A DNA stretch of 64,000 bases, taken from the NCBI RefSeq assembly GCF_900113065.1, contig NZ_FOOA01000001.1, positions 310,001 to 374,000 on the forward strand, given 5' to 3'. Below, one piece after another: positions 1 through 64,000 of the stretch. Each line of letters opens with the position of its first letter. The first letter of the stretch is position 1. The notes beneath the pieces were generated by a model, which was not told the DNA's origin, ran no database searches, and saw only the letters and a list, made by a program, of their open reading frames with translations. The translations under genes and the position numbers were made by a program. Source of the DNA: Aureimonas phyllosphaerae. GTDB lineage: Bacteria; Pseudomonadota; Alphaproteobacteria; Rhizobiales; Rhizobiaceae.

Positions 1-31
1 GGACGGGTTCACGAGAACGGCGAACGGATCG

Positions 32-724
32 TCAACGCGATCCGTCGATTGCAACCGTTTCATCCGCGTCGGCGGGCTCGGCGGCCTCGGCGATCGGCGC
101 CACGCGGAACACGGCCTCTTCGTCGGTCTGCTCCAGCGTGACGGCAAGCTTTGCCTCGCGCGCCAGAAGCAGCGCGTAATAGGGCTGGATGCCGTGGGCA
201 TCGATCGATTCGGGTGTCGCCTCGCCGGCCAGAAGCTCGCGGAACTTCGCCGGCACGCGCAGCGGCTTGCCGCGCGAGGTGATCGTGAAGCGCGCCACCG
301 GCTCGAGCTGCTCAATCACCACCTCGACCTCGCGCCCGCGCGGCACGGATGCGTTGGCAACGACGAGAAGGTTGAGCACCAGCTTGGCGATGTTCTTCGG
401 GACGTAGGCGCGCTCGCCCGACCACTGCAGGTTGGCCTTCTCAAACGCCATCCAGCCCTCGGCGACGGTCCTGGCGTCGCCCATGTCGATCTGCGCCGTC
501 GAGGAGCCCGACGCGCCATAGGCGATCCGCGCGAACTGGAGCTTGGCCACCGCGCTCTTGGTGGATGAGCGCACCAGCGCCATCGATTCCGGATCGTCCG
601 GCATGTCGTCGAGAAGTTCGAGCCCGCTCTGGATCGCCCCGACCGGGGAGATGATGTCGTGGCAGAGGCGGCTGGCCAGGAGGGCCGCCAGATCCGGCGC
701 GGACAATGCGGGCAGGTTCGTCAT
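32..724 (-). CDS. chpT: Histidine phosphotransferase ChpT
   Basis: ChpT shuttles phosphate from the hybrid kinase CckA to CtrA and CpdR in the alphaproteobacterial cell-cycle phosphorelay, in the cytoplasm. The 230-residue protein has the family signature near residues 19-35: an Arg-Leu-Cys-His-Asp stretch whose His is the phosphoacceptor, followed by Ile-Ser-Pro-Val-Gly-Ala-Ile. The rest resembles a degenerate kinase ATPase domain, as expected. The ATG at 724 gives the family's usual length. The gene is divergent from eipA, an arrangement also known from Brucella. The acidic C-terminal tail (last 25 residues) looks variable. Identification is strong. Confidence 0.93.
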   Translation of the reverse strand: MTNLPALSAPDLAALLASRLCHDIISPVGAIQSGLELLDDMPDDPESMALVRSSTKSAVAKLQFARIAYGASGSSTAQIDMGDARTVAEGWMAFEKANLQWSGERAYVPKNIAKLVLNLLVVANASVPRGREVEVVIEQLEPVARFTITSRGKPLRVPAKFRELLAGEATPESIDAHGIQPYYALLLAREAKLAVTLEQTDEEAVFRVAPIAEAAEPADADETVAIDGSR

Positions 725-740
725 CGGCGTTCCGCCTTGG

Positions 741-755
741 TTAACATTCGATGAA
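741..755. promoter_or_regulatory. Candidate CtrA-type site between chpT and eipA
   Basis: TTAA, seven bases, then TGAA: one mismatch to the CtrA consensus TTAA-N7-TTAA. It lies 17 bp upstream of the chpT start in the chpT-eipA divergent region. CtrA control of eipA is reported in Brucella; binding here is inferred only from the match. Confidence 0.35.
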
Positions 756-980
756 AATCGGACACAATCGCCCTATCACGCGGTCGCCCGTGCGGCGAGG
801 CAAAGCCGGGCTGCCGGCACCCTTTCCGCCGCCTGTGGCATCCCGACGACACCTGCCCGTGCGGCAGGCCCCGGCGTTAGGGAAGCGGAAACCATGCATC
901 GCGCAAGCTGTGGACGAGACCTTCGTCCGGTCGCCCGTCGGGGCGCCCGGATCGTCACAGCCTCCGGAAGGATTCCCGCG

Positions 981-1577
981 ATGAACCGCACGACCCGGCT
1001 GGTCCGCCGCCTCGCCCTCGCCGCCATGGCCGCCGTGGCGCTGCCGGCGTCGATCGGCCTCTCCACCCTGCCCGCGAGCGCCCAAGCGCAGAGCGGCGGC
1101 TACACGATGGAAGAGATCGTCGGCGAGGGGCACCGCTTCTTCGGCGCCACGGCCGGCGGCCTCGCCACGGTGATCGAGCGCGCCTTCCAGGAGCGCGGCC
1201 TGCCCAACGGCTACATCCTCGGCGAGGAAGGCTCCGGCGCCTTCATCGGCGGCCTGCGCTTTGGCGAAGGAACACTCTTCACCAAGAACGCCGGCGAGCA
1301 CCGCATCTTCTGGCAGGGCCCGTCGATCGGCTTCGACGCCGGCGGCGACGGGGCGCGCACCATGATGCTCGTCTACAACCTGCCCTCGGTGGAAGGCGTC
1401 TACGGCCGCTTCGTCGGCATGAGCGGCAGCGCCTATCTGGTCGGCGGTGTCGGCATGACATTCCTGCAGCGCGACGCGATCACGCTGGTGCCGATCCGCA
1501 CAGGCGTCGGCGCCCGCCTCGGCGTCAATGTCGGCTATCTCAAGCTGACCCCGAGCGCGACCTGGAACCCGTTCTGA
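981..1577 (+). CDS. eipA: EipA-family periplasmic protein (DUF1134)
   Basis: This 198-residue secreted protein belongs to the DUF1134 family. Its Brucella member EipA is a periplasmic protein needed for envelope-stress resistance. Residues 1-35 form a signal peptide (Arg-rich start, Ala/Leu core, ending Ala-Ser-Ala-Gln-Ala). The mature part is Gly-rich and beta-structured, with the typical Gly-Pro-Ser-Ile-Gly-Phe-Asp and Val-Gly-Gly-Val-Gly segments. The reading frame is open further upstream, but the ATG at 981 is preceded by a GGAAGGA ribosome site and starts exactly at the signal peptide. It is divergent from chpT. Confidence 0.88.
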   Translation: MNRTTRLVRRLALAAMAAVALPASIGLSTLPASAQAQSGGYTMEEIVGEGHRFFGATAGGLATVIERAFQERGLPNGYILGEEGSGAFIGGLRFGEGTLFTKNAGEHRIFWQGPSIGFDAGGDGARTMMLVYNLPSVEGVYGRFVGMSGSAYLVGGVGMTFLQRDAITLVPIRTGVGARLGVNVGYLKLTPSATWNPF

Positions 1578-1703
1578 CCGGGAACGCCGCGCTAGGCAGG
1601 CCGGGTCGGATTGACGTATGACAGTTCGATGCGGCCGTCGTCCGGTCGCCTTTCTGGCCTATGTCGACCTACGGCATCCGCCAGGCACGAGGTCGAACGT
1701 TTC

Positions 1704-2750
1704 ATGATCGCAACCGCGCTCGTCTTCGCGCTCGGCGCCTTGGTCGCCAGCTTCCTGGCCCTCGTCTTCGCGCCGATCCTGTGGAGCAACGCCCAGCGCC
1801 TTGCGCGGCGCGAATTCGAGGCCAATATCCCGGCGTCCGTCCGCGAAATGCGCGCCGAGATCGACGCTGCGCGCGCCAGGGCGGCCTTCGATCTCGGCCA
1901 GGAGGCGATACGGCATCGCGCCGCGCAGGAGACGGTGGTCCGCGAGCGCGCCGAGGCCGGTCGTGCCATCCTCGAAAACGGCCAGCTTCTTTCGCGGCAG
2001 GCGGAACTCGACCGCGAGATCGCCACGAGCAGCGGCCGCATCCGCCATCTCGAAGACCAGATCGGCATGCTGACGCAGGAACGCGACGCGCTTCTGGCGA
2101 CGCGCCAGGATCTGCGGGCACGCCTCGAACGCCGCGAGGGCGAACTGGCCGGCCTTTCCGCCAAGCACGCAAGCCTCAGCGAGCGCTTCGACGCGCAACG
2201 GTTCCAGCTGGCGACCGCCGAAGCGCGGGTTGCCGAGCTCGCTGCCGCTCTTGCCTCGCCGCCAACGGCTGCCGCAAGCCCTCCCGCCGCGACGGCGCCC
2301 GCGCTGCGGCCGACGCTGCAGCCGCTCGCGGCAGGAAAGCCCGAGGGCGCCCCTGCCCCCCTCGCTCCGGCTCCGCCGGCGGCCACGGGCCCGACCGGAA
2401 GCAGCCGACTTCGGGCTGCGATCGCGCGCACGGGAGCCGCAAGACCCGCGGCCGCGCCGGCTGACCACGCGGAAATTCGCGAGCGCATCGGCGACATTGC
2501 GGCGCGCGTCATTCACGAACGGATCAAGGTCGAAGGGTCCGACTCGCAGCTTGCGCGCTTCATCGCCGAGGCGCCGCAGCCACAGGGCGGCGGCGAGCCG
2601 TTCCTCGCTGACCGCGTGCGCAGCCTTCAGGCCAGCGAAGCCTCCTCGGCGACGGAAACCAGCGTCGCGGTCACCCCGGGGGCGACGGTCACGACCGCGC
2701 CGGGAAAGCCAAATGGTGCAGGACGAGCGCGGCGGAAGTCGCGACGTTAA
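1704..2750 (+). CDS. Membrane-anchored coiled-coil protein of unknown function
   Basis: The 348-residue product starts with one transmembrane segment (about residues 2-22) and continues as a long charged coiled coil (about 25-180) rich in Ala, Arg, Glu and Leu heptads. An Ala/Pro-rich linker (185-255) and a small helical tail with a basic end follow. The ATG at 1704 was chosen because the membrane anchor begins there and a GAGG lies about 12 bases upstream; the frame is open back to 1611 without such features. Similar anchored coiled-coil proteins occur in Rhizobiales next to this methyltransferase type, but the function is unknown. Its last 62 bases overlap the convergent methyltransferase gene. 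Confidence 0.65.
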   Translation: MIATALVFALGALVASFLALVFAPILWSNAQRLARREFEANIPASVREMRAEIDAARARAAFDLGQEAIRHRAAQETVVRERAEAGRAILENGQLLSRQAELDREIATSSGRIRHLEDQIGMLTQERDALLATRQDLRARLERREGELAGLSAKHASLSERFDAQRFQLATAEARVAELAAALASPPTAAASPPAATAPALRPTLQPLAAGKPEGAPAPLAPAPPAATGPTGSSRLRAAIARTGAARPAAAPADHAEIRERIGDIAARVIHERIKVEGSDSQLARFIAEAPQPQGGGEPFLADRVRSLQASEASSATETSVAVTPGATVTTAPGKPNGAGRARRKSRR

Positions 2751-3534
2751 GGCTGTCGAGTCCCGGCGCCATCTCGATGCGCACCGGGCGGCAGCGGCTC
2801 ATCACCGAATCTTCCAGCCCATCCCCTTCCGCGCCGAGAAACAGGGCGCGGGGCCGAATGTCACGGATGTCGCGCAGCGCATCCGCAGCGTTCGGCGTGA
2901 GCGCAAGGCACTCGTAGCCCATCGACGACAGGCGTTCCGCGATCTCGGCCGCGCTGCCCCAGCGCACGAACGGCACGGTGAACACGGTTCCGACCGAAAC
3001 CCGGATCGCCTTGCGGTAAAGCGGGTCGCAGGCTCGCTCGTCGAGAATCACGGCGCCCGCACCGAATGCTGCGGCGTTGCGGAAGATCGCGCCCATGTTG
3101 TCGTGGTTCGACAGACCGCAGGCGACGACGATATTGCCTCGCGACTCCAGCGTGGCTTCGAGGGCCGCCTCGACGTCCGCCTCGCCCGACGCCAGCACGG
3201 GCTCTGCGAGCGCCATAACCCCTCGATGGACGGGAAAGCCCGCGATCCGGTCGAACACCTCCCGCTCCGCTCGATAGATCGGTACATACGCCGGCAACGC
3301 GGACAGCCGCGCGGACAACCCATCGAGCCTCTCACGCAGCACCAGCAGGCTGACGGGTCGGAACCGGCGCGAAGCGAGGATCTGGTCGAGGACCACCGCC
3401 CCTTCGGCGATGAACTGCCCGCTGCGCGTCAGGTCGCGCTCGCGCACGTCGCGAAACGCGGCGATCCTGTCGTCGGCTGGATCCAGAATGTCGATGATCG
3501 ATGACGAGCCCGACAATGGTTCGATCGAAGTCAT
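2689..3534 (-). CDS. SpoU/TrmH-family RNA 2'-O-methyltransferase
   Basis: This predicted SAM-dependent methyltransferase acts on ribose 2'-OH of rRNA or tRNA. The C-terminal SPOUT domain shows all three motifs: Asn-His-Asp-Asn-Met-Gly with Arg and Phe-Gly (about 155-172), Gly-Ala-Glu-Gly-Asp-Gly-Leu (about 235-241), and Ser-Leu-Asn-Val-Ala-Thr-Ser-Ala-Ala (about 258-266). The N-terminal 110 residues form the substrate-binding region of TrmH-like enzymes. The internal ATG at 3534 (Met-Thr-Ser-Ile-Glu) is preferred to 3567, which adds 11 basic residues. The exact target is not predictable. The 3' end overlaps the convergent coiled-coil gene by 62 bp. Confidence 0.85.
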   Translation of the reverse strand: MTSIEPLSGSSSIIDILDPADDRIAAFRDVRERDLTRSGQFIAEGAVVLDQILASRRFRPVSLLVLRERLDGLSARLSALPAYVPIYRAEREVFDRIAGFPVHRGVMALAEPVLASGEADVEAALEATLESRGNIVVACGLSNHDNMGAIFRNAAAFGAGAVILDERACDPLYRKAIRVSVGTVFTVPFVRWGSAAEIAERLSSMGYECLALTPNAADALRDIRDIRPRALFLGAEGDGLEDSVMSRCRPVRIEMAPGLDSLNVATSAALVLHHLAFPARS

Positions 3535-4183
3535 TTCTGTTCCTCTGTGACGCCGTCGCACAGGCAAACGACAACGCGTCGTGTCGGAGTGTTCCTTGGA
3601 ACGGAAGGGGTCATGTTTCCCGATTGAAGCTCAAGCGCGTCAAATCCGGGATGCCCGAGCGAAATCGAACCACTTCAGGCGATGCGAACATACTCGGAGT
3701 AGAGTGCCCGAGGGCATCCGCGCCCACTCCGAGATCTCACCGCCGATCCAGACTCCCGACTTGCCAGCACTCTCGATGCCGACGACGAGGCGCGTCAACG
3801 ACGGCTTGAGATCCGCGGTGGTCCAAAACCAACGGCCGCCGCAACGGGAGACGCTCGAACAAATCTGCCCCGCGCTCGGCAGTTTGTAACTCGAGGTGGT
3901 TATGAAATCTCGCACGGCTTCGCTTTGAACGCGCTCGACCCTATCCGCCGCCTGCTTGATCGCTGGGGAGAAGAAGCGGTGTGCTCCTCGAGACAGTCAA
4001 TCGAGCCCGCAAATCACGCTCACGATCATACCCGCCACTTCCACCTTCCAATCGCAGGACGTCAGCCGCCCGTCCCGATCGGTCGGATATCCCGCTTTCC
4101 GAACCGTTAAACGTTCGCTCTGTATAGCTTTCTCATGGCCGACACGCGGCGAACGCGGAACCGGTCGGTGAGGAAGTCGCGCG
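3535..4183. other. Gene-poor, less GC-rich stretch before the tad-like operon
   Basis: Some 650 bases with visibly lower GC than the neighbours and no convincing gene. Short open frames exist on both strands but lack conserved motifs. A TATAGC at about 4120, about 60 bases upstream of tadG, could be a -10 element. The region may be remnant or transferred DNA. Confidence 0.4.
3640..3915 (-). CDS. Possible small protein of 91 residues
   Basis: This open frame is the longest in the gene-poor stretch. The product has a fairly natural composition, with aromatic residues and a Gly-Ile-Glu-Ser-Ala-Gly-Lys-Ser-Gly-Val-Trp-Ile-Gly-Gly segment, unlike Arg-rich shadow frames. I recognise no family, see no clear ribosome site and no neighbour that suggests a role. 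It may be a decayed gene or chance. Confidence 0.2.
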   Translation of the reverse strand: MRDFITTSSYKLPSAGQICSSVSRCGGRWFWTTADLKPSLTRLVVGIESAGKSGVWIGGEISEWARMPSGTLLRVCSHRLKWFDFARASRI

Positions 4184-5515
4184 GTGCTGTACGGGTTCGT
4201 GAAACGCCTCTTGAGGGATCGCAGCGGCAGCATCCCCGTGATGACCGCTCTCCTGATGATACCGATGACGTTGATGGCGGGCGGCGCCATCGACTTCGCC
4301 CGACACGAGCGGTTGCGAGTGGCGGTTCAGGACACGCTCGATCGCGGCGTCCTCGCGGCTGCCTCTCTGACGCAGACGCAGGATCCCGAGAAACTCATTC
4401 GAAGCTATCTTGCGCAGATCCCAACCAGCGCGGCGTACGACCTGACGATCAAGGAGAACAAGAAGACCAACTTCCGCAAGATCGAGGCCAGCGTTTCGCT
4501 CAGCGAGCCGACGACATTTCTCAAGCTGGGAAACATCAAGGCCCTTTCGGTGTCGGCGAAGTCCTCCGCGCAGGACGAGCGTCGTAATATCGAGATTTCC
4601 CTGATCCTCGATATTTCCGGGTCGATGGTCGACAACACCGGAATGACGCAGCTTCGTCCCGCCGCCGCGAACTTCGTCGATGCGCTGATCCGACCGGACA
4701 CCAAGGACTATACGTCCATGAGCATCATCCCGTTCGCGGGTGGTGTGAATATCGGCGCGTCGGTTTTCGATGCGCTCGCCGGACCGCTCTACCATCGGCG
4801 GCACAGCTACTCCTCCTGCTTCGAGACCAGTTCGCTGGAGTTCTCGAGCGGCATACAGGCGTTCCCGCTGTCGGATCAGTACCCACGTTTCACCTTCTAC
4901 AACTGGAACAGAAGCGATCGCAGACCCTGGTGGTGTCCTGAAGGCAATCAGCAGGTCACATACATCACCAACGACGCCACACTGCTGAAGTCACGGGCGG
5001 CGGCGCTGGAGCCCTATGACGGCACGGGAACTGCCTATGCCCTCAAGTGGGGCACGCTGCTCCTCGATCCCGCGATGCAGCCCATCTTCTCTTCTCTCCG
5101 AAGGAAGGGCTCGCTTGCGATCCCGGCCGCGTTCGATTCCCGGCCGGCTGCCTTCAGCGACTCGCAGACGCGCAAGATCCTGGTCCTCTTCACCGACGGC
5201 GCGGTCGGTTTTCAACCCCGTCCCGCCAAAACAACGGACAACGAAGTCTCGGGAAACATCAGCTGTTCCGGTTGCTCGCGCGAAATCTACTCAGCCGCTG
5301 CCGCCGTGAAAGCCTACAAGTCAGCCTGCGACCTTGCAAAATCGAAGGGTATCACGATCTTCACGATCGCCTTTAAGGTGAACGCGGCCGACGCCCCGTC
5401 CCTTTCCTATTGCGCGAGCGATCCGTCCTACGCCTACAACATCGACGGCCTGAACATCGCGACGACCTTTCAGTCGATCGCGACGACCATCCAGAAGATC
5501 CGGTTGGTGCCATGA
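4184..5515 (+). CDS. TadG-like protein with von Willebrand factor A domain
   Basis: This 443-residue protein combines a TadE/TadG-type N-terminus (one membrane segment at about 17-37 after Arg-Asp-Arg-Ser-Gly-Ser) with an extracytoplasmic vWA domain. The MIDAS metal site is visible as Asp143-x-Ser145-x-Ser147, and a Phe-Thr-Asp-Gly motif appears near residue 340. Pairs of Cys in the C-terminal half suggest disulfides. TadG proteins accompany Flp/Tad pili and adhesion. Start: GTG at 4184, with AGGAAG seven bases upstream. Its stop overlaps the start of the next gene (ATGA), so the three genes form an operon. No other tad machinery (CpaB, TadA, TadB, TadC) is in the window. Confidence 0.82.
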   Translation: MLYGFVKRLLRDRSGSIPVMTALLMIPMTLMAGGAIDFARHERLRVAVQDTLDRGVLAAASLTQTQDPEKLIRSYLAQIPTSAAYDLTIKENKKTNFRKIEASVSLSEPTTFLKLGNIKALSVSAKSSAQDERRNIEISLILDISGSMVDNTGMTQLRPAAANFVDALIRPDTKDYTSMSIIPFAGGVNIGASVFDALAGPLYHRRHSYSSCFETSSLEFSSGIQAFPLSDQYPRFTFYNWNRSDRRPWWCPEGNQQVTYITNDATLLKSRAAALEPYDGTGTAYALKWGTLLLDPAMQPIFSSLRRKGSLAIPAAFDSRPAAFSDSQTRKILVLFTDGAVGFQPRPAKTTDNEVSGNISCSGCSREIYSAAAAVKAYKSACDLAKSKGITIFTIAFKVNAADAPSLSYCASDPSYAYNIDGLNIATTFQSIATTIQKIRLVP

Positions 5516-6033
5516 GGCATCTCGGGCTGCTGCACGACATCAAGGGCAGTTCGGCGGTCGAGTTCGCGATGGTCGTTCCGATCTTTCTGGCCCTCGTGTT
5601 TTCGACGCTCGAGGGCGGATGGATGATGACGCGATCGATTTTGCTCAGCCGCGCGCTGGATGAGACGGTCCGCCTGATCCGCGTCGGCGATCCGTCGGCC
5701 CCGAAGGATCATGCCACCATGAAGAAGGCTCTGTGCGCGCGAACCCTAATCGTCAGGGACTGCGAGCACACGATCCTGATCGAGATGAAGGAGATCAAGC
5801 TTGCGGCCGACGTGCCGACGACGGCGGCCAAATGTGTCGACCGTGCCGCCACAGTGCAACCGACGACGAACTTCTCGACCGGTTCGCGAGGATCGATCAT
5901 GTACGTCCGGGCATGCATCGTGTCCGACCCGATCGTTCCCCTGATGGGGTTGGTGCTGAAGTTCGAGAAGGATGGAAAGGGCGGCTATCACCAGACGGCG
6001 GTATCGACGTTCATGAACGAGCCCGGGGCATGA
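5512..6033 (+). CDS. TadE-like pseudopilin
   Basis: The 173-residue product has the TadE/TadF signature: a short polar leader, a Gly-Ser-Ser-Ala-Val-Glu-Phe-Ala motif (residues 12-19) with the conserved Glu, and one hydrophobic segment (about 17-38). These minor pseudopilins are processed by a prepilin peptidase and act in the Tad secretion/pilus system. The start at 5512 overlaps the preceding stop by ATGA, implying translational coupling; the upstream part of the open frame lies inside tadG and is not used. The distal part has four Cys and no other recognised domain. Confidence 0.82.
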   Translation: MRHLGLLHDIKGSSAVEFAMVVPIFLALVFSTLEGGWMMTRSILLSRALDETVRLIRVGDPSAPKDHATMKKALCARTLIVRDCEHTILIEMKEIKLAADVPTTAAKCVDRAATVQPTTNFSTGSRGSIMYVRACIVSDPIVPLMGLVLKFEKDGKGGYHQTAVSTFMNEPGA

Positions 6034-6566
6034 CGAATCGATCCTTTCGCCTGAAGAGCTTCTCCGACGATCAGCGCGGTGTTTCAGCCATCGAGTTCTG
6101 CCTGATCGCGCCGGTGCTGATCCTGCTTTTCCTGGGATGCACCACCTTCTTCATCGCCTTCTCCGACTCGGTGACGGCGGAAAAGGCGTCCTTCAATGTC
6201 GCCGACCTTCTATCCCGGAAAACGACGGTCTCGACTGCGGAACTACAGACCGTCGACGCCCTGTTCCAGGTGATGCTGCCCGCGGGTCACGGCGCCACAA
6301 CATTCCGGGTCAGCAGCGTGAAGATGGCGAACGGAATGCTGGACGTGGCTTGGTCCTGGCCGCGAGCTCCCCTGGCAGCGCTGAAGAAGACCGATCTTGC
6401 CGCGTTGAAGCTGCCGATCGTCGCGGAAGGCGACTCGCTGATCGTTTTGGAGACCACGGTCGCTTATCAACCGATCGCTGCCTCTGTCGGCCTGTCTTCC
6501 GGCGTCTACAAGAATATGGTCGCCAATCGGCCACGCTTCACGGCTGGTGTCGTCAAGACCGACTGA
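6030..6566 (+). CDS. TadE/TadF-like pseudopilin
   Basis: This is the third gene of the operon, also coupled by an ATGA overlap. The 178-residue product has the Gln-Arg-Gly-Val-Ser-Ala-Ile-Glu-Phe motif with the conserved Glu (about residue 22) followed by one membrane segment (about 25-44). The remainder is predicted to be extracytoplasmic. The first two proteins have the same N-terminal architecture, so all three probably form one envelope complex. Regulation is not evident. No terminator was seen right after the gene. Confidence 0.8.
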   Translation: MTNRSFRLKSFSDDQRGVSAIEFCLIAPVLILLFLGCTTFFIAFSDSVTAEKASFNVADLLSRKTTVSTAELQTVDALFQVMLPAGHGATTFRVSSVKMANGMLDVAWSWPRAPLAALKKTDLAALKLPIVAEGDSLIVLETTVAYQPIAASVGLSSGVYKNMVANRPRFTAGVVKTD

Positions 6567-6949
6567 CTGGCGCCCCGACGTTGGTCTGCTCTAGGAAAGA
6601 AGGTCGAGGCGTCCGCGGACTGAGCCATTGAAGCGGCCGAACGACCGAGCCTTTGCAAACGCCGCGTCGAAGGCAAATCGACCAAATCGGCGTTCGTTCG
6701 GAGGGCCTTCAGCCGATCGTCCTGATGATCGAATCAGCAAGATTTCTCGGCGAAGCAACCGATAACGTGCCCTGCCCATCAAACCGGGTCGCCTGCTCCG
6801 CCCCCTATCCCTCGAGACGGCGTACGACAGCTCCGTCCATTCCTTGATGAGAATGACAACTGGCCAGCCGCACGATTGGTGACGGCATCACGCGGCGCGA
6901 AGGGAAGGTCGCCTTGGTGCCGAAACTGTCGCCTTATGGGGAGATTGAC
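6567..6949. other. Intergenic stretch without recognisable gene
   Basis: About 380 bases between the tad-like operon and the tRNA-Glu. All open frames are short, lack ribosome sites and show no family. Its composition resembles the tad-like operon more than the core genes. I see no repeat of the tRNA 3' end that would mark an attachment site. Confidence 0.4.
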
Positions 6950-7024
6950 TGGTACGCCCAAGGGGAATCGAACCCCTGTTTGCGCCGTGAGAGGGCGCCG
7001 TCCTAACCGCTAGACGATGGGCGC
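6950..7024 (-). tRNA. tRNA-Glu (anticodon CTC)
   Basis: A complete cloverleaf reads on the minus strand. The 7-bp acceptor stem pairs 7018-7024 with the bases just before the discriminator, with a terminal G-U. The anticodon stem GCGCC/GGCGC encloses loop CTCTCAC, giving anticodon CTC. The T arm contains GGTTCGAATCCCC. CCA is encoded at the 3' end (6950-6952). The GTCTAGCGGTTAGGAC D-arm is typical of tRNA-Glu. Confidence 0.95.
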
Positions 7025-7082
7025 GAACCAGTGATCGGGGATATAGCCAGCCCGTTTCGGCTTGGCAAGCGCTTTCTGCGGT

Positions 7083-7454
7083 TCACTGCGCGGTTTGTGC
7101 GGGAGGCTCGACCGCAGACAACGGATAGCGCGCGGCGAGCGTGCCGGAGCCGAGGTCGATGAGGACGAGCGACTGCGTGCCGTCCGCGGCTTCCACGGTC
7201 AGGAGCGCGTTGTCGCCGCTGAGGGCCGTGGCGACGACGCGCACGCCTGCGCCGATCGCCACCGGCGGGAGCGTGCCGGCGGCGCGTTGTGCGCCCTCGC
7301 CGTCCTTGGTGCGATAGACAACGGCGCTGAGAACCGCGATAAGCCCGACGAACAGGACGGCGATCGAGATCGCGAGAAGGCGGACCATCTTGCGCCGCAC
7401 CTTCTCGAAGGCCGGATCATTCGGCGCGCCGGCCGCTTCATTGTTTCCCGTCAC
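7083..7454 (-). CDS. Small single-pass membrane protein (DUF6476-like)
   Basis: The 123-residue product has a polar N-terminus ending Asp-Pro-Ala-Phe-Glu-Lys-Val-Arg-Arg-Lys-Met, one membrane segment (about 23-45) and a small beta-rich domain outside. The arrangement and its place next to rluD resemble the DUF6476 proteins of Rhizobiales; function unknown. I chose the GTG at 7454 because GGGAAG lies five bases upstream; an ATG at 7388 would lose the conserved start. It is divergent from rluD with only 27 bp between start codons, so the two leaders overlap. Confidence 0.7.
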   Translation of the reverse strand: MTGNNEAAGAPNDPAFEKVRRKMVRLLAISIAVLFVGLIAVLSAVVYRTKDGEGAQRAAGTLPPVAIGAGVRVVATALSGDNALLTVEAADGTQSLVLIDLGSGTLAARYPLSAVEPPAQTAQ

Positions 7455-7481
7455 GTTCTTCCCGCGCCGCTGGAGTGTCAG

Positions 7482-8510
7482 ATGTCGATCGTTGGTACAG
7501 GGGGAGACGAAACTGACGCAAGCGCGTTCGTCGTGGGCGAGGCGGACGCCGGACGCCGGCTCGACCAGTTCCTCGCCTCGGCGCTCGGCGGCGAGCTGTC
7601 GCGCTCGCGGCTCCAGTCCCTGATCGAGGACGGGCAGGTCCGCATCGACGACGAGACCGTCACCGTCCCGAAGCGCAAGGTCGCGGCGGGCGAGACCGTG
7701 CAGCTCGACATGCCGGAAGCGGCCGCCCCGGAGCCGACCGGCGAGGATATCCCGCTCGACATCCTCTACGAGGACGACCACCTCGTCGTCCTCGACAAGC
7801 CAGCCGGCCTCGTGGTGCATCCCGGCCCCGGCAACTGGACCGGCACGCTCGTCAATGCCCTCCTCTTCCATTGCGGCGACACGCTGTCGGGCATCGGCGG
7901 GGTGAAGCGTCCCGGCATCGTGCACCGGCTCGACAAGGACACGAGCGGCGTCATGGTCGTCGCCAAGTCCGACACCGCCCACCGCGCGCTGGCCAAGCAG
8001 TTCGCCGCGCACGGGCAGGACGGCAAGATGGAGCGCGCCTATCAGGCCGTGGTCTGGGGCGTGCCGTCGCGGCCTGTCGGTACGGTCGAGGCCGCGCTCG
8101 GCCGCTCCAACTCCGACCGCACCAAGCGGCAGGTCGTGCCGGAAGGCCGACCGGACGCGCGCCACGCCGTCACCCATTTCGAGGTGCTGGAGCGCTTCGG
8201 CACGGAGGGCGCCAACGCCTCGCTGATCGCCTGCGTCCTCGAGACGGGACGCACGCACCAGATCCGCGTTCACATGAGCCATATCGGCCACCCGCTGATC
8301 GGCGACGAGGTCTACGGCGCGCACTTCCGCACCAAGGCGAAGAAACTCGGCGACGTCGGCGAGGTGGTCTCGGCGTTTCCCCGTCAGGCTCTCCACGCCT
8401 TCCGCCTCGCCTTCGAGCATCCGGTCACCGGCGAGGCGATGGAGTTCGAGACGGAACTGCCGGACGACATGCAGGAACTTCTCGAAGCGCTGGCCCGTTT
8501 GGACGCCTGA
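7482..8510 (+). CDS. rluD: 23S rRNA pseudouridine synthase RluD
   Basis: RluD-type enzymes isomerise uridines of helix 69 in 23S rRNA. The 342-residue protein has an N-terminal S4 domain (about 15-75, Gly-Arg-Arg-Leu-Asp-Gln-Phe-Leu) and a pseudouridine synthase domain with the catalytic His-Arg-Leu-Asp-Lys-Asp-Thr-Ser-Gly motif (about 147-155). Downstream it has Glu-Thr-Gly-Arg-Thr-His-Gln-Ile-Arg-Val-His. The ATG at 7482 with TGGAG six bases upstream fits the family; the frame is open upstream to 7062 but that part is antisense to the neighbour. Other RluA-family members with S4 domains (RluC) are possible, but length and motifs favour RluD. Confidence 0.88.
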   Translation: MSIVGTGGDETDASAFVVGEADAGRRLDQFLASALGGELSRSRLQSLIEDGQVRIDDETVTVPKRKVAAGETVQLDMPEAAAPEPTGEDIPLDILYEDDHLVVLDKPAGLVVHPGPGNWTGTLVNALLFHCGDTLSGIGGVKRPGIVHRLDKDTSGVMVVAKSDTAHRALAKQFAAHGQDGKMERAYQAVVWGVPSRPVGTVEAALGRSNSDRTKRQVVPEGRPDARHAVTHFEVLERFGTEGANASLIACVLETGRTHQIRVHMSHIGHPLIGDEVYGAHFRTKAKKLGDVGEVVSAFPRQALHAFRLAFEHPVTGEAMEFETELPDDMQELLEALARLDA

Positions 8511-8560
8511 CACGCCCGCGATGACGGCAGGGCGACACGGGTCCGGCGTCTCTCTCGAGT

Positions 8561-8582
8561 GAACGAAATGTAACCTTCGTTC
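8561..8582. repeat. Perfect 7-bp inverted repeat before rpoH
   Basis: GAACGAA, eight bases, TTCGTTC. It lies 50 bp after rluD and about 130 bp before rpoH. It is not followed by a T-run, so it is either a weak rluD terminator or a protein-binding site in the rpoH promoter region. Confidence 0.4.
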
Positions 8583-8709
8583 GCCCTCTTCAGGTCATGT
8601 AATCGGGGCACAGAGTCACCATATCGAAGCTCGGCGAGGTGCGCCTTCAGGGCGCCTCGCAGCCGATCGGCTCGGGCAACGAGCGATCCAGGCAGAAGGA
8701 GGGTTCCAT

Positions 8710-9621
8710 ATGGCGAGAGCCAATCTTCCCAGCATCGCGTCCGGCGAGGGCGGCCTCAGCCGTTACCTCGACGAGATCCGGCGTTTTCCGATGCTGGAGC
8801 CGAACGAAGAATACATGCTGGCCAAGCGCTACGCCGAACACGACGATCGCGGCGCGGCCCACAAGCTGGTCACCAGCCATCTGCGCCTCGTGGCGAAGAT
8901 CGCGATGGGCTATCGCGGCTATGGGCTGCCGATCGGCGAGGTCGTGTCCGAAGGCAATGTCGGCCTGATGCAGGCGGTCAAGCGCTTCGACGCCGACCGC
9001 GGCTTCCGTCTGGCCACCTACGCGATGTGGTGGATCAAGGCCTCGATCCAGGAATACATCCTGCGGTCGTGGAGCCTCGTAAAGATGGGCACGACGGCCA
9101 ATCAGAAGCGCCTGTTCTTCAACCTGCGCAAGATGAAGAGCCGCATCCAGGCGCTCGACGAGGGCGATCTGCGCCCCGAGCAGGTCCAGCAGATCGCGAC
9201 CTCGCTCGGCGTGTCCGAGGAGGAGGTCGTCTCGATGAACCGCCGCCTGTCGGGCGACGCGTCCTTGAACGCACCGATCCGCGCGACGGAAGGCGAGTCG
9301 GGCGAGTGGCAGGACTGGCTGGTCGATCAGTCTGAGAGCCAGGAGGATATCCTGGTGGAGCAGGACGAACTCGAGCAGCGCCGTGGCATGCTGCATCGGG
9401 CGATGGGCGTCCTGAACGATCGCGAGCGTCGCATCTTTGAGGCCCGGCGACTGGCGGAGGACCCGCTGACGCTGGAGGCTCTGTCGGGCGAGTTCGACAT
9501 CAGCCGCGAGCGCGTGCGCCAGATCGAGGTGCGCGCCTTCGAGAAGGTGCAGAAGGCGGTGCAGGACACGGCGGAAGCCGCCCGCCGCTCGTTGCGGGTC
9601 GTCGAGGACGCGCACGCCTGA
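8710..9621 (+). CDS. rpoH: RNA polymerase sigma-32 factor RpoH
   Basis: This is the heat-shock sigma factor, which directs RNA polymerase to chaperone and protease promoters. The 303-residue protein has region 2 (about 50-120, with Glu-Gly-Asn-Val-Gly-Leu-Met-Gln and Ala-Thr-Tyr-Ala-Met-Trp-Trp-Ile-Lys). The RpoH box Gln-Lys-Arg-Leu-Phe-Phe-Asn-Leu-Arg spans residues 132-140, and region 4.2 (Ser-Arg-Glu-Arg-Val-Arg-Gln-Ile-Glu) lies near 270. The RpoH box separates it from other sigma-70 factors. AGGAGG lies just upstream of the ATG. FtsH, a known regulator of RpoH stability, is also encoded in this window. A strong terminator follows. Confidence 0.95.
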   Translation: MARANLPSIASGEGGLSRYLDEIRRFPMLEPNEEYMLAKRYAEHDDRGAAHKLVTSHLRLVAKIAMGYRGYGLPIGEVVSEGNVGLMQAVKRFDADRGFRLATYAMWWIKASIQEYILRSWSLVKMGTTANQKRLFFNLRKMKSRIQALDEGDLRPEQVQQIATSLGVSEEEVVSMNRRLSGDASLNAPIRATEGESGEWQDWLVDQSESQEDILVEQDELEQRRGMLHRAMGVLNDRERRIFEARRLAEDPLTLEALSGEFDISRERVRQIEVRAFEKVQKAVQDTAEAARRSLRVVEDAHA

Positions 9622-9645
9622 GACGGCGTCCCGTCATGGCATGAA

Positions 9646-9677
9646 AAAGGGCCGGTCTCCCGCGAGACCGGCCCTTT
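9646..9677. terminator. Bidirectional intrinsic terminator
   Basis: A perfect 14-bp stem AAAGGGCCGGTCTC/GAGACCGGCCCTTT with loop CCGC. The A and T flanks let it end rpoH on the plus strand and the 9702 gene on the minus strand. Confidence 0.9.
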
Positions 9678-9701
9678 CCTTTGGCTCCGACCCGGCCGAT
9701 G

Positions 9702-11618
9702 TCAGGTCCGACTGTTCCAGGCGTCGATCGCCTCGCGGAACACGCGCTCGCCGGGAATGCCCTTCTCGATCGACATCAGCGCCCGCTGACCCGACGTGTA
9801 GGCAATCGGAATGTCGATCCACTCCTGGCTGCGCAGCAGCGCGAGATTGCTCTGGATCGCCTGCGGCAGGTCGTTCAACGCGATGATGAAGAAGCCGTCG
9901 GAGATCTTGCCGGCGACACCGATCAGCGGCTCGCCGCGCGCCTGCTCCGTCGGCTTTAGCGCCAACCGTTGTACGTTCTCGATCTGGCCGCCGGGGAAGT
10001 TGGCGGGCGTGTCGAAAAGGATCTCGATCACATGGCTCGCCGGCAGCGTCGTGTCGGCGTTGCGGCGGATGGTCATCGTCATCTTGAGGCTGCTATCGGG
10101 CACATCGACCACGGCCCGGATCACCGGCTCGGCCGGCCGTCCCTCGGCGGGGGGCTCGTTGTCGAGGCTCCAAACGACGTTGCCGCTTTGCTGCGTGCCC
10201 TCGCGATCGGCCGAACGCTCCTCGTAGAACACCGCACGCTGGCCGACCGGCACGGTACCGGCCGCCACCTGCGGCGTCGACGCGGGTGCCTGGGGCGCGG
10301 GCGTCGCGCTCGGCTCCGGCGTTGCGGGCGTCGTGGTTGGCGCCGTCTCCGGGGCGGGCGTCGGCGCGATCGTCGCGGCGGCGACGTTGGTCCCCTCCTC
10401 GAAGGCGTTCGGCGCGCTCGTGCCCGGTCCCTCGTCCACCTCGGTCCCGTCCGGCAGGAGGCGCTGGGTAAACTGTCGCCCGCCCGGCGCGGGGGGCGTG
10501 GTCGTCGGCGTCGCCGGGGCGACGTCGGTCACGGTGCCGCTCGGCGGCGCGGCGGTCTCGGGCGTCGTTCCGGCCTCCGGAGCCGACGCCTCGCCGCTGT
10601 CGGTCGTCTGGCCAGGCGCGGTGCCGGCGGGAACCGATGCCGTCTGCGGGGTGCCGAGAACGACGGAGCGGATATCGTCGAGATAGAGATAGCCGAGGGC
10701 ACCGAGACCGACGAGCGCCACCACGGCGACCCCGGGCCAGAGCGGCGAGCGGCCTCGGCCCGCGGCCCGGCGCGGCGCATAGCGGGGGGCACCGAGATCC
10801 GCCTCGGGAATGCCCGACAGCATCGCGCCCGGCGACGGCGCCGCCGACTGAGCGGGAACGGGGCTCGCGGGTCGAAGGGCGCCGCGCGCGGCGGAGCCCG
10901 GCTCCGGCCTGTCGCCCGTCTCGTCTTTCGCGCGTCGCTCGCGCATCGGCGGCGCCGGTGGCGGCGCGATGCGTGCGGGGGGTTCATCCGCTTCCGGCGC
11001 CGGCCCCACGACGCCGACCTGCGGCGCCTCGTCGGCGGCCGCGCGCTCCGGCAGCACCGGCGGCGACGGGCGTTCGGCGCGGGGCTGCGGCGGGCGCTCG
11101 AAGGCCGGCGCCGTGCGCTCCGCCGGGCGGAGCTCGGCAGCTGCCGGCGGGCTGTAGGCGGGAGGCGCGGACGGCGCGGGGCGCGGCGGCGCGACAGGCG
11201 CGGCGTCTCCCGGCCGCATGGTCGGTGTGGCGCGCGGAAACGCCGGGACCGGTGCGCGCGGGGGAGCACGCTCCGGCTCCGGCGCTGCATAGGACGGAGC
11301 GGGCTCGGGAGCGGCAGGCGCCGGCTCAGGCGGGACCGGCTCTGGGGCTGGCGCTGCGACCGGAGACGGAGCGCCGGGCGCCTCGACCGGCACCGCGGTG
11401 CCCTCGACGCTCTGGTAGTAGGCCTCCGACTCGGCGATCGCGTCCTCCAGCACGCGATAGCGCTGCTCCGCGACCTCGGCCGCCAGCGGCGGGTCGGCGG
11501 ACTGGATCTGCCGCGTGATGGCGGCCCGCGCCTTCTCGTAGACCTTGGCCCGCAACTGCGGCGTGGCATTCGGCAAGCCGTCGATGGTCTTGCGGAGGAC
11601 GGCGGTCAGATTCGCCAT
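9702..11618 (-). CDS. Proline-rich single-pass membrane protein, conserved beside purA
   Basis: The roughly 638-residue product has three parts. The N-terminal cytoplasmic helical domain (about 1-75) starts with a conserved-looking Leu-Arg-Lys-Thr-Ile-Asp-Gly-Leu. An Ala/Pro-rich low-complexity linker (about 75-305) ends at one membrane segment (about 307-325). A second Thr/Pro/Ala-rich linker (330-480) leads to an extracytoplasmic beta-rich domain (about 485-638). This TonB/TolA-like layout suggests a protein spanning the periplasm, but no TonB motif is seen. Function unknown. The start could also be the GTG at 11630; neither has a strong ribosome site. The gene follows purA in the same direction. 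Confidence 0.65.
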   Translation of the reverse strand: MANLTAVLRKTIDGLPNATPQLRAKVYEKARAAITRQIQSADPPLAAEVAEQRYRVLEDAIAESEAYYQSVEGTAVPVEAPGAPSPVAAPAPEPVPPEPAPAAPEPAPSYAAPEPERAPPRAPVPAFPRATPTMRPGDAAPVAPPRPAPSAPPAYSPPAAAELRPAERTAPAFERPPQPRAERPSPPVLPERAAADEAPQVGVVGPAPEADEPPARIAPPPAPPMRERRAKDETGDRPEPGSAARGALRPASPVPAQSAAPSPGAMLSGIPEADLGAPRYAPRRAAGRGRSPLWPGVAVVALVGLGALGYLYLDDIRSVVLGTPQTASVPAGTAPGQTTDSGEASAPEAGTTPETAAPPSGTVTDVAPATPTTTPPAPGGRQFTQRLLPDGTEVDEGPGTSAPNAFEEGTNVAAATIAPTPAPETAPTTTPATPEPSATPAPQAPASTPQVAAGTVPVGQRAVFYEERSADREGTQQSGNVVWSLDNEPPAEGRPAEPVIRAVVDVPDSSLKMTMTIRRNADTTLPASHVIEILFDTPANFPGGQIENVQRLALKPTEQARGEPLIGVAGKISDGFFIIALNDLPQAIQSNLALLRSQEWIDIPIAYTSGQRALMSIEKGIPGERVFREAIDAWNSRT

Positions 11619-11842
11619 GAAGCGCTGCACTCACTCGAGGTCGGTACCGGGAACGGACCGAGCCTCGCGGCGATCCAGCACCCGTCCGGCCCCGCCGTGC
11701 CGGTCGATCCCGCCTGCCAGGGAATCGCGACGGGAGGGGCCGATGGAAGGAAGGCGGATCGCCTCCCCTCCCGGTTGTGGACGATCCCCGCCTTCGAGAA
11801 AGCGGGGGCCGCGCGGCGCAGCCGAAAGCTCGAACGAACCTA

Positions 11843-11863
11843 GAAACCTTTTATCAAGGTTTC
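11843..11863 (-). terminator. Hairpin just after purA
   Basis: A perfect 8-bp inverted repeat GAAACCTT/AAGGTTTC with a 5-base loop begins 1-2 bases after the purA stop codon. No T-run follows on the minus strand, so it may stabilise the 3' end or terminate weakly. Confidence 0.5.
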
Positions 11864-11864
11864 A

Positions 11865-13157
11865 TTAATCTTGAAACGGATCGCGGACAAGGATCGTGTC
11901 GTCACGCTCCGGAGAGGTAGACAGGAGCGTCACGGGGGCGCCCACGAGTTCCTCGATCTGGCGCACGTACTTGACCGCTTGCGCGGGAAGATCGCCCCAT
12001 GACCGGGCACCGGCCGTCGTGCCCTTCCAGCCCTCGAAGCTCTCGTAGACGGGCTTCACGCGCTTCTGTGCGGCAAGGCTCGCGGGGAAGTAGTCGATCC
12101 GCTCCCCGTCCAGCTCGTAGGCCGTGCAGATGCGAATCTCGTCCATGCCGTCGAGGACGTCGAGCTTGGTCAGCGCCAGACCGTGGATGCCGTTGATCGC
12201 GACCGCCTGTCGCACCAGCACCGCGTCGAACCAGCCGCAACGACGCTTGCGACCCGTGACCGTGCCGAACTCGTGGCCCTTGGTGCCGAGAAACTCGCCG
12301 ACCTCGTTGTCCTGCTCGGTCGGGAACGGCCCCTCGCCGACGCGCGTCGTATAGGCCTTCGTGATGCCGAGCACGAAGCCGAGGCTGGACGGCCCGAGGC
12401 CGGAGCCCGCCGCCGCCTGCCCCGCCACCGTGTTGGAGGAGGTGACGAACGGATAGGTGCCGTGGTCGATGTCGAGAAGCGTCCCTTGAGCGCCCTCGAA
12501 GAGGATGCGGTCGCCGGCCTTGCGGCGCTCGTCGAGAAGGCGCCAGACACGGTCGATGTAAGGGGTGATCTCGGCGGCGACCGAGGTCAGTTCCTCGAGG
12601 ATCGCCGAGGCCTCGACCTCCGGCTGGCCGAGGCCGCGCCGGAGCGGATTGTGATGGGCGAGGAGGCGCTCGATGCGCTCGGGCAGCGCTTCCGGCTCGG
12701 CAAGGTCCATGACGCGGATCGCACGCCGGCCGACCTTGTCCTCGTAGGCCGGGCCGATGCCGCGGCCCGTGGTGCCGATCTTGGTGCCGGCTGCGGCCGC
12801 CTCGCGCGCGGCGTCGAGTTCGCGATGCAGCGACAGGATCAGCGAGGCGTTGTCGGCGATGCGAAGGGTGTCCGGCGAGATCGAGACGCCCTGGCCCTCA
12901 AGGCGCTTCTTCTCAGTGACGAAGTGATGCGGGTCGAAGACGACCCCGTTGCCGATCACCGAAAGCTTGCCCTTCCGCACCACGCCCGACGGCATGAGCG
13001 AAAGCTTGTAGGAGACGCCGGAGACGACCAGCGTGTGTCCGGCATTGTGGCCGCCCTGGAATCGCACGACGACATCGGCCCGCTCCGAGAGCCAGTCGAC
13101 GATCTTGCCCTTCCCTTCGTCTCCCCACTGGGAACCGACGACGACGACGTTAGCCAT
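11865..13157 (-). CDS. purA: Adenylosuccinate synthetase
   Basis: PurA joins IMP and aspartate with GTP to give adenylosuccinate, the first committed step of AMP synthesis. The 430-residue length is the family standard. The N-terminal GTP-binding loop Gly-Asp-Glu-Gly-Lys-Gly-Lys lies at about 12-18. The His-Asn-Ala-Gly-His-Thr motif follows near 40, and Gly-Thr-Thr-Gly-Arg-Gly-Ile-Gly-Pro near 128. The ATG at 13157 is chosen because Met-Ala-Asn-Val-Val-Val-Val is the standard N-terminus; the 47 upstream codons of the open frame are not conserved. The SerC-SerA genes lie nearby but are separated by a convergent transporter gene. Confidence 0.96.
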
Positions 13158-13321
13158 GCAGTCTCCTCGAAGGCGTCCCGCCCTCACGATGCTGATCTTC
13201 GGGCGCGCAAAAGACCCGTCGGGGGTCCGCCGGCGCAAACGCGGCGGACTATAGTCAAGGCTTTGCCGCAGCGCGAGGTCGCGAGCCGCCTTTTTCACAC
13301 GATCGGATCGAGAATTAAGCC

Positions 13322-14275
13322 ATGCGAACGATTGCCTGTGACGCGGCGATCCGCGAAAGCTCCAGCATGCTGAAGCGACTCGCCCACCCTGCCGTTCTCC
13401 TCCTCCTCACCGCGTTCATCTGGGGCGCCAACGCGGTGGCGGGGAAGCTGTCCGTCGGCCACATCTCGCCGATGAGCCTGACGCTCTTGCGCTGGGTCGG
13501 AGCGCTGATCCTCCTGTTCCCCTTCGCGCGCCCGCACCTCGTGCGCGACCGGCCGACCATCCGCCGCCACTGGCTCTATTTCGTCGGCCTCGGCCTTCTC
13601 GGCTTCACCTCGTTCAACGCGCTGTTCTACGTCGCGATGGGCTATACGAGCGCGATCAACGCGATGATCATCCAGGCCGCGATGCCGCTGGTCGTCTTCG
13701 TCGGCATGTTCCTGTTCTTCCACATCCGCGTGTCGGTGCTTCAGGTCGTCGGCTTCGCGCTGACGCTAGTCGGCGTCCTCCTCGTCGCCTCGCACGGCCA
13801 TCTGGAGACGATCCTTGCGCTCGACTTCAATATGGGCGACGCGATGATCCTCGGCTCGACCACGATCTTCGGCGTCTACACGATCCTTCTGTCACGCAAG
13901 CCGCGCGTGCATTGGCTGAGTTCGATCTTCATGCTCAGCCTCGGCGGCGCACTTGGAGCGGTGCCCCTGCTCGCCTGGGAACTCTTGGCGGGACTGACCT
14001 TCGCACCGGATGCGCAAGGTCTCCTGATCCTCGCCTTCACGATCGTCTTCCCGTCGATCCTCAGCCAGGCGCTCTACATCAAGGGTGTCGAGATGATCGG
14101 CGCCAACCGGGCGAACATCTTCGTCAACACGGTGCCGGTGTTCGGCGCGATCCTCGCCGTGCTGATCCTCGCCGAACCGTTCCATGCCTATCATCTGGCG
14201 GCGCTGTCGCTGGTGCTCGGCGGCATCGCGATTGCCGAGCGCGGTAAGCGCACGGTCCAGCCCGCGGCGCAATAA
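13322..14275 (+). CDS. EamA/DMT-family transporter
   Basis: This inner-membrane drug/metabolite transporter carries two EamA repeats and about ten hydrophobic helices (from residue 24 to about 305). The first repeat shows the typical Phe-Ile-Trp-Gly-Ala-Asn start and the second ends with Leu-Ala-Glu-Pro-Phe. Substrates of such proteins (amino acids, metabolites or drugs) cannot be deduced from sequence. Two starts are possible: ATG at 13322 or ATG at 13367, the latter nearer to the first helix; neither has a strong ribosome site. The gene is convergent with serA and they share a terminator. Confidence 0.85.
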
Positions 14276-14276
14276 G

Positions 14277-14310
14277 AAAGGGCGGAGCGGTTTCCCGCTC
14301 CGCCCCCTTT
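14277..14310. terminator. Bidirectional intrinsic terminator
   Basis: An 11-bp stem GGGCGGAGCGG/CCGCTCCGCCC with a TTTC loop, with A bases before and T bases after. It lies between the convergent EamA gene and serA and can serve both. Confidence 0.88.
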
Positions 14311-14329
14311 CCTATCGCCTTCCGTTCGA

Positions 14330-15922
14330 TCAGACGTCGAAGGTCAGCATCTTCGCCTGGCCGATCGCGTTCAGGCCGCGAAGCTCCTCGAGGAACTCCT
14401 CGCTCAGCGGCCCGTCGAGGTAGATGATCGCGATCGCGCTGCCTCCCTGCTCGTCGCGGCCGAGGTGGAAGTTGGCGATGTTGATCCCGGCCTTGCCGAA
14501 GGCGGTGCCGATCTGGCCGATGACGCCCGGCACGTCTTTGTTGGCCGTGTAGAGCATGTAGCGGCCGACATCGGCCTCCATGTTGATGCCCTTGATCTGG
14601 ATGAAGCGCGGCTTGCCATCCGAGAAGGTCGTGCCCGCGACCGAGCGCGTCTGCTTCTTGGTCTTGACGGTGACCATGATGTAGCCGTCGAAGACGCCGG
14701 TCTTGTCGCGGCGCACCTCGGAGACGGCGATGCCGCGCTCCTTGGCCATCAGCGGCGCCGAGACCATGTTGACCGTCTGCACCTGCGCCTTCAGGAGGCC
14801 GGCGATCGCGGCGGCCGACAGGGCGCGCGTGTTCATCGTGCCCGGCGCGCCGTCATAGAGGATCTCGACCGCGTCGATCGCCTCTTCCGTCAGCTGGCCC
14901 GCGAAGGAGCCGAGGATCTCGGCGAGCTTGACGTAAGGGGTCAGGATCGGCGCCTCTTCGGCGGTGATCGAGGGCATGTTGAGCGCGTTGGAAACCGCGC
15001 CCTTCACGAGGTAGTCGGCCATCTGCTCGGCGACCTGCAGCGCGACGTTCTCCTGCGCTTCCGTCGTCGAGGCGCCGAGATGCGGGGTGCAGACCACGTT
15101 GTCGAGGCCGAAGAGCGGGCTGTCGGTCGCCGGCTCGACCTCGAACACGTCGATGCCGGCGCCCGCCACATGGCCTGACTTGATGGCCTCGGCGAGGTCC
15201 TTCTCGACGATCAGGCCGCCGCGCGCGCAGTTGATGATGCGCACGCCCTTCTTCATCGTGGCGATCGCCTTGGCGTCGATGATGTTGCGCGTCTTGTCGG
15301 TCAGCGGCGTGTGCAGCGTGATGAAATCGGCGCGCTTGAAGAGGTCCTCGAGCTCCACCTTCTCGATGCCGAGCTGGGCCGCGCGCTCCTCCGACAGGAA
15401 CGGGTCGAAGCCGATCACCCTCATCTTGAGGCCGACGCCCCGGGAAGCCACGATCGAGCCGATGTTGCCGCAGCCGACGACGCCGAGCACCTTGCCGGTG
15501 ATCTCGACGCCCATGAAGCGGTTCTTCTCCCACTTGCCGGCCTGCGTCGAGGCGTCGGCGGCGGGCATCTGGCGGGCCACCGCGAACATCATCGCGATGG
15601 CATGCTCGGCCGTCGTGATCGAGTTGCCGAAGGGCGTGTTCATCACGATGATGCCCTTCCGCGAGGCGGCCGGGATGTCGACGTTGTCGACGCCGATGCC
15701 GGCGCGGCCGATGACGCGCAGGTTCGGCGCCGCATCGATCACCTTCTCCGTCACCTTGGTCGCGGAGCGGATGGCGAGGCCGTCATACTGGCCGATCACC
15801 TCGAGGAGCTTGTCCTTGTCCTTGCCGAGATCGGGGAGGTAATCGACCTCGACGCCCTTGTCCTTGAAGATCTGGACGGCGGTCGGGGACAGCTTGTCGG
15901 AAACGAGAACGCGCGGAGCCAT
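14330..15922 (-). CDS. serA: D-3-phosphoglycerate dehydrogenase, long form
   Basis: SerA oxidises 3-phosphoglycerate to phosphohydroxypyruvate, the first step of serine synthesis. The 530-residue protein is the long form: catalytic domain, NAD-binding Rossmann fold (Gly-Val-Val-Gly-Cys-Gly-Asn-Ile-Gly near 145-153), an intervening ASB domain (about 320-450) and a C-terminal ACT domain (about 455-530). The catalytic His-Leu-Gly-Ala-Ser motif is visible near 285. The ATG at 15922 is the usual start. It lies 95 bp after serC in the same direction, probably in one operon. Confidence 0.95.
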   Translation of the reverse strand: MAPRVLVSDKLSPTAVQIFKDKGVEVDYLPDLGKDKDKLLEVIGQYDGLAIRSATKVTEKVIDAAPNLRVIGRAGIGVDNVDIPAASRKGIIVMNTPFGNSITTAEHAIAMMFAVARQMPAADASTQAGKWEKNRFMGVEITGKVLGVVGCGNIGSIVASRGVGLKMRVIGFDPFLSEERAAQLGIEKVELEDLFKRADFITLHTPLTDKTRNIIDAKAIATMKKGVRIINCARGGLIVEKDLAEAIKSGHVAGAGIDVFEVEPATDSPLFGLDNVVCTPHLGASTTEAQENVALQVAEQMADYLVKGAVSNALNMPSITAEEAPILTPYVKLAEILGSFAGQLTEEAIDAVEILYDGAPGTMNTRALSAAAIAGLLKAQVQTVNMVSAPLMAKERGIAVSEVRRDKTGVFDGYIMVTVKTKKQTRSVAGTTFSDGKPRFIQIKGINMEADVGRYMLYTANKDVPGVIGQIGTAFGKAGINIANFHLGRDEQGGSAIAIIYLDGPLSEEFLEELRGLNAIGQAKMLTFDV

Positions 15923-16016
15923 CAGGCTTCTCCTGCAGCTTTCGGCATCGAGCGATGCCTGGAAACGGAAAATGAATGAGGGAGCCTGCCCCTGTCGCCG
16001 GGGCAGGCTCGAGCCG

Positions 16017-17192
16017 TCAGGCCGCCTGCGCCAGCGTCGCCCTTTGCGCCTCGTAGGCGTAGGCGATCCAGGGCATCAGGGCCTCGAGATCGGACGCCTC
16101 GACCGTCGCGCCGGCCCAGATGCGCAGGCCTGGAGGGGCGTCGCGATAGGCACCGATGTCGAGGGCGACGCCCTCCTTCTCCAGCTTCGAGGCGACGCCC
16201 TTGGCGAAGGCGTCCTGCTCGTCCTTGGACAGGCCCGTGATTTCGGGCGCCGTGAACTGGAGGCAGACCGAGGTGTTGGAACGAATTTCGGGCGTCTTGG
16301 CGAGGAAGCCGATCCAGTCGTTGGCCGACACGAACCGGTCGATCACGCCGAGGTTCTTGTCGGCTCGAGCCTTCAGGGCTTCGAGACCACCGATCGACTT
16401 CGCCCACTGGAGCGCGTCGAGATAGTCCTCGACGCAGAGCATCGACGGCGTGTTGATCGTCTCGCCCTTGAAGATGCCCTCGATCAGCTTGCCGCCCGAG
16501 GTGAGGCGGAAGATCTTCGGCAGCGGCCAGGCCGGCTTGTAGGTAGTGAGACGCTCGACGGCGCGGGGGCTGAGGATCAGGACGCCGTGCGCGCCCTCGC
16601 CGCCCAGCACCTTCTGCCAGGAGAAGGTGACCACATCGAGCTTGTCGTAGGGAAGGTCCTGCGCGAAGGCGGCCGAGGTGGCGTCGCAGATCGTCAGGCC
16701 CTGACGGGTCGCCGGGATGGCATCGCCGTTCGGCACGCGCACGCCCGAGGTCGTGCCGTTCCAGGTGAACACCACGTCGTGGTCGAAATCGATCTCGGCA
16801 AAATCCACGATCTCGCCGTAGGGCGCCTCGAGGACGCGCGCGTCGGCGAGCTTCAGCTGCTTCACCGCATCCGTCACCCAGCCGGAGCCGAAGCTTTCCC
16901 AGGCGACCATGTCGACCGGACGCGCGCCGAGCAGCGACCACATGGCCATCTCGACCGCGCCGGTGTCGGACGCCGGCACGATGCCGATGCGGTAATCGTC
17001 GGGAACGCCGAGCACGGCGCGGGTGTCGTCGATCGCCTGGGCGAGCTTGGTCTTGCCGATCTTGGCGCGGTGCGACCGGCCGAGCGGCGCATCGCTTAAG
17101 CCGTCCAGCGTCCAGCCGGGACGCTTGGCACAAGGACCAGAGGAAAAGCGGGGATTGGCCGGACGAGCGGCCGGCGGTGCGATGTTCGCCAT
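16017..17192 (-). CDS. serC: Phosphoserine aminotransferase
   Basis: SerC transfers an amino group from glutamate to phosphohydroxypyruvate using pyridoxal phosphate, the second step of serine synthesis. The 391-residue protein belongs to the alphaproteobacterial/Methanosarcina type. The PLP lysine is in [12 protein letters not shown] (about 210-221). A [10 protein letters not shown] motif near residue 17 is characteristic. A TTG at 17195 directly precedes the ATG at 17192, which I prefer. The start codon is directly preceded by two hairpins (see the leader entry), suggesting translational control. serA follows. Confidence 0.94.
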
Positions 17193-17235
17193 CAAAAGCT
17201 ATCCTTACAGATAGAAGCGCCTCGTTGGGGAGGCG
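17193..17235 (-). promoter_or_regulatory. Candidate serC RNA motif (tandem hairpin leader)
   Basis: On the minus strand two small hairpins sit directly before the serC ATG. The first is CGCCT/AGGCG with an 8-base loop (17218-17235); the second is CTATC/GATAG with a 6-base loop (17199-17214), followed by CTTTTG. The only ribosome-site-like sequence, AAGGA, lies in the loop and 3' arm of the second hairpin. Position and shape match the serC RNA motif described for alphaproteobacterial serC genes. No covariance search was done. Confidence 0.6.
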
Positions 17236-17381
17236 TGTCCCAAGTCTGCGGATATGCCCGTCCTCGCCGACGGTCAAGTGACAATCGGACGACGTTCACG
17301 CGAAGCTCACGCCTATCTTATGAAACGCGAGCCTTTCCGAACCGATTCCCTTCTCGTCGAAACGCGGAACGGAGAATCACC

Positions 17382-17900
17382 ATGGCAGCAGGAAGAAGCC
17401 TGGAGCGTCGGGTTCTGGACAAGGACGAACTCGATCTCGTGGCACAGACTCATCACCCGGCCATCCGCAATCTCGAACGAGGCGATCTCGACGCCCTCAC
17501 CCGGCGGCTGCGCGAGAGACGCGACCGTGCGCAGGCGATCGCCAATCGCCGGCGGGGCGCCGCCCGGCGAGGCCGGGGATCGCAGGAACCCGAGAACTCC
17601 GGCATGCGTCAGAAGGCCGGCGTGCTGGCCGAGGCCCTGGCACGATTGAACAAGGAGCGCACGCGGCGCGAGCATGAAGGAGCGGCGGATGCCCTTCAGG
17701 CCAACGCCCGCCGAGCCCTCAAGCTGAAGCGGGCCAACGCCTGGCGCAGCGCCCGCCGGCCCGGCGCCGGTCGCACGGCACGCGACGGCATGACGCCGGC
17801 GGAAAACGAGAAGGCAGGTCGGATCGGCAGCCCGATGGAAGCCGGCCGCGTGTCCCAGTTCATGCGCGACGCGCAAGCGGCCCGCGACAACCGGGCCTGA
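17382..17900 (+). CDS. Basic Arg/Ala-rich protein of unknown function
   Basis: The 172-residue product is strongly basic and helical, with many Arg-Arg pairs, and has no membrane segment or signal peptide. The beginning (Arg-Arg-Val-Leu-Asp-Lys-Asp-Glu-Leu-Asp-Leu-Val, about 10-21, then His-His-Pro-Ala) looks conserved and not like a shadow frame. GGAG seven bases before the ATG at 17382 supports this start. Its charge could allow nucleic-acid binding, but that is inference. It is divergent from serC and convergent with an outer-membrane barrel gene 12 bp away. I do not recognise a named family. Confidence 0.6.
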   Translation: MAAGRSLERRVLDKDELDLVAQTHHPAIRNLERGDLDALTRRLRERRDRAQAIANRRRGAARRGRGSQEPENSGMRQKAGVLAEALARLNKERTRREHEGAADALQANARRALKLKRANAWRSARRPGAGRTARDGMTPAENEKAGRIGSPMEAGRVSQFMRDAQAARDNRA

Positions 17901-17912
17901 TCGAACGGCGCC

Positions 17913-18701
17913 CTACCAGAGCTTGAAGCGAAGACCGGCGCGGATCGTGTGCCGGTCGAAGCCCTCGTCCTTCGCCAGCAGCACAGCGCCCGATGCCGTG
18001 TCGAGACGATAGGCATCGCCGTCGTCGACATTGACGTACCGATAGCCGGTGTCGATCGAGAGCTTGTCGTTAAGGTCGTAGGAGACGCCGGCCGACACCG
18101 CATAGGCAAAGCGCCAGGAGGCATCGTCGCCATAGGCCGCGGTGAGCCCGCCGGGCGGGCAAAGCACCGTGCCGTTGCAGGTCGCCGTACCGATAACGTC
18201 GCCGTACTCGACGTGAACCGCGCCGAGGCCTGCGCCGATGTATGGCGTGAAGCCCGCCACTGTCCCGAGGTCGACATAGGCGTTGCCCATGACCTCGACC
18301 GCCTCGACCTCTCCCCGCTCGCGCGAGGCGCAGGACGCGTCGAAGCCGCAGAACCAGCCGGCTCCGTTGCCGCCTGCCACGTCCTGCTTCCAGTAATCCA
18401 CCGTCGCGTCGAAGCGGAGCCAGTCGCTCGCCTTGTAGCCGATGCCGCCACCGACCCCGAACCCGTCGTCGAGGCGCCAATCGGCCATGCGGTTCGACGT
18501 CGTACCGCCCGGTCCTGCGAGAGTCTGCGTGCCACCGAACGTCGTGTCGAACGCGTAGGTCGCGTCGGCGCGAAGATAGAGGCCGGTTTCCGCGACGGGG
18601 ATCGAGATCTCGGGCGCGGCGAGAATGTCGATATCGGCCGCGAATGCGGGGTTTGCGAGCGTCAGGAGACTTGCGGCAAGGAGATGACGGGCGACGGGCA
18701 T
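17913..18701 (-). CDS. Outer-membrane beta-barrel protein (Omp25/RopB-like)
   Basis: The 262-residue protein has a clear signal peptide (residues 1-22, ending Ala-Phe-Ala-Ala). The mature protein has alternating aromatic strands, Gly-rich turns and a C-terminal strand ending Arg-Ala-Gly-Leu-Arg-Phe-Lys-Leu-Trp, typical of an 8-stranded porin-like barrel inserted by Bam. Two Cys pairs lie in predicted loops. AGGAAG precedes the ATG at 18701; the open frame upstream is rejected because it displaces the signal peptide. It is paralogous to the next gene upstream. A perfect CtrA-type box lies about 85 bp upstream of the start. Confidence 0.85.
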   Translation of the reverse strand: MPVARHLLAASLLTLANPAFAADIDILAAPEISIPVAETGLYLRADATYAFDTTFGGTQTLAGPGGTTSNRMADWRLDDGFGVGGGIGYKASDWLRFDATVDYWKQDVAGGNGAGWFCGFDASCASRERGEVEAVEVMGNAYVDLGTVAGFTPYIGAGLGAVHVEYGDVIGTATCNGTVLCPPGGLTAAYGDDASWRFAYAVSAGVSYDLNDKLSIDTGYRYVNVDDGDAYRLDTASGAVLLAKDEGFDRHTIRAGLRFKLW

Positions 18702-18786
18702 GGCGAGGCTTCCTGCTGGGCGGACCGGCAAGCCCCTCGGCGGCACGCGCCCCGGAGCTTCCGAGCGCACCATCGCCGCCAAAGCG

Positions 18787-18804
18787 TTAATCCGCGGTTA
18801 ACCA
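18787..18804. promoter_or_regulatory. CtrA-type binding site before outer-membrane barrel gene
   Basis: TTAA-TCCGCGG-TTAACCAT matches the CtrA consensus TTAA-N7-TTAAC perfectly, including the CAT extension often seen in half sites. A further TTAACC lies at 18811. It is upstream of the 17913-18701 gene. CtrA control of Omp25-type genes is known from Brucella; here it is inferred. Confidence 0.6.
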
Positions 18805-18856
18805 TGTCGCTTAACCTTTGCCGAACCTTTCGCCCGGTCCCCGCCTGCCCCGAACG

Positions 18857-18890
18857 CGAAAAGGGCCGCCCCGGAGGGCAGCCCTTTTCG
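18857..18890 (-). terminator. Intrinsic terminator after the 18912 barrel gene
   Basis: A two-part stem: outer arms CGAAAAGGGC/GCCCTTTTCG, a single mismatch, then inner GCCC/GGGC with loop CGGA. On the minus strand it ends in a TTTT run, 22 bp after the stop of the upstream barrel gene. Confidence 0.85.
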
Positions 18891-18911
18891 TCATGTCGAT
18901 GGCGCGTCGGC

Positions 18912-19748
18912 TCAGAAGAAGCTGTAGCGTAGACCAGCGCGGATCGTGTGGATGTCGAAGCCGTCGTCGCGGGTCTGGACGCCCTTCGCACCGTACTGCT
19001 TGTCGGCGCTGTCGAACTCCCAGGAGTCGCCTTCCCAGACCTTGGTGAAGCGGTAGCCGATGTCGAGCGCGAGCTGGCTGGTCAGATCGACGCTGGCGCC
19101 GGCCATGAGCGCGGTCGCGAAGCGCCAGTCGTCCAGACCCTCGTGGGTGCCGGAATAGGGCGTGTAGCTCGGGCTACAGGGCGGGCAGACCTCGTTCGAC
19201 TTGACGTCGTCGTACTTCACGTAGGCCGTGCCGACGCCGGCGCCGAGGTAAGGGGTGACGACGCCGAAGCTCGGCAGGTCGACATAGGCATTCGCCATGA
19301 TCGTCCAGACGTCGGCTTCCGACTTGTCGTTGTAGTTGCACTCCTCGAAGGGCCCGAGGCCATGCGCCGGATCGGTGATGATCATCAGCGGGCACTTGGT
19401 CTTGCCGTTCACGTCGGAGCGGAAGTAGTCGACCGTCGCGTCCATGCGGAACGTGTCGGTGAAGCGGTAGCCGGCGCCGACGCCGAAGGTCGCGGCGTCC
19501 GACAGGCGCAGGTCGTCGTAGCGGTAGTGGTCGTCGATGCCCTCGACGCCCGGGAATATGTTATAGAAGGCCCACTTGCCATCGGTCTTCGACTTGAAGT
19601 TGTAGCCGACGTCGCCGCGGATGTACCAGCCGCTGAACGGAACTTCCTCGATGACCGGGATCGGCTCGATGATATCGGCCGCCTGTGCGAGGGTGGGAAG
19701 AAGAGCGGCAGAGGCCAGAAGGCCAAGCGCGAGCCGTAGCATCATCAT
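18912..19748 (-). CDS. Outer-membrane beta-barrel protein (Omp25/RopB-like)
   Basis: The 278-residue paralogue of the neighbouring barrel has a signal peptide (about 1-24, ending Ala-Gln-Ala-Ala). Alternating strands follow, and the C-terminal strand ends Ala-Gly-Leu-Arg-Tyr-Ser-Phe-Phe, which carries the aromatic end recognised for outer-membrane insertion. Segments such as Asn-Ala-Tyr-Val-Asp-Leu and Tyr-Leu-Gly-Ala-Gly-Val-Gly match the neighbour. Three consecutive ATG codons (19748, 19745, 19742) follow GGAG; the second has the best spacing. AT-rich upstream DNA contains TTAA repeats. It likely acts as a structural or virulence-type surface protein. Confidence 0.86.
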   Translation of the reverse strand: MMMLRLALGLLASAALLPTLAQAADIIEPIPVIEEVPFSGWYIRGDVGYNFKSKTDGKWAFYNIFPGVEGIDDHYRYDDLRLSDAATFGVGAGYRFTDTFRMDATVDYFRSDVNGKTKCPLMIITDPAHGLGPFEECNYNDKSEADVWTIMANAYVDLPSFGVVTPYLGAGVGTAYVKYDDVKSNEVCPPCSPSYTPYSGTHEGLDDWRFATALMAGASVDLTSQLALDIGYRFTKVWEGDSWEFDSADKQYGAKGVQTRDDGFDIHTIRAGLRYSFF

Positions 19749-19814
19749 TATCTCCAGATTGAACGACAGTCGCGGCTTGGGTTCCGCAATGATCGCAAAT
19801 CTAAAGATTAATGA

Positions 19815-19831
19815 TTAATAGAGCGTTTACC
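19815..19831. promoter_or_regulatory. Candidate CtrA-type site before second barrel gene
   Basis: TTAA-N7-TTTACC, one mismatch to the CtrA consensus, about 70 bp upstream of the barrel gene start. Another TTAA lies three bases before it (19808-19811). It is weaker than the site at 18787. Confidence 0.35.
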
Positions 19832-19879
19832 GTGCCGGAACCTGACCAGCACGGAAGCATAGTCGCGCAATGACCGCCG

Positions 19880-21229
19880 TCAGGCGGCTTCCCGCTTCAG
19901 CGCGCCGATGATGTCGTCCACCACGTCGTTGACGAGTTGCTGGTCGTCGCCTTCGGCCATGACGCGGATCAGCGGCTCGGTGCCCGAGGGACGAATGACG
20001 AGGCGCCCGCCCTCGCCGAGGCGATCGCGACCGGCGTTGATGGCATCCTGCACCCGCTCCTTCTCGAGCGGCGCGCCACCGGCGAAGCGCACGTTCTTCA
20101 GGACTTGCGGCACCGGCGTGAACTTGCGGCAGACCTCGGATACGGTGCCGCCCGCCCCGCGCACCACTGCAAGCACCTGAAGCGCCGAGACGAGGCCGTC
20201 GCCTGTCGTGCCGAAATCCGACAGGACGATGTGGCCGGACTGCTCGCCGCCGACATTGTAGCCGTGCTCGCGCATGTGCTCGACCACGTAGCGATCGCCG
20301 ACCTTGGTGCGCGCGAGCTGGATCTGCCGGTCGTTGAGGAAGCGCTCGAGCCCGAGGTTCGACATGATCGTGGCGACCACGCCGCCTGCGGCGAGCCGGC
20401 CGTCCTGCGCCCAGGCCTCGCCGATGACGGCCATGATCTGGTCGCCGTCAACGACCTCGCCGTGCTCGTCGACGATCAGCACCCGATCTGCGTCGCCGTC
20501 GAGCGCGATGCCGATGTCGGCGCGCACCTCGCGCACCTTCGCCTTCAGCGCGGCGGGGCTGGTCGATCCGCAGTTGAGGTTGATGTTGGTGCCGTTCGGA
20601 TCGACGCCGATCTTCACGACCTCGGCGCCGAGTTCCCAGAGAACGTCGGGCGCCACGCGATAGGCCGCGCCGTTGGCGCAGTCGATGGCGACCCGCACGC
20701 CGTCGAGCGACAGGTCGCGCGGCAGGGTGCGCTTGGCGAACTCGACATAGCGGTCGCGGCCGCCGTCGTCGTAGCGCTTGGCGCGGCCGAGATGGGCGCC
20801 GACCGACAGGCGCGGGGTGAGATCCTCGTCGATCAGCCGATTGATCTCGCCTTCGAGTTCGTCCGACAGCTTGTACCCGTCGGGGCCGAAGAGCTTGATG
20901 CCGTTGTCCTCGAACGGGTTGTGCGAGGCGGAGATCATCACGCCGATGTCGGCGCGCATCGAGCGCGTCAGCATGGCGACGGCCGGCGTCGGCATCGGGC
21001 CGAGCATCAGGACGTCGACGCCGACCGCCGTGAAGCCGGCGCAGAGGGCCGGCTCCAGCATGTAGCCGGACAGGCGCGTGTCCTTGCCGATCACGACGCG
21101 GTGCCGGTAGTTGCCGCGCTTGAAGGCAAGTCCGGCCGCCATGCCGACCTTCATCGCGATCTCGGGCGTCATCGGATGCCGGTTGGCGAGGCCGCGGATC
21201 CCGTCCGTCCCGAAATAGGATTTCGTCAT
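19880..21229 (-). CDS. glmM: Phosphoglucosamine mutase
   Basis: GlmM converts glucosamine-6-phosphate to glucosamine-1-phosphate for peptidoglycan and lipid A precursors. The 449-residue protein has the active-site Ser102 in Ser-Ala-Ser-His-Asn-Pro and the metal-binding Asp-Gly-Asp-Ala-Asp-Arg motif near 240. The phosphate-binding Arg-Pro-Ser-Gly-Thr-Glu-Pro lies near 408. The ATG at 21229 begins the standard [12 protein letters not shown] N-terminus; the upstream open frame is not conserved. It lies downstream of ftsH in the same direction, as in many bacteria, but a strong terminator separates them. Confidence 0.95.
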
Positions 21230-21360
21230 GGCGTCTCGTCTCCGCTGGCAATCGGCTTGGGGCTGTAAGCGCGCAAGCATGAAGCCAAAAGTAAAAAAGA
21301 ATGTCAGCAGGCAGATGAGAGCGACGCATCCGTCGTGCCAACCCCCACCTCGGAACGAAA

Positions 21361-21384
21361 AAGGCGGGCTTGAAAGCCCGCCTT
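21361..21384 (-). terminator. Intrinsic terminator after ftsH
   Basis: A perfect palindrome AAGGCGGGCTT/AAGCCCGCCTT with a minimal loop, continuing into a T5 run on the minus strand, 24 bp after the ftsH stop. It separates ftsH from glmM. Confidence 0.88.
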
Positions 21385-21407
21385 CCCTTGATCTGAAGGA
21401 GTAGTCG

Positions 21408-23345
<1,938 letters not shown>

Positions 23346-23406
23346 TATCCGTCCTGGGATGAGGCCCCGATCCCCGATCCCCGAAGGGTGCGCGAACCTT
23401 GACACG

Positions 23407-24735
23407 TCATCGAAGATAGGTGGCCGCCAAATCCTTGCCAACAGCCTTCGCAGGATTTGCGGCATTTTGGGGATCGGCGGTTAATCGATCCCCCGTCCCG
23501 CCCGGCAGATCGGCGGTGATGCGCCATGCGACACATGGTCTGGGGCGAAGCGTCGGTACATCGGGAAACCGCTTCCCGAGCCGGGGGTGAACGGCGCAAA
23601 CGCCCCCGTCGCGGTCGATACCGACCGGGAGCGTGCGAGATACGGGACCTCCGAGGCCGAGACGACCGAGCGGCTCGAGGCGCGCTGCGCCCGTCTCCCC
23701 CGCACCCGAAATCGTGAACCGGCGATCGAAGAGAAGGCGGCCGCTCGCCGCGACCTCGACGCCCGGCGGACCGGTTCTGCCGTACTCGCGACGAATCGTC
23801 AGCCGCTCGCCCGCCCGCTCCACCCGGCTGCCGCCGAGCGTCGCCGCGCGTCCGCCCGAGGCCAAGGCGTCGCGCAGCCGTTCCACCGCGGCGCGCTGCG
23901 GAGGATGCGGCGCGCCGCCCGCCGCCGTCAGGATGCGAGGCCAGAGCGCCTCGTCGCCGGGCGCGGGCTCGAAGACGACGGCGCCCGCGTCGTCGACGCG
24001 AAGCCGCCCCTCCCCTCCGGCCCGCCGGATCGCCGCCGTGATCGCCGCATCCTCCGCGGCACGAAGTCCTGCCGCGCGGGCGATCGCGGACCGAAGCTCG
24101 GCGACCTCCTGCGGGGCGCCGGCGAGTTCCGCGCGTATGCGGGCACGCCGATAGTGCAGGTCCACGTTCGTCGGATCCTCGACCGGCGACAGCCCCGCTC
24201 GCATCACGGCATCCATGAGCGCGCGCTTCGGCAGGTCGAGAAACGGGCGGACGAGGACGAGACCGGGCTCGAGATCGCGCCAGGCGCGCATGCCGGCCAG
24301 CGCCGGCCCACTGGCGCCGCGCTCGCGCGCCAGACGATGGGTCTCGATCTGGTCGTCGGCGTGCTGCGCCACGAGGATCGCATCGGCGCCCACCCGGATC
24401 GCTTCGGCTCCCAGCAGGCGGTATCGCGCTTCGCGCGCCTCGCCCATCAGGTTGCCTCGCACGGCGTCGCCCGAGTGCCACGCCAAGGTCCGATGCGAAA
24501 GCCCGAGATCGCGGCAGATGCCTGCCACGAACCGCGCTTCCGCCGCTGACTCTTGCCGCAGCCCGTGATCGACCGTCGCGACGCACACCTCCAGCGGCAG
24601 CGCGGCGGCGGCGAGGAGCAGCGCAAGCGAATCCGCCCCGCCGGACACGCCGAGAAGCAGACGCCTCGCGGCAGGCCGTTCCAACGCAAAACGGCCGAGG
24701 GCGGTCTTCACCGCCTCGGCCGTCTCGTCGATCAC
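23407..24735 (-). CDS. tilS: tRNA(Ile)-lysidine synthetase
   Basis: TilS attaches lysine to C34 of the CAU-anticodon tRNA-Ile, changing its reading and charging. The 442-residue protein has the PP-loop Ser-Gly-Gly-Ala-Asp-Ser at residues 31-36. The His-Ala-Asp-Asp-Gln-Ile-Glu-Thr motif lies near 125-132 and a Pro-Phe-Leu-Asp-Leu-Pro-Lys segment near 165. The C-terminal half is poorly conserved, as usual. Start ATG at 24735. It sits between cpoB (16 bp upstream) and ftsH in one direction, so it may be read from the cpoB promoter. Confidence 0.9.
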
Positions 24736-24751
24736 CTGCGAAAGGCCCGGA

Positions 24752-25693
24752 TCAGGCGCAGCTGGCGGACTTCGTCTCGCTCTGCAGCTTGCGTTTCACG
24801 TTGGCGCTCATGTCGGGATAGCGCTTGCCGACCTCGGCATAGGTGACGCAGGCCGTCTCGCGGTTGTTGAGGCGGGCGAGCGACATGCCGAGCTTCAGCA
24901 TCATCTCCGGCGCCTTGGCGCTCTTGGGGAATTCCTTCTGCGCGTTCAGGAAGACCTCGGCGGCGTCGCGATACTTGTTCTGCGCGTAGAGCGCCTCGCC
25001 CAGCCAGTACTGCGCGTCGGCCGCGTCCTGCGAGCTCGGATAGGCCTGCGTGTACTGGCGGAACGTGTTCTCGGCGAGCTGGTAGTCGCCTGCCAGCATG
25101 TAGTTGTAGCCAAGCGAATACATCTCGACCGGGCCGTTGGTGGCGATCGAGGCGACCTTGTTCGAGCCCGTGGTGCTCGGCGGCGGCGTCGGCTCGTTGA
25201 GGCTCGTGTCACCGTTGCCGAGAAGGGCGCCGATCTCGTCGGTCTGCGGCGCGGCGGTCGCCGGTGCCGCGCGGCTCGCATCGTTGACGCTCGGCGGCGC
25301 GGCGGAGGCCACGCGCTCGTTGCCGACCGGGTTAGGCGCAGCATCGGTGCGGCGCTCGGCCGGCTTGGCGGCGGCGCCCGAGCCCTTGCCTTCGAGGTCC
25401 TGGAAGCGGAACTCGTTGTCCTCCTGCGTCTTGCGCAACTGCTCCTGCAGCTGGAGCACCAGGAAGGACAGCTCCTCGACCTTGCCGGTCAGGCGCCGCA
25501 TTTCCTCTTCCATCTGGGAGATGCGGACGCCGCCGTCGCCGACCTGCGCCATCAGGACAGGGGCATGCTCGCGCGCCACCACCGGCGCACGGTCACCGCC
25601 GCCGAGGCCGAACGGGAGGTCGAGTGCGGATGCGGGTCCCGCCAGCGCGGCGAGGACGAGAACGGAAACGGTTGCGAGCTTCATCTTGGCCAT
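24752..25693 (-). CDS. cpoB: Cell division coordinator CpoB (YbgF), Tol-Pal-associated
   Basis: CpoB is a periplasmic TPR protein that links Tol-Pal to peptidoglycan synthesis during constriction. The roughly 313-residue product has a signal peptide (about 1-22) and a trimerising coiled coil (about 55-95, Gln-Met-Glu-Glu-Glu-Met-Arg-Arg-Leu). A Pro/Ala/Thr linker leads to C-terminal TPR repeats (about 190-305) containing Tyr-Trp-Leu-Gly-Glu-Ala-Leu-Tyr. Three in-frame ATGs (25702, 25693, 25684) precede the signal; I favour 25693 because GAGGGG lies nine bases upstream. It follows pal, from which a terminator separates it. Confidence 0.9.
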   Translation of the reverse strand: MAKMKLATVSVLVLAALAGPASALDLPFGLGGGDRAPVVAREHAPVLMAQVGDGGVRISQMEEEMRRLTGKVEELSFLVLQLQEQLRKTQEDNEFRFQDLEGKGSGAAAKPAERRTDAAPNPVGNERVASAAPPSVNDASRAAPATAAPQTDEIGALLGNGDTSLNEPTPPPSTTGSNKVASIATNGPVEMYSLGYNYMLAGDYQLAENTFRQYTQAYPSSQDAADAQYWLGEALYAQNKYRDAAEVFLNAQKEFPKSAKAPEMMLKLGMSLARLNNRETACVTYAEVGKRYPDMSANVKRKLQSETKSASCA

Positions 25694-25842
25694 GCGGGAC
25701 ATCCCCTCGGGATCGCTGGAGGCCCCTCGCCCGCAAGCTGTTCGAAGCCAGTGGGCGACGACCTGTCGACCCGTCAGCTTGGACCGGCGGAAGGCGTCCA
25801 AAGTTTGGCCGGTGCTAGCACAGACAAGGACGCCCTCACGCA

Positions 25843-25864
25843 AAACGGCCCCGGAGGGCCGTTT
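25843..25864 (-). terminator. Intrinsic terminator after pal
   Basis: A 9-bp stem AAACGGCCC/GGGCCGTTT with loop CGGA (plus-strand reading), followed on the minus strand by TTTT, 33 bp after the pal stop. It suggests that cpoB-tilS-ftsH has its own promoter or is read through. Confidence 0.85.
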
Positions 25865-25896
25865 CGAAACGCTCGATGTTGCAGAAATGCCGCAGA

Positions 25897-26445
25897 TCAG
25901 CTGCCGGCGCCGTTCAGCACCGTGACGGCGCGGCGGTTCTGCGACCAGCAGGAGATGTCGTCGCAGACGGCCACCGGGCGCTCCTTGCCGTAGGAGATGG
26001 TGCGCATGCGATTCGGCGACACGCCCTGGCTGGCGAGGTAGTCGCGCGTGGCGGCGGCGCGGCGGGCGCCGAGCGCAAGGTTGTACTCGCGCGTGCCGCG
26101 CTCGTCGGCGTGGCCTTCGACCGTGATCGAGTAGTTGCGGTACTGGTTCAGCCACTGCGCCTGGCGGGCGAGCGTCTGCTGCGCGTCGGCGCGGATCGAG
26201 GTCGAGTCCGTGTCGAAGAAGATGCGGTCGCCGACATTGACCGTGAAGTCCTGGCTGGTGCCCGGAGCCGCCGAACCGCGACCGCCCGCGCCACCGGCGC
26301 CACCGAGGCCGCCCGCACCGCCGAGGCCGAGGCCGGCCGCGTTGTCCGGCAGTCCGTTGTTCTTCTTGGCGCAGGCCGAAAGCGCCAGCGCCGCGACCAG
26401 CGCGAGGGCGATACGACCATGGACCCCAGTAGCGATGCGGCGCAT
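25897..26445 (-). CDS. pal: Peptidoglycan-associated lipoprotein Pal
   Basis: Pal anchors the outer membrane to peptidoglycan and binds TolB. The 182-residue protein has a lipoprotein signal with lipobox Leu-Ser-Ala-Cys (Cys about residue 25) and a Gly-rich linker of Gly-Gly-Ala repeats (about 38-58). The OmpA-like domain carries Phe-Asp-Thr-Asp-Ser, Gly-His-Ala-Asp-Glu-Arg-Gly-Thr-Arg-Glu-Tyr-Asn and Arg-Arg-Ala. The linker is unusually Gly-rich. tolB lies upstream, and a GTTAAC-containing inverted repeat is in the 95-bp gap between them. Confidence 0.96.
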   Translation of the reverse strand: MRRIATGVHGRIALALVAALALSACAKKNNGLPDNAAGLGLGGAGGLGGAGGAGGRGSAAPGTSQDFTVNVGDRIFFDTDSTSIRADAQQTLARQAQWLNQYRNYSITVEGHADERGTREYNLALGARRAAATRDYLASQGVSPNRMRTISYGKERPVAVCDDISCWSQNRRAVTVLNGAGS

Positions 26446-26482
26446 GGCCGTCTCCTTAACTCTGTGATTTCCGTATGGGCCC

Positions 26483-26504
26483 GTTTACCATGATCGCGGT
26501 TAAC
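26483..26504. promoter_or_regulatory. Imperfect inverted repeat with GTTAAC upstream of pal
   Basis: GTTTACC, eight bases, GGTTAAC: seven-base arms with one mismatch. It lies about 40-60 bp upstream of the pal start and contains a TTAACC half-site of CtrA type. CtrA or another dimeric regulator could bind; not established. Confidence 0.35.
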
Positions 26505-26540
26505 GAGTGGTCAACAGGCGATTGAAAGCGCCGGAGAATC

Positions 26541-27845
26541 CTACTCCAGCGCCGGCGACCAGGCGGGGTCCGACGCGTAGTTCGGCGTCGCGACCTTCTG
26601 CTCGTTCCGGCCGGTCAGGTCGATCGAGTAGAGCTGCGGACCACCGCCCTGGTCGCGGAAGAACATGATCACGCGCCCGTTCGGGGCCCAGGTCGGCCCC
26701 TCGGCGTGGAAGGACGAGGTGAGGATGCGCTCGCCCGAGCCGTCGGGCTTCATCACGCCGATCTGGAACTGGCCGCCGGTCTGCTTGGTGAAGGCGATGA
26801 GGTCGCCGCGCGGGCTCCAGACCGGGGTGTTGTAGGTGCCCTGCCCGAACGAGATGCGCTGCTGGCCCGAGCCGTCGGCGCCCATCACGTAGATCTGCGA
26901 GCGGCCGCCGCGGTCACTCTCGAACACGACCTTCGAGCCATCGGGCGAATAGGAGGGCGAGGTGTCGATCGCGTTGGTCGAGGTCAGGCGCGTCGTCGCG
27001 CGCGAGCGCAGGTCCATCGCGTAGATGTTGGAGTTGCCGTCCTGCTGGAGGCTCATGACGACCTTCTGGCCATCCGGCGAGAAGCGGGGCGAGAAGGTCA
27101 TGCCGGGGAAGTTGCCGACGACCTCGCGCTGCCCGGTCTCAAGCTGCAGGAGATAGACGCGCGGATCACCCTGCCCGAAGGACATGTAGGTGATCTCCTG
27201 ACGGTTGGGCGAGAAGCGCGGCGTCAGCACGAGGTCGCCGCCCTGGCTGAGGTAGCGCACGTTGGCGCCGTCCTGGTCCATGATCGCGAGCCGCTTCTTG
27301 CGGTCGGTCTTGGCGCCGCTTTCGTCGACGAAGACGACGCGCGTATCGAAGTAGCCCTTTTCGCCTGTCAAGCGCTCATAGATCGCGTCGGCGATGATGT
27401 GGGCGATGCGGCGCCAGTTGTCGGGGCTCGCATAGAACTGCTGCCCGTCAAGCTGCTGGCCGGCATAGGTGTCCCATAGGCGGAACTCGACGCGCAGGCG
27501 CCCATCGGCCTCGGGCGTGACGCGTCCGGTTACGAGGGCCTGCGCGTTGATCACGGTCCAGTCCTGGAAGCGCGGCGTCGCGTCCGGCGTCACGTCCTTC
27601 TGGATGAAGGCGGCCGGGTTGATCGGGGCGAAGAGGCCCGAGCGCTTGAGGTCGGCGGCGACCACCTCGATCAGCTTGGCGCCCAGCGCGTCGCGCGACT
27701 GGAAGTTCGGCAGGGCGATCGGCAGAGGCTGGACGTTGCCTTGCGTCACGTCGATCTCGACCGCCGCGTGCGCACCCGATGCCAGGGCGAGGCCGGCGGT
27801 GGCGGTGGCGAGGGCAAGAGCCAGGGATCGGATGAAGCGCGTCAT
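26541..27845 (-). CDS. tolB: Tol-Pal system protein TolB
   Basis: TolB is the periplasmic beta-propeller that links Pal to TolA and the inner membrane. The 434-residue protein has a signal peptide (1-25, ending Ala-His-Ala) and an N-terminal alpha/beta domain (about 30-165). A six-bladed propeller follows, with repeated Phe-Ser-Pro-Asp-Gly or Tyr-Ser-Pro-Asp-Gly blade motifs ([10 protein letters not shown]). The ATG at 27845 begins the signal; the longer open frame lies inside the intergenic DNA. It is between tolA and pal in the conserved order. Confidence 0.96.
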
Positions 27846-27963
27846 GTGCGGGACCTTCCCGTTTGGGCATCGGGTTCGAAGCCGTCGATCGGGACGGCGA
27901 CCCGGACTTCGCATGAGAAAAGGACGAGGCGGCGGCAGCGTGCCGCCGCGGGAGACGAAACGG

Positions 27964-29091
27964 TCAGAACATCTGGCTCGGGTCGAAATTGACGGTGACC
28001 TGAGCCCAGGTGTCGTACTTCTCGGCCGGCAGGTTGTACGGCGCGCAGCGGCGCACGGCGCGCACCGCGGCTTCGCTCGCCACCCGCTCGGCCATCGACG
28101 AGCCGCCACCGGACAGGATCTCGGGCAGCCCCTCCAGCTCGCCCGTGGGCCCGAGCTGCATGGAGATCTTCACCCGGAAGTTGCCGGCGTCGACGCTCCC
28201 GGCCGGCGGGTTCCAGCAGCGCATGATCTGGCCGCGCAGCGCGTCCATCTCGCTCTGCGACAGCGATCCGCCGGTCTGGCGCGTGGCACCGAGCGCCGCC
28301 TGCTGGGTCGAGCGCTTAGCGCCGCCGCCGGACGAATCCTGCTTGTTGAGGAGCGCGGCGATCTGGTCGGCGTCGAACTGCTTCTCGGTCGAGGTCTGGG
28401 TCGCCGGCTTCTTGGTGTCCTTCGGCTTTTCCTTCGACTTCGACGTCTCCTTCGCCGGTTCCTTGGCGGGCTCCTTCACCGGCTCGGCCTTCTTCGCCTC
28501 CGCGACCTTCACGGGCTCGGCGGGCTTGGGCTCGGGCGGCTTCGGCTTCACCTGCGGCAGCGGCACGTTGCGCGGGGGCGCTGGCGTCTCGGCCTCCGCC
28601 TTGGCGATCTCGGCGGCGAGCGGGTCGATCTCGGGCGCGGCCTCGGCCGGCGTCGGCTCAGGCTTCTGTTCCGCGACCTCGGCCGGCGGCTCGGGCGGGG
28701 GCGTCGGCTCCGGCGGCGTGGGTTGCGGCGGCTCGGGGCGCGTCTGCGGCGTCACCGCCGGCGGCGGCGGCGGCGGCGGGGGCGCCTCGGCGGTCGAGAC
28801 GTTCTCGTGCGGCGAGGGCTTTGGCGCCGGCGGCGTCTTGAGGTCCACCTCGTTGTCGCCGACGTTCTCGGCCGGCATCGGCAGCTTCTCGGGCGTCTTC
28901 GTCGGCGTCGGCGCGGACTTTTCCGCCTCGGGCGCGTCCTGTTCCCCGAGCGTCGCCTGGCTGACGTCGGTCACCAGCGTCACGGGCAGCGCTTCGCCGC
29001 CCATGTCGAGCTTTTCCGGTGTCCCGAAATGCCAAAGCCCCCAAGTGAGGATGGCCGTGTGCAGGATCGTGGAGGTGGCAAAGGGTTTCAT
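27964..29091 (-). CDS. tolA: TolA, Tol-Pal energy-transducing protein
   Basis: TolA spans the periplasm and passes energy from TolQR to the outer-membrane part of the system. The 375-residue protein has a short N-terminal membrane segment (about 5-22). A long Pro/Glu/Lys/Ala-rich domain (about 50-250, with Pro-Glu-Pro runs and a Lys-Glu-Pro-Ala repeat) leads to a C-terminal domain (about 270-375) containing Cys-Trp-Asn-Pro-Pro and Val-Arg-Arg-Cys-Ala-Pro-Tyr. The central domain is Pro-rich rather than the Ala/Lys helix of Escherichia coli, as in other Rhizobiales. It is 10 bp downstream of tolR. Confidence 0.92.
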
Positions 29092-29101
29092 CGGCCGCGC
29101 G

Positions 29102-29554
29102 TCAGCTTCCCGCGGTTTCCTGCGTGGTCACGAGACCGATGTTCTTGAAGCCCGCCGCAGAGATGCGCGACATGACCTTCATCACCGTGCCGTAGTCGGC
29201 CGAGCCGTCGGCGCGCAGGAAGATGCGCTCCTCGTAGCCGGCCTCGGCGATCGCCTTCAGCTGCTCGACGATGGCCTCCGGTGCGACCGGCGTCTCCTGC
29301 AGGAAGATCTCGCCGCCCTTCTGGACCGAGATGGTGATCGGCTGCTTGTCCGCCGACAGCGCCTTGGCGTTGGTCTTCGGCAGTTCGAGCGGCACGCCGA
29401 CCGTCATCAGCGGCGCGGCCACCATGAAGATGATGAGGAGCACGAGCATGACGTCGACCATCGGCGTCATGTTGATCTCGGCCATGGGCGCCTTGCGCGC
29501 GCGACGCCCGCGGCGCGATCCGCCTCCAGACGAAGCTCCCGTCGACATGCCCAT
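29102..29554 (-). CDS. tolR: TolR (ExbD/TolR family)
   Basis: TolR forms the proton-driven motor with TolQ. The 150-residue protein has a basic Gly/Ser-rich N-terminus and one membrane helix (about 30-52). The helix contains the conserved Asn-Met-Thr-Pro-Met-Val-Asp-Val-Met-Leu-Val-Leu-Leu; the Asp there is the proton-carrying residue. The periplasmic domain follows, with Leu-Arg-Ala-Asp near 120. The start at 29554 is usual. It is the second gene of the tolQRA operon. Confidence 0.95.
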   Translation of the reverse strand: MGMSTGASSGGGSRRGRRARKAPMAEINMTPMVDVMLVLLIIFMVAAPLMTVGVPLELPKTNAKALSADKQPITISVQKGGEIFLQETPVAPEAIVEQLKAIAEAGYEERIFLRADGSADYGTVMKVMSRISAAGFKNIGLVTTQETAGS

Positions 29555-29596
29555 GAAAACGACCCCTCGAGTGGAATGGAACGAGCCGACCGGCGC

Positions 29597-30313
29597 TCAG
29601 CGCGCGGCCGAACGCTCGTCGATCTGGCGCGACAGGATGGAGGAGAATTCGTCGGCGAAGGCCTCGAGCCGCGCGCCGAGCTTGCCGGCGTCGGCCGACA
29701 ACTTGTTGTAGGCGACGACCGCCGGAATGGCCGCGACGAGGCCGATCGCGGTGGCGAGCAGCGCCTCGGCGATACCGGGGGCCACGACCGCAAGGCTCGT
29801 CTGCTCGGAGGCGGCGATCGACTGGAAGGCCGTCATGATGCCGACCACGGTGCCGAACAGGCCGACGAACGGCGCAGCCGAGCCGACGGTGGCCAGGAAG
29901 CCGAGACGGGACTCGAGCCCCTCCATCTCGCGCGCCATCGTCACGTCCATGGCCTTCTCGATGCGGGTCTGGAGGCCGATCGGCGAGCGGGCCCCCTTCT
30001 CGAAGCTCTTCTTCCACTCGCGCATGGCCGCCACGAACAGCGCGCCCATGCCGCTGGTCTTGCGGTCGGACAGCGTGTGGTAAAGCTCTTCGAGCGACTG
30101 GCCGGACCAGAAATTGTTCTCGAACTGGTTGAGCTGCCGGCGGAAGCTGGCGTAGCGCGTCCACTTGTCGAAGATGATCGCCCAGGTCCAGACGGACGCG
30201 GCGAGCAGGCCGATCATGACGAACTTGACGATGAAGCCCGCCTGCCAGAAAAGACCCAGGAGCGACATGTCGTGGGCCGGCGCGGCCAGCGCAGTCTGAG
30301 CGACCTCGTTCAT
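29597..30313 (-). CDS. tolQ: TolQ (MotA/TolQ/ExbB proton channel family)
   Basis: TolQ is the multi-helix part of the Tol-Pal motor in the inner membrane. The 238-residue protein has three membrane segments (about 20-42, 140-162 and 172-195). The Gly-Leu-Phe-Gly-Thr-Val-Val-Gly-Ile-Met and Ala-Leu-Leu-Ala-Thr-Ala-Ile-Gly motifs line the proton path. The ATG at 30313 gives the standard length; the open frame upstream to 30445 is not conserved. It is the first gene of tolQRAB, and the region upstream contains a TTAACC site. Confidence 0.95.
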   Translation of the reverse strand: MNEVAQTALAAPAHDMSLLGLFWQAGFIVKFVMIGLLAASVWTWAIIFDKWTRYASFRRQLNQFENNFWSGQSLEELYHTLSDRKTSGMGALFVAAMREWKKSFEKGARSPIGLQTRIEKAMDVTMAREMEGLESRLGFLATVGSAAPFVGLFGTVVGIMTAFQSIAASEQTSLAVVAPGIAEALLATAIGLVAAIPAVVAYNKLSADAGKLGARLEAFADEFSSILSRQIDERSAAR

Positions 30314-30521
30314 TCCTTTTGCGTCCCTCGAATCCGTCGGATCGTCCTGGTGGCTCTGGAAGCGTCTCGCTTCCGGCGGACCGACCGCCCCTGCCACGAC
30401 CAGAACCACGCCCATGCCGGAACGCCGGCGCGGAACGTCGTCCATGGCGCCCTTTGACCGGTTGATTCCGGTGAAAGAATGGCATGGCGGGGGGTGAGCC
30501 CTCCGACCCCATCAAGCATCG

Positions 30522-30532
30522 TTAGGGTTAAC
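30522..30532. promoter_or_regulatory. TTAACC-type site upstream of tolQ
   Basis: The plus strand reads GTTAGGGTTAAC; on the minus strand it gives GTTAACCCTAAC, two closely spaced TTAAC-like half-sites about 210 bp upstream of tolQ. It is the only GTTAAC in the ybgC-tolQ gap. A CtrA half-site is possible; weak evidence. Confidence 0.25.
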
Positions 30533-30598
30533 AAATCGTTTGCGGACGGTATTTTACCGTGCTGCGGCAAGACGCGAGGCTCGCCCCACGGGGCGGTT

Positions 30599-31042
30599 CT
30601 ATGCCTCTGGCGCGCCCAGCCTCTCGGCCACCGCAGCCGGCATGCGACGCGGTCGCCCGTCCGGCGAGATCACCGCGACCTTGACCCTGGCCTCGATCAG
30701 CACTTCGTCTCCGCGCAGGATGCGCTGGTCGAGGACGACGCGCGCCCCGCCGAGCAGCGCGGTGCGCGTCTCGACCGACAGGATGTCGTCGATCCGGGCG
30801 GGGCGCAGGAACTCGATCTCCATGCGACGCACGGCGAACGCCATCGGCTCGCCGAAGGCGCCGTCCATCAACTCGCGATGGCCGATCCCGTGCAGGCGCA
30901 GGTAGTCCGTGCGGCCCCTCTCCAGAAAGTGAAGGTATCGCGCGTGGTAGACGACACCGGAAAAGTCGGTGTCCTCGAAATAAACGCGCACGTCGAGGCG
31001 GTGTCCGCCATCCACGAGGCGGCCTGCAAGCTGATCGGTCAT
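30599..31042 (-). CDS. ybgC: YbgC-type acyl-CoA thioesterase, Tol-Pal-associated
   Basis: YbgC is a hot-dog-fold thioesterase of the 4-hydroxybenzoyl-CoA family, commonly encoded at the head of tol-pal loci and linked to phospholipid metabolism. The 147-residue protein has the active-site Tyr-Phe-Glu-Asp-Thr-Asp-Phe-Ser-Gly-Val-Val-Tyr-His segment (about 21-33), with the catalytic Asp, and Leu-Glu-Arg-Gly-Arg-Thr-Asp. The ATG at 31042 is preferred over the 20-codon upstream extension, which is Arg-rich and unconserved. tolQ lies 285 bp downstream. Confidence 0.92.
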   Translation of the reverse strand: MTDQLAGRLVDGGHRLDVRVYFEDTDFSGVVYHARYLHFLERGRTDYLRLHGIGHRELMDGAFGEPMAFAVRRMEIEFLRPARIDDILSVETRTALLGGARVVLDQRILRGDEVLIEARVKVAVISPDGRPRRMPAAVAERLGAPEA

Positions 31043-31183
31043 GCGCCCTCTTAGCGCCCGGCGCGCCCGCGTTCCAGCGCCGCCCGCGACCCGAACCGTC
31101 ATCGATCCGTCATCGGACCGTCATCGCGCGGTGACGTCCGGCTGATTGGAGGGCGCGTCCGCTCATCTTCCGGAAGGTCCGCC

Positions 31184-33391
31184 ATGCGTTCGATCCGCCT
31201 CCCCGCCGCGCTTGCGCTGCTCGCGTCCACCGCCCTGCCCGCCGCGGCGGAACTGGTCTTCAACCGGATCGCCTCCTTCCCGGTTGCGTCGAACCTTCCC
31301 GCAGGGACCGACGCCAAGGCGCCGACCTCGGCGGAGATCATCACGGCGTCCGGCGACGGCAACACGCTGGTCTATTCGGACAGCCCGCACGGCGGCATCG
31401 GCTTCATCGACATCACCGACGCCCGCGCGCCCAAGAGTGCTGGCTATGTCGCCTTCGAGGGTGGCGAGCCGACGTCGGTGGCAGCGAGCGGCGCCCATGT
31501 CTTGGCGGCGGTCAATACGTCGAAGAGCTTCACCGAACCGTCGGGCTTCCTCGCCACCGTCTCGATGGCGGACCGCACGGTCACCGCGCGCTGCGACCTT
31601 GGCGGCCAGCCGGACTCCGTCGCCGTGTCCCCGGACGGCACGCTCGCCGCGGTCGCGATCGAGAACGAGCGTGACGAGGACCGCAACGACGGCGCCCTGC
31701 CGCAGATGCCGGCGGGCTATGTCGTACTCTTACCGCTAAGGGACGGCGCGCCGGACTGCGCGGGCCTGCGCCGCGTCGAGCTGACGGGCATTCCCGCCAT
31801 CGCGGGTGAGGATCCCGAGCCCGAGTTCGTATCCTTCAACGCGAACAACGAGTTGGCCGTCACGCTTCAGGAGAACAATCACATCGTCCTGATCGACGGG
31901 AAGACGGCCAAGGTCACGGGCCACTTCACCGCAGGAACCGTCGCGCTGGAGGGCGTGGACGCCGAGGACGACGGCAAGATCGCCTTCACCGACACGATCG
32001 AGGCGCGCCCGCGCGAGCCGGATGCCGTGAAGTGGCTCGGGACCGACCGTCTCGTCGTCGCCAACGAGGGCGACTGGAAGGGCGGCACCCGCGGCTTCAC
32101 GATCTTCAACCGCGACGGATCGGTGGCCTACGAGTCCGGCCCTGCGTTCGAGCGCGAGGTCGCCAAGGCCGGCCACTATCCCGACAAGCGGTCCGACGCC
32201 AAGGGCGTCGAGCCGGAGGGTCTCGAGGTCGCCGAGTTCGGCGGCGAGCGCTTCATCTTCGTCCTGTCGGAGCGCGGTTCCGTGGTCGGCGTCTATCGCG
32301 ACACGGGCGCCGAGCCGGAGTTCGTGCAGCTCCTGCCGTCCGGCATCTCGCCGGAGGGCGCCGTCGCCATTCCCGGCCGCAACCTCCTCGCCACCGCCAA
32401 CGAGGCCGACCTCGTCGAGGACGGCGCGGCGCGCAGCCACGTGATGCTCTACGAGCGCGCCGAGGGAACGCCCGCCTATCCGCAGATGGTGTCGATCGAG
32501 CGGGACGGCGTGCCGATCGGCTGGGGTGCGCTCGGCGCGCTGGCTGCCGATGCGAACGAGCCGAAGCGCCTGTTCGCCGCGAGCGACAGCGTCTACGGCA
32601 AGGCGCCGACGATCTACACGATCGATGCCACGGCCAAGCCCGCCCGCATCACCGACGCGATGGTGGTCACGGAGAACGGTGAAGCCGCGGGCAAGCTCGA
32701 CATCGAGGGCCTCGCGCTCGACGGCGCCGGCGGCTTCTGGCTGGCGAGCGAGGGCAACCCGGAGAAGGAGGTGCCGCACCAGCTTCTCCATGTCGACGGC
32801 AAGGGCGTAGTGGTGGAGACGGTGGCCTTCCCGGCCGAGCTTCTGGCGCACCAGACCCGCTTCGGTGCGGAGGGCATCGCCAAAGTCGGCAACAGGCTCT
32901 GGGTCGCCGTGCAGCGCCCCTGGAAGGACGACCCTAAAAACACGACGAAGCTCCTCGCCTACGATCTCGACGCCAAGACCTGGGGCGCGGTGCGCTATCC
33001 GCTGGAGGCACCGCCGGCCGAGGGCGCCTGGGTCGGCCTGTCCGAGATCACGGTCTCCGGCGACGCCGCCTATCTCATCGAGCGCGACAACCTGATCGGG
33101 GATGCCGCGCGACTGAAGCAGATCACCCGCGTCGCGCTCGACCAGCTGAGGCCGGCCCCGCTCGGCGGTGATCTGCCGACCGTCGAGAAGGGCGTAGTGC
33201 GCGACCTCCTGCCGGACCTGAAAGCGCAGACCGCAGGTTACGTCGTCGACAAGGTCGAGGGTCTTGCGATCGACAAGGACGGCACCGCCTTCGTTGTGAC
33301 CGACAACGACGGTGTCGACGACTCGTCCGGCGAAACGTTGTTCTTCGAGATCGGCAAGCTGGACGAGCAGTCGGCGGCCGTGCGCAACTGA
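31184..33391 (+). CDS. Secreted phytase/esterase-like beta-propeller protein
   Basis: The 735-residue protein has a signal peptide (about 1-21) and then repeated beta-propeller-like segments. The C-terminal half (about 440-735) resembles the esterase-like domain of phytase family (PF13449), with Leu-Asp-Ile-Glu-Gly-Leu-Ala, Gly-Gly-Phe-Trp-Leu-Ala-Ser-Glu-Gly and Val-Glu-Gly-Leu-Ala-Ile-Asp-Lys-Asp-Gly. The N-terminal half contains Asn-Glu-Gly-Asp-Trp, a choice-of-anchor/alkaline-phosphatase-associated type. It may hydrolyse phosphate esters in the periplasm. A terminator follows, shared with the convergent ruvB. Confidence 0.72.
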   Translation: MRSIRLPAALALLASTALPAAAELVFNRIASFPVASNLPAGTDAKAPTSAEIITASGDGNTLVYSDSPHGGIGFIDITDARAPKSAGYVAFEGGEPTSVAASGAHVLAAVNTSKSFTEPSGFLATVSMADRTVTARCDLGGQPDSVAVSPDGTLAAVAIENERDEDRNDGALPQMPAGYVVLLPLRDGAPDCAGLRRVELTGIPAIAGEDPEPEFVSFNANNELAVTLQENNHIVLIDGKTAKVTGHFTAGTVALEGVDAEDDGKIAFTDTIEARPREPDAVKWLGTDRLVVANEGDWKGGTRGFTIFNRDGSVAYESGPAFEREVAKAGHYPDKRSDAKGVEPEGLEVAEFGGERFIFVLSERGSVVGVYRDTGAEPEFVQLLPSGISPEGAVAIPGRNLLATANEADLVEDGAARSHVMLYERAEGTPAYPQMVSIERDGVPIGWGALGALAADANEPKRLFAASDSVYGKAPTIYTIDATAKPARITDAMVVTENGEAAGKLDIEGLALDGAGGFWLASEGNPEKEVPHQLLHVDGKGVVVETVAFPAELLAHQTRFGAEGIAKVGNRLWVAVQRPWKDDPKNTTKLLAYDLDAKTWGAVRYPLEAPPAEGAWVGLSEITVSGDAAYLIERDNLIGDAARLKQITRVALDQLRPAPLGGDLPTVEKGVVRDLLPDLKAQTAGYVVDKVEGLAIDKDGTAFVVTDNDGVDDSSGETLFFEIGKLDEQSAAVRN

Positions 33392-33412
33392 GGCTCACGC
33401 ATCGGATGAACG

Positions 33413-33444
33413 AAGGGGCGGAGCCGCAGGGCCTCGCCCCTTTT
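33413..33444. terminator. Intrinsic terminator after the phytase-like gene
   Basis: Stem AAGGGGCG/CGCCCCTT around a 14-base loop that can pair further (GGAGCCGC, AGGGCC), followed by TTTT. It lies between convergent genes and could serve both, more weakly for ruvB. Confidence 0.75.
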
Positions 33445-33453
33445 ACGTAAGCC

Positions 33454-34494
33454 CTACTCCTCTTCGCCTTCGAACAGGCTCGACTGGATGCCCTGATATG
33501 TCGAGGGCACGGCGAGGCCGAGATGCTTGAACGCATGCTGGGTCAGGAGCCGGCCGCGCGGCGTGCGCTGGATGAAGCCCTGCTGCAGAAGGTAGGGCTC
33601 GACGATGTCCTCGATCGCGTCGCGCGGCTCCGACAGGGCGGCGGCGATGGTCTCGATGCCGACCGGGCCGCCACCGAAGTTGAGGGCGATCAGGTCGAGA
33701 TAGCGCCGGTCGAGCTGGTCGAGGCCGAGGCTGTCCACGTCGAGCCGTGTGAGCGCCTCGTCGGCGATGCGTCGGTCCACGACCTCCGAGCCGGCCATGG
33801 TCGCGAAGTCGCGCACGCGGCGCAGCAGGCGGCCTGCGATGCGCGGCGTGCCGCGGGCACGGCGGGCGATCTCGCGCGCGCCGTCGTCGCCCATCGGCAG
33901 GCTCATCAGCCGCGCCCCGCGCTTCACGATGTGTTCGAGCTCGGCGATCGTGTAGAAATTCAGCCGCACCGGAATGCCGAAGCGATCGCGCAACGGCGTC
34001 GTCAGGAGGCCGATGCGCGTCGTCGCGGCGACCAGCGTGAACTTCGCCAGATCGATCTTCACGGAACGCGCCGCCGGCCCCTCGCCGATGATGAGGTCGA
34101 GCTGGAAATCCTCCATGGCGGGATAAAGGATCTCCTCCACCGCCGGCGAGAGGCGATGGATCTCGTCGATGAACAGGACGTCCCGCTCTTCGAGATTGGT
34201 GAGGAGTGCCGCAAGATCTCCCGCCTTGGCGATCACCGGACCGGACGTCGAGCGGAAGTTGACGCCGAGTTCCTTCGCCATGATCTGCGCCAGCGTCGTC
34301 TTGCCGAGACCCGGCGGGCCGACGAAGAGAACGTGATCAAGGGCTTCGCCGCGTGTCTTGGCAGCCTCGATGAAGATCTTGAGATTGGCGCGCGCCGCCG
34401 CCTGACCGACGAAGTCGTCGAGCCGCTGCGGCCGCAGCGACGCGTCGACATCCTCGCCGCGCTTCTCGGGGGTGATGAGGCGTGTGTTGCTCAT
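33454..34494 (-). CDS. ruvB: Holliday junction branch-migration ATPase RuvB
   Basis: RuvB is the AAA+ motor that drives branch migration with RuvA. The 346-residue protein has Walker A Gly-Pro-Pro-Gly-Leu-Gly-Lys-Thr-Thr (residues 59-67) and Walker B Phe-Ile-Asp-Glu-Ile-His-Arg-Leu. Sensor motif Ala-Ala-Thr-Thr-Arg and a C-terminal winged helix with [10 protein letters not shown] follow. The start ATG at 34494 lies 13 bp after ruvA, so the two are co-transcribed. Confidence 0.97.
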
Positions 34495-34507
34495 GGGTCC
34501 GTTCGCT

Positions 34508-35128
34508 TCAGCGGCTCAGCGCCTTGAGACCGAGGCGGATCAGGGTCGTGGACGGCCCATCCTCGCCCGCCTCCTTCACCGCGACGGCAACCGCGCCGGC
34601 CGCTTGCTCGCGCGAATAGCCGAGATTGACCAGCGCCGACACGGCGTCGGCGATCGGCGCCGGCGCCACGCCCTCGCCGAGGTCGCGCTTGAGGCCGAAG
34701 CTTTCAGCCGCGGCCGCGCCCGAGAAGGCCGGCGCCTTGTCCTTCAATTCCGCGACGATGCGCGCGGCGACCTTCGGCCCGACGCCCGGCGCGCGGGCGA
34801 CCATGGTGCGGTCCTGCAGCGCGATGGCGTTGGCAAGGTCGCCGGTCGAGAGCGTGCCGACGACCGCCAGCGCCACCTTCGCGCCGACGCCCTGCACGCT
34901 CTGGAGCAGGCGAAACCAGTCGCGCTCGGCCGCGGACGCGAAGCCGTAGAGCCGGATCATGTCCTCGCGCACATAGGTCTCGATGAACAGCGAGGCCGCC
35001 TCGCCTGCGCCCGGCAGGCCCGCCAGCGTGCGGGCGCCGCAGAAGGCGACGTAGCCGACGCCGTGGACGTCGAGGGTCACGCAGTCCTCCTCGACCGTAT
35101 CAACGGTGCCTTTCAGCTTGCCGATCAA
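34508..35128 (-). CDS. ruvA: Holliday junction DNA helicase subunit RuvA
   Basis: RuvA binds the four-way junction and loads RuvB. The 206-residue protein begins Met-Ile-Gly-Lys-Leu-Lys-Gly-Thr-Val and has an OB fold (1-65). Two helix-hairpin-helix motifs follow (Gly-Val-Gly-Ala-Lys and Gly-Val-Gly-Pro-Lys-Val-Ala-Arg-Ile-Val), then a C-terminal UBA-like domain (about 155-206) that contacts RuvB. Its start overlaps the vapC stop by four bases (ATGA), so ruvA translation is coupled to the inserted toxin gene rather than directly to ruvC. Confidence 0.96.
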
Positions 35129-35550
35129 GGATGCGTCTCCGGACAGATGATGTCGAGCTCGGGAAAGTAGTCGCGATAGCGCGAGGCGTCGCGGGTGAGA
35201 AGGCGATGGCCGGCGACCATGGCGTGGGCGCCGATCAGGAAGTCGGGGAGCGTCCGCTCACGGCGCCCGCCCCGCGTTCGGTAGAGGCGGTGGGCCTGAC
35301 CGGCGGGATAGGCGGCCTCGAAGGGCAAGGCTTCGTAGTGGAGACCGAACGGACGCAGGGCGGACAGGAGCGTCCGCTCGTCCGGATAGGGTTGCGATAT
35401 TTCTGCCCAGGCCACAGCGCTAAGGCACAGAACGCCGAGATCGGATGCCTCGTCGAGTTGTCGAGACGACCATTCCTGATGTTCGGGTTGCGCGCCCGCG
35501 TTGAGGATGTCGATGAAGATGTTGGAATCAACGAGGGTCGAGATCGTCAC
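35125..35550 (-). CDS. vapC: VapC-type PIN-domain toxin
   Basis: This predicted PIN-domain ribonuclease is the toxin of a type II toxin-antitoxin pair. The 141-residue protein has the acidic active-site set: Asp8 in Leu-Val-Asp-Ser-Asn-Ile-Phe-Ile-Asp, Glu in Ala-Trp-Ala-Glu-Ile-Ser (about 50), Asp in [10 protein letters not shown] (about 101) and Asp in Thr-Arg-Asp. VapC toxins typically cut tRNA-fMet or rRNA; the target here is unknown. The start overlaps the antitoxin gene by 23 bp, and the stop overlaps ruvA by four bases. Confidence 0.88.
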
Positions 35551-35797
35551 GCGGTCCTCGAATCATCTCCATGTATTCGTCCGTCGTCATTCCGCCGAGG
35601 TCCAGCGTTCCCCGGAGGGCATCCAGCGCCTTGCGGATCTGCTCGCGCCGTCGCTGCCTCGCATCGGCATCGTCGATCCGGACGACCTCGACGCTGGCGC
35701 CCCGATCGACGAACTCGACCTCGCTTCCCGGCCCGATCCCGAGCTTGTCGCGGATCGGCTTCGGGATCGTCACCTGCCCCTTCTCGGTCACCCGCAT
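35528..35797 (-). CDS. vapB: AbrB/SpoVT-fold antitoxin, VapB-type
   Basis: This 89-residue antitoxin has an N-terminal swapped-hairpin AbrB domain (residues 1-45: Glu-Lys-Gly-Gln-Val-Thr-Ile-Pro-Lys-Pro-Ile-Arg-Asp-Lys-Leu-Gly). That domain binds DNA as a dimer. The acidic C-terminal tail should wrap the toxin. It is translated first, and vapC overlaps its 3' end. A perfect palindrome 18 bp upstream is the likely operator for autoregulation. The pair sits between ruvC and ruvA. Confidence 0.9.
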   Translation of the reverse strand: MRVTEKGQVTIPKPIRDKLGIGPGSEVEFVDRGASVEVVRIDDADARQRRREQIRKALDALRGTLDLGGMTTDEYMEMIRGPRDDLDPR

Positions 35798-35814
35798 GAC
35801 TCGACCCCACCCTA

Positions 35815-35835
35815 GTAATACCTGATTGGTATTAC
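35815..35835. promoter_or_regulatory. Palindromic operator of the vapBC pair
   Basis: GTAATACC, TGATT, GGTATTAC: a perfect 8-bp inverted repeat in an AT-rich patch between ruvC and vapB. It contains TATTAC/TAATAC sequences that could be a -10 element, so a bound antitoxin would block transcription. Typical of AbrB-type autoregulation. Confidence 0.75.
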
Positions 35836-35866
35836 CTATCGAGCAAACGGGAACAAGTCAAGAACA

Positions 35867-36385
35867 TCAGAGGTTGGCGTAGACCGCCCGCGCCTGCGCC
35901 GACTGGCGGTGATGGGTATGGCAGATGGCGATGGCGAGCGCGTCCGCCGCGTCGTCGGTGTCGAAAGTGGCTTTGGGCATCAGCACCTTCACCATCATGT
36001 GGATCTGCGCCTTCTCGCCATGCCCGACCCCGATCACCGCCTTCTTCACCGCGTTCGGGGCATACTCGGCGACCGGCAGCCCGGCGAGCGAGGGCACCAG
36101 CATGGCGATGCCGCGCGCCTGGCCGAGCTTCAGCGTCGCGACCGCGTCCTTGTTGACGAAGGTCTGCTCCACCGCCGCCTCGTCCGGGCCGAAGCTGCGC
36201 AGGACGTCCGTCAGCCCGTCGTGAAGCTGGCGCAGCCGCGTTGCGAGGTCGAGCTTGTTGTCGGAGGTGACGGTGCCGCTCGCCACGAAGCGAAGCGAAT
36301 TGCCGACCGTCTCCACCACGCCCCAGCCCGTGCGCCGAAGGCCCGGGTCGATGCCGATGATGCGAATGGTGCGCTCCTGAAGCAT
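35867..36385 (-). CDS. ruvC: Holliday junction endonuclease RuvC
   Basis: RuvC cuts the junction symmetrically after branch migration. The 172-residue protein has the acidic catalytic residues: Asp13 in Gly-Ile-Asp-Pro-Gly, Glu73 in Ala-Val-Glu-Gln-Thr-Phe, and Asp145/Asp148 in Thr-Asp-Asp-Ala-Ala-Asp-Ala-Leu-Ala. The start at 36385 adds a few residues before the Ile-Arg-Ile-Ile-Gly core, as usual. The next genes in the same direction are vapB-vapC, then ruvA-ruvB; ruvA and ruvB are therefore downstream of the toxin-antitoxin promoter. Confidence 0.96.
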
Positions 36386-36561
36386 GCTCGTTCCACTTCC
36401 GTTCTTCTAGCGCATCGCTACGCCGGAGTGGTGAACAAAATCGAAACGGGGACGCACGGACGGACGACTCTACCGAACCGCGCTACCGCCCCGCGCAAAA
36501 AGCTATGGCGACATCTTTTATTGTCGTATATAACTTGGACGATCAGAGGGAGGGGGTAGAG
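36386..36561. other. Intergenic stretch upstream of ruvC and of a small ORF
   Basis: This AT-richer gap holds the ruvC promoter region on the minus strand. On the plus strand CGACA-N8-TGTCG (36509-36526) overlaps the spacer of a possible promoter with -10 TATAAC at 36529-36534, ahead of the 36562 small ORF. Confidence 0.4.
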
Positions 36562-36663
36562 ATGGATGAGCTGAAGCCGATGACCGGCCTGATGAACGGC
36601 CTGCTTTTCAGCGCGGTCTTCTGGCTCGCGGCCATCGACATGGTGCTCTGGCGGACGTTCTGA
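36562..36663 (+). CDS. Small membrane protein of 33 residues
   Basis: The short frame has a very strong ribosome site (GGGAGGGGG, about six bases before the ATG) and a -10-like TATAAC 28 bases upstream. The peptide starts with a polar Met-Asp-Glu-Leu-Lys-Pro and continues with one membrane segment (about residues 12-30: Leu-Leu-Phe-Ser-Ala-Val-Phe-Trp-Leu-Ala). It ends in Arg-Thr-Phe. Size and layout fit regulatory small membrane proteins of bacteria. I know no named homologue. Confidence 0.55.
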   Translation: MDELKPMTGLMNGLLFSAVFWLAAIDMVLWRTF

Positions 36664-36824
36664 CGAAGCCCATCCGCCGCGCGATCAGGGTTTCGTCCTT
36701 GAGCCCGGCGTTGAAGTCTTGGCCCTTCGCGCGCATCCTGTTCTCTCTAATGCGCCTGAACTTCGGCCGCACGTTTCGGTGAATCGTCTGGAGACGCCGG
36801 GTCCCGGCCCCCACTTTCCGGCGC

Positions 36825-37925
36825 ATGACTTATCGCCACATCATTCGGCGCCTCGTCGTCGCAGCAACCCTCTCGCCTCTCCTGATGCCCGTTGTCCCGG
36901 CAGGGGCGCAGGAGGGCGCCCCTGCCGTTCCCGGCGACGCGCGGACGCCAGCAACCGCCGCCCCCGTCGCGCGGGACGGTTTCGGTGCGGCCATCGAGCG
37001 GGCCCGTTCCTTCGCGCCGCTTGAGACGCTGCAGATCGCGCAAGACGGCGAGACGCTGGTGGACGAGGGCTTTCGCGGCAATCGCACGGACCGGGCCGCC
37101 AATATCAAGTCCGCCTCGAAATCCGTGGTCTCCGCGCTCGTCGGGATCGCGATCGACAAGGGTCTGATCCGGGGGCCGGACCAACCGATCGCGGATTTCC
37201 TGCACGCGGACTTTCCGGAGAACCCCGACCCTCGCCTTACCCAAGTGACGGTCGGCCATCTCCTGTCGATGCAGGCCGGGCTGGAGCGCACGTCCGGGGG
37301 CAACTACGGCGCGTGGATCTCCTCGCGCAACTGGGTGCGCGACGCGCTCCGCCGCCCCTTCGTGACCGATCCCGGCGGTTCGATGCTCTACTCCACAGGC
37401 TCGACGCATCTCCTGTCGGCGATCCTGACGAAGGCGAGCGGCAGGACGACGCTCGCGCTCGCGCGCGACTGGCTGGGGCCCGCCGGGGTGCGCGTCACCG
37501 ACTGGGAGCGCGACCCGCAGGGCATCTATCTCGGCGGCAACCAGATGGCCATGACGCCGCGCTCGCTGCTCGCCTTCGGCGAACTCTACCGTCGCGGCGG
37601 CCTAGGCTACGACGGAACGCGCATCCTCTCCGAAGACTGGATCGCCCAGTCCTGGACCCCGCGCACCACCTCGCGCTTCCACGACGGACGCTACGGCTAC
37701 GGCTGGTTCATCGACACCTTCGCTGGCCATGCAGGGCGCTACGGCTGGGGCTATGGCGGGCAGATGATCTACGTCATCCCCGACCTGGCTCTCACCGTCG
37801 CCATCACCTCGGCCGAGGACCAGCCTTCCGCCCGCTCGGGTTACGTGCAGGACCTGCACCGGCTGGTGTCGGAGACGATCATTCCGGCGGCGGAAGCTCG
37901 GCGGGCGACTGAGGGCAAGAGCTGA
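36825..37925 (+). CDS. Periplasmic serine hydrolase (beta-lactamase/class C PBP family)
   Basis: The 366-residue protein has a signal peptide (about 1-28) and a beta-lactamase-like serine hydrolase domain. The nucleophile motif Ser96-x-x-Lys99 (Ser-Ala-Ser-Lys) and Tyr189-Ser-Thr are visible. A Gly-Tyr-Gly-Trp/Gly-Tyr-Gly-Gly pair near 290-305 stands in the place of the KTG motif. Such proteins act as esterases, peptidases or penicillin-binding proteins; it is not evidently a resistance enzyme. No clear ribosome site precedes the ATG. A terminator shared with the convergent yebC follows. Confidence 0.82.
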   Translation: MTYRHIIRRLVVAATLSPLLMPVVPAGAQEGAPAVPGDARTPATAAPVARDGFGAAIERARSFAPLETLQIAQDGETLVDEGFRGNRTDRAANIKSASKSVVSALVGIAIDKGLIRGPDQPIADFLHADFPENPDPRLTQVTVGHLLSMQAGLERTSGGNYGAWISSRNWVRDALRRPFVTDPGGSMLYSTGSTHLLSAILTKASGRTTLALARDWLGPAGVRVTDWERDPQGIYLGGNQMAMTPRSLLAFGELYRRGGLGYDGTRILSEDWIAQSWTPRTTSRFHDGRYGYGWFIDTFAGHAGRYGWGYGGQMIYVIPDLALTVAITSAEDQPSARSGYVQDLHRLVSETIIPAAEARRATEGKS

Positions 37926-37981
37926 CCCCGCCTGTCCGGACCGCAGGTTCGCGATCGGTCGGCGGGAGCCTCGAGACATAG

Positions 37982-38015
37982 AAAGGGGCGCACGGTTTGA
38001 TCCGTGCGCCCCTTT
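37982..38015. terminator. Bidirectional intrinsic terminator
   Basis: A perfect 14-bp stem AAAGGGGCGCACGG/CCGTGCGCCCCTTT with a 6-base loop. A and T flanks let it end both the serine hydrolase gene (plus) and yebC (minus). Confidence 0.92.
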
Positions 38016-38043
38016 TCAACTCCTGCGTTCCCGAACCCCTGTG

Positions 38044-38793
38044 TCAGGCGGCCGAGAGCTTGGCCATCGTCTCCTCGTCGACCTCGAAGTTGGCGTAGAC
38101 GTTCTGCACGTCGTCGTCGTCCTCGAGGTTGGCGATGAGGCGGAGCACGCTCTGGGCCTTTTCCTCGTCGACCGGGGTCGTGGTCTGGGGACGCCAGATG
38201 ATCTTCACGCTCTCGGCCTCGCCGAGGCTCTTCTCCAGCGCGGCGGCGACATCGTTCATGTCGCCGAAGGCGGTGATGATGCGATGGCCGTCGTCGTCGC
38301 TCTGGACGTCGTCGGCACCCGCCTCGATCGCGGCCTCCATCACCTTGTCGGCGTCGCCGGCCTTGGCGGAATAGACGATCTCGCCGACGCGATCCCAGAG
38401 GAACGACACCGAATTGGTCTCACCGAGCGCACCACCCGACTTGGTGAAGTAGGAGCGCACGTTGGACGCCGTGCGGTTGCGATTGTCGGTGAGCGCCTCG
38501 ACGATCACGGCGACGCCGCCAGGCCCGTAGCCCTCGTAGCGCACCTCGTCGTAGTTCTCGGTGTCGGCGCCCGAGCCCTTCGAGATGGCGCGCTGGATGT
38601 TGTCCTTGGGCATGGACTGCGCCTTGGCGTTGTTGATCGCCAGGCGCAGGCGCGGGTTCATGTCGGGGTCGGGCGTGCCGCTCTTCGCCGCGACCGTGAT
38701 CTCGCGCGCGAGCTTGGAGAACATCTTGGAGCGCACGGCGTCCTGCCGGCCCTTGCGATGCATGATGTTCTTGAATTGGGAATGACCGGCCAT
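38044..38793 (-). CDS. yebC: YebC/PmpR-family translation or transcription regulator
   Basis: YebC/TACO1 family proteins relieve ribosome stalling or regulate transcription. The 249-residue length is standard. The signature [14 protein letters not shown] (residues 1-14) begins at the ATG 38793. The internal [10 protein letters not shown] motif is near 85. In many bacteria yebC lies upstream of ruvC; here the two are only about 2 kb apart with unrelated genes between, a trace of the same neighbourhood. Confidence 0.95.
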
Positions 38794-38968
38794 CGCGGCA
38801 CCTGTTCTCTTGTCTGACGGGATCGCTTTGCGGGTTCGTATAAATTCCATGCGGGCCCGCGTCCAGACGACGCGCCGCCCGGTGGATGACGCGAGTGTGA
38901 CTTGGGCGCCGGCCGCAACGGGCGCAGGCTCACCTTCCGATCCCGCACGAACCCACGAGGTCCACGCG

Positions 38969-39781
38969 ATGCGACGGCTGACCCTGACCCTTCTCATCGC
39001 CCTTGGGGGCACGGCTCACGCACAGGCGCAGGAGGCACCGGTCAGCACCTGCCTTGCGATCGCCGAGCGCCTGCCGGGCGTGCGCTACGCCTCGCTCGAC
39101 GCGCCCGAAGGCCCGGTGCGGCTGGCGCAGAACGGGCGGGACGAGGTGACGATCACCTACGTCCACCACGCCACCTACATGATCGAGAGCGCCGACGGCG
39201 TGCGCATCGCCACCGACTATTCCGGCTATCACGGCGGCGGAGAGCCGCCCGATGTGGTGACCATGAACAAGGCGCACTCCACCCATTACACCGACTTTCC
39301 CGACCCCGGCATCTCGACGGTGCTGCGCGGCTGGAATCCGGAGGGCGGGCCGGCGAAGCATGCGGTGACGGTCGGCGACGTCCTGATCCGCAACGTGCCG
39401 ACCGACATCAACCGCTACGGCACGTTCGAGGCCGACGGGAACTCGATCTTCATCGTCGAGGCGTCGGGCCTGTGCATCGGCCATCTCGGCCATCTCCACC
39501 ACAAGCTGACCGAGGAGGACTACGCCGCGATCGGGCGGCTCGACGTCCTGATGGTGCCGGTGGACGGATCCTGGACGATGAGCCAGGCGGGGATGGGCGA
39601 GATCGCCCAGCGGCTCCATTCCTCGCTGGTGCTGCCGATGCATCGCTTCCGCACGCCGATCGGGCGCTTCCTCGCGCAGATCCCGGACTTTGCGGTGGAG
39701 CGCCGCGAGGAGGCGTCGATCACGCTCTCGGCCAGGAGCCTGCCGCGCCAGCCGACCGTGGTGTTACTCAGCGGGGTCTGA
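38969..39781 (+). CDS. Secreted metallo-beta-lactamase-fold protein
   Basis: The 270-residue protein has a signal peptide (about 1-20, Leu-rich, ending Ala-Gln-Ala) and an MBL-fold domain similar to the UlaG/YycJ-like class. It has Val-His-His-Ala-Thr-Tyr-Met-Ile-Glu (about 55-63), Thr-Asp-Tyr (about 73) and a metal-binding-like His-Ser-Thr-His-Tyr-Thr-Asp segment (about 99-105). His-Leu-Gly-His-Leu-His-His follows near 175. The classical HxHxDH is altered, so catalytic competence is uncertain. CACGAGG lies upstream of the ATG. It is divergent from yebC. Confidence 0.75.
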
Positions 39782-39784
39782 TGC

Positions 39785-40012
39785 TCAATCGCGACGGCGG
39801 CGATCGCTCGTGGTCGCGCCGCCCCCGCCCGCTTCCTCCTCTTCCAGGACCGCGGCCTCGTCGTCGCGGTCGTCATCGTCGTCGTCGAGCTGCACCTGCG
39901 CAGGATTGCGCAGGACGTGCCCATGATGGCGCGCCGGCGGCTGCGGCATCGACGTGACGACGCCGACCAGCGCCATGAGGACGCCGAGGAGATGAAGTCG
40001 GATGGTCCGCAC
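39785..40012 (-). CDS. Possible small secreted acidic protein
   Basis: The 75-residue frame starts with GTG at 40012, with GGGGG about seven bases upstream. The product has a hydrophobic leader (about 5-22, Leu-Leu-Gly-Val-Leu-Met-Ala-Leu-Val-Gly) and then a His/Pro/Asp-rich acidic part with a run of Asp, Glu and Arg. The His-His-Gly-His and Asp runs could bind metal ions. It lies three bases from the convergent MBL-fold gene and downstream of ymdB. No family was recognised. Confidence 0.45.
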   Translation of the reverse strand: MRTIRLHLLGVLMALVGVVTSMPQPPARHHGHVLRNPAQVQLDDDDDDRDDEAAVLEEEEAGGGGATTSDRRRRD

Positions 40013-40082
40013 ACGTTCAGGCCCCCTGCCGCACGCTTTGGATGCCGGGACTTGATTGGTCGATTGCGGCGGTTCTCCGGTC

Positions 40083-40904
40083 TCACCAGAAACTCGGGAC
40101 GGAGCCTTCCAGCCGCGGACCGATGCGCACCGTGCCGACCTTCTCGGCCAGCCCCGTGCGGTCGGAAATCTCCACTGCCAGCCCGCAGATCGTCGCCGGC
40201 CCCGAGGCCGCCTCGAAGCGGCCGCGCGGCACCTTGGTGACGAAGCGGTTGATCGGCTCCTCCTTGTCCATGCCGAGCGAGGAGTCGTAGTCGCCGCACA
40301 TGCCGGCGTCCGACTGGTAGGCGGTGCCGTGCGGCAGGATCTGGTGGTCGGCGGTCGGCACGTGTGTGTGGGTGCCGACGACGACGGAGGCGCGACCGTC
40401 GAGGAAATGGCCGAAGCACTGCTTCTCGCTCGTCGCCTCGGCGTGGAAATCGAAAATCACGGCATCGGCCTGCTCGCCGAGCGGGCATGCGGCGAGAATG
40501 TCCTCCGCGGCGCGGAACGGATCGTCGAGTTCGGGATGCATGAAGACCCGGCCCATGACGTTGGCGACGAGCACCCGCGCGCCGTTTCGCGCCTCGACGA
40601 GGCAGGAGCCGCGGCCGGGCGTGCCCTTCGGGTAGTTGGCGGGGCGCAGGAACCGGTCGTGGCGCGAAGCGAAGGTCAGCGCCTCGCGCTGGTCGAAGGC
40701 GTGGTTGCCGGTGGTCACGACATCGGCGCCCGCCGCCACCGTCTCCTCGAAGATGTCCTCGGTGATGCCGAAGCCGCCGGCCGCGTTCTCGCCGTTGACG
40801 ACGACGAAATCGAGCCGCCAGTCCGCGACGAGGCCCGGCAGCCGGTCGCGCACCGCCACACGCCCGGTCCGTCCGACCATGTCGCCGAGGAACAGGAACC
40901 TCAT
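40083..40904 (-). CDS. ymdB: YmdB-family metallophosphoesterase
   Basis: This TIGR00282-type metal-dependent phosphodiesterase resembles Bacillus YmdB, which hydrolyses cyclic mononucleotides in vitro. The 273-residue protein has the metal-binding residues Asp8 (Leu-Gly-Asp-Met-Val-Gly), Glu in Asn-Gly-Glu-Asn (about 38-41), Asn-His in Thr-Gly-Asn-His-Ala-Phe-Asp, and His-Thr-His (about 178-180). The ATG at 40904 overlaps the GST stop region by four bases, so the two genes are translationally coupled. Confidence 0.9.
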   Translation of the reverse strand: MRFLFLGDMVGRTGRVAVRDRLPGLVADWRLDFVVVNGENAAGGFGITEDIFEETVAAGADVVTTGNHAFDQREALTFASRHDRFLRPANYPKGTPGRGSCLVEARNGARVLVANVMGRVFMHPELDDPFRAAEDILAACPLGEQADAVIFDFHAEATSEKQCFGHFLDGRASVVVGTHTHVPTADHQILPHGTAYQSDAGMCGDYDSSLGMDKEEPINRFVTKVPRGRFEAASGPATICGLAVEISDRTGLAEKVGTVRIGPRLEGSVPSFW

Positions 40905-41521
40905 GACGTCAGCGCGTCCTTGGCGGCCTTCAGCTTGCCGAGCGCCCTTGCAACGGCCGGACGCTCGTCGACGCGCTGGACCCAGGCAGCGAGCGCTGGA
41001 AACTTTTCATGCGCGTTGAGGTCTTTGAGGCCGCTGCGGGCCCAGGAGACGTTCATCACGTCGGCCACCGAGAACTCGCCCGCGAGGTACTCGACCTCAC
41101 CGAGCCGCTTGTCGAGAACGCCCAGCAGCCGGTCGGACTCCTTCTCGAAGCGGCGGATCGCGAAGTCGCTGCGCTCGTCCGCATTCTTGAAGTAGTGGAT
41201 CTGGCCGATCATCGGCCCGGTGCCGCCGGCCTGGAAGAACATCCAGCCGAGCGCCTCGGCCCGCGCCGCACCGGCCGGGGCGAGCAGTCGCCCGGTCTTC
41301 TCGGCGAGATGGAGGAGGATCGCGCCGGACTCGAAGACGCGCACGCCGTCGTCACGCAGCGCGGGGATGCGACCGTTCGGGTTGATCGCAAGAAAGTCCG
41401 ATTCCTTCTGTTTGCCGGTCGAGATGTCGATCAGGCGCAACGCGTAGTCGAGCCCGAGTTCCTCCAGCATGATCACCGGCTTCTCGCCGTTCGGTGTGGT
41501 CCAGGTATAGAGCTCGATCAC
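40901..41521 (-). CDS. Glutathione S-transferase family protein
   Basis: The 206-residue protein has an N-terminal thioredoxin-like domain (1-80) with the Tyr-Thr-Trp-Thr-Thr-Pro-Asn-Gly start and Asn-Pro-Asn-Gly-Arg-Ile-Pro-Ala-Leu near 48-56. Glu-Ser-Gly-Ala-Ile-Leu follows near 65, and a helical C-terminal domain (90-206) with Ser-Val-Ala-Asp-Val. The pattern matches the Ure2p/YfcG-like (nu) class, often disulfide reductases using glutathione. Substrate unknown. It is the first gene of the pair with ymdB. Confidence 0.88.
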   Translation of the reverse strand: MIELYTWTTPNGEKPVIMLEELGLDYALRLIDISTGKQKESDFLAINPNGRIPALRDDGVRVFESGAILLHLAEKTGRLLAPAGAARAEALGWMFFQAGGTGPMIGQIHYFKNADERSDFAIRRFEKESDRLLGVLDKRLGEVEYLAGEFSVADVMNVSWARSGLKDLNAHEKFPALAAWVQRVDERPAVARALGKLKAAKDALTS

Positions 41522-41610
41522 GCGGCGAATCTCCGACAGCCAAGTTTCGAACGACGTAGCGCGGGCAGGCTCGCGTTGCGAGGGTGGTGGCAGGCAGGAC
41601 GACCGGACGA

Positions 41611-42156
41611 ATGAAGACGAGCATGAAAACGGCGGCCGCGGTCCTCGCGGCCTCGCTGTTGGCAGGATGCGCCTCGACGGGGATGACCCCGTCCTCTGTC
41701 GCCGACCTCCGGATCGACCGCGACCGGGGCCTTGCGGCGGTCAACGCGTTCCGCGCCGAGAACGGCCTGAAGCCGCTGACGGTGGACGAGCGGCTGATGG
41801 CCGCCGCCGCCGCACAGAGCGAGGCGATGGCGCGCCGCGACAAGATGGACCATGCGGTCGACGGCGCCCTGCCCGGCCGGGTCGAGCGGGTGGGCTACCG
41901 CTGGGGCACGACGGCCGAGAACATCGCGCGCGGCTACAAGACCTACGACGAAGCGATGGTCGGCTGGATCCATTCGCCGGGCCACCGGAAGAACCTCCTC
42001 AACCCCAACGTCACGCAGATCGGCTTTGCGGGCGCGCAGGTGCCGGGGAACCCGCGCCCCTATTGGGCGCAGGTCCTCGCCAGCCCGTCGAAGTATCCGG
42101 CCAAGCCTAGCGCGGAGAAGCCGTTGCGCTGGGGACCCGAACTCCGCTTTCCGTGA
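41611..42156 (+). CDS. CAP/SCP-domain lipoprotein
   Basis: The 181-residue protein has a lipoprotein signal with lipobox Leu-Ala-Gly-Cys (Cys about residue 20) and a CAP (cysteine-rich secretory/PR-1) domain (about 35-160). The domain has Asn-Ala-Phe-Arg-Ala-Glu-Asn-Gly-Leu, His-Ala-Val-Asp-Gly, Glu-Asn-Ile-Ala-Arg-Gly, and Trp-Ile-His-Ser-Pro-Gly-His-Arg-Lys-Asn-Leu-Leu. Bacterial CAP proteins are envelope proteins of poorly known role. A GTG at 41584 is an alternative start, but the ATG at 41611 gives the shorter signal. The 3' end overlaps convergent fau by 50 bp. Confidence 0.85.
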   Translation: MKTSMKTAAAVLAASLLAGCASTGMTPSSVADLRIDRDRGLAAVNAFRAENGLKPLTVDERLMAAAAAQSEAMARRDKMDHAVDGALPGRVERVGYRWGTTAENIARGYKTYDEAMVGWIHSPGHRKNLLNPNVTQIGFAGAQVPGNPRPYWAQVLASPSKYPAKPSAEKPLRWGPELRFP

Positions 42157-42700
42157 GGATGCGGTCGAGGAACCGGTCGTGCGGCTCGACCGGCACCTCG
42201 GCCACCTCCTGCGCATCGAAGGCGAGGCCGATGGTGACGAGCCCCGGCTTCACCGCGAGAAGACGGGCGATCGCCCGGTCATAGAAGCCACGCCCGTAAC
42301 CGATCCGCGCGCCGCGCCGGTCGAAGGCAAGGAGCGGCACGAGAAGGACGTCGGGGGCGAGCACCCGAGCCGCCGCGCCCGGCGCGACGGTGCCGTGCCC
42401 CTGCGCGACCAGTTCGCCGTCGCGCAGAAGCTCTCGGAACTCGAGATCGCCATTCACGATCGCGGGCGCGGCGAGACGCAGCCGGCGGTCGGCGAGCGCC
42501 ATCATCGCCGGGCGTGGATCGATTTCGGAACCGATGGGAAGATAGGCGCCGACGACATCGACCGTCTCGAACAGGGTGTCGCGGGCGACGTGCTCGGCCA
42601 GTGCGAAGGCCGCCTCGATCCGTGCGCCCGGCGTCAGCGCCTCGCGCCGGGCGCGGGCCATGCGGCGAAGGTCGGCCTTGGCGGCTGCGATGTCGGACAT
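42107..42700 (-). CDS. fau: 5-formyltetrahydrofolate cyclo-ligase
   Basis: The enzyme converts 5-formyl-THF to 5,10-methenyl-THF with ATP. The 197-residue protein has an N-terminal Lys/Arg-rich segment (Lys-Ala-Asp-Leu-Arg-Arg-Met-Ala-Arg-Ala-Arg-Arg), Val-Val-Gly-Ala-Tyr-Leu-Pro-Ile-Gly-Ser-Glu-Ile-Asp (about 48-60) and the nucleotide site Arg-Ile-Gly-Tyr-Gly-Arg-Gly-Phe-Tyr-Asp (about 136-145). Also called ygfA. The 6S RNA gene lies directly upstream, the arrangement conserved in many proteobacteria, so the two may be co-transcribed. Confidence 0.93.
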   Translation of the reverse strand: MSDIAAAKADLRRMARARREALTPGARIEAAFALAEHVARDTLFETVDVVGAYLPIGSEIDPRPAMMALADRRLRLAAPAIVNGDLEFRELLRDGELVAQGHGTVAPGAAARVLAPDVLLVPLLAFDRRGARIGYGRGFYDRAIARLLAVKPGLVTIGLAFDAQEVAEVPVEPHDRFLDRILTESGVRVPSATASPR

Positions 42701-42754
42701 GGCTTCCTCGGTGCGAAACGCGCGAAGCTGCCCATAGCGAAAGGCGGGAGGAGT

Positions 42755-42912
42755 GGCGAGCCACCTCGGCCGATGAGAAGATCGATCCCGGGAACCTACA
42801 GAGTAGGTGGGCGCCGTATGCCCCAGCCCACGGGCCGAGGCAGGAACAGCTCCCTTAGGGATGCGTAAGGCCCCGGGGAATAAGTTATCCCTGTCGAACC
42901 GCGCAGCCCGCC
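42755..42912 (-). ncRNA. ssrS: 6S RNA
   Basis: The zapA-fau gap of 271 bp is the standard location of 6S RNA, which sequesters sigma-70 RNA polymerase in stationary phase. On the minus strand the ends pair over ten positions, GGCGGGCTGC (42912-42903) with GTGGCTCGCC (42764-42755), some wobble. A further stem and an internal open region with GTTCGACAGGGATAAC follow. A -10 box CTATAT (42926-42921) is placed seven to eight bases before the predicted start. Ends are estimates of a few bases. Confidence 0.8.
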
Positions 42913-42971
42913 GAGACGAGATATAGCACTCCCGTCACGGCCTTTCCATGGCCGCGCGGCGCGCTTTTTCG

Positions 42972-43337
42972 TCAGCGGCGTCCGCTTTCGAGCTTGGCCG
43001 CGATGCGCTCGACGATCTCCGACACGCCGAGAAGATGCTCGGTGAGGCGCGCGTCGCCCGCCCGCGCGCCACCGGCGGCCTGCGCCTCGCGTTCCTGCAG
43101 CTCGGTGATCTCGGCATGGGCTGCCGCGAGCTTGCCCTTCGCCTCGTCGAGTTCGTCGGCCACCATCAGGGCGGCCATGACCATCAGCCGGAGGTCGCCG
43201 ATCTCGCCGAAGCTGCCGCGCAGCTGCGAGACGCGGGCATCGAGCCCGGCGCCGAGACCGAGGAGATGCTCCTCCTCGCCCTCGGCGCAGGCCATGCGGT
43301 AGGTCTTGCCGTCGATGGTGACTGCGATCTGGGACAT
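42972..43337 (-). CDS. zapA: Cell division protein ZapA
   Basis: ZapA bundles FtsZ filaments at midcell. The 121-residue protein has the family's N-terminal domain (Met-Ser-Gln-Ile-Ala-Val-Thr-Ile-Asp-Gly-Lys-Thr-Tyr, then Gly-Glu-Glu-Glu-His-Leu) and a long coiled-coil helix (about 50-115, with Met-Val-Met-Ala-Ala-Leu-Met-Val-Ala-Asp-Glu-Leu). The start at 43337 is standard. It is 27 bp downstream of the DUF4164 gene and upstream of 6S RNA and fau. Confidence 0.92.
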   Translation of the reverse strand: MSQIAVTIDGKTYRMACAEGEEEHLLGLGAGLDARVSQLRGSFGEIGDLRLMVMAALMVADELDEAKGKLAAAHAEITELQEREAQAAGGARAGDARLTEHLLGVSEIVERIAAKLESGRR

Positions 43338-43364
43338 GGGCTCGGCTTCTTCCTGGAGCGCGCG

Positions 43365-43649
43365 TCAGGCGCGTCGTTCGGCGAGGACGTCTCGGATGGA
43401 TTCCATCGCGGTGACGAGGCGGCGCGAGACCTCGCGGTTGGCGGCCTCGAGGCGCTGGGCGCGCGTCAGCGCGGTGTCGAGCTCGCTCGCCAGCCGGGAG
43501 CGGTCGGCCGTCATGCGCTGCACCTCCTCCTCGACCGACAGGACCACGTGGTCGCGCGACATGCGCGCGTCCACCGCGTCCTCGAGCCGTTCGAGGGCCT
43601 TCTGCAGGCGAAGCGTCGCCTCGCCGAGCGGACTGGCCGCATCCATCAT
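43365..43649 (-). CDS. DUF4164-family coiled-coil protein
   Basis: The 94-residue protein is one long helix with heptads (Leu-Gln-Lys-Ala-Leu-Glu-Arg-Leu-Glu-Asp-Ala-Val-Asp), typical of the DUF4164 proteins encoded next to zapA in Rhizobiales. It probably works with ZapA at the divisome, by neighbourhood inference. A strong AAGGAGG lies four bases before ATG 43649 and seven before ATG 43646, so the second ATG is equally likely. The open frame upstream to 43706 is not used. Confidence 0.82.
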   Translation of the reverse strand: MMDAASPLGEATLRLQKALERLEDAVDARMSRDHVVLSVEEEVQRMTADRSRLASELDTALTRAQRLEAANREVSRRLVTAMESIRDVLAERRA

Positions 43650-44056
43650 CCTGCCTCCTTCGAAGGAATCGCACCCGCGCCCCGATCCGCCGGGCACTTC
43701 GTTCAAGGCTGTCCTGCTTTATCGTGCCCCCGACCGATTTGAAAAGCGAAAGGCGCGCATGGATCGGCCGCGATTGACAGGCGCTCGGGACCTATGATGT
43801 GTGCGGGCCGAACGATGTAGCCTCTTCCCGCGGCCCGAATCCCGGAGGAAAGCGGTCCAGATACCGTGCCGGCATGCCCTCTGCGTCCCGCGCGCCCGCC
43901 GCGCCCGGCCTGCCGCCCGTCGTCTCCCGTTTCCCGCGCTGCGGCTGACAATGTCCTGCACCGGCCCTATGTCGGGCCGGGCGAGAAGCATTCGCCGTCC
44001 CGATCTTGCGGACGGCACTCGACGGGCCATCCCGGCCTCGCCGCCTGAGGAGAAGA
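43650..44056. other. Gap leader and intergenic region (about 400 bp)
   Basis: No coding signal was found. A TTGACA at 43774-43779 could be a -35 element for gap, which would give a leader of roughly 250 bases. In related Rhizobiales a transketolase gene (tkt) lies here; no remnant of it is seen. Confidence 0.4.
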
Positions 44057-45076
44057 ATGACCATGGCAGTCCGCGTCGCCATCAACGGTTTCGGTCGCAT
44101 CGGGCGCAACGTCCTGCGCGCCATCATCGAGTCCGGCCGTACCGACATCGAGGTGGTCGGCATCAACGATCTCGGCCCGGTTGAGACCAACGCCCACCTG
44201 ATCCGCTACGATTCGGTCCACGGCCGCTTCCCGGGCGAGGTGAAGGTCTCGGGCGACACGATCGACGTCGGCCGCGGCCCGATCAAGGTCAGCGCCGAGC
44301 GCGACCCGAAGAACCTTCCCTGGAAGGAACTCAACGTCGACATCGCGTTCGAGTGCACCGGCATCTTCACCGATCCGGCCAAGGCCTCGGCGCATCTGGA
44401 AGCCGGCGCCAAGAAGGTGCTGATCTCCGGCCCGCTGACCAACGCGGCCGACGAGAAGACCGTCGTCTTCGGCGTGAACCACGATACCCTGAAGGCGAGC
44501 GACAAGATCGTGTCGAACGCCTCCTGCACCACCAACTGCCTCGCGCCGGTCGCCAAGGTGCTCGACGAAGCCATCGGCATCGAGACCGGCTTCATGACCA
44601 CGATCCACTCCTACACGGGTGATCAGCCGACGCTCGACACGATGCACAAGGATCTCTACCGGGCGCGTGCCGCGGCCCTGTCGATGATCCCGACCTCGAC
44701 GGGCGCCGCCAAGGCCCTCGGCCTCGTGCTGCCGCAGCTCAAGGGCAAGCTCGACGGCTCCTCGATCCGCGTGCCGACGCCGAATGTCTCGGTGGTGGAC
44801 TTCAAGTTCACCGCCAAGCGCGCCACTTCGGTGGAGGAAGTGCAGAACGCCATCCGCGCCGCCGCCGAAGGCCCGCTGAAGGGCATCCTCGGCTACACGC
44901 TCGACCCGAACGTGTCGGTGGACTTCAACCACGATCCGCACTCCTCCATCTTCGCGATGGATCAGGTGAAGGTCCTGGGTGGCACCTTCGTGCGCATCCT
45001 GTCCTGGTACGACAACGAGTGGGGCTTCTCCAACCGCATGTCGGACACCGCGATCGCCATGCACAACGCCGGCTGA
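44057..45076 (+). CDS. gap: Glyceraldehyde-3-phosphate dehydrogenase
   Basis: GAPDH performs the phosphorylating oxidation step of glycolysis or its reverse. The 339-residue protein has the Rossmann start Ala-Ile-Asn-Gly-Phe-Gly-Arg-Ile-Gly-Arg (8-17) and Asp38 typical for NAD preference. The catalytic Ser-Asn-Ala-Ser-Cys-Thr-Thr-Asn-Cys-Leu-Ala-Pro places Cys at 157. Trp-Tyr-Asp-Asn-Glu-Trp-Gly-Phe-Ser-Asn-Arg is near the C-terminus. The start is either ATG 44057 or ATG 44063; GAGGAG lies just upstream. pgk follows after one inserted gene. Confidence 0.96.
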   Translation: MTMAVRVAINGFGRIGRNVLRAIIESGRTDIEVVGINDLGPVETNAHLIRYDSVHGRFPGEVKVSGDTIDVGRGPIKVSAERDPKNLPWKELNVDIAFECTGIFTDPAKASAHLEAGAKKVLISGPLTNAADEKTVVFGVNHDTLKASDKIVSNASCTTNCLAPVAKVLDEAIGIETGFMTTIHSYTGDQPTLDTMHKDLYRARAAALSMIPTSTGAAKALGLVLPQLKGKLDGSSIRVPTPNVSVVDFKFTAKRATSVEEVQNAIRAAAEGPLKGILGYTLDPNVSVDFNHDPHSSIFAMDQVKVLGGTFVRILSWYDNEWGFSNRMSDTAIAMHNAG

Positions 45077-45085
45077 TCCCAGCCG

Positions 45086-45646
45086 ATGCCGTTCCGGCCC
45101 CTGTCCTCACGCGATGTCCGTTGGGCTCCCGCCGAGGGCGAGGGAATGGAGCACCTCCATCTTGCGACGACGCCCACCGGCGTCGTCGCGCGCTCCTCGC
45201 TGATCGGCAGCCGGGGCGACCGGCCCTACGGCGTCTTCTACGAGATCGACCTCGACGCCTCGTGGCGCGTGACGCGCTTTCGCATCGAGACGGCGCACGG
45301 GCGGCGCCTTGCACTGGTGCAGGCGGCCCCCGGCCGCTGGACGGGCGAGGACGGCACGCACCGAACTGACCTCGACGGCTGCATCGACATCGACCTCGCC
45401 GGCACGCCCTTCACCAACACCCTGCCTATCCGCCGCCTCGACGGCCGGCTTGCAGAGCCGACCGAGCTGCGCATGGTCTACGTGCCCTTCGACACGTTCG
45501 AGCCGCTGGTGGACGAACAGCGCTACGCTGAGCGCTCGCCCGGCCTCTACCGTTACGAGGCGGTCGATGGCGGCTTCACGGCCGAGCTGCCGGTGGACGA
45601 GGACGGGCTGGTGATCGACTATCCCACCCTTTTCCGGCGCGCCTGA
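45086..45646 (+). CDS. Putative glycolipid-binding domain protein (PF06475)
   Basis: The 186-residue protein matches the putative glycolipid-binding family (PF06475, Pseudomonas PA1994-like). Signatures include [21 protein letters not shown] (about 98-118) and a later Gln-Arg-Tyr with Tyr-Arg-Tyr-Glu. There is no signal peptide, and the role is unknown. It starts nine bases after gap and ends 40 bp before pgk, so it appears co-transcribed with glycolytic genes, an uncommon insertion. Confidence 0.85.
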
Positions 45647-45686
45647 GCGCGACACCCTCCCCCTTTTTCCCGACGGAGCCCCAGCG

Positions 45687-46880
45687 ATGACCCTGTTCAA
45701 GACGCTCGACGATGCCGCCCTCCAGGGCAAGCGCGTCCTGGTGCGCGTCGATCTCAACGTCCCGATGAAGGACGGCGTCGTGACCGATACGACGCGTATC
45801 GAGCGCATCCTGCCGACGATCCGCGAGATCGCCGAGAAGGGCGGCCGCGCGATCCTTCTCGCCCATTTCGGGCGTCCGAAGGGCAAGGTGGACCCGTCGC
45901 AGTCGCTTGGCCCCATCGCGCCGGTTCTCGCCGAGAAGCTCGGCCAGCCCGTCGGCTTTGCCGAGGATTGCGTCGGCCCGGTCGCCGACGGCATCGTCGC
46001 CAATATGAAGGACGGTGACGTCCTTCTCCTCGAGAACACCCGCTTCCACGACGGCGAGGAGACGAACGACGAGACCTTCGTATCCGGACTGGCCGCGCTC
46101 GGCGACATCTACGTCAACGACGCCTTCTCGGCGGCACACCGCGCCCACGCCTCGACGGAGGGCCTCGCTCATCACCTGCCGTCCTATGCCGGCCGCACCA
46201 TGCAGGCCGAGCTCGAGGCTTTGGAAAAGGGTCTCGGCCAGCCCGAGAAGCCGGTGATCGCGATCGTCGGCGGCGCCAAGGTCTCGACCAAGATCGACCT
46301 CCTGCAGAACCTCGTCACCAAGGTCGATTGCCTCGTGATCGGCGGCGGCATGGCCAACACGTTCCTGGCCGCCCAGGGCAAGGACGTCGGCAAGTCGCTT
46401 TGCGAGCACGATCTCGCCGACACCGCCAAGGCGATTCTCGCGGCCGCCGAGACGAGCGGCTGCACCATCCTCCTGCCCGTCGACGCCGTGGTCGCACGCG
46501 AGTTCAAGGCGAACGCCGAGAACGAGACCGTGCCGGTCGATCGCGTGCCGTCCGACGCCATGATCCTCGACGTCGGCCCGGCCTCGGTCGGCGCGATCAC
46601 CGAGTGGATCGACAAGTCGAAGACGCTGGTCTGGAACGGCCCGCTCGGCGCGTTCGAGCTGCAGCCCTTCGACAAGGCGACGATGGCCGCCGCGCGCCAT
46701 GCCGCGAGCCGCACCGAGGCCGGCCAGCTCGTCTCGGTCGCCGGCGGCGGCGATACGGTCGCCGCGCTGAATCAGGCCGGCGTGTCCGAGCGGTTCTCGT
46801 ATGTCTCGACGGCGGGCGGTGCCTTCCTCGAATGGATGGAAGGCAAGCCGCTGCCGGGCGTCGACGCGCTGAAGGCCTGA
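45687..46880 (+). CDS. pgk: Phosphoglycerate kinase
   Basis: Pgk transfers the high-energy phosphate of 1,3-bisphosphoglycerate to ADP. The 397-residue length is standard. The substrate site Arg-Val-Asp-Leu-Asn-Val-Pro (about 21-27), the His-Phe-Gly-Arg-Pro-Lys-Gly motif near 61 and the nucleotide-binding Gly-Gly-Ala-Lys-Val-Ser-Thr-Lys near 196 are present. The C-terminal Ala-Gly-Gly-Gly-Asp-Thr-Val is also there. The ATG at 45687 fits. No fba follows pgk here, although fba is often next in related genomes. Confidence 0.96.
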
Positions 46881-46899
46881 GGCGTCGGCGGATCGGATC

Positions 46900-47628
46900 G
46901 TGCGTCCCGCCCTCATCTCCTGGCTGATGTTCCCCGTCTATATCTGGCAGGGCATCGGCATCCGGCGCTCGATCGAGCGTATGTTGCCGCCGGCCGGGCC
47001 GTTCCATGGAACGGCCGGAGCGTCGGATGACGAGGCGCCGATCCGCCTTCTGGTGCTCGGCGATTCGTCGGCCGCCGGTGTCGGCGTCGACCGAGCGGAG
47101 GACGGGCTCGCCGCCCGCCTTGCCGAGCGTCTCCACGCGCTGACGGGCGAGGCCGTGCGCTGGCGCGCGATCGGCTCCAACTCCGCCGTCTCCTCCGACG
47201 TGCGCGACTACATCGTGCCGAACGTCGCTCCGGAGGGGTTCACGCACATCCTCCTGTCGATCGGCACCAACGACGTGAAGAACTTCCACACTGCGCGCCG
47301 GTTCAAGCGCGGCTTCGGGGGTCTTCTCTATGCCCTGCGCGCCCGCTGGCCGGACGCGCGCATCGTCTGGTCGCCGCCAGTGGACATGCTGCGCGTGCCC
47401 GCCCTGCCACGCGGTCTCGCCAAGGTGCTGTCGTTGCGCGAGCGCGTTCTCGCACGCCTCGGTGCACGCCTGTGCCTGGAACGCGGGGTCGTGCCCGCAA
47501 CCACCCTGCCCCGAGTCGAGCCGGCCGGCTTTTCGCGCGACGGCTTCCACGCCTCGGCCGACGGCGCCGCCTACACGGCGGGTCATCTGGCGCCTTATCT
47601 CCTGGGCGATCGCACGAAAGCGGCCTGA
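46900..47628 (+). CDS. SGNH/GDSL-family hydrolase
   Basis: The 242-residue protein has the GDSL-type esterase motifs: Gly-Asp-Ser-Ser-Ala-Ala-Gly (block I, about 54-60, with the catalytic Ser), Gly-Thr-Asn-Asp (block III, about 125-128), and Asp-Gly-Phe-His (block V, about 209-212). The N-terminal segment (about 1-25) is hydrophobic and may be an anchor. It starts with GTG at 46900, 19 bases after pgk. The substrate is unknown; membrane-associated SGNH hydrolases may act on acylated surface glycans. Confidence 0.82.
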   Translation: MRPALISWLMFPVYIWQGIGIRRSIERMLPPAGPFHGTAGASDDEAPIRLLVLGDSSAAGVGVDRAEDGLAARLAERLHALTGEAVRWRAIGSNSAVSSDVRDYIVPNVAPEGFTHILLSIGTNDVKNFHTARRFKRGFGGLLYALRARWPDARIVWSPPVDMLRVPALPRGLAKVLSLRERVLARLGARLCLERGVVPATTLPRVEPAGFSRDGFHASADGAAYTAGHLAPYLLGDRTKAA

Positions 47629-47796
47629 GCCGCGTCCATCTCGCCGCAAGGCTTGCGTGAAAGTCTCGCGTAGCGCAACAAATCCATGCTTCAAGGGGCA
47701 CCTGCCCCAATTCGGACGGAAAAGCGAAGGAAAGGCGCGCGCCGACTTCATCGCATGCGATCCGACGGCCGGGTCGCGCTCCTGGATGCCCCGCCC

Positions 47797-49587
47797 ATGC
47801 CCGCCGCTTCCCAATCCTTCCAAGCCTATGCGCGGGCGATCGCGCTCCTGCGCCCCGAGGCCGGCCGCGTCGCCGGCATCGTCCTCGCCGGCACGGCCGT
47901 CGCAGGCATCCAAGTGGCCGAGCCGGTCCTCTTCGGCCATGCCGTGAACGCGCTTCTGTCCGGCGGAAACGCGCTCTCGCTCGTGCTCCTCTGGGGTGCC
48001 GCGAGCTTCGTCTCGTTCCTGTCGGCGATGACGATCTCGCTTCTCGCCGACCGGCTGATGCACCGCCGGCGCCTCGCCGCGATGGCCACATTCCTCGAAC
48101 ACGTTCTGGCGCTGCCGGCCTCGTTCCACTCGCGCTCGCAGTCGGGCGGCCTGATGCGGGTGATGATCTCAGGCGTCGACTCCCTGTTCTCGTTCTGGCT
48201 CCCGCTGTTCCGCGAGCAGATCGGCAACGTCGTGGCGCTCGCCGTGCTGCTGCCTGTCGCCTTCTGGATGAACTGGCGCCTTGCTTTGCTCCTCGGCGTG
48301 CTCATCGTCGTCTACACGCTGGTGAACCTTGCCGTCGTCCGCCGCACCTCGGGCGGTCAGGCGCAGGTCGAAGGCCACTTCACCCGCGTCTCGGGTACGG
48401 TCGGCGAGCTGTTCGGCAACGTGCCGATGCTCCAGAGCTTCCTCGCCGTGCCACGCGAGATCGGCTCCGTGCGCTCGGCGCTCGACCGAATCCTCGCCGC
48501 GCAATACCCGGTCCTCAACTGGTGGGCCGTGATGGCGGTTTTGACGCGCGGCGCCTCGTCCATCTCGATCGTCTCGATCTTCGCCTACGGTGCGTTCCTC
48601 GCCTCGCGCGGGCAGACGAGCGTCGGCGAGATCGTGTCCTTCGTCGGTTTTGCGACGCTCCTGATCGGCCGGCTCGATCAGTTGACCGGCTTCCTGATGG
48701 GCCTCTTTTCGCGCGCGCCGATGCTGGTGCAGTTCTTCGCCGTCCTTGGCGAGCGGACCGACGTGGTGGAACGTGCGGACGCGCAGCCGCTGAATGTCAC
48801 CGAAGGGCGCGTGCGCTTCGAGAACGTCACCTTCCGCTACCCGCAAGGGTCCGGCGCCGTGCGCGGCCTCGACTTCGAGGCACGGCCGGGCGAGACGATC
48901 GCGATCGTCGGACCGACGGGCTCGGGCAAATCCACCGCCCTGTCGCTCCTCCAGCGCGCCTACGATCCCGAATGCGGACGCATCACCATCGACGGACAGG
49001 ACATCCGCGACGTGACGCTGACCTCGCTGCGCGGGTCGATCGGCGTGGTCTTTCAGGAGGCGGGTCTCTTCAGCCGCACCATCCGCGAGAACATCGCGAT
49101 CGGCCGCCCGGAAGCCACGATGGCCGAGATCGAGGAGGCCGCCCGGCTGTCCGGCGCCGCCGACTTCATCGCCCGCAAGGCGGAAGGTTTCGAGGCGATG
49201 GTCGGCGAGCGTGGGCTGGGCCTGTCCGGCGGAGAGCGCCAGCGCCTCGCGATCGCCCGCGCGCTCCTAAAGGACGCGCCGATCCTGATCCTAGACGAGG
49301 CGACCTCCGCGCTCGACACGGCGACCGAGACACGCCTCCAGGGCGCGCTCGAGCGGCTGCGCAAGGGGCGAACGACCTTCGTCATCGCGCACCGGCTGTC
49401 GACCATCCGCTCGGCCGACCGCATCATCGTGCTGGACGGAGGCCATATCGCGGAGACGGGCACCTTCGACGAGCTCGTGGCGCAGGGCGGCATCTTCGCC
49501 GGACTGGCGCGCGACGCCGGGGTCTCGTCGCTGCGCAAGCTGCCCGAGCCGCTGGCGCCGACGGCCTTTCTCGAAGCGGCCGAATAG
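47797..49587 (+). CDS. NdvA/ChvA-like ABC exporter (cyclic beta-1,2-glucan type)
   Basis: This half-size ABC exporter of about 596 residues resembles NdvA/ChvA, which exports cyclic beta-1,2-glucan. It has a six-helix membrane domain (about 18-300) with Ala-Gln-Tyr-Pro-Val-Leu-Asn-Trp-Trp-Ala and Phe-Ala-Thr-Leu-Leu-Ile-Gly-Arg-Leu-Asp-Gln. The nucleotide domain has Walker A Gly-Pro-Thr-Gly-Ser-Gly-Lys-Ser, signature Leu-Ser-Gly-Gly-Glu-Arg-Gln and Walker B Ile-Leu-Ile-Leu-Asp-Glu-Ala-Thr-Ser. The ATG at 47797 is preferred (MPAAS start), but 47755 is possible. The partner glucan synthase NdvB is not in the window. Confidence 0.82.
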   Translation: MPAASQSFQAYARAIALLRPEAGRVAGIVLAGTAVAGIQVAEPVLFGHAVNALLSGGNALSLVLLWGAASFVSFLSAMTISLLADRLMHRRRLAAMATFLEHVLALPASFHSRSQSGGLMRVMISGVDSLFSFWLPLFREQIGNVVALAVLLPVAFWMNWRLALLLGVLIVVYTLVNLAVVRRTSGGQAQVEGHFTRVSGTVGELFGNVPMLQSFLAVPREIGSVRSALDRILAAQYPVLNWWAVMAVLTRGASSISIVSIFAYGAFLASRGQTSVGEIVSFVGFATLLIGRLDQLTGFLMGLFSRAPMLVQFFAVLGERTDVVERADAQPLNVTEGRVRFENVTFRYPQGSGAVRGLDFEARPGETIAIVGPTGSGKSTALSLLQRAYDPECGRITIDGQDIRDVTLTSLRGSIGVVFQEAGLFSRTIRENIAIGRPEATMAEIEEAARLSGAADFIARKAEGFEAMVGERGLGLSGGERQRLAIARALLKDAPILILDEATSALDTATETRLQGALERLRKGRTTFVIAHRLSTIRSADRIIVLDGGHIAETGTFDELVAQGGIFAGLARDAGVSSLRKLPEPLAPTAFLEAAE

Positions 49588-49590
49588 CCG

Positions 49591-50304
49591 TCAGCCAGCC
49601 GGCCGGGGCGCCCTTTCCGGTAGCGGAAAGAAGGTCGTGAAACGGCGGGCGGTCTCGCGATCGCCCTCCACCACCAGCACGCCGCCGGCTTCCAGCGCCT
49701 CGAGGCTCTGCCCACCGTAGATCGCGGCGGCGATCACCCGCGGCTCGCCGACGAGAACGGCGTCCGCCTCGTCGATCGGATGCGAGGCGACGTCGATCGC
49801 ACCATGCTCCACAACCGCGAGCAGCGTTTCCCGCCCGATCTGGAAACCGATCCGCATCCGGCCGTCATCTGCCAGCGACGGATCGAACATCGTGCGCAAC
49901 GACAGCATCAGCGACGCCGTCGAGAAGCTCGCCGTCGGATCGTGAAAGGGCGAACGCGAACCCCAGCGGCCGACGACGCGGAAGATCGGCTCGGCCTCCA
50001 TACCCCAAGGAGTCAGCTCGTAGACCTTCGCGCCGGATGGCGGCGGCAGTTCGCGGCGCACGACGATGCCAAGGCTCGCCAGCCATTCCAGCCGTTGCGC
50101 GAGGACGTTGGCGCTGATGCCGGGCAGGCCGGCGCGCAGGTCGCTGAACCGGCGCGGGCCCGTGATCAACTCCCGCATGACCAGAAGCGTCCAGCGCTCG
50201 CCGACGATCTCCAAGGCATGCGCGGCGGCGCAGGCGTCGCGGTAGGACCACCGGTCGTCGACGCCGCCCGGATGCGGAGTTTTGGTTACTAATTCTGACT
50301 TCAT
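49591..50304 (-). CDS. HxlR-family regulator with C-terminal sterol-carrier-like domain
   Basis: The 237-residue protein has an N-terminal HxlR/winged-helix domain (about 20-110, Leu-Glu-Ile-Val-Gly-Glu-Arg-Trp-Thr-Leu-Leu-Val-Met-Arg-Glu-Leu) and a C-terminal domain (about 130-230) of the SCP2 sterol-carrier type. Such proteins respond to small hydrophobic or electrophilic ligands. It is divergent from the VOC-DUF1428 pair, 80 bp between starts, so it probably controls that pair and itself. The start is ATG 50304. Confidence 0.85.
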   Translation of the reverse strand: MKSELVTKTPHPGGVDDRWSYRDACAAAHALEIVGERWTLLVMRELITGPRRFSDLRAGLPGISANVLAQRLEWLASLGIVVRRELPPPSGAKVYELTPWGMEAEPIFRVVGRWGSRSPFHDPTASFSTASLMLSLRTMFDPSLADDGRMRIGFQIGRETLLAVVEHGAIDVASHPIDEADAVLVGEPRVIAAAIYGGQSLEALEAGGVLVVEGDRETARRFTTFFPLPERAPRPAG

Positions 50305-50384
50305 GGTTGCAATTCATAACCGACGGGTCCACGCTTGTCCAATCGGTGCCGCATCCGGCGGCCCATCGGTACCAGGAGGGGTCC

Positions 50385-50813
50385 GTGTCGAGACTGATCT
50401 TCGTCAATCTTCCCGTTCGCGATCTCGAGCGTTCGATCTCGTTCTATGAGGCGCTCGGCCACGCGAAGAACCCTCAGTTCTCCGACGACACGGCCGCGTG
50501 CATCGTCGTTTCCGATACGATCCACGTGATGTTGCTGACGCATGAAAAGTTCATGCAGTTCTCGCCGCGACCGATCGCCGACGCCAAGGCGGGCGCCCAG
50601 GTTCTCCTGTGCCTGTCGGCGTCGAGCCGCGAGGCTGTGGACGCCGAGGTCGGAAAGGCGGTCGAGGCCGGTGGGAAGGCCGATCCGACCCCGACACAGG
50701 AATACGGCTTCATGTACGGCCGATCCTACGAGGACCCGGACGGCCATATCTGGGAGGTGATGTGGATGGACCCGGTCGCCGTCGCGAACGGCCCGGAAGC
50801 TGCCGCGGCCTGA
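50385..50813 (+). CDS. VOC-family protein (glyoxalase/bleomycin-resistance fold)
   Basis: The 142-residue protein has the paired beta-alpha-beta fold of the VOC family: Phe-Val-Asn-Leu-Pro-Val-Arg-Asp-Leu-Glu-Arg-Ser and Tyr-Glu-Asp-Pro-Asp-Gly-His-Ile-Trp-Glu. These residues include a likely metal site. It may be a glyoxalase or dioxygenase; no exact function is assigned. The start is GTG at 50385, with AGGAGG five bases upstream. DUF1428 follows 28 bp later. Confidence 0.87.
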   Translation: MSRLIFVNLPVRDLERSISFYEALGHAKNPQFSDDTAACIVVSDTIHVMLLTHEKFMQFSPRPIADAKAGAQVLLCLSASSREAVDAEVGKAVEAGGKADPTPTQEYGFMYGRSYEDPDGHIWEVMWMDPVAVANGPEAAAA

Positions 50814-50841
50814 ACGGCGCACAAAGCGAGAGGAGGAACTC

Positions 50842-51201
50842 ATGGCCTATGTCGAAGGGTTTCTGGTGCCCGTGCCGGAAGCCAACAAGCAAGCCTATCT
50901 GGAACTCGCCGCCAGAGCCGCGCCGCTGTTTCGCGAATACGGCGCGCTCGAGGTCGTGGAATGCTGGGGCTCGGACCTGCCGGACGGCAAGGTGACGGAC
51001 TTCCGCATGGCGGTGAAGGCGGAGGACGGCGAGAACGTCGTCTTCTCCTGGATCGTCTACCCGTCGAAGGCGGTGCGCGACGACGCCGTGCAGAAGGTCT
51101 TCACCGATCCGCGCATGCAGATGGACGAGACGGAGATGCCGTTCTCGGGCCAGCGCATGGTCTTCGGCGGATTCGATGTGATCCTGAAGGACGCGGACTG
51201 A
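50842..51201 (+). CDS. DUF1428-family protein
   Basis: The 119-residue protein belongs to the DUF1428 family, recognised by the Tyr-Val-Glu-Gly-Phe-Leu-Val-Pro-Val-Pro start, Glu-Cys-Trp-Gly-Ser-Asp-Leu (about 41-47) and the Phe-Ser-Trp-Ile-Val-Tyr-Pro-Ser-Lys segment. The final Met-Val-Phe-Gly-Gly-Phe is also typical. It is a small ferredoxin-like fold protein of unknown role. The strong GAGAGGAGG precedes the ATG 50842. It is encoded with the VOC gene. Confidence 0.9.
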   Translation: MAYVEGFLVPVPEANKQAYLELAARAAPLFREYGALEVVECWGSDLPDGKVTDFRMAVKAEDGENVVFSWIVYPSKAVRDDAVQKVFTDPRMQMDETEMPFSGQRMVFGGFDVILKDAD

Positions 51202-51204
51202 GGC

Positions 51205-52236
51205 TCAGTCGCCCTCGTCCTCGTAGCCGACGAGGTGGAGCGGGCGGGCGCGCACGCCCTTGAGCGCGCACCAGCGCACCAGCGCCTCCTCGCGGCCGTG
51301 CGTGACCCAGACCTCTTGCGGCGCGATCTCGGCGATGGTCTCGACGAGTTCGTCCCAGTCGCAGTGATCCGACAGGATCAGCGGCAGTTCGACGCCGCGC
51401 TGGCGCGCTCGACCCCGCACGCGCATCCAGCCGGACGCGAAGCATGAGACGGGATCGGGAAAGCGCCGCGCCCACTTGTCGGCGAAGGCCGACGGCGGCC
51501 CGACGATGATCGCGCCGGCGAACTCCGCCTTCGCCGCGCCCTCGGCGTCCTTGCCGCGCGCGATCGTCGCGGGGCGCAACTCGCCGAGGTCGATCCCCTC
51601 CTCCTGATAGAACTCGCACAGCCGCTTCAACGCGCCGTGAATGTAGATCGGCTCGTCGTATCCTTCCTCCCGCAGCATGCGGATGACCCGCTGCGCCTTG
51701 CCCAGCGCATAGGCGCCGACGAGATGGGCGCGCTCGGGAAACTGCCGCGTCGAGGCGATCAGCTTGCGCATCTCGCCGCGCGATTCCGGGTGGCGGAAGA
51801 CCGGCAGCGCGAAGGTCGCCTCCGTGATGAAGACATCGCAGGGAACCGGCTCGAAGGCTTCCGCGGTCGGGTCCTCGCGACGCTTGTAGTCGCCGGATGC
51901 GACGATCCGCATCCCGCCCCATTCGACAAGAATCTGGGCCGAGCCGAGTACATGGCCGGCGGGATGGAACGAGACGGTGACGCCGTTGATCTCGATCGGC
52001 CGGCCCCAGTCGGCCACCTGCCGCGTCGTGCAGAACTCCTCGCCGTAGCGCAGCGCCATGATCGCAAGGGTCCGACGCGTCGCCAGAACCTTTTCGTTGC
52101 CGGGGCGCGCGTGGTCGGCATGGCCGTGGGTGACGAGCGCCCGTTCGACCGGCTTCACCGGGTCGATGTAGAAATCGCCGGGCGGGCAGTAGAGGCCCTT
52201 GGGGGTCGGTCGGAGGAGGTCTTCGAAGCGCGCCAT
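51205..52236 (-). CDS. Ligase-associated DNA exonuclease (MBL/beta-CASP fold)
   Basis: This metallo-beta-lactamase/beta-CASP nuclease is of the kind encoded with an ATP-dependent DNA ligase in bacterial DNA-damage clusters. The 343-residue protein has the metal motif Thr-His-Gly-His-Ala-Asp-His (about 38-44), a second motif Pro-Ala-Gly-His-Val-Leu-Gly-Ser-Ala, Ser-Gly-Asp-Tyr-Lys and Ser-Asp-His-Cys-Asp. The ATG 52236 (Met-Ala-Arg-Phe-Glu-Asp-Leu-Leu) is chosen because the metal motif is then at the family position. No ligase gene adjoins. Confidence 0.88.
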   Translation of the reverse strand: MARFEDLLRPTPKGLYCPPGDFYIDPVKPVERALVTHGHADHARPGNEKVLATRRTLAIMALRYGEEFCTTRQVADWGRPIEINGVTVSFHPAGHVLGSAQILVEWGGMRIVASGDYKRREDPTAEAFEPVPCDVFITEATFALPVFRHPESRGEMRKLIASTRQFPERAHLVGAYALGKAQRVIRMLREEGYDEPIYIHGALKRLCEFYQEEGIDLGELRPATIARGKDAEGAAKAEFAGAIIVGPPSAFADKWARRFPDPVSCFASGWMRVRGRARQRGVELPLILSDHCDWDELVETIAEIAPQEVWVTHGREEALVRWCALKGVRARPLHLVGYEDEGD

Positions 52237-52335
52237 CGCCCGGTGAGATAGGGCTCGGCTCACCGCGCGAAAGCCCTTGCGCCGCGGGGGCCTGCCGCCG
52301 CATATGCCGACGATCCCTCTCGGAACCGACAGCCC

Positions 52336-53250
52336 TTGCGCCCCAGCCTTCACCGATCCGGCGACGATCTCGCCGACCGCCGCGCCGAATATGCCGAGGC
52401 CTATGCCAAGGCGGGGGACACGGCAGCCGCCGCCGATCTGATGGCACAGGCCGTGGAGCGAGCCCCGAACTGGCTGCTCGGACGGGTCCGCTGGGGCGAA
52501 TTCCTGGCGGAAGCCGGTGAGACCGAGGCGGCCAGCGCGGTGTTCCGGCAGGCGCTCGCCCGGGACGAGGCCGATCCCTATGGGATCAGCCTGAAGCTTG
52601 CGCGGCTCGGGGCCGAGCCCGTGCCCGACGCGCCCTCCCCGTCCTTCGTCGCCGGGCTCTTCGACCAGTATGCGGACGGGTTCGAGGACGCGCTGGTGCG
52701 CCGGCTCGAATACCGCGTGCCCGACCTCCTCTCCGACCTCATCGACCGCGCCGCGCCGGGCGCGCGCTTTGCCGCAGCGCTCGACCTCGGCTGCGGCACC
52801 GGGCTGATGGGCGAGCGGCTGAAACCTCTCTGCGACCGGCTCGACGGCATCGACCTGTCCGCCGGGATGCTGGAGAAGGCGCGTCGCAAGCGGCTTTACG
52901 ACACGCTTCTGGAGGGCGACATCCTCGCCGCGCCGCGCTTGGGCGACAGCGGCTACGACCTCGTCACCGCCGCCGACGTCCTCACCTATCTCGGCGACCT
53001 CCGGCCGGTCTTCGCCCACACGGCGAGCCTCCAGGACGCCGGCGGCTGGCTGGCCTTCTCGACCGAGCGCGCCGAGGACGACGCGGGCTTCGTCCTGCGC
53101 CCGTCGCTGCGCTACGCGCATTCGGTCGACTATCTCGAGGCCGCGCTGCAGGATGCCGGCTACGCCGTCGTGAACCGAAGCGCCGAGACGCTCCGGCGCG
53201 ACCGGGGCGAGGCGATCGCGGGGACCCTCGTCGTCGCCCGGAAGCGCTGA
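52336..53250 (+). CDS. TPR-containing SAM-dependent methyltransferase
   Basis: The 304-residue protein has N-terminal TPR-like helices (about 15-90, with Ala-Tyr-Ala-Lys-Ala-Gly-Asp). A class I methyltransferase domain follows with motif I Ala-Leu-Asp-Leu-Gly-Cys-Gly-Thr-Gly-Leu-Met (about 148-158). Asp-Gly-Ile-Asp-Leu-Ser-Ala-Gly-Met comes just after (about 173-181). Its substrate is unknown. The only start giving the full domain is TTG at 52336; I am not sure of it. Divergent from the exonuclease. Confidence 0.78.
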   Translation: MRPSLHRSGDDLADRRAEYAEAYAKAGDTAAAADLMAQAVERAPNWLLGRVRWGEFLAEAGETEAASAVFRQALARDEADPYGISLKLARLGAEPVPDAPSPSFVAGLFDQYADGFEDALVRRLEYRVPDLLSDLIDRAAPGARFAAALDLGCGTGLMGERLKPLCDRLDGIDLSAGMLEKARRKRLYDTLLEGDILAAPRLGDSGYDLVTAADVLTYLGDLRPVFAHTASLQDAGGWLAFSTERAEDDAGFVLRPSLRYAHSVDYLEAALQDAGYAVVNRSAETLRRDRGEAIAGTLVVARKR

Positions 53251-53332
53251 CATGGCACCCATGCGCAGTCAGCGCTGGTCGGCGCGCGGGGGCCGGCTAC
53301 TCTCCCGGCTTCGACGCGAACGGAGCCGGTCC

Positions 53333-54010
53333 ATGAGCGCTGCAGAACTCTCCGAAGACCGCATCGAGCGCGAGACCACGCGCCGCGCCCATCGCTTCGG
53401 CTCCTGGGCGTCCACGGCCACGCGCCACAGCCCGTGGGAGGATGCGCTCGGCGTCATCGCGGGCGTGACGCTGACGGCCGTCGGTATCTCGATCCTCGGC
53501 TCGCTCGGCTTTCTCACCGGCGGCATGGCGGGCCTCGCCTTCGTGGTCCACTACCTCACGGGCTGGAACTTCGGCCTCGTCTTCTTCATCGCCAACCTGC
53601 CCTTCTATGCGCTGGCGATCGGCCGCATGGGTCGCGCCTTCACCATAAAGACCGCCTTCGCCGTCGCGCTCCTTTCGGTGATGACGGCCTTCAGCCCCGA
53701 CGTCCTGCGTTTTGCCTATGTGGACCCGCTGCTCGGCGCCTGCCTCGGCGGGCTGATGCTCGGCTTCGGCCTCCTGGCCCTGTTCCGCCATCGCTCCTCG
53801 GCGGGCGGCATCGGCATCCTCGCCGTCTACCTGCAGGATCGGTTCGGCTGGCGCGCTGGCCTGACGCAGCTCTGCGTCGATCTCGTGGTGCTGGTCACGG
53901 CCTTTGCGGCCGTCTCGCCCGCCGCCGTTGCCTACTCGGTCCTCGGCGCGCTGGTGCTCAACCTCTTCCTCGCGATCAACCATCGCACGGACCGCTATCT
54001 CGCGGTCTGA
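53333..54010 (+). CDS. YitT-family membrane protein
   Basis: The 225-residue inner-membrane protein has a polar N-terminus (about 1-38) and five or six membrane segments with Gly-Ile-Ser-Ile-Leu-Gly and Thr-Gly-Gly-Met-Ala-Gly-Leu-Ala. These are the signatures of the YitT/YvjA (DUF161) family. It lacks the extra C-terminal DUF2179 domain of Bacillus members. Function unknown. GGAG lies about eight bases before the ATG 53333. It occupies the gap between the exonuclease/methyltransferase and the helicase, where a ligase gene is normally placed. Confidence 0.8.
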   Translation: MSAAELSEDRIERETTRRAHRFGSWASTATRHSPWEDALGVIAGVTLTAVGISILGSLGFLTGGMAGLAFVVHYLTGWNFGLVFFIANLPFYALAIGRMGRAFTIKTAFAVALLSVMTAFSPDVLRFAYVDPLLGACLGGLMLGFGLLALFRHRSSAGGIGILAVYLQDRFGWRAGLTQLCVDLVVLVTAFAAVSPAAVAYSVLGALVLNLFLAINHRTDRYLAV

Positions 54011-54049
54011 CGTCTTGGCGAAAGCCGATGGCGGCCTTACCTCCCGGAG

Positions 54050-56611
54050 GTGACAGCGCCGCTCTCCACACCGCCCCGCGACCTGCCCGGCTTCGACCTG
54101 CCGGAGGCGTTCCTGCGTTGGTTCGCGCAAAAGGGCTGGTCGCCGCGCCCGCACCAGCTCGATCTCCTCCAGCGCGCCGAGAACGGCGCTTCGGTGCTCC
54201 TGATCGCGCCGACGGGCGCCGGCAAGACGCTGGCGGGCTTCCTGCCGGCGCTGGTCGATCTCTCGCGGCGGCGCAAGCGCCGGCCGGGCACGCGGCCGCC
54301 CGGCATCCACACGCTCTACATCTCGCCGCTGAAGGCGCTCGCCACCGACATTCGACGCAACCTCGAAAAGCCGGTCGACGAGATCGGCCTGTCGATTTCC
54401 CTCGAGGCGCGCACCGGCGACACCTCGCAGGCCAAGCGCCAGCGCCAGAAACTGAAGCCGCCCGACATCATGCTGACGACGCCCGAGCAGCTGGCGCTGC
54501 TGATCTCGGCGCCGGACGCGGACAGCTTCTTCTCCGACCTCCGCTACGTGATCTTCGACGAGTTGCATTCGCTCGTCGCCTCCAAGCGCGGCCATCTCCT
54601 GGCGCTCGGCCTTGCGCGTCTCAGGCGCCTCCGCCCCGCGATCCAGACGATCGGCCTGTCCGCGACCGTCACCGACCCGGACGAGCTGCGCGAATGGCTG
54701 GTCGCGCAGGGGCCGGACGCATCGCCGATGGCCGATCTCATCGTCGTCGACGGCGGCGCCAAGCCCGAGATCACCATCCTGAAATCGCGCGAGCGCGTGC
54801 CCTGGCAGGGGCACATGGCGCGCTACGCGATGCCGGAGATCTACGAGGCGATCAAGCAGCACCGCACGACGCTGCTCTTCGTCAACACGCGCTCCCAGGC
54901 CGAACTCCTGTTCCAGGAGCTCTGGCGCATCAACGAGGAGACGCTGCCGATCGCGCTTCACCACGGCTCGCTCGACGTGGCGCAGCGCCGCCGCGTCGAG
55001 GCGGCGATGGCGGCCAACGAGCTGCGCGCCGTGGTCGCGACCTCGACGCTCGACCTCGGCATCGACTGGGGCGACGTCGATCTCGTCGTGCATGTTGGCG
55101 CGCCGAAGGGCGCCTCCCGCCTTGCCCAGCGGATCGGCCGCGCCAACCATCGGATGGACGAGCCGTCGCGCGCCATCCTCGTGCCGGCCAACCGCTTCGA
55201 GGTGATGGAGTGCCAGGCGGCGCTCGATGCCAACTATCTCGGCGCGCAGGACTCGCCGCCGATGCGCGAGGGCTGCCTCGACGTGCTGGCGCAGCACGTC
55301 CTCGGCATGGCTTGCGCCGCGCCCTTCCGCTCCGAGGACCTCTATGGCGAGGTCGTCACCGCTTCCCCCTATCGCGATCTCGACCGCGACACGTTCGACC
55401 GCGTCGTCGATTTCGTCGCGACCGGCGGCTATTCGCTCCGCGTCTACGACCGCTACGCCAAGATCCGCCTGACCGAGGACGGAACGTGGCGTGTGACGCA
55501 CCCGTCCGTGGTGCAGGGCTACCGGATGAACGCCGGCACGATCATCGAGTCGGAAGCGCTCCTCGTGCGCCTCATCCGCGCCAAGACGAAGAGTGGCATG
55601 GCGCGCGGCGGGCCGGTGCTCGGCAAGATCGAGGAGAACTTCCTCGAGACGCTGGCCATCGGGGACACGTTCCTGTTCTCCGGCCAGGTGCTGAAGTTCG
55701 AAGGCATCCACGAGATGGAATGCCTCGTCACCAAGACGCGGGACGACGAGGCGAAGGTCCCCTATTACGGCGGCCAGAAGTTTCCGCTGACCACCTTCCT
55801 CGCGGCCAAGGTGCGCGAGATGCTGGCCGACCCGACGCAGTGGGGCGCCCTGCCCTCCCAAGTCGGCGAGTGGCTCGCGATCCAGAAGCGCAAGTCCGCG
55901 ATCCCCGGACCGAACGACCTCCTGATCGAGACCTTTCCCAACGGCAACCGCTTCTTCATGGTCGCCTATCCGTTCGAGGGCCGCCTCGCGCACCAGACGC
56001 TCGGCATGCTCCTCACACGCCGGCTGGAGCGCGCGCGCGCCAAGCCGCTCGGCTTCGTCGCCACCGACTACGCCCTCTCCATCTGGGGACGCGCCGACAT
56101 GGGCGAGATGATCGGGTCGGGCAAGCTGTCGCTGGAAGACCTCTTCGACGAGGACATGCTGGGCGACGATCTGGAGGCCTGGATGGCCGACAGCTGGCTC
56201 CTGAAGCGGACCTTCCGCCAGTGCGCCGTGATCGCGGGCCTCGTGATGAAGCGCCAGCCGGGACGCGAGAAGACCGGGCGGCAGATGACAGTCTCGTCCG
56301 ACCTCGTCTACGACGTCCTGCGGGCGCACGAGCCCGACCACATCCTCCTGCGGGCAACCTGGGCGGACGCGGCGACCGGCCTTCTCGACGTCAAGCGCGT
56401 GTCGGACCTCCTTGCCCGCATCAAGCGCCACATTCTGCACAAGGACCTCGAGGAGATCTCGCCGCTCGCCGTGCCGATCATGCTGGAGGCCGGGCGCGAA
56501 CGCATCGAGGGCGAGGCCCGCGACGACCTCCTCGCCGAGGCGATGGAGGAGGAGCTGATCATCAAGGCGCTCGGCGAAGTGAAGGACTTCCGATCGAACT
56601 ACCTGCGCTGA
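54050..56611 (+). CDS. Ligase-associated DEXH-box helicase (Lhr-like)
   Basis: This superfamily 2 DNA helicase of Lhr type belongs to the ligase-associated DNA-damage set. The 853-residue protein has Walker A Ala-Pro-Thr-Gly-Ala-Gly-Lys-Thr (about 53-60) and the DEAH-type box Asp-Glu-Leu-His. Motif III Leu-Ser-Ala-Thr-Val and motif VI Gln-Arg-Ile-Gly-Arg-Ala-Asn-His follow, then the Lhr C-terminal region. The GTG at 54050 is directly preceded by GGAG with no spacing, so a different start may be used. The 3' end overlaps the convergent blh gene by 13 bp. Confidence 0.9.
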   Translation: MTAPLSTPPRDLPGFDLPEAFLRWFAQKGWSPRPHQLDLLQRAENGASVLLIAPTGAGKTLAGFLPALVDLSRRRKRRPGTRPPGIHTLYISPLKALATDIRRNLEKPVDEIGLSISLEARTGDTSQAKRQRQKLKPPDIMLTTPEQLALLISAPDADSFFSDLRYVIFDELHSLVASKRGHLLALGLARLRRLRPAIQTIGLSATVTDPDELREWLVAQGPDASPMADLIVVDGGAKPEITILKSRERVPWQGHMARYAMPEIYEAIKQHRTTLLFVNTRSQAELLFQELWRINEETLPIALHHGSLDVAQRRRVEAAMAANELRAVVATSTLDLGIDWGDVDLVVHVGAPKGASRLAQRIGRANHRMDEPSRAILVPANRFEVMECQAALDANYLGAQDSPPMREGCLDVLAQHVLGMACAAPFRSEDLYGEVVTASPYRDLDRDTFDRVVDFVATGGYSLRVYDRYAKIRLTEDGTWRVTHPSVVQGYRMNAGTIIESEALLVRLIRAKTKSGMARGGPVLGKIEENFLETLAIGDTFLFSGQVLKFEGIHEMECLVTKTRDDEAKVPYYGGQKFPLTTFLAAKVREMLADPTQWGALPSQVGEWLAIQKRKSAIPGPNDLLIETFPNGNRFFMVAYPFEGRLAHQTLGMLLTRRLERARAKPLGFVATDYALSIWGRADMGEMIGSGKLSLEDLFDEDMLGDDLEAWMADSWLLKRTFRQCAVIAGLVMKRQPGREKTGRQMTVSSDLVYDVLRAHEPDHILLRATWADAATGLLDVKRVSDLLARIKRHILHKDLEEISPLAVPIMLEAGRERIEGEARDDLLAEAMEEELIIKALGEVKDFRSNYLR

Positions 56612-57546
56612 GGCGACGCGCCGCTGGCCGTGCCGTCCCGGGTGAACAGCGGTGTCACCAGCATGTGCGGCACGGTGAGCGCCGCGAGGCCGATGAAGAT
56701 CGAGCCGAGAGCCGGCGCCGGCCCCTGTGACAGCCATAGCGCCAATCCGGCGAAGAAGAGGGCCGCACCAACGAGCGTCGGTGCGCAGGCACGCAGATAC
56801 GCAGGCAGGGTCGGCAGGTCGAGCCGCTGCATTCTCTCACGTGTCTCGCCGTGGCTGTGGATCAGGGCGAAGACGAGGGCGAAGCCGACCAGTGGAGAGA
56901 AGACGATCAACGCCGTGGCGCCGAGCGCGATCTCCGCGGCGCCTTCGCGATCGCGATGCCGAACCCGAGAAAGAGCGGCACCGACCGCAGCAAGGAGGAC
57001 CAGCGGCGCGAGCCATCCGGCGAGGCGCGCGAGGGTGATCCCGTCCTGCGGCGTCGACAGCAGTCCGAACAGCTGCGCGAGCGCATCCTCGTGCAGGAGC
57101 GCCGGCAGTGTGATCGGCATCAGGCCGCGTGCGAACCGTTCCGCCGTGCGGGCCTTCCAGGATCGGGCATGGACGTCGTCGATCGCGAAATGCACCGCCG
57201 ATAGGAGCAGGAAGGCGGCGAGCACGACACCGGGCGAAGCTTGCCAGAAGGCGAGCATTGCCCCGGCCGCGCCGAGATAGGCCGCGAGGAAGGCCGTCAG
57301 GCGTCCCAGTTGAGGCCGTGGCGGCTCGCCGCGCAGCGCCAGGAGATGGTCGCTCGCCCCGTGCGGCAGTCCGACGGCTAGGATCAGGACGGCCGCGAAG
57401 GCGAGAGGCGCTGAACCTCTCGCCCCGTCGGCTGCAAAGGCGAGGACGGCAAAGCCCGCCGCAGCGACGAGACGCCCGGACACGGCCGGGCCGGCTGCTG
57501 CCCCGACCGCTCTAGATGCGACCGGCTTGTCGGCGACGAGCGTCAT
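56599..57546 (-). CDS. blh: Brp/Blh-type beta-carotene 15,15'-dioxygenase
   Basis: Blh cleaves beta-carotene to two molecules of retinal, the chromophore of the rhodopsin encoded next to it. The 315-residue membrane protein has several hydrophobic helices and the family's histidine clusters: Leu-Pro-His-Gly-Ala-Ser-Asp-His (62-67), Ser-Ala-Val-His-Phe (His119), Ile-His-Ser-His-Gly (His230/232) and Val-Pro-His-Met-Leu-Val (His294). These bind the iron. The gene is 17 bp after the rhodopsin stop, so it is the second gene of an operon. The ATG is preceded by a GGGGGGCGGTGG stretch. Confidence 0.9.
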   Translation of the reverse strand: MTLVADKPVASRAVGAAAGPAVSGRLVAAAGFAVLAFAADGARGSAPLAFAAVLILAVGLPHGASDHLLALRGEPPRPQLGRLTAFLAAYLGAAGAMLAFWQASPGVVLAAFLLLSAVHFAIDDVHARSWKARTAERFARGLMPITLPALLHEDALAQLFGLLSTPQDGITLARLAGWLAPLVLLAAVGAALSRVRHRDREGAAEIALGATALIVFSPLVGFALVFALIHSHGETRERMQRLDLPTLPAYLRACAPTLVGAALFFAGLALWLSQGPAPALGSIFIGLAALTVPHMLVTPLFTRDGTASGASPQRR

Positions 57547-57563
57547 CCACCGCCCCCCGGTCG

Positions 57564-58271
57564 TCAGGCCAGACGCCGCGCCTCGCGGCGCTCCAGCTCC
57601 GGCTCGGCTGTCTTCAGCCGCTCGCCCACGAGGAGGCCATAGCCGACCTTGGCGGCGACATCGAGAACGAGGATTGCCCAGATGCTGGCGGCCGACGAGA
57701 TCGTGCCGAAGCCCTCAGGTCCGAGCGCGAAAACCACCGGGTAGGCCAGCCAGACGACCGAGAGCTGCAGCGCGTTCTGGCGATAGACCTTGTCGAGGTC
57801 GCCGCCGTAGTTGGCGGAGCGCTCGCGCAGCGGGCCCCAGAGAAGGTAGTAGACGCCCGCGAACGCCGCACAGGACCACAGGAACCAAATCAGGCGGGTC
57901 GTGCCGTCGAGGCTGATGGCCGACAGAAGACCGGCGAGGATCATCAGCGCATCGAGGCCGATGATGGCGGTGAGGTAGCCGCCCTGACGCGGGTGTTCAT
58001 GCAGGGCCAGCGCCACGAGGCCGGCCAGAAGGAGTGGCGTCGTGAAGATCCAGTCCACGTAGCGCGGCAGGTAGACCAGGGCGCCATCGCCGCGATCCCA
58101 GACGAAATTGCCGAGATACATCGCGAGATAGGCGGTCGCAGCGATGAACGGGACGAGCGCGTGGATCTGCGTGTGATGGCGGATCGCATTGGACTTCGAG
58201 CCCGTCGCGTAGATGGCGAGGGAGCCGACCGACATCGCGACGAAGCCGATCAACAGGGCGGTGCTTTCCAT
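57564..58271 (-). CDS. Microbial rhodopsin, bacteriorhodopsin-type, DTG motif (predicted light-driven proton pump)
   Basis: The 235-residue seven-helix protein resembles bacteriorhodopsin (BR) more than proteorhodopsin. By eye, retinal Lys208 lies in Leu-Asp-Val-Ala-Ala-Lys (BR K216), and Asp204 matches D212. Helix C Arg70-Tyr-Val-Asp73-Trp-Ile-Phe-Thr77 matches R82, D85 and T89. Gly84 replaces BR D96, giving an Asp-Thr-Gly triad. Glu186 matches E194 but E204 is Ser. Leu81 (BR L93) suggests green absorption. The start could be GTG 58277 or ATG 58271. Outward proton pumping is inferred from Asp85 and Thr89. Confidence 0.92.
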   Translation of the reverse strand: MESTALLIGFVAMSVGSLAIYATGSKSNAIRHHTQIHALVPFIAATAYLAMYLGNFVWDRGDGALVYLPRYVDWIFTTPLLLAGLVALALHEHPRQGGYLTAIIGLDALMILAGLLSAISLDGTTRLIWFLWSCAAFAGVYYLLWGPLRERSANYGGDLDKVYRQNALQLSVVWLAYPVVFALGPEGFGTISSAASIWAILVLDVAAKVGYGLLVGERLKTAEPELERREARRLA

Positions 58272-58306
58272 GATCACGAAACCTTGAGGAGCGAAGGTTC
58301 TGTGCG

Positions 58307-58331
58307 AACACGGAGGCGTTACCGAAGTTCC
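58307..58331 (-). promoter_or_regulatory. Candidate EcfG-type promoter of the rhodopsin-blh operon
   Basis: GGAAC (58331-58327) is followed after 16 bases by TGTT (58310-58307) on the minus strand. The general-stress sigma EcfG consensus is GGAAC-N16/17-CGTT, so one base differs. The start codon lies 36 bases downstream. Only sequence match supports it. Confidence 0.4.
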
Positions 58332-58395
58332 GCCCTTACGGATGGTTTAGTCGTCGCAGGCATTTCCGGGACCATTCGGAAGCACTGAAAGCGAA

Positions 58396-58420
58396 GCGAC
58401 GCGGCGAATTTCCGCGTCGC
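58396..58420 (-). terminator. Hairpin after the SulP gene
   Basis: GCGACGCGG and CCGCGTCGC pair around a 7-base loop, 11 bp after the SulP stop on the minus strand. No strong T-run follows, so termination may be partial and rhodopsin could be read from the SulP gene. Confidence 0.55.
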
Positions 58421-58430
58421 CTCGTCGTCG

Positions 58431-59915
58431 TCAGTGGCCCGCCGGCAGTTCCAGCGCGTCGGCCCGGTTCTGGATCGTCAGCTTGTCGACGATCGTCTGC
58501 GAGGCCGCGTTGAGGCCGACGACTTCGACGGCAACGCCGGCCTTTCGGAATTTCAGGACCGCCTTGTCTAAGGCACCGACGCCGGTGAGGTCCCAGATAT
58601 GGGCGCGGCTGACGTCGATCGTGACATGCGACAGCGGCTCCCGGAAATCGAAGCTTTCCAGGAAGCGCCCGGCCGAGGCGAAGAAGACCTGTCCCTCGAC
58701 GACATAGGTCCGTGCGCGCCCGTCGTTCGACGCGACGCTGGTGACCGCGAAGATCTGGGCGATCTTGGACGCGAAGAAAAGGCCCGACAGGAGCACGCCC
58801 GCAAACACGCCGAGCGCGAGATTGTGGGTCCAGACCACGATCACGACCACCGTCAGCATCACGACGGAGGAGCGACGCGGATGCGTGACAAGGCTCTTCA
58901 GCGAAGCCCAGTCGAACGTGCCGATCGAGACCATGATCATGATGGCGACGAGCGCCGGCATCGGGATCACGGCGACCCAGTTGCCGAGCACGACGATCAG
59001 GAAGAGGAGCGCGACGCCCGCAAACAAGCAGGACAGACGCCCGCGGCCGCCCGAGCGGATGTTGATGCCGGACTGGCCGATCATCGCGCAGCCCGCCATG
59101 CCGCCGAAGAAGCCGGTGACGAAGTTGGCGATGCCCTGCCCGAAGCATTCGCGATTCTTGTCCGAGCCGGTGTCGGTGAGATCGTCGACGACCTGGGCGG
59201 TCATCAGCGACTCCAGAAGCCCGACCAGTGCGATCGCCACCGAATAGGGCAGGATGATCTGCAACGTCTCGAGATTGAAGGGCACGTCGGGCAGGAAGAA
59301 GCTCGGGAAGCTCGACGGAAGCTGGCCCATGTCGCCGACCGTGCGCACGTCGATGCCGAAGGCGAGGACCACGGCCGTGATCGCGACGATCGCCACCAGC
59401 GGTGACGGGATCGCCTTGGTCACATACGGGAAGAGGTAGATGATGGCGAGCGCGGCGGCGACCAGAACGTAGGTCATGTCGGGAACGCCGATCAGCTCGG
59501 GCATCTGGGCCAGAAAGATCAGGATCGCCAATGCGTTGACGAAGCCGGTCATCACCGAGCGCGAGACGAAGCGCATGAGGTCGCCGAGCCGGAGAAACCC
59601 GGCCGCCATCTGCACGAGGCCCGCCAGCACCGTCGCGGCGAAGAGGTATTGCAGCCCGTGGTCGCGCACCAGCGTGACCATGAGGACGGCGGTCGCCGCG
59701 GTGGCGGCCGAGATCATGCCGGGCCGGCCGCCGAAGATGGCGGTCAGGACGGCGATGGAGAACGAGGCGTAGAGTCCCACCTGCGGGTCGACGCCCGCGA
59801 TGATGGAGAAGGCGATCGCCTCGGGAATGAGCGCGAGCGCCACCACGAGGCCGGACAAAAGATCGCCACGGACATTGCCGAGCCATTCGGCCCGGAGGTT
59901 ATCGGTCGAAAACAT
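58431..59915 (-). CDS. SulP-family anion transporter with STAS domain
   Basis: This 494-residue SulP transporter carries sulfate, bicarbonate or related anions. The membrane core (about 15-380) has Leu-Ile-Pro-Glu-Ala-Ile-Ala-Phe-Ser (TM1 signature) and [12 protein letters not shown]. A cytoplasmic STAS domain (about 400-494) has [12 protein letters not shown]. The substrate cannot be told from sequence alone. The ATG 59915 or TTG 59927 may be the start. It lies directly upstream of rhodopsin-blh in the same direction. Confidence 0.88.
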
Positions 59916-60145
59916 GAGCGGAAACAACGAGGATCTCGGCGACGCCGGAAGCCCTTAGGGCTCGATCGCGAGGAGTCTGGACGTCGCTGGATTGGCCGAG
60001 GGATAGGCGCCCGGCATAGCCACCCGGCGCGCCGGGTCCATTGTGCAGTTTCTTAATGTCTTGCACCGGCGCCGGAATCAAGTGCCGATCGTCGCACCGC
60101 CTTGCCTTCGCCGCCATTTATCGATTCCAAGAACGCTTCAGGAAC

Positions 60146-60889
60146 ATGGACGACCCGGACGCAGAACGCATGAACATGATCCATCGCCGGATGCGGCAGG
60201 GCGAAGCGCCGGGGTTCGAGACGGTGCTGAACGGCGGCGACGTCGTGTGCGACCCCTCCGGCGTCCTCTATGCGCCGGCCGAGCGGCTGATGGTCGTCTC
60301 CGACCTCCATCTCGAAAAGGGCGCGGCTTTTGCCCGGCGCGGCATGTTCCTGCCGCCCTACGACACGCAGGCGACGCTCCTGCTGCTGGAGGCCGCGCTC
60401 GACCGCTACCAGCCGCACGTCGTCGTGGCGCTCGGCGATAGCTTCCACGACCGGCATGGCGCGGGCCTGATGCCAGACGAGCCGCGCACCCGCCTCAAGG
60501 CCGCGATGGCCGGCCGCGACTGGATCTGGATCGAGGGCAACCATGATCCGGAACCGCCCGCCGGTCTCGGTGGGGTCTGCGCCGAGGAGGTTTCGATCGG
60601 GCCCTGGCATTTCCGGCATGAGCCGACGCCAGGGGCACGGGCCGGCGAGGTCGCCGGCCATCTGCATCCGTCCGCGCGCGTCAGCGGCAACGGTCGCAGC
60701 GTACGGGGTCCGTGCTTCGCCAGCGACGGCGCGCGCATGGTGATGCCGTCCTTCGGCGTGACGACTGGCGGGCTGAACGTCCTCAGCGCGCCGTTCGCCG
60801 GCCTGTTCCGGCCAGAGACGGCGCGCGCCTACGTGATCGGCGCGGCGCGGATCTATCCGATCCCGTTCGCCTCGCTCAGCCGTGGCTGA
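60146..60889 (+). CDS. pdeM: Ligase-associated phosphoesterase/endonuclease PdeM
   Basis: PdeM is the metallophosphoesterase of the ligase-associated DNA-damage set. The 247-residue protein has the metallophosphoesterase motifs Val-Ser-Asp-Leu-His-Leu-Glu-Lys-Gly (about 51-59), Leu-Gly-Asp-Ser-Phe-His-Asp (about 97-103) and Glu-Gly-Asn-His-Asp (about 131-135). A Gly-His-Leu-His-Pro follows. The start is ATG 60146, two bases after AGGA, or ATG 60170. The helicase, its usual upstream neighbour, is 3.5 kb away, beyond the rhodopsin module. Confidence 0.87.
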   Translation: MDDPDAERMNMIHRRMRQGEAPGFETVLNGGDVVCDPSGVLYAPAERLMVVSDLHLEKGAAFARRGMFLPPYDTQATLLLLEAALDRYQPHVVVALGDSFHDRHGAGLMPDEPRTRLKAAMAGRDWIWIEGNHDPEPPAGLGGVCAEEVSIGPWHFRHEPTPGARAGEVAGHLHPSARVSGNGRSVRGPCFASDGARMVMPSFGVTTGGLNVLSAPFAGLFRPETARAYVIGAARIYPIPFASLSRG

Positions 60890-60892
60890 GCC

Positions 60893-61387
60893 TCAGTAGG
60901 CCAGCGGCTGCGCCGAGGCATAGGCAGTGATCGCCAGCGCGACGACCGCACCGACGGTGAGCACGATGCGCAGCGGCGCGAACCAAGGCGTCGTGATGCG
61001 CCCGGCACGGATTGCCGTGACGTCCCAGACCCCCTGCACGGCGAAGGCGACCGCCAGCCCGACGAAGGACCACGGCGAGGGAAGCAGCGTGCAGACCCAG
61101 GCGAAGATCGCCGGGATGACGGACTGCGCCAGCGTCGTCGGGCTCTGGCGGCCTGGCTCGTTCAGCGCCGCGCCCCAGCGGATGCCGCCGAGGAAGGACA
61201 GGATCACCGCGCCGTAGGAGAGGACCACGAAGGGCAGATCGGGAAGTGGGATGACCTCGGACCCCGTCACGATCATCCAGGCGCCGACGAAGAAGGGCAC
61301 CAGGCCGCCGAGGCCAAGAATCCAGGCCGCGCGGACCATCTGCTCGGCCCGGCTGCGCGGCAGGGCGGATGAAGCGTCGTCGTGCAT
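60893..61387 (-). CDS. DUF3429-family membrane protein
   Basis: The 164-residue protein has about five membrane segments and the DUF3429 signature Ser-Phe-Leu-Gly-Gly-Ile-Arg-Trp-Gly-Ala-Ala-Leu (about 63-74). It is an inner-membrane protein of unknown function. It is three bases from the convergent pdeM stop and six bases downstream of the TIGR02186-like gene. Confidence 0.85.
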   Translation of the reverse strand: MHDDASSALPRSRAEQMVRAAWILGLGGLVPFFVGAWMIVTGSEVIPLPDLPFVVLSYGAVILSFLGGIRWGAALNEPGRQSPTTLAQSVIPAIFAWVCTLLPSPWSFVGLAVAFAVQGVWDVTAIRAGRITTPWFAPLRIVLTVGAVVALAITAYASAQPLAY

Positions 61388-61393
61388 TTTCGA

Positions 61394-62191
61394 TCAGTCC
61401 CGTTTGAAGACAAGCCGGCCGAACCAGCCGGTGAACACCGCCACCCCGACGGCGAGCAGCCCATAGAAGAAGCCGTTCGTCGCGGCGAAGCGGGATATCT
61501 GGCTCTCGACGCCCGTCTTGACCACCCAAAGATCCTTCGATCTCTCTCGCACGAAGATCCCTTCGCGAAACAGGATCGCACGCGCGACGTGGCGGCCGAC
61601 CGGCAGATCGGCGGGCAGCTGGAGATTGGCGCGAAACAGGGTGGCGCTGACGAACTCGATCCCGCCAGAGGTCTGGCCGTAGAGCGCCGACTGCTCGCCG
61701 AGACGCTTCACCGCGTCGGAGAACTCCGCCTTGCGCTCCGGACGCACGGTGCGAAGGCTTGGCGCGTCGAACTCGAGGTTCTCGACGCCGATGTCGAGCT
61801 GGCGCAGCGTCACCGCCGGAGCGATGTCGCGCAGCGGCCGCGTCGAGACGAGCGAGTAGGAACTCGGCACGCCGTTGAAGCGCTCGGCCGCGCGGTTGAT
61901 CCAGAGGCCGAGCGTGCGTTCCTTCTCGCGGACCACGATGTCGCGGCGCGGACCTTCCAGGATCACCACGATGTCGTAGCGCCCCTGGCGCACGAGGCGC
62001 TGATCGGCATTGTCCAGCGCGCCGAAGACGACGAGGCGCGAGCCGCCGAAGTTGGTGCCGACGGAGATCGTCTCGGTGGACAGGCCGATCTCGAACGTCT
62101 CGGTGAGGGGTGCCGGGTTGTCCTGCGCCAGCGCCGCAGCCGGCAGCAGGAGAACGAGCGCCGCGGCCATGAGGCTCCGCCGCGCCCTCAC
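61394..62191 (-). CDS. TIGR02186-family protein (exporter-associated membrane protein)
   Basis: The 265-residue protein has a signal peptide (about 1-22, ending Ala-Leu-Ala-Gln), an extracytoplasmic domain and one C-terminal membrane helix (about 240-260). The layout, the Ile-Gly-Leu-Ser-Thr-Glu-Thr-Ile motif and the place next to a TauE/SafE gene match the TIGR02186 family. These proteins are probably associated with sulfur-anion export. The start overlaps the exporter stop by four bases (ATGA). Confidence 0.8.
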   Translation of the reverse strand: MRARRSLMAAALVLLLPAAALAQDNPAPLTETFEIGLSTETISVGTNFGGSRLVVFGALDNADQRLVRQGRYDIVVILEGPRRDIVVREKERTLGLWINRAAERFNGVPSSYSLVSTRPLRDIAPAVTLRQLDIGVENLEFDAPSLRTVRPERKAEFSDAVKRLGEQSALYGQTSGGIEFVSATLFRANLQLPADLPVGRHVARAILFREGIFVRERSKDLWVVKTGVESQISRFAATNGFFYGLLAVGVAVFTGWFGRLVFKRD

Positions 62192-63120
62192 CCGCTCTCT
62201 CCGCTCGGCAGCGTGATGGAATAGGGCTCGGAGGGCGGCACGACGAGCTCGACCAGAAGCCGGCCGGCAACCGCAAGCACGAGGAGCGCTAAAAGCGCTC
62301 GAAGCTGCTCGCCGCGAAGCTTGCGGCCAGCCTCGGCGCCGAACTGCGCCCCGACCACGCCACCCAGCATCAGGAGGAAGGCAAGCACCACGTCCACCGT
62401 CTCGTTGGTGGCAGCCTGCAACACGGTGGTGGCGGCCGCCGTCACCATGATCTGGACCAGCGACGTGCCGATCACGACGCTCGTCGGGACGCGCAGGAGA
62501 TAGATCATCGCCGGCACCATGATGAAACCGCCGCCGACGCCCATCACCGATCCGAGGAGGCCGATGATAAAGCCGAGGCCGAGCACGGGCACCAGCGAGA
62601 CGTAGAGCTTGGACCGCTTGAAGCGGGTCTTGAACGGCAGGCGGTGCACCCAGCTGTGGTGGCCGGAACGCCGCAGCACCTCGCCCGAACCGCCGCTGCG
62701 CACCCGGCGCATGGCGCGCAGGCTCTCGTTCATCATCAGGACGCCCACGGTGCCGAGCATCACGACGTAGAGCATGGAGACCGCGAGATCGAGCTGGCCG
62801 ATCCGGCGCAGGAGCGTGTAGACGCCGACGCCCACTACCGATCCGACGACGCCCCCGCCGATCAGCATGGCGGCGAGCTTCAGGTCGACGGTGCCGCGCT
62901 TGTAGTGCGCGAGCGCCCCGGAGAACGACGCGGCGATCACTTGGTTGGCGCCGGTGGCGACGGCGACCGCGGGGGGGATGTTGTAGAAGATGAGGAGCGG
63001 CGTGATCAGGAAGCCGCCGCCCACCCCGAACATGCCCGACAGGAAGCCGACGGCCGCGCCCATCCCGACGATGACGAAGACGTTGACGGTGATCTCGGCG
63101 ATCGGGAGATAGAATGTCAC
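62188..63120 (-). CDS. TauE/SafE-family sulfite/anion exporter
   Basis: The 310-residue membrane protein has the duplicated TauE/SafE fold with Gly-Met-Phe-Gly-Val-Gly-Gly-Gly-Phe-Leu-Ile-Thr-Pro-Leu (about 29-42) and Ser-Val-Met-Gly-Val-Gly-Gly-Gly-Phe-Ile-Met-Val-Pro-Ala. Members export sulfite or organosulfonates. The start is GTG at 63120 (followed by Thr-Phe-Tyr-Leu-Pro), as the open frame upstream is not conserved. The next gene overlaps its stop. The SulP transporter nearby suggests a loose sulfur theme, unproven. Confidence 0.87.
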   Translation of the reverse strand: MTFYLPIAEITVNVFVIVGMGAAVGFLSGMFGVGGGFLITPLLIFYNIPPAVAVATGANQVIAASFSGALAHYKRGTVDLKLAAMLIGGGVVGSVVGVGVYTLLRRIGQLDLAVSMLYVVMLGTVGVLMMNESLRAMRRVRSGGSGEVLRRSGHHSWVHRLPFKTRFKRSKLYVSLVPVLGLGFIIGLLGSVMGVGGGFIMVPAMIYLLRVPTSVVIGTSLVQIMVTAAATTVLQAATNETVDVVLAFLLMLGGVVGAQFGAEAGRKLRGEQLRALLALLVLAVAGRLLVELVVPPSEPYSITLPSGESG

Positions 63121-63159
63121 GCGCGCGGTTCCGCCAAGCCGATCCACCGGAACGGAAAA

Positions 63160-63187
63160 GGGGTCCGGACCTCTTGGCCCGAACCCC
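63160..63187 (-). terminator. Intrinsic terminator after the PodJ-like gene
   Basis: A 12-bp stem with two wobble pairs (GGGGTTCGGGCC/GGTCCGGACCCC) and loop AAGA, followed by TTTT on the minus strand, 31 bp after the stop of the 63218 gene. Confidence 0.88.
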
Positions 63188-63217
63188 TCCCCCAAGTCAA
63201 ACGCGAAGCGCCGGGTC

Positions 63218-64000
63218 TCAGGCGTCCTTGCGCTCCAGAAGCGCGCGGATCAGCGGCTCGTCGACCTTGCCGGTCGCCTCGAGGCCGGCCTTGCCCTGGA
63301 ACTGGCGGATCGCCGCTTCGGTCCGGGCGCCGACCTTGCCGTCCGGCTGGCCGGGATCGTAGCCGAGCTTGATCAGGATCGCCTGGACGTTGCGGATGGC
63401 GCGGCTCATGTCGACCGAGGCCGTACGGCCGGCGGTCTCGGACCAGTCGTCCGGGATCTCGACCGTGTTGGCGGTCTCGACGCGCGGCTGCGCGCTCCAG
63501 CTGGCGATTTCGGTATCGAGCGCCTGACGCTGCTCGGGCGACATGGTCTTGCCGACCTCCTGCATCTTGGCGGCGGCGTCCTTGTCGCCCGCCGATGCCA
63601 CGATGCCGAACCAGCGGTAGGACTTGGCGAGGTCCTGCTCGACGCCGGCACCGCGGGCAAACAGGATGCCGAGGTTGTACTGGCTGTCGCGCATGCCGTG
63701 GTCGGCGGCCTGGATGAACCACTTGGCGGCGTTCGCCGGCTCCGACTTGCCGTCGATCCCGGTGGCATAGAGCACCGCGAGGTTGTGCATGGCGCGCACA
63801 TTGCCCTGCTCGGCGGCCAGGAGATACCAGTCGCGAGCCGTGGCCGCGTTGCGCTCCACGCCGTTGCCCTTCTCGTAGAGCGTGCCGAGGCTGTACTGCG
63901 CCGGCGCGAAGCCGCGCGTCGCGGACTGGGCGAACCAGGCGAGCGCCGCTGCGGGATCGCTCGGCGCGTTGCGCCCTTCCATCACGCGCAGGCCGATCTC
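63218..64000 (-). CDS. C-terminal part of a PodJ-like Sel1-repeat, peptidoglycan-binding protein (partial)
   Basis: The frame is open to the window edge, so only about 260 C-terminal residues are visible. They contain Sel1/TPR-like repeats (Ala-Gln-Tyr-Ser-Leu-Gly-Thr-Leu-Tyr-Glu-Lys-Gly-Asn-Gly-Val, then Ala-Met-His-Asn-Leu-Ala-Val-Leu-Tyr). A peptidoglycan-binding domain (Leu-Gly-Tyr-Asp-Pro-Gly-Gln-Pro-Asp-Gly-Lys-Val-Gly near the end) follows. This order is that of PodJ, the polarity factor of alphaproteobacteria. The first in-frame GTG (63985) is not the true start. PodJ identity is likely but not proved. Confidence 0.7.
   Translation of the reverse strand, partial: EIGLRVMEGRNAPSDPAAALAWFAQSATRGFAPAQYSLGTLYEKGNGVERNAATARDWYLLAAEQGNVRAMHNLAVLYATGIDGKSEPANAAKWFIQAADHGMRDSQYNLGILFARGAGVEQDLAKSYRWFGIVASAGDKDAAAKMQEVGKTMSPEQRQALDTEIASWSAQPRVETANTVEIPDDWSETAGRTASVDMSRAIRNVQAILIKLGYDPGQPDGKVGARTEAAIRQFQGKAGLEATGKVDEPLIRALLERKDA

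Follow-up and report, generated by a model that had tools for sequence, protein, structure and literature searches.

Do the three minus-strand genes that lie here between two DNA-repair genes, encoding a SulP/STAS anion transporter, a rhodopsin and a Blh-type enzyme, form a single light module? A sequence-only reading took them for one: it proposed that the block entered as one cassette, joining anion transport to a light-driven gradient beside light-damage repair. Comparative data supplant this three-gene story. The explanation that we favour, and regard as probable, is that a two-gene light kit, combining a proton pump with retinal synthesis and perhaps induced by stress, was inserted into a variable slot, SulP being separate. 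It builds on directly observed gene content, differences between genomes, protein residues and an upstream motif. Within the 64-kb stretch of DNA analysed (the window), the ORF list, the sequence and family profiles give blh, rhodopsin and SulP as three adjacent minus-strand genes, flanked on the plus strand by a helicase gene and pdeM:

51205 to 52251: ligase-associated exonuclease (family TIGR04122)
54050 to 56611, plus strand: ligase-associated helicase of the DEXH (Lhr) type, bordering the slot on the left (TIGR04121, 1101 bits)
56599 to 57546, minus strand: blh, Brp/Blh beta-carotene dioxygenase (PF15461, E 1.1e-39; TIGR03753, 156.8 bits, above the family cut-off of 95.25)
56608 to 58430, minus strand: putative rhodopsin-blh insert in the helicase/SulP slot (from DNA comparison; ends +/- ~20 bp)
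57564 to 58271, minus strand: DTG rhodopsin, assigned to the SpaR type (PF01036, E 6.3e-45; best PDB matches 8anq and 7w74)
58307 to 58331, minus strand: EcfG-type promoter-like element, GGAAC-N17-GTT, 35 nt 5' of the rhodopsin ATG
58392 to 58424, minus strand: hairpin directly 3' of the SulP stop, with 13-nt arms, a 7-nt loop and a weak T tail; may terminate SulP
58431 to 59915, minus strand: SulP/STAS anion transporter (PF00916 and PF01740)
60041 to 60889, plus strand: pdeM, ligase-associated endonuclease (TIGR04123, 225 bits)

The rhodopsin ORF runs from 57564 to 58277, with a likelier ATG at 58271 that was picked by comparison with other rhodopsin copies; the SulP ORF spans 58431-59927, and ATG 59915 is internal to it. 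At its stop, blh overlaps the 3' end of the helicase gene by 13 bp, and the pair stands stop-to-stop between the convergent helicase and SulP genes. Coordinates and family matches agree with the initial description of three minus-strand genes lying together, with 17 bp from the rhodopsin stop to the blh start.

To place SulP, 21 Aureimonas genomes (this one included) were searched with the window SulP, pdeM and helicase proteins, and the positions were then compared. In 14 of the 21, again counting this genome, the stretch from helicase to pdeM includes SulP, on the opposite strand; none of the 13 others has a rhodopsin at that place. In six genomes just 72-104 bp lie between helicase and pdeM and SulP is missing there, and one (G158) has a 1461-bp gap and no SulP in it. 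In a family sample of 81 genomes, 73 held both helicase and pdeM above the family cut-offs; in 62 of these pdeM comes after the helicase in line, less than 700 bp on, the two are on one contig but 1.9-53 kb apart in eight, and for three no in-line pair was found on one contig. The premise that helicase and pdeM are commonly adjacent therefore holds for the family (62/73) but not for the genus (6/21), in which SulP already stood between the two. The supposed module does lie between the two genes; in 13 relatives SulP stands between them with no rhodopsin there. On this distribution SulP is a resident gene, present independently and outside the light pair, and the simplest order of events would be SulP and the slot first, rhodopsin-blh later.

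Rhodopsin matches were found in four of the 21 genus genomes, in three of 151 sampled family genomes (E 1e-10 or better), and in five of 397 order and five of 398 phylum genomes (E 1e-15 or better); this genome is counted in each, the samples overlap, and some matches are just 30-40% identical. Among named genomes, the closest rhodopsins found come without exception from Aureimonas (four loci). A second rhodopsin-blh pair of this genome lies on contig 29; its DTS-type rhodopsin is 77% identical to that of the window, and its upstream region is syntenic with those of pairs in G079 and G157. Apart from the window site, such pairs occupy two genomic sites in the genus, common to three and to two genomes, and G157 and G165 have in common a site other than that on contig 29; the window site is occupied by rhodopsin-blh in this genome only. 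We surveyed 21 rhodopsin loci with flanks of ~4-12 kb (0.4 kb upstream in L010) and a tblastn limit of 1e-4. A blh gene was found near 16 of the 20 loci other than the window, but not near a 45-codon rhodopsin fragment in G157 or near any of three distant rhodopsins; SulP was found near none of the 20. This supports rhodopsin and blh as a real, recurrent pair, of the known type that the sequence-only reading had recognized. The linkage of all three genes that it expected in relatives is, across the genus and these other loci, seen in the window only, and the joining of anion transport to a light-driven gradient finds no support.

In the rhodopsin tree the window copy falls within an Aureimonas clade (support 100/99), sister to three DTS copies (95/98), which have S at the position of the window's motif G; a second clade (97/92) takes in the rows for Methylobacterium, G479 and G088. 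The fork with G872 has support 80/78, five of the 14 inner branches are left open, and a long-branch warning applies where G872 meets the Aureimonas clade. A grouping of the window copy with SpaR-like rhodopsins, apart from the MpR-like clade, is tentative in this tree. The blh tree leaves the placement of the window blh open.

A possible objection is that SulP and the pair, whatever their origins, have become one functional or transcriptional unit in this species, with SulP using the light-driven gradient. The genes do share a direction, and only 153 bp separate the SulP stop from the annotated rhodopsin start. This gap, however, contains a hairpin directly after the SulP stop (-25.9 kcal/mol, z -3.04; 0/200 shuffles as low). 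For 13 relatives, folding of the 60 nt that come next to the SulP stop gave -28.3 to -41.6 kcal/mol in 12 and -10.0 in G163, in GC-rich DNA and without shuffle controls. The hairpin was not listed by a terminator scan, owing to its weak T tail, so that read-through is possible; the scan gave two terminator-like sites, a number equal to that in shuffles. A scan for sigma-70-type promoters found none. Ahead of the rhodopsin there is also the promoter-like element, and in the profile search the window SulP does not reach the NCBIfam cut-off of TIGR00815, DauA or BicA, which gives it no substrate call. The hairpin and the element between SulP and rhodopsin argue against a three-gene operon, though they stop short of proving separate transcripts, and we consider a later joining of SulP to the pair unlikely.

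The element fits the EcfG consensus, GGAAC-N17-20-GTT, given for Sphingomonas melonis in the passages of PMC6599016 drawn on here, and it lies near the rhodopsin start. It is the sole match to GGAAC-N17-GTT on either strand of the window, where 0.80 are expected; since it was first spotted by eye there, the window copy is no independent test. The same boxes occur 37 nt upstream in the G157_C10 and G165 rhodopsin copies, with a diverged spacer. Two G088 rhodopsins, from another clade, have boxes with N17 and N18 spacers 40 nt before the aligned codon, which by our reading of the sequence is ~31 nt before the likely ATG. Altogether, of the 21 regions upstream of rhodopsins that were compared, five have GGAAC-N16-18-GTT, where 0.28 would be expected and 0/2000 dinucleotide shuffles reached five; these five represent about two lineages. 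The other 16 regions, DTS copies among them, are without an EcfG-type motif, and three DTS copies and the rhodopsin fragment instead share upstream CAACATTAAAT and TTA(C/A)A(A/T)TCTCGT. This genome encodes NepR, the general-stress anti-sigma factor (among 14 control genomes only Caulobacter gave a match). The pair may have an EcfG-type general-stress promoter of its own and be transcribed separately from SulP.

The space between the convergent helicase and SulP stops measures 1.0-4.3 kb and differs in content among the 14 genomes. Pfam searches of 18 slot ORFs picked by eye, a subset of all slot ORFs, found a photolyase-related gene (PF04244) in three of 13 relatives (G079, G164 and G166), beside a VTT-domain gene in G079 and an epimerase-type gene in G164; HPP-CBS genes in G168, G169, G162, G165 and G157; a PAS-HWE histidine kinase gene in G154; an HsdR-N-like gene in G163; and a Tad/VWA protein gene in G160. 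The ORFs tested from the G161 and G167 slots had no Pfam match. A specific link of the slot to light or to repair was considered and set aside, given this mixture of occupants; the proposed tie to light-damage repair comes down to position, though three of 13 relatives do hold the photolyase-related gene.

DNA comparison with eight of the 13 relatives maps the difference closely. In all eight, homology ends at 56601-56623 and restarts at 58412-58431, so that the ends coincide, to ~20 bp, with the helicase and SulP stop codons, and only rhodopsin-blh is extra. The nearest relative, G161, has a 99% identical helicase and a 97% identical SulP with other slot content. Neither mobile-element genes nor convincing flanking repeats were seen at the insert, and its base composition is not convincingly foreign, with a GC content resembling that of the flanks. 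Carriage of the pair by phage or plasmid was also considered and rejected: no rhodopsin relative was confirmed in viral contigs by a scan that detects close relatives only, plasmids gave no DNA match to the insert, and at the protein level (E 1e-20 or better) five plasmid records matched, every one of them below 60% identity. Five stray matches of 19-55 bp were seen outside the slot in the compared relatives.

The same comparison bears on whether the slot instead contained the pair from the start, with sister species losing or replacing it. G161 and G167, the closest relatives, do already differ in slot content, as such turnover would have it. Yet among the 13 relatives that share the SulP arrangement none has the pair there, and blastn found no remnant within the slot of the eight compared. 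We judge ancestry with loss or replacement improbable, and gain of rhodopsin-blh by insertion in this genome the simpler reading.

What, then, would the inserted rhodopsin do? Of its closest solved chains, 8anq and 7w74, the former is SpaR according to PMC10154332. Alignment to SpaR gives K210 as the retinal lysine, confirming that earlier call, and D75 as the counter-ion; SpaR H32, H33, H37, Y48, R70, D73, T77, E189, S199, D207 and K211 are all retained. The motif is D75, T79 and G86 at BR positions 85/89/96, with G at the SpaR S84 position making it DTG, one of the DTG/DTS/DTT motifs of mirror proteorhodopsins. The cytoplasmic-side histidines are H34, H35 and H39 (SpaR H32/H33/H37) rather than E32/E33/D35. 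Three SpaR residues are changed: S121 to A (A120), D196 to S and Y133 to F. S121 and S199 are both stated for the vast majority of mirror proteorhodopsins in the parts of PMC10154332 used here; S199 is kept in the window as S198. On these residues we assign the protein to the DTG rhodopsins of the mirror-proteorhodopsin (SpaR) type. The same parts of that paper report that SpaR pumps outward at acidic pH and is inhibited by Zn2+, and that PspR and PaR also pump; the biological role of the group is said still to need study. The window rhodopsin most likely pumps protons outward in the light as these three do, and probably best at acidic pH.

Alternatively, it might pump sodium or serve as a light sensor. 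The Methylobacterium populi DTG rhodopsin is indeed reported to move Na+/Li+ (PMC10154332, in part), but it belongs to a separate DTG/DTS clade that mostly has E32, E33 and D35, where the window protein has the SpaR-type H34/H35/H39, and no transducer was found among the immediate neighbours scanned. We consider these alternatives to proton pumping unlikely.

Retinal synthesis requires beta-carotene. The lycopene cyclase model exceeds its cut-off in nine of 14 control genomes, and weaker matches above the cut-off also occur in genus genomes; we therefore counted strong matches only. Each of the 21 genus genomes has one near-full-length match, of 286-349 bits, making beta-carotene plausibly available in Aureimonas.

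The insertion reading can be put together as follows. A kit of two genes, DTG rhodopsin and Blh, would have been inserted between the convergent residents helicase and SulP and may be transcribed from its own EcfG-type promoter, independently of SulP. Blh would cleave beta-carotene to retinal, the rhodopsin would bind it at K210, and light would then drive outward proton pumping, with H39, the counterpart of SpaR H37, forming the cytoplasmic proton donor or part of it. That SulP, rhodopsin and blh were instead horizontally acquired as one cassette that ties anion transport to light-driven gradients is very improbable: the three are same-strand neighbours and the weak T tail after SulP leaves room for read-through, but SulP stands at the same point in 13 of the 20 further genus genomes with no rhodopsin beside it there, was found near none of the 20 other rhodopsin loci and is separated from the rhodopsin by hairpin and element, and a common origin is contradicted by the genus distribution of SulP, the insert ends and the rhodopsin-locus survey.

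Aureimonas species are often plant-dwelling. If EcfG drives the DTG copy, stressed or starving sunlit cells would turn on light-driven proton pumping, and a rhodopsin would join the alphaproteobacterial general stress response, a testable idea on the timing of such pumps. The fresh point is the stress-type promoter together with the DTS/DTG split. We suggest, tentatively, that the Aureimonas studied here and A. jatrophae may each use two mirror proteorhodopsins in split roles, the DTS copy with its non-EcfG boxes and the DTG copy driven by EcfG. The literature searched, with subscription journals mostly outside it and absence correspondingly weak, gave no SulP-rhodopsin linkage, Aureimonas rhodopsin or EcfG-controlled rhodopsin (passages of PMC10154332, PMC6599016, PMC10949492, PMC4844311, PMC5459899, PMC6794327, PMC11883979 and PMC4462920); 'Aureimonas' is absent from the main text of PMC10154332 and 'rhodopsin' from that of PMC6599016.

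Four known systems can be compared with this locus. First, the ligase-associated helicase, exonuclease and PdeM (TIGR04121, TIGR04122 and TIGR04123) are all in the window, but in 14 of the 21 Aureimonas genomes SulP and the variable slot stand between helicase and pdeM. Second, the Sphingomonas and Pantoea plasmid pairs have rhodopsin directly followed by blh, as here; the window pair differs in lying on a 645-kb contig beside repair genes, with other neighbours, and its blh is just 32-33% identical to theirs, its rhodopsin 54% identical to a Sphingomonas plasmid copy. Third, the window protein shares its DTG/DTS motif, its helix-B HHxxxH, its counter-ions, its gate Arg and its retinal Lys with the mirror proteorhodopsins SpaR (Sphingomonas paucimobilis), PspR (Pseudomonas putida) and PaR (Pantoea ananatis), as described in the portions of PMC10154332 consulted; unlike SpaR, it has S121, D196 and Y133 substituted. 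Aureimonas would thereby be added to the genera with SpaR-type rhodopsins. Fourth, the window element resembles the EcfG promoters of S. melonis, as set out in the sections of PMC6599016 available to us, in its boxes, its spacer and the tabulated range of distances to the start.

A second SpaR-like rhodopsin, of the DTS motif type, is encoded elsewhere in the genome that carries the window, where it is likewise accompanied by blh, the gene for the retinal-making enzyme:

contig 29, 231342-232049 (L008:12340-13047): DTS-type SpaR-like rhodopsin, second in the genome, with blh

The conserved element 5' of this rhodopsin is CAACATTAAAT, and differs from that of the window copy. After blh, the same site holds a VTT-domain gene (L008:10677-11246), of which a 90% identical copy is found at the DTS site of A. 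jatrophae (G157). We also found, on contig 15 of A. jatrophae, a 45-codon rhodopsin start (L104:3781-3912) with the remainder of the gene absent; its upstream region is DTS-type. This fragment is the remnant of an additional rhodopsin copy in A. jatrophae.

The variable slot between the helicase and SulP stop codons has other occupants elsewhere in the genus. That of G079 holds a VTT-domain (DedA-like) gene (L088:6140-6811), similar to the one at the DTS site described above, and in three Aureimonas genomes the slot contains a photolyase-related protein:

L088:6979-8520: photolyase-related protein (PF04244)
L089:5802-7343: photolyase-related protein (PF04244)
L090:4101-5663: photolyase-related protein (PF04244)

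In the closest relative (G161), most of the slot is taken up by a 322-residue ORF (L086:4399-5367) with no match in Pfam. In G151, G152, G153, G155 and G156, five distant members of the genus, the sequence matching the helicase was reported with one internal in-frame TGA.

In a different genus of the same family (G088), contig 16 carries two copies of another DTG rhodopsin with blh (L010 and L011), ~40 kb apart and each preceded by an EcfG-like element, the general-stress promoter-like boxes also found before the window rhodopsin.
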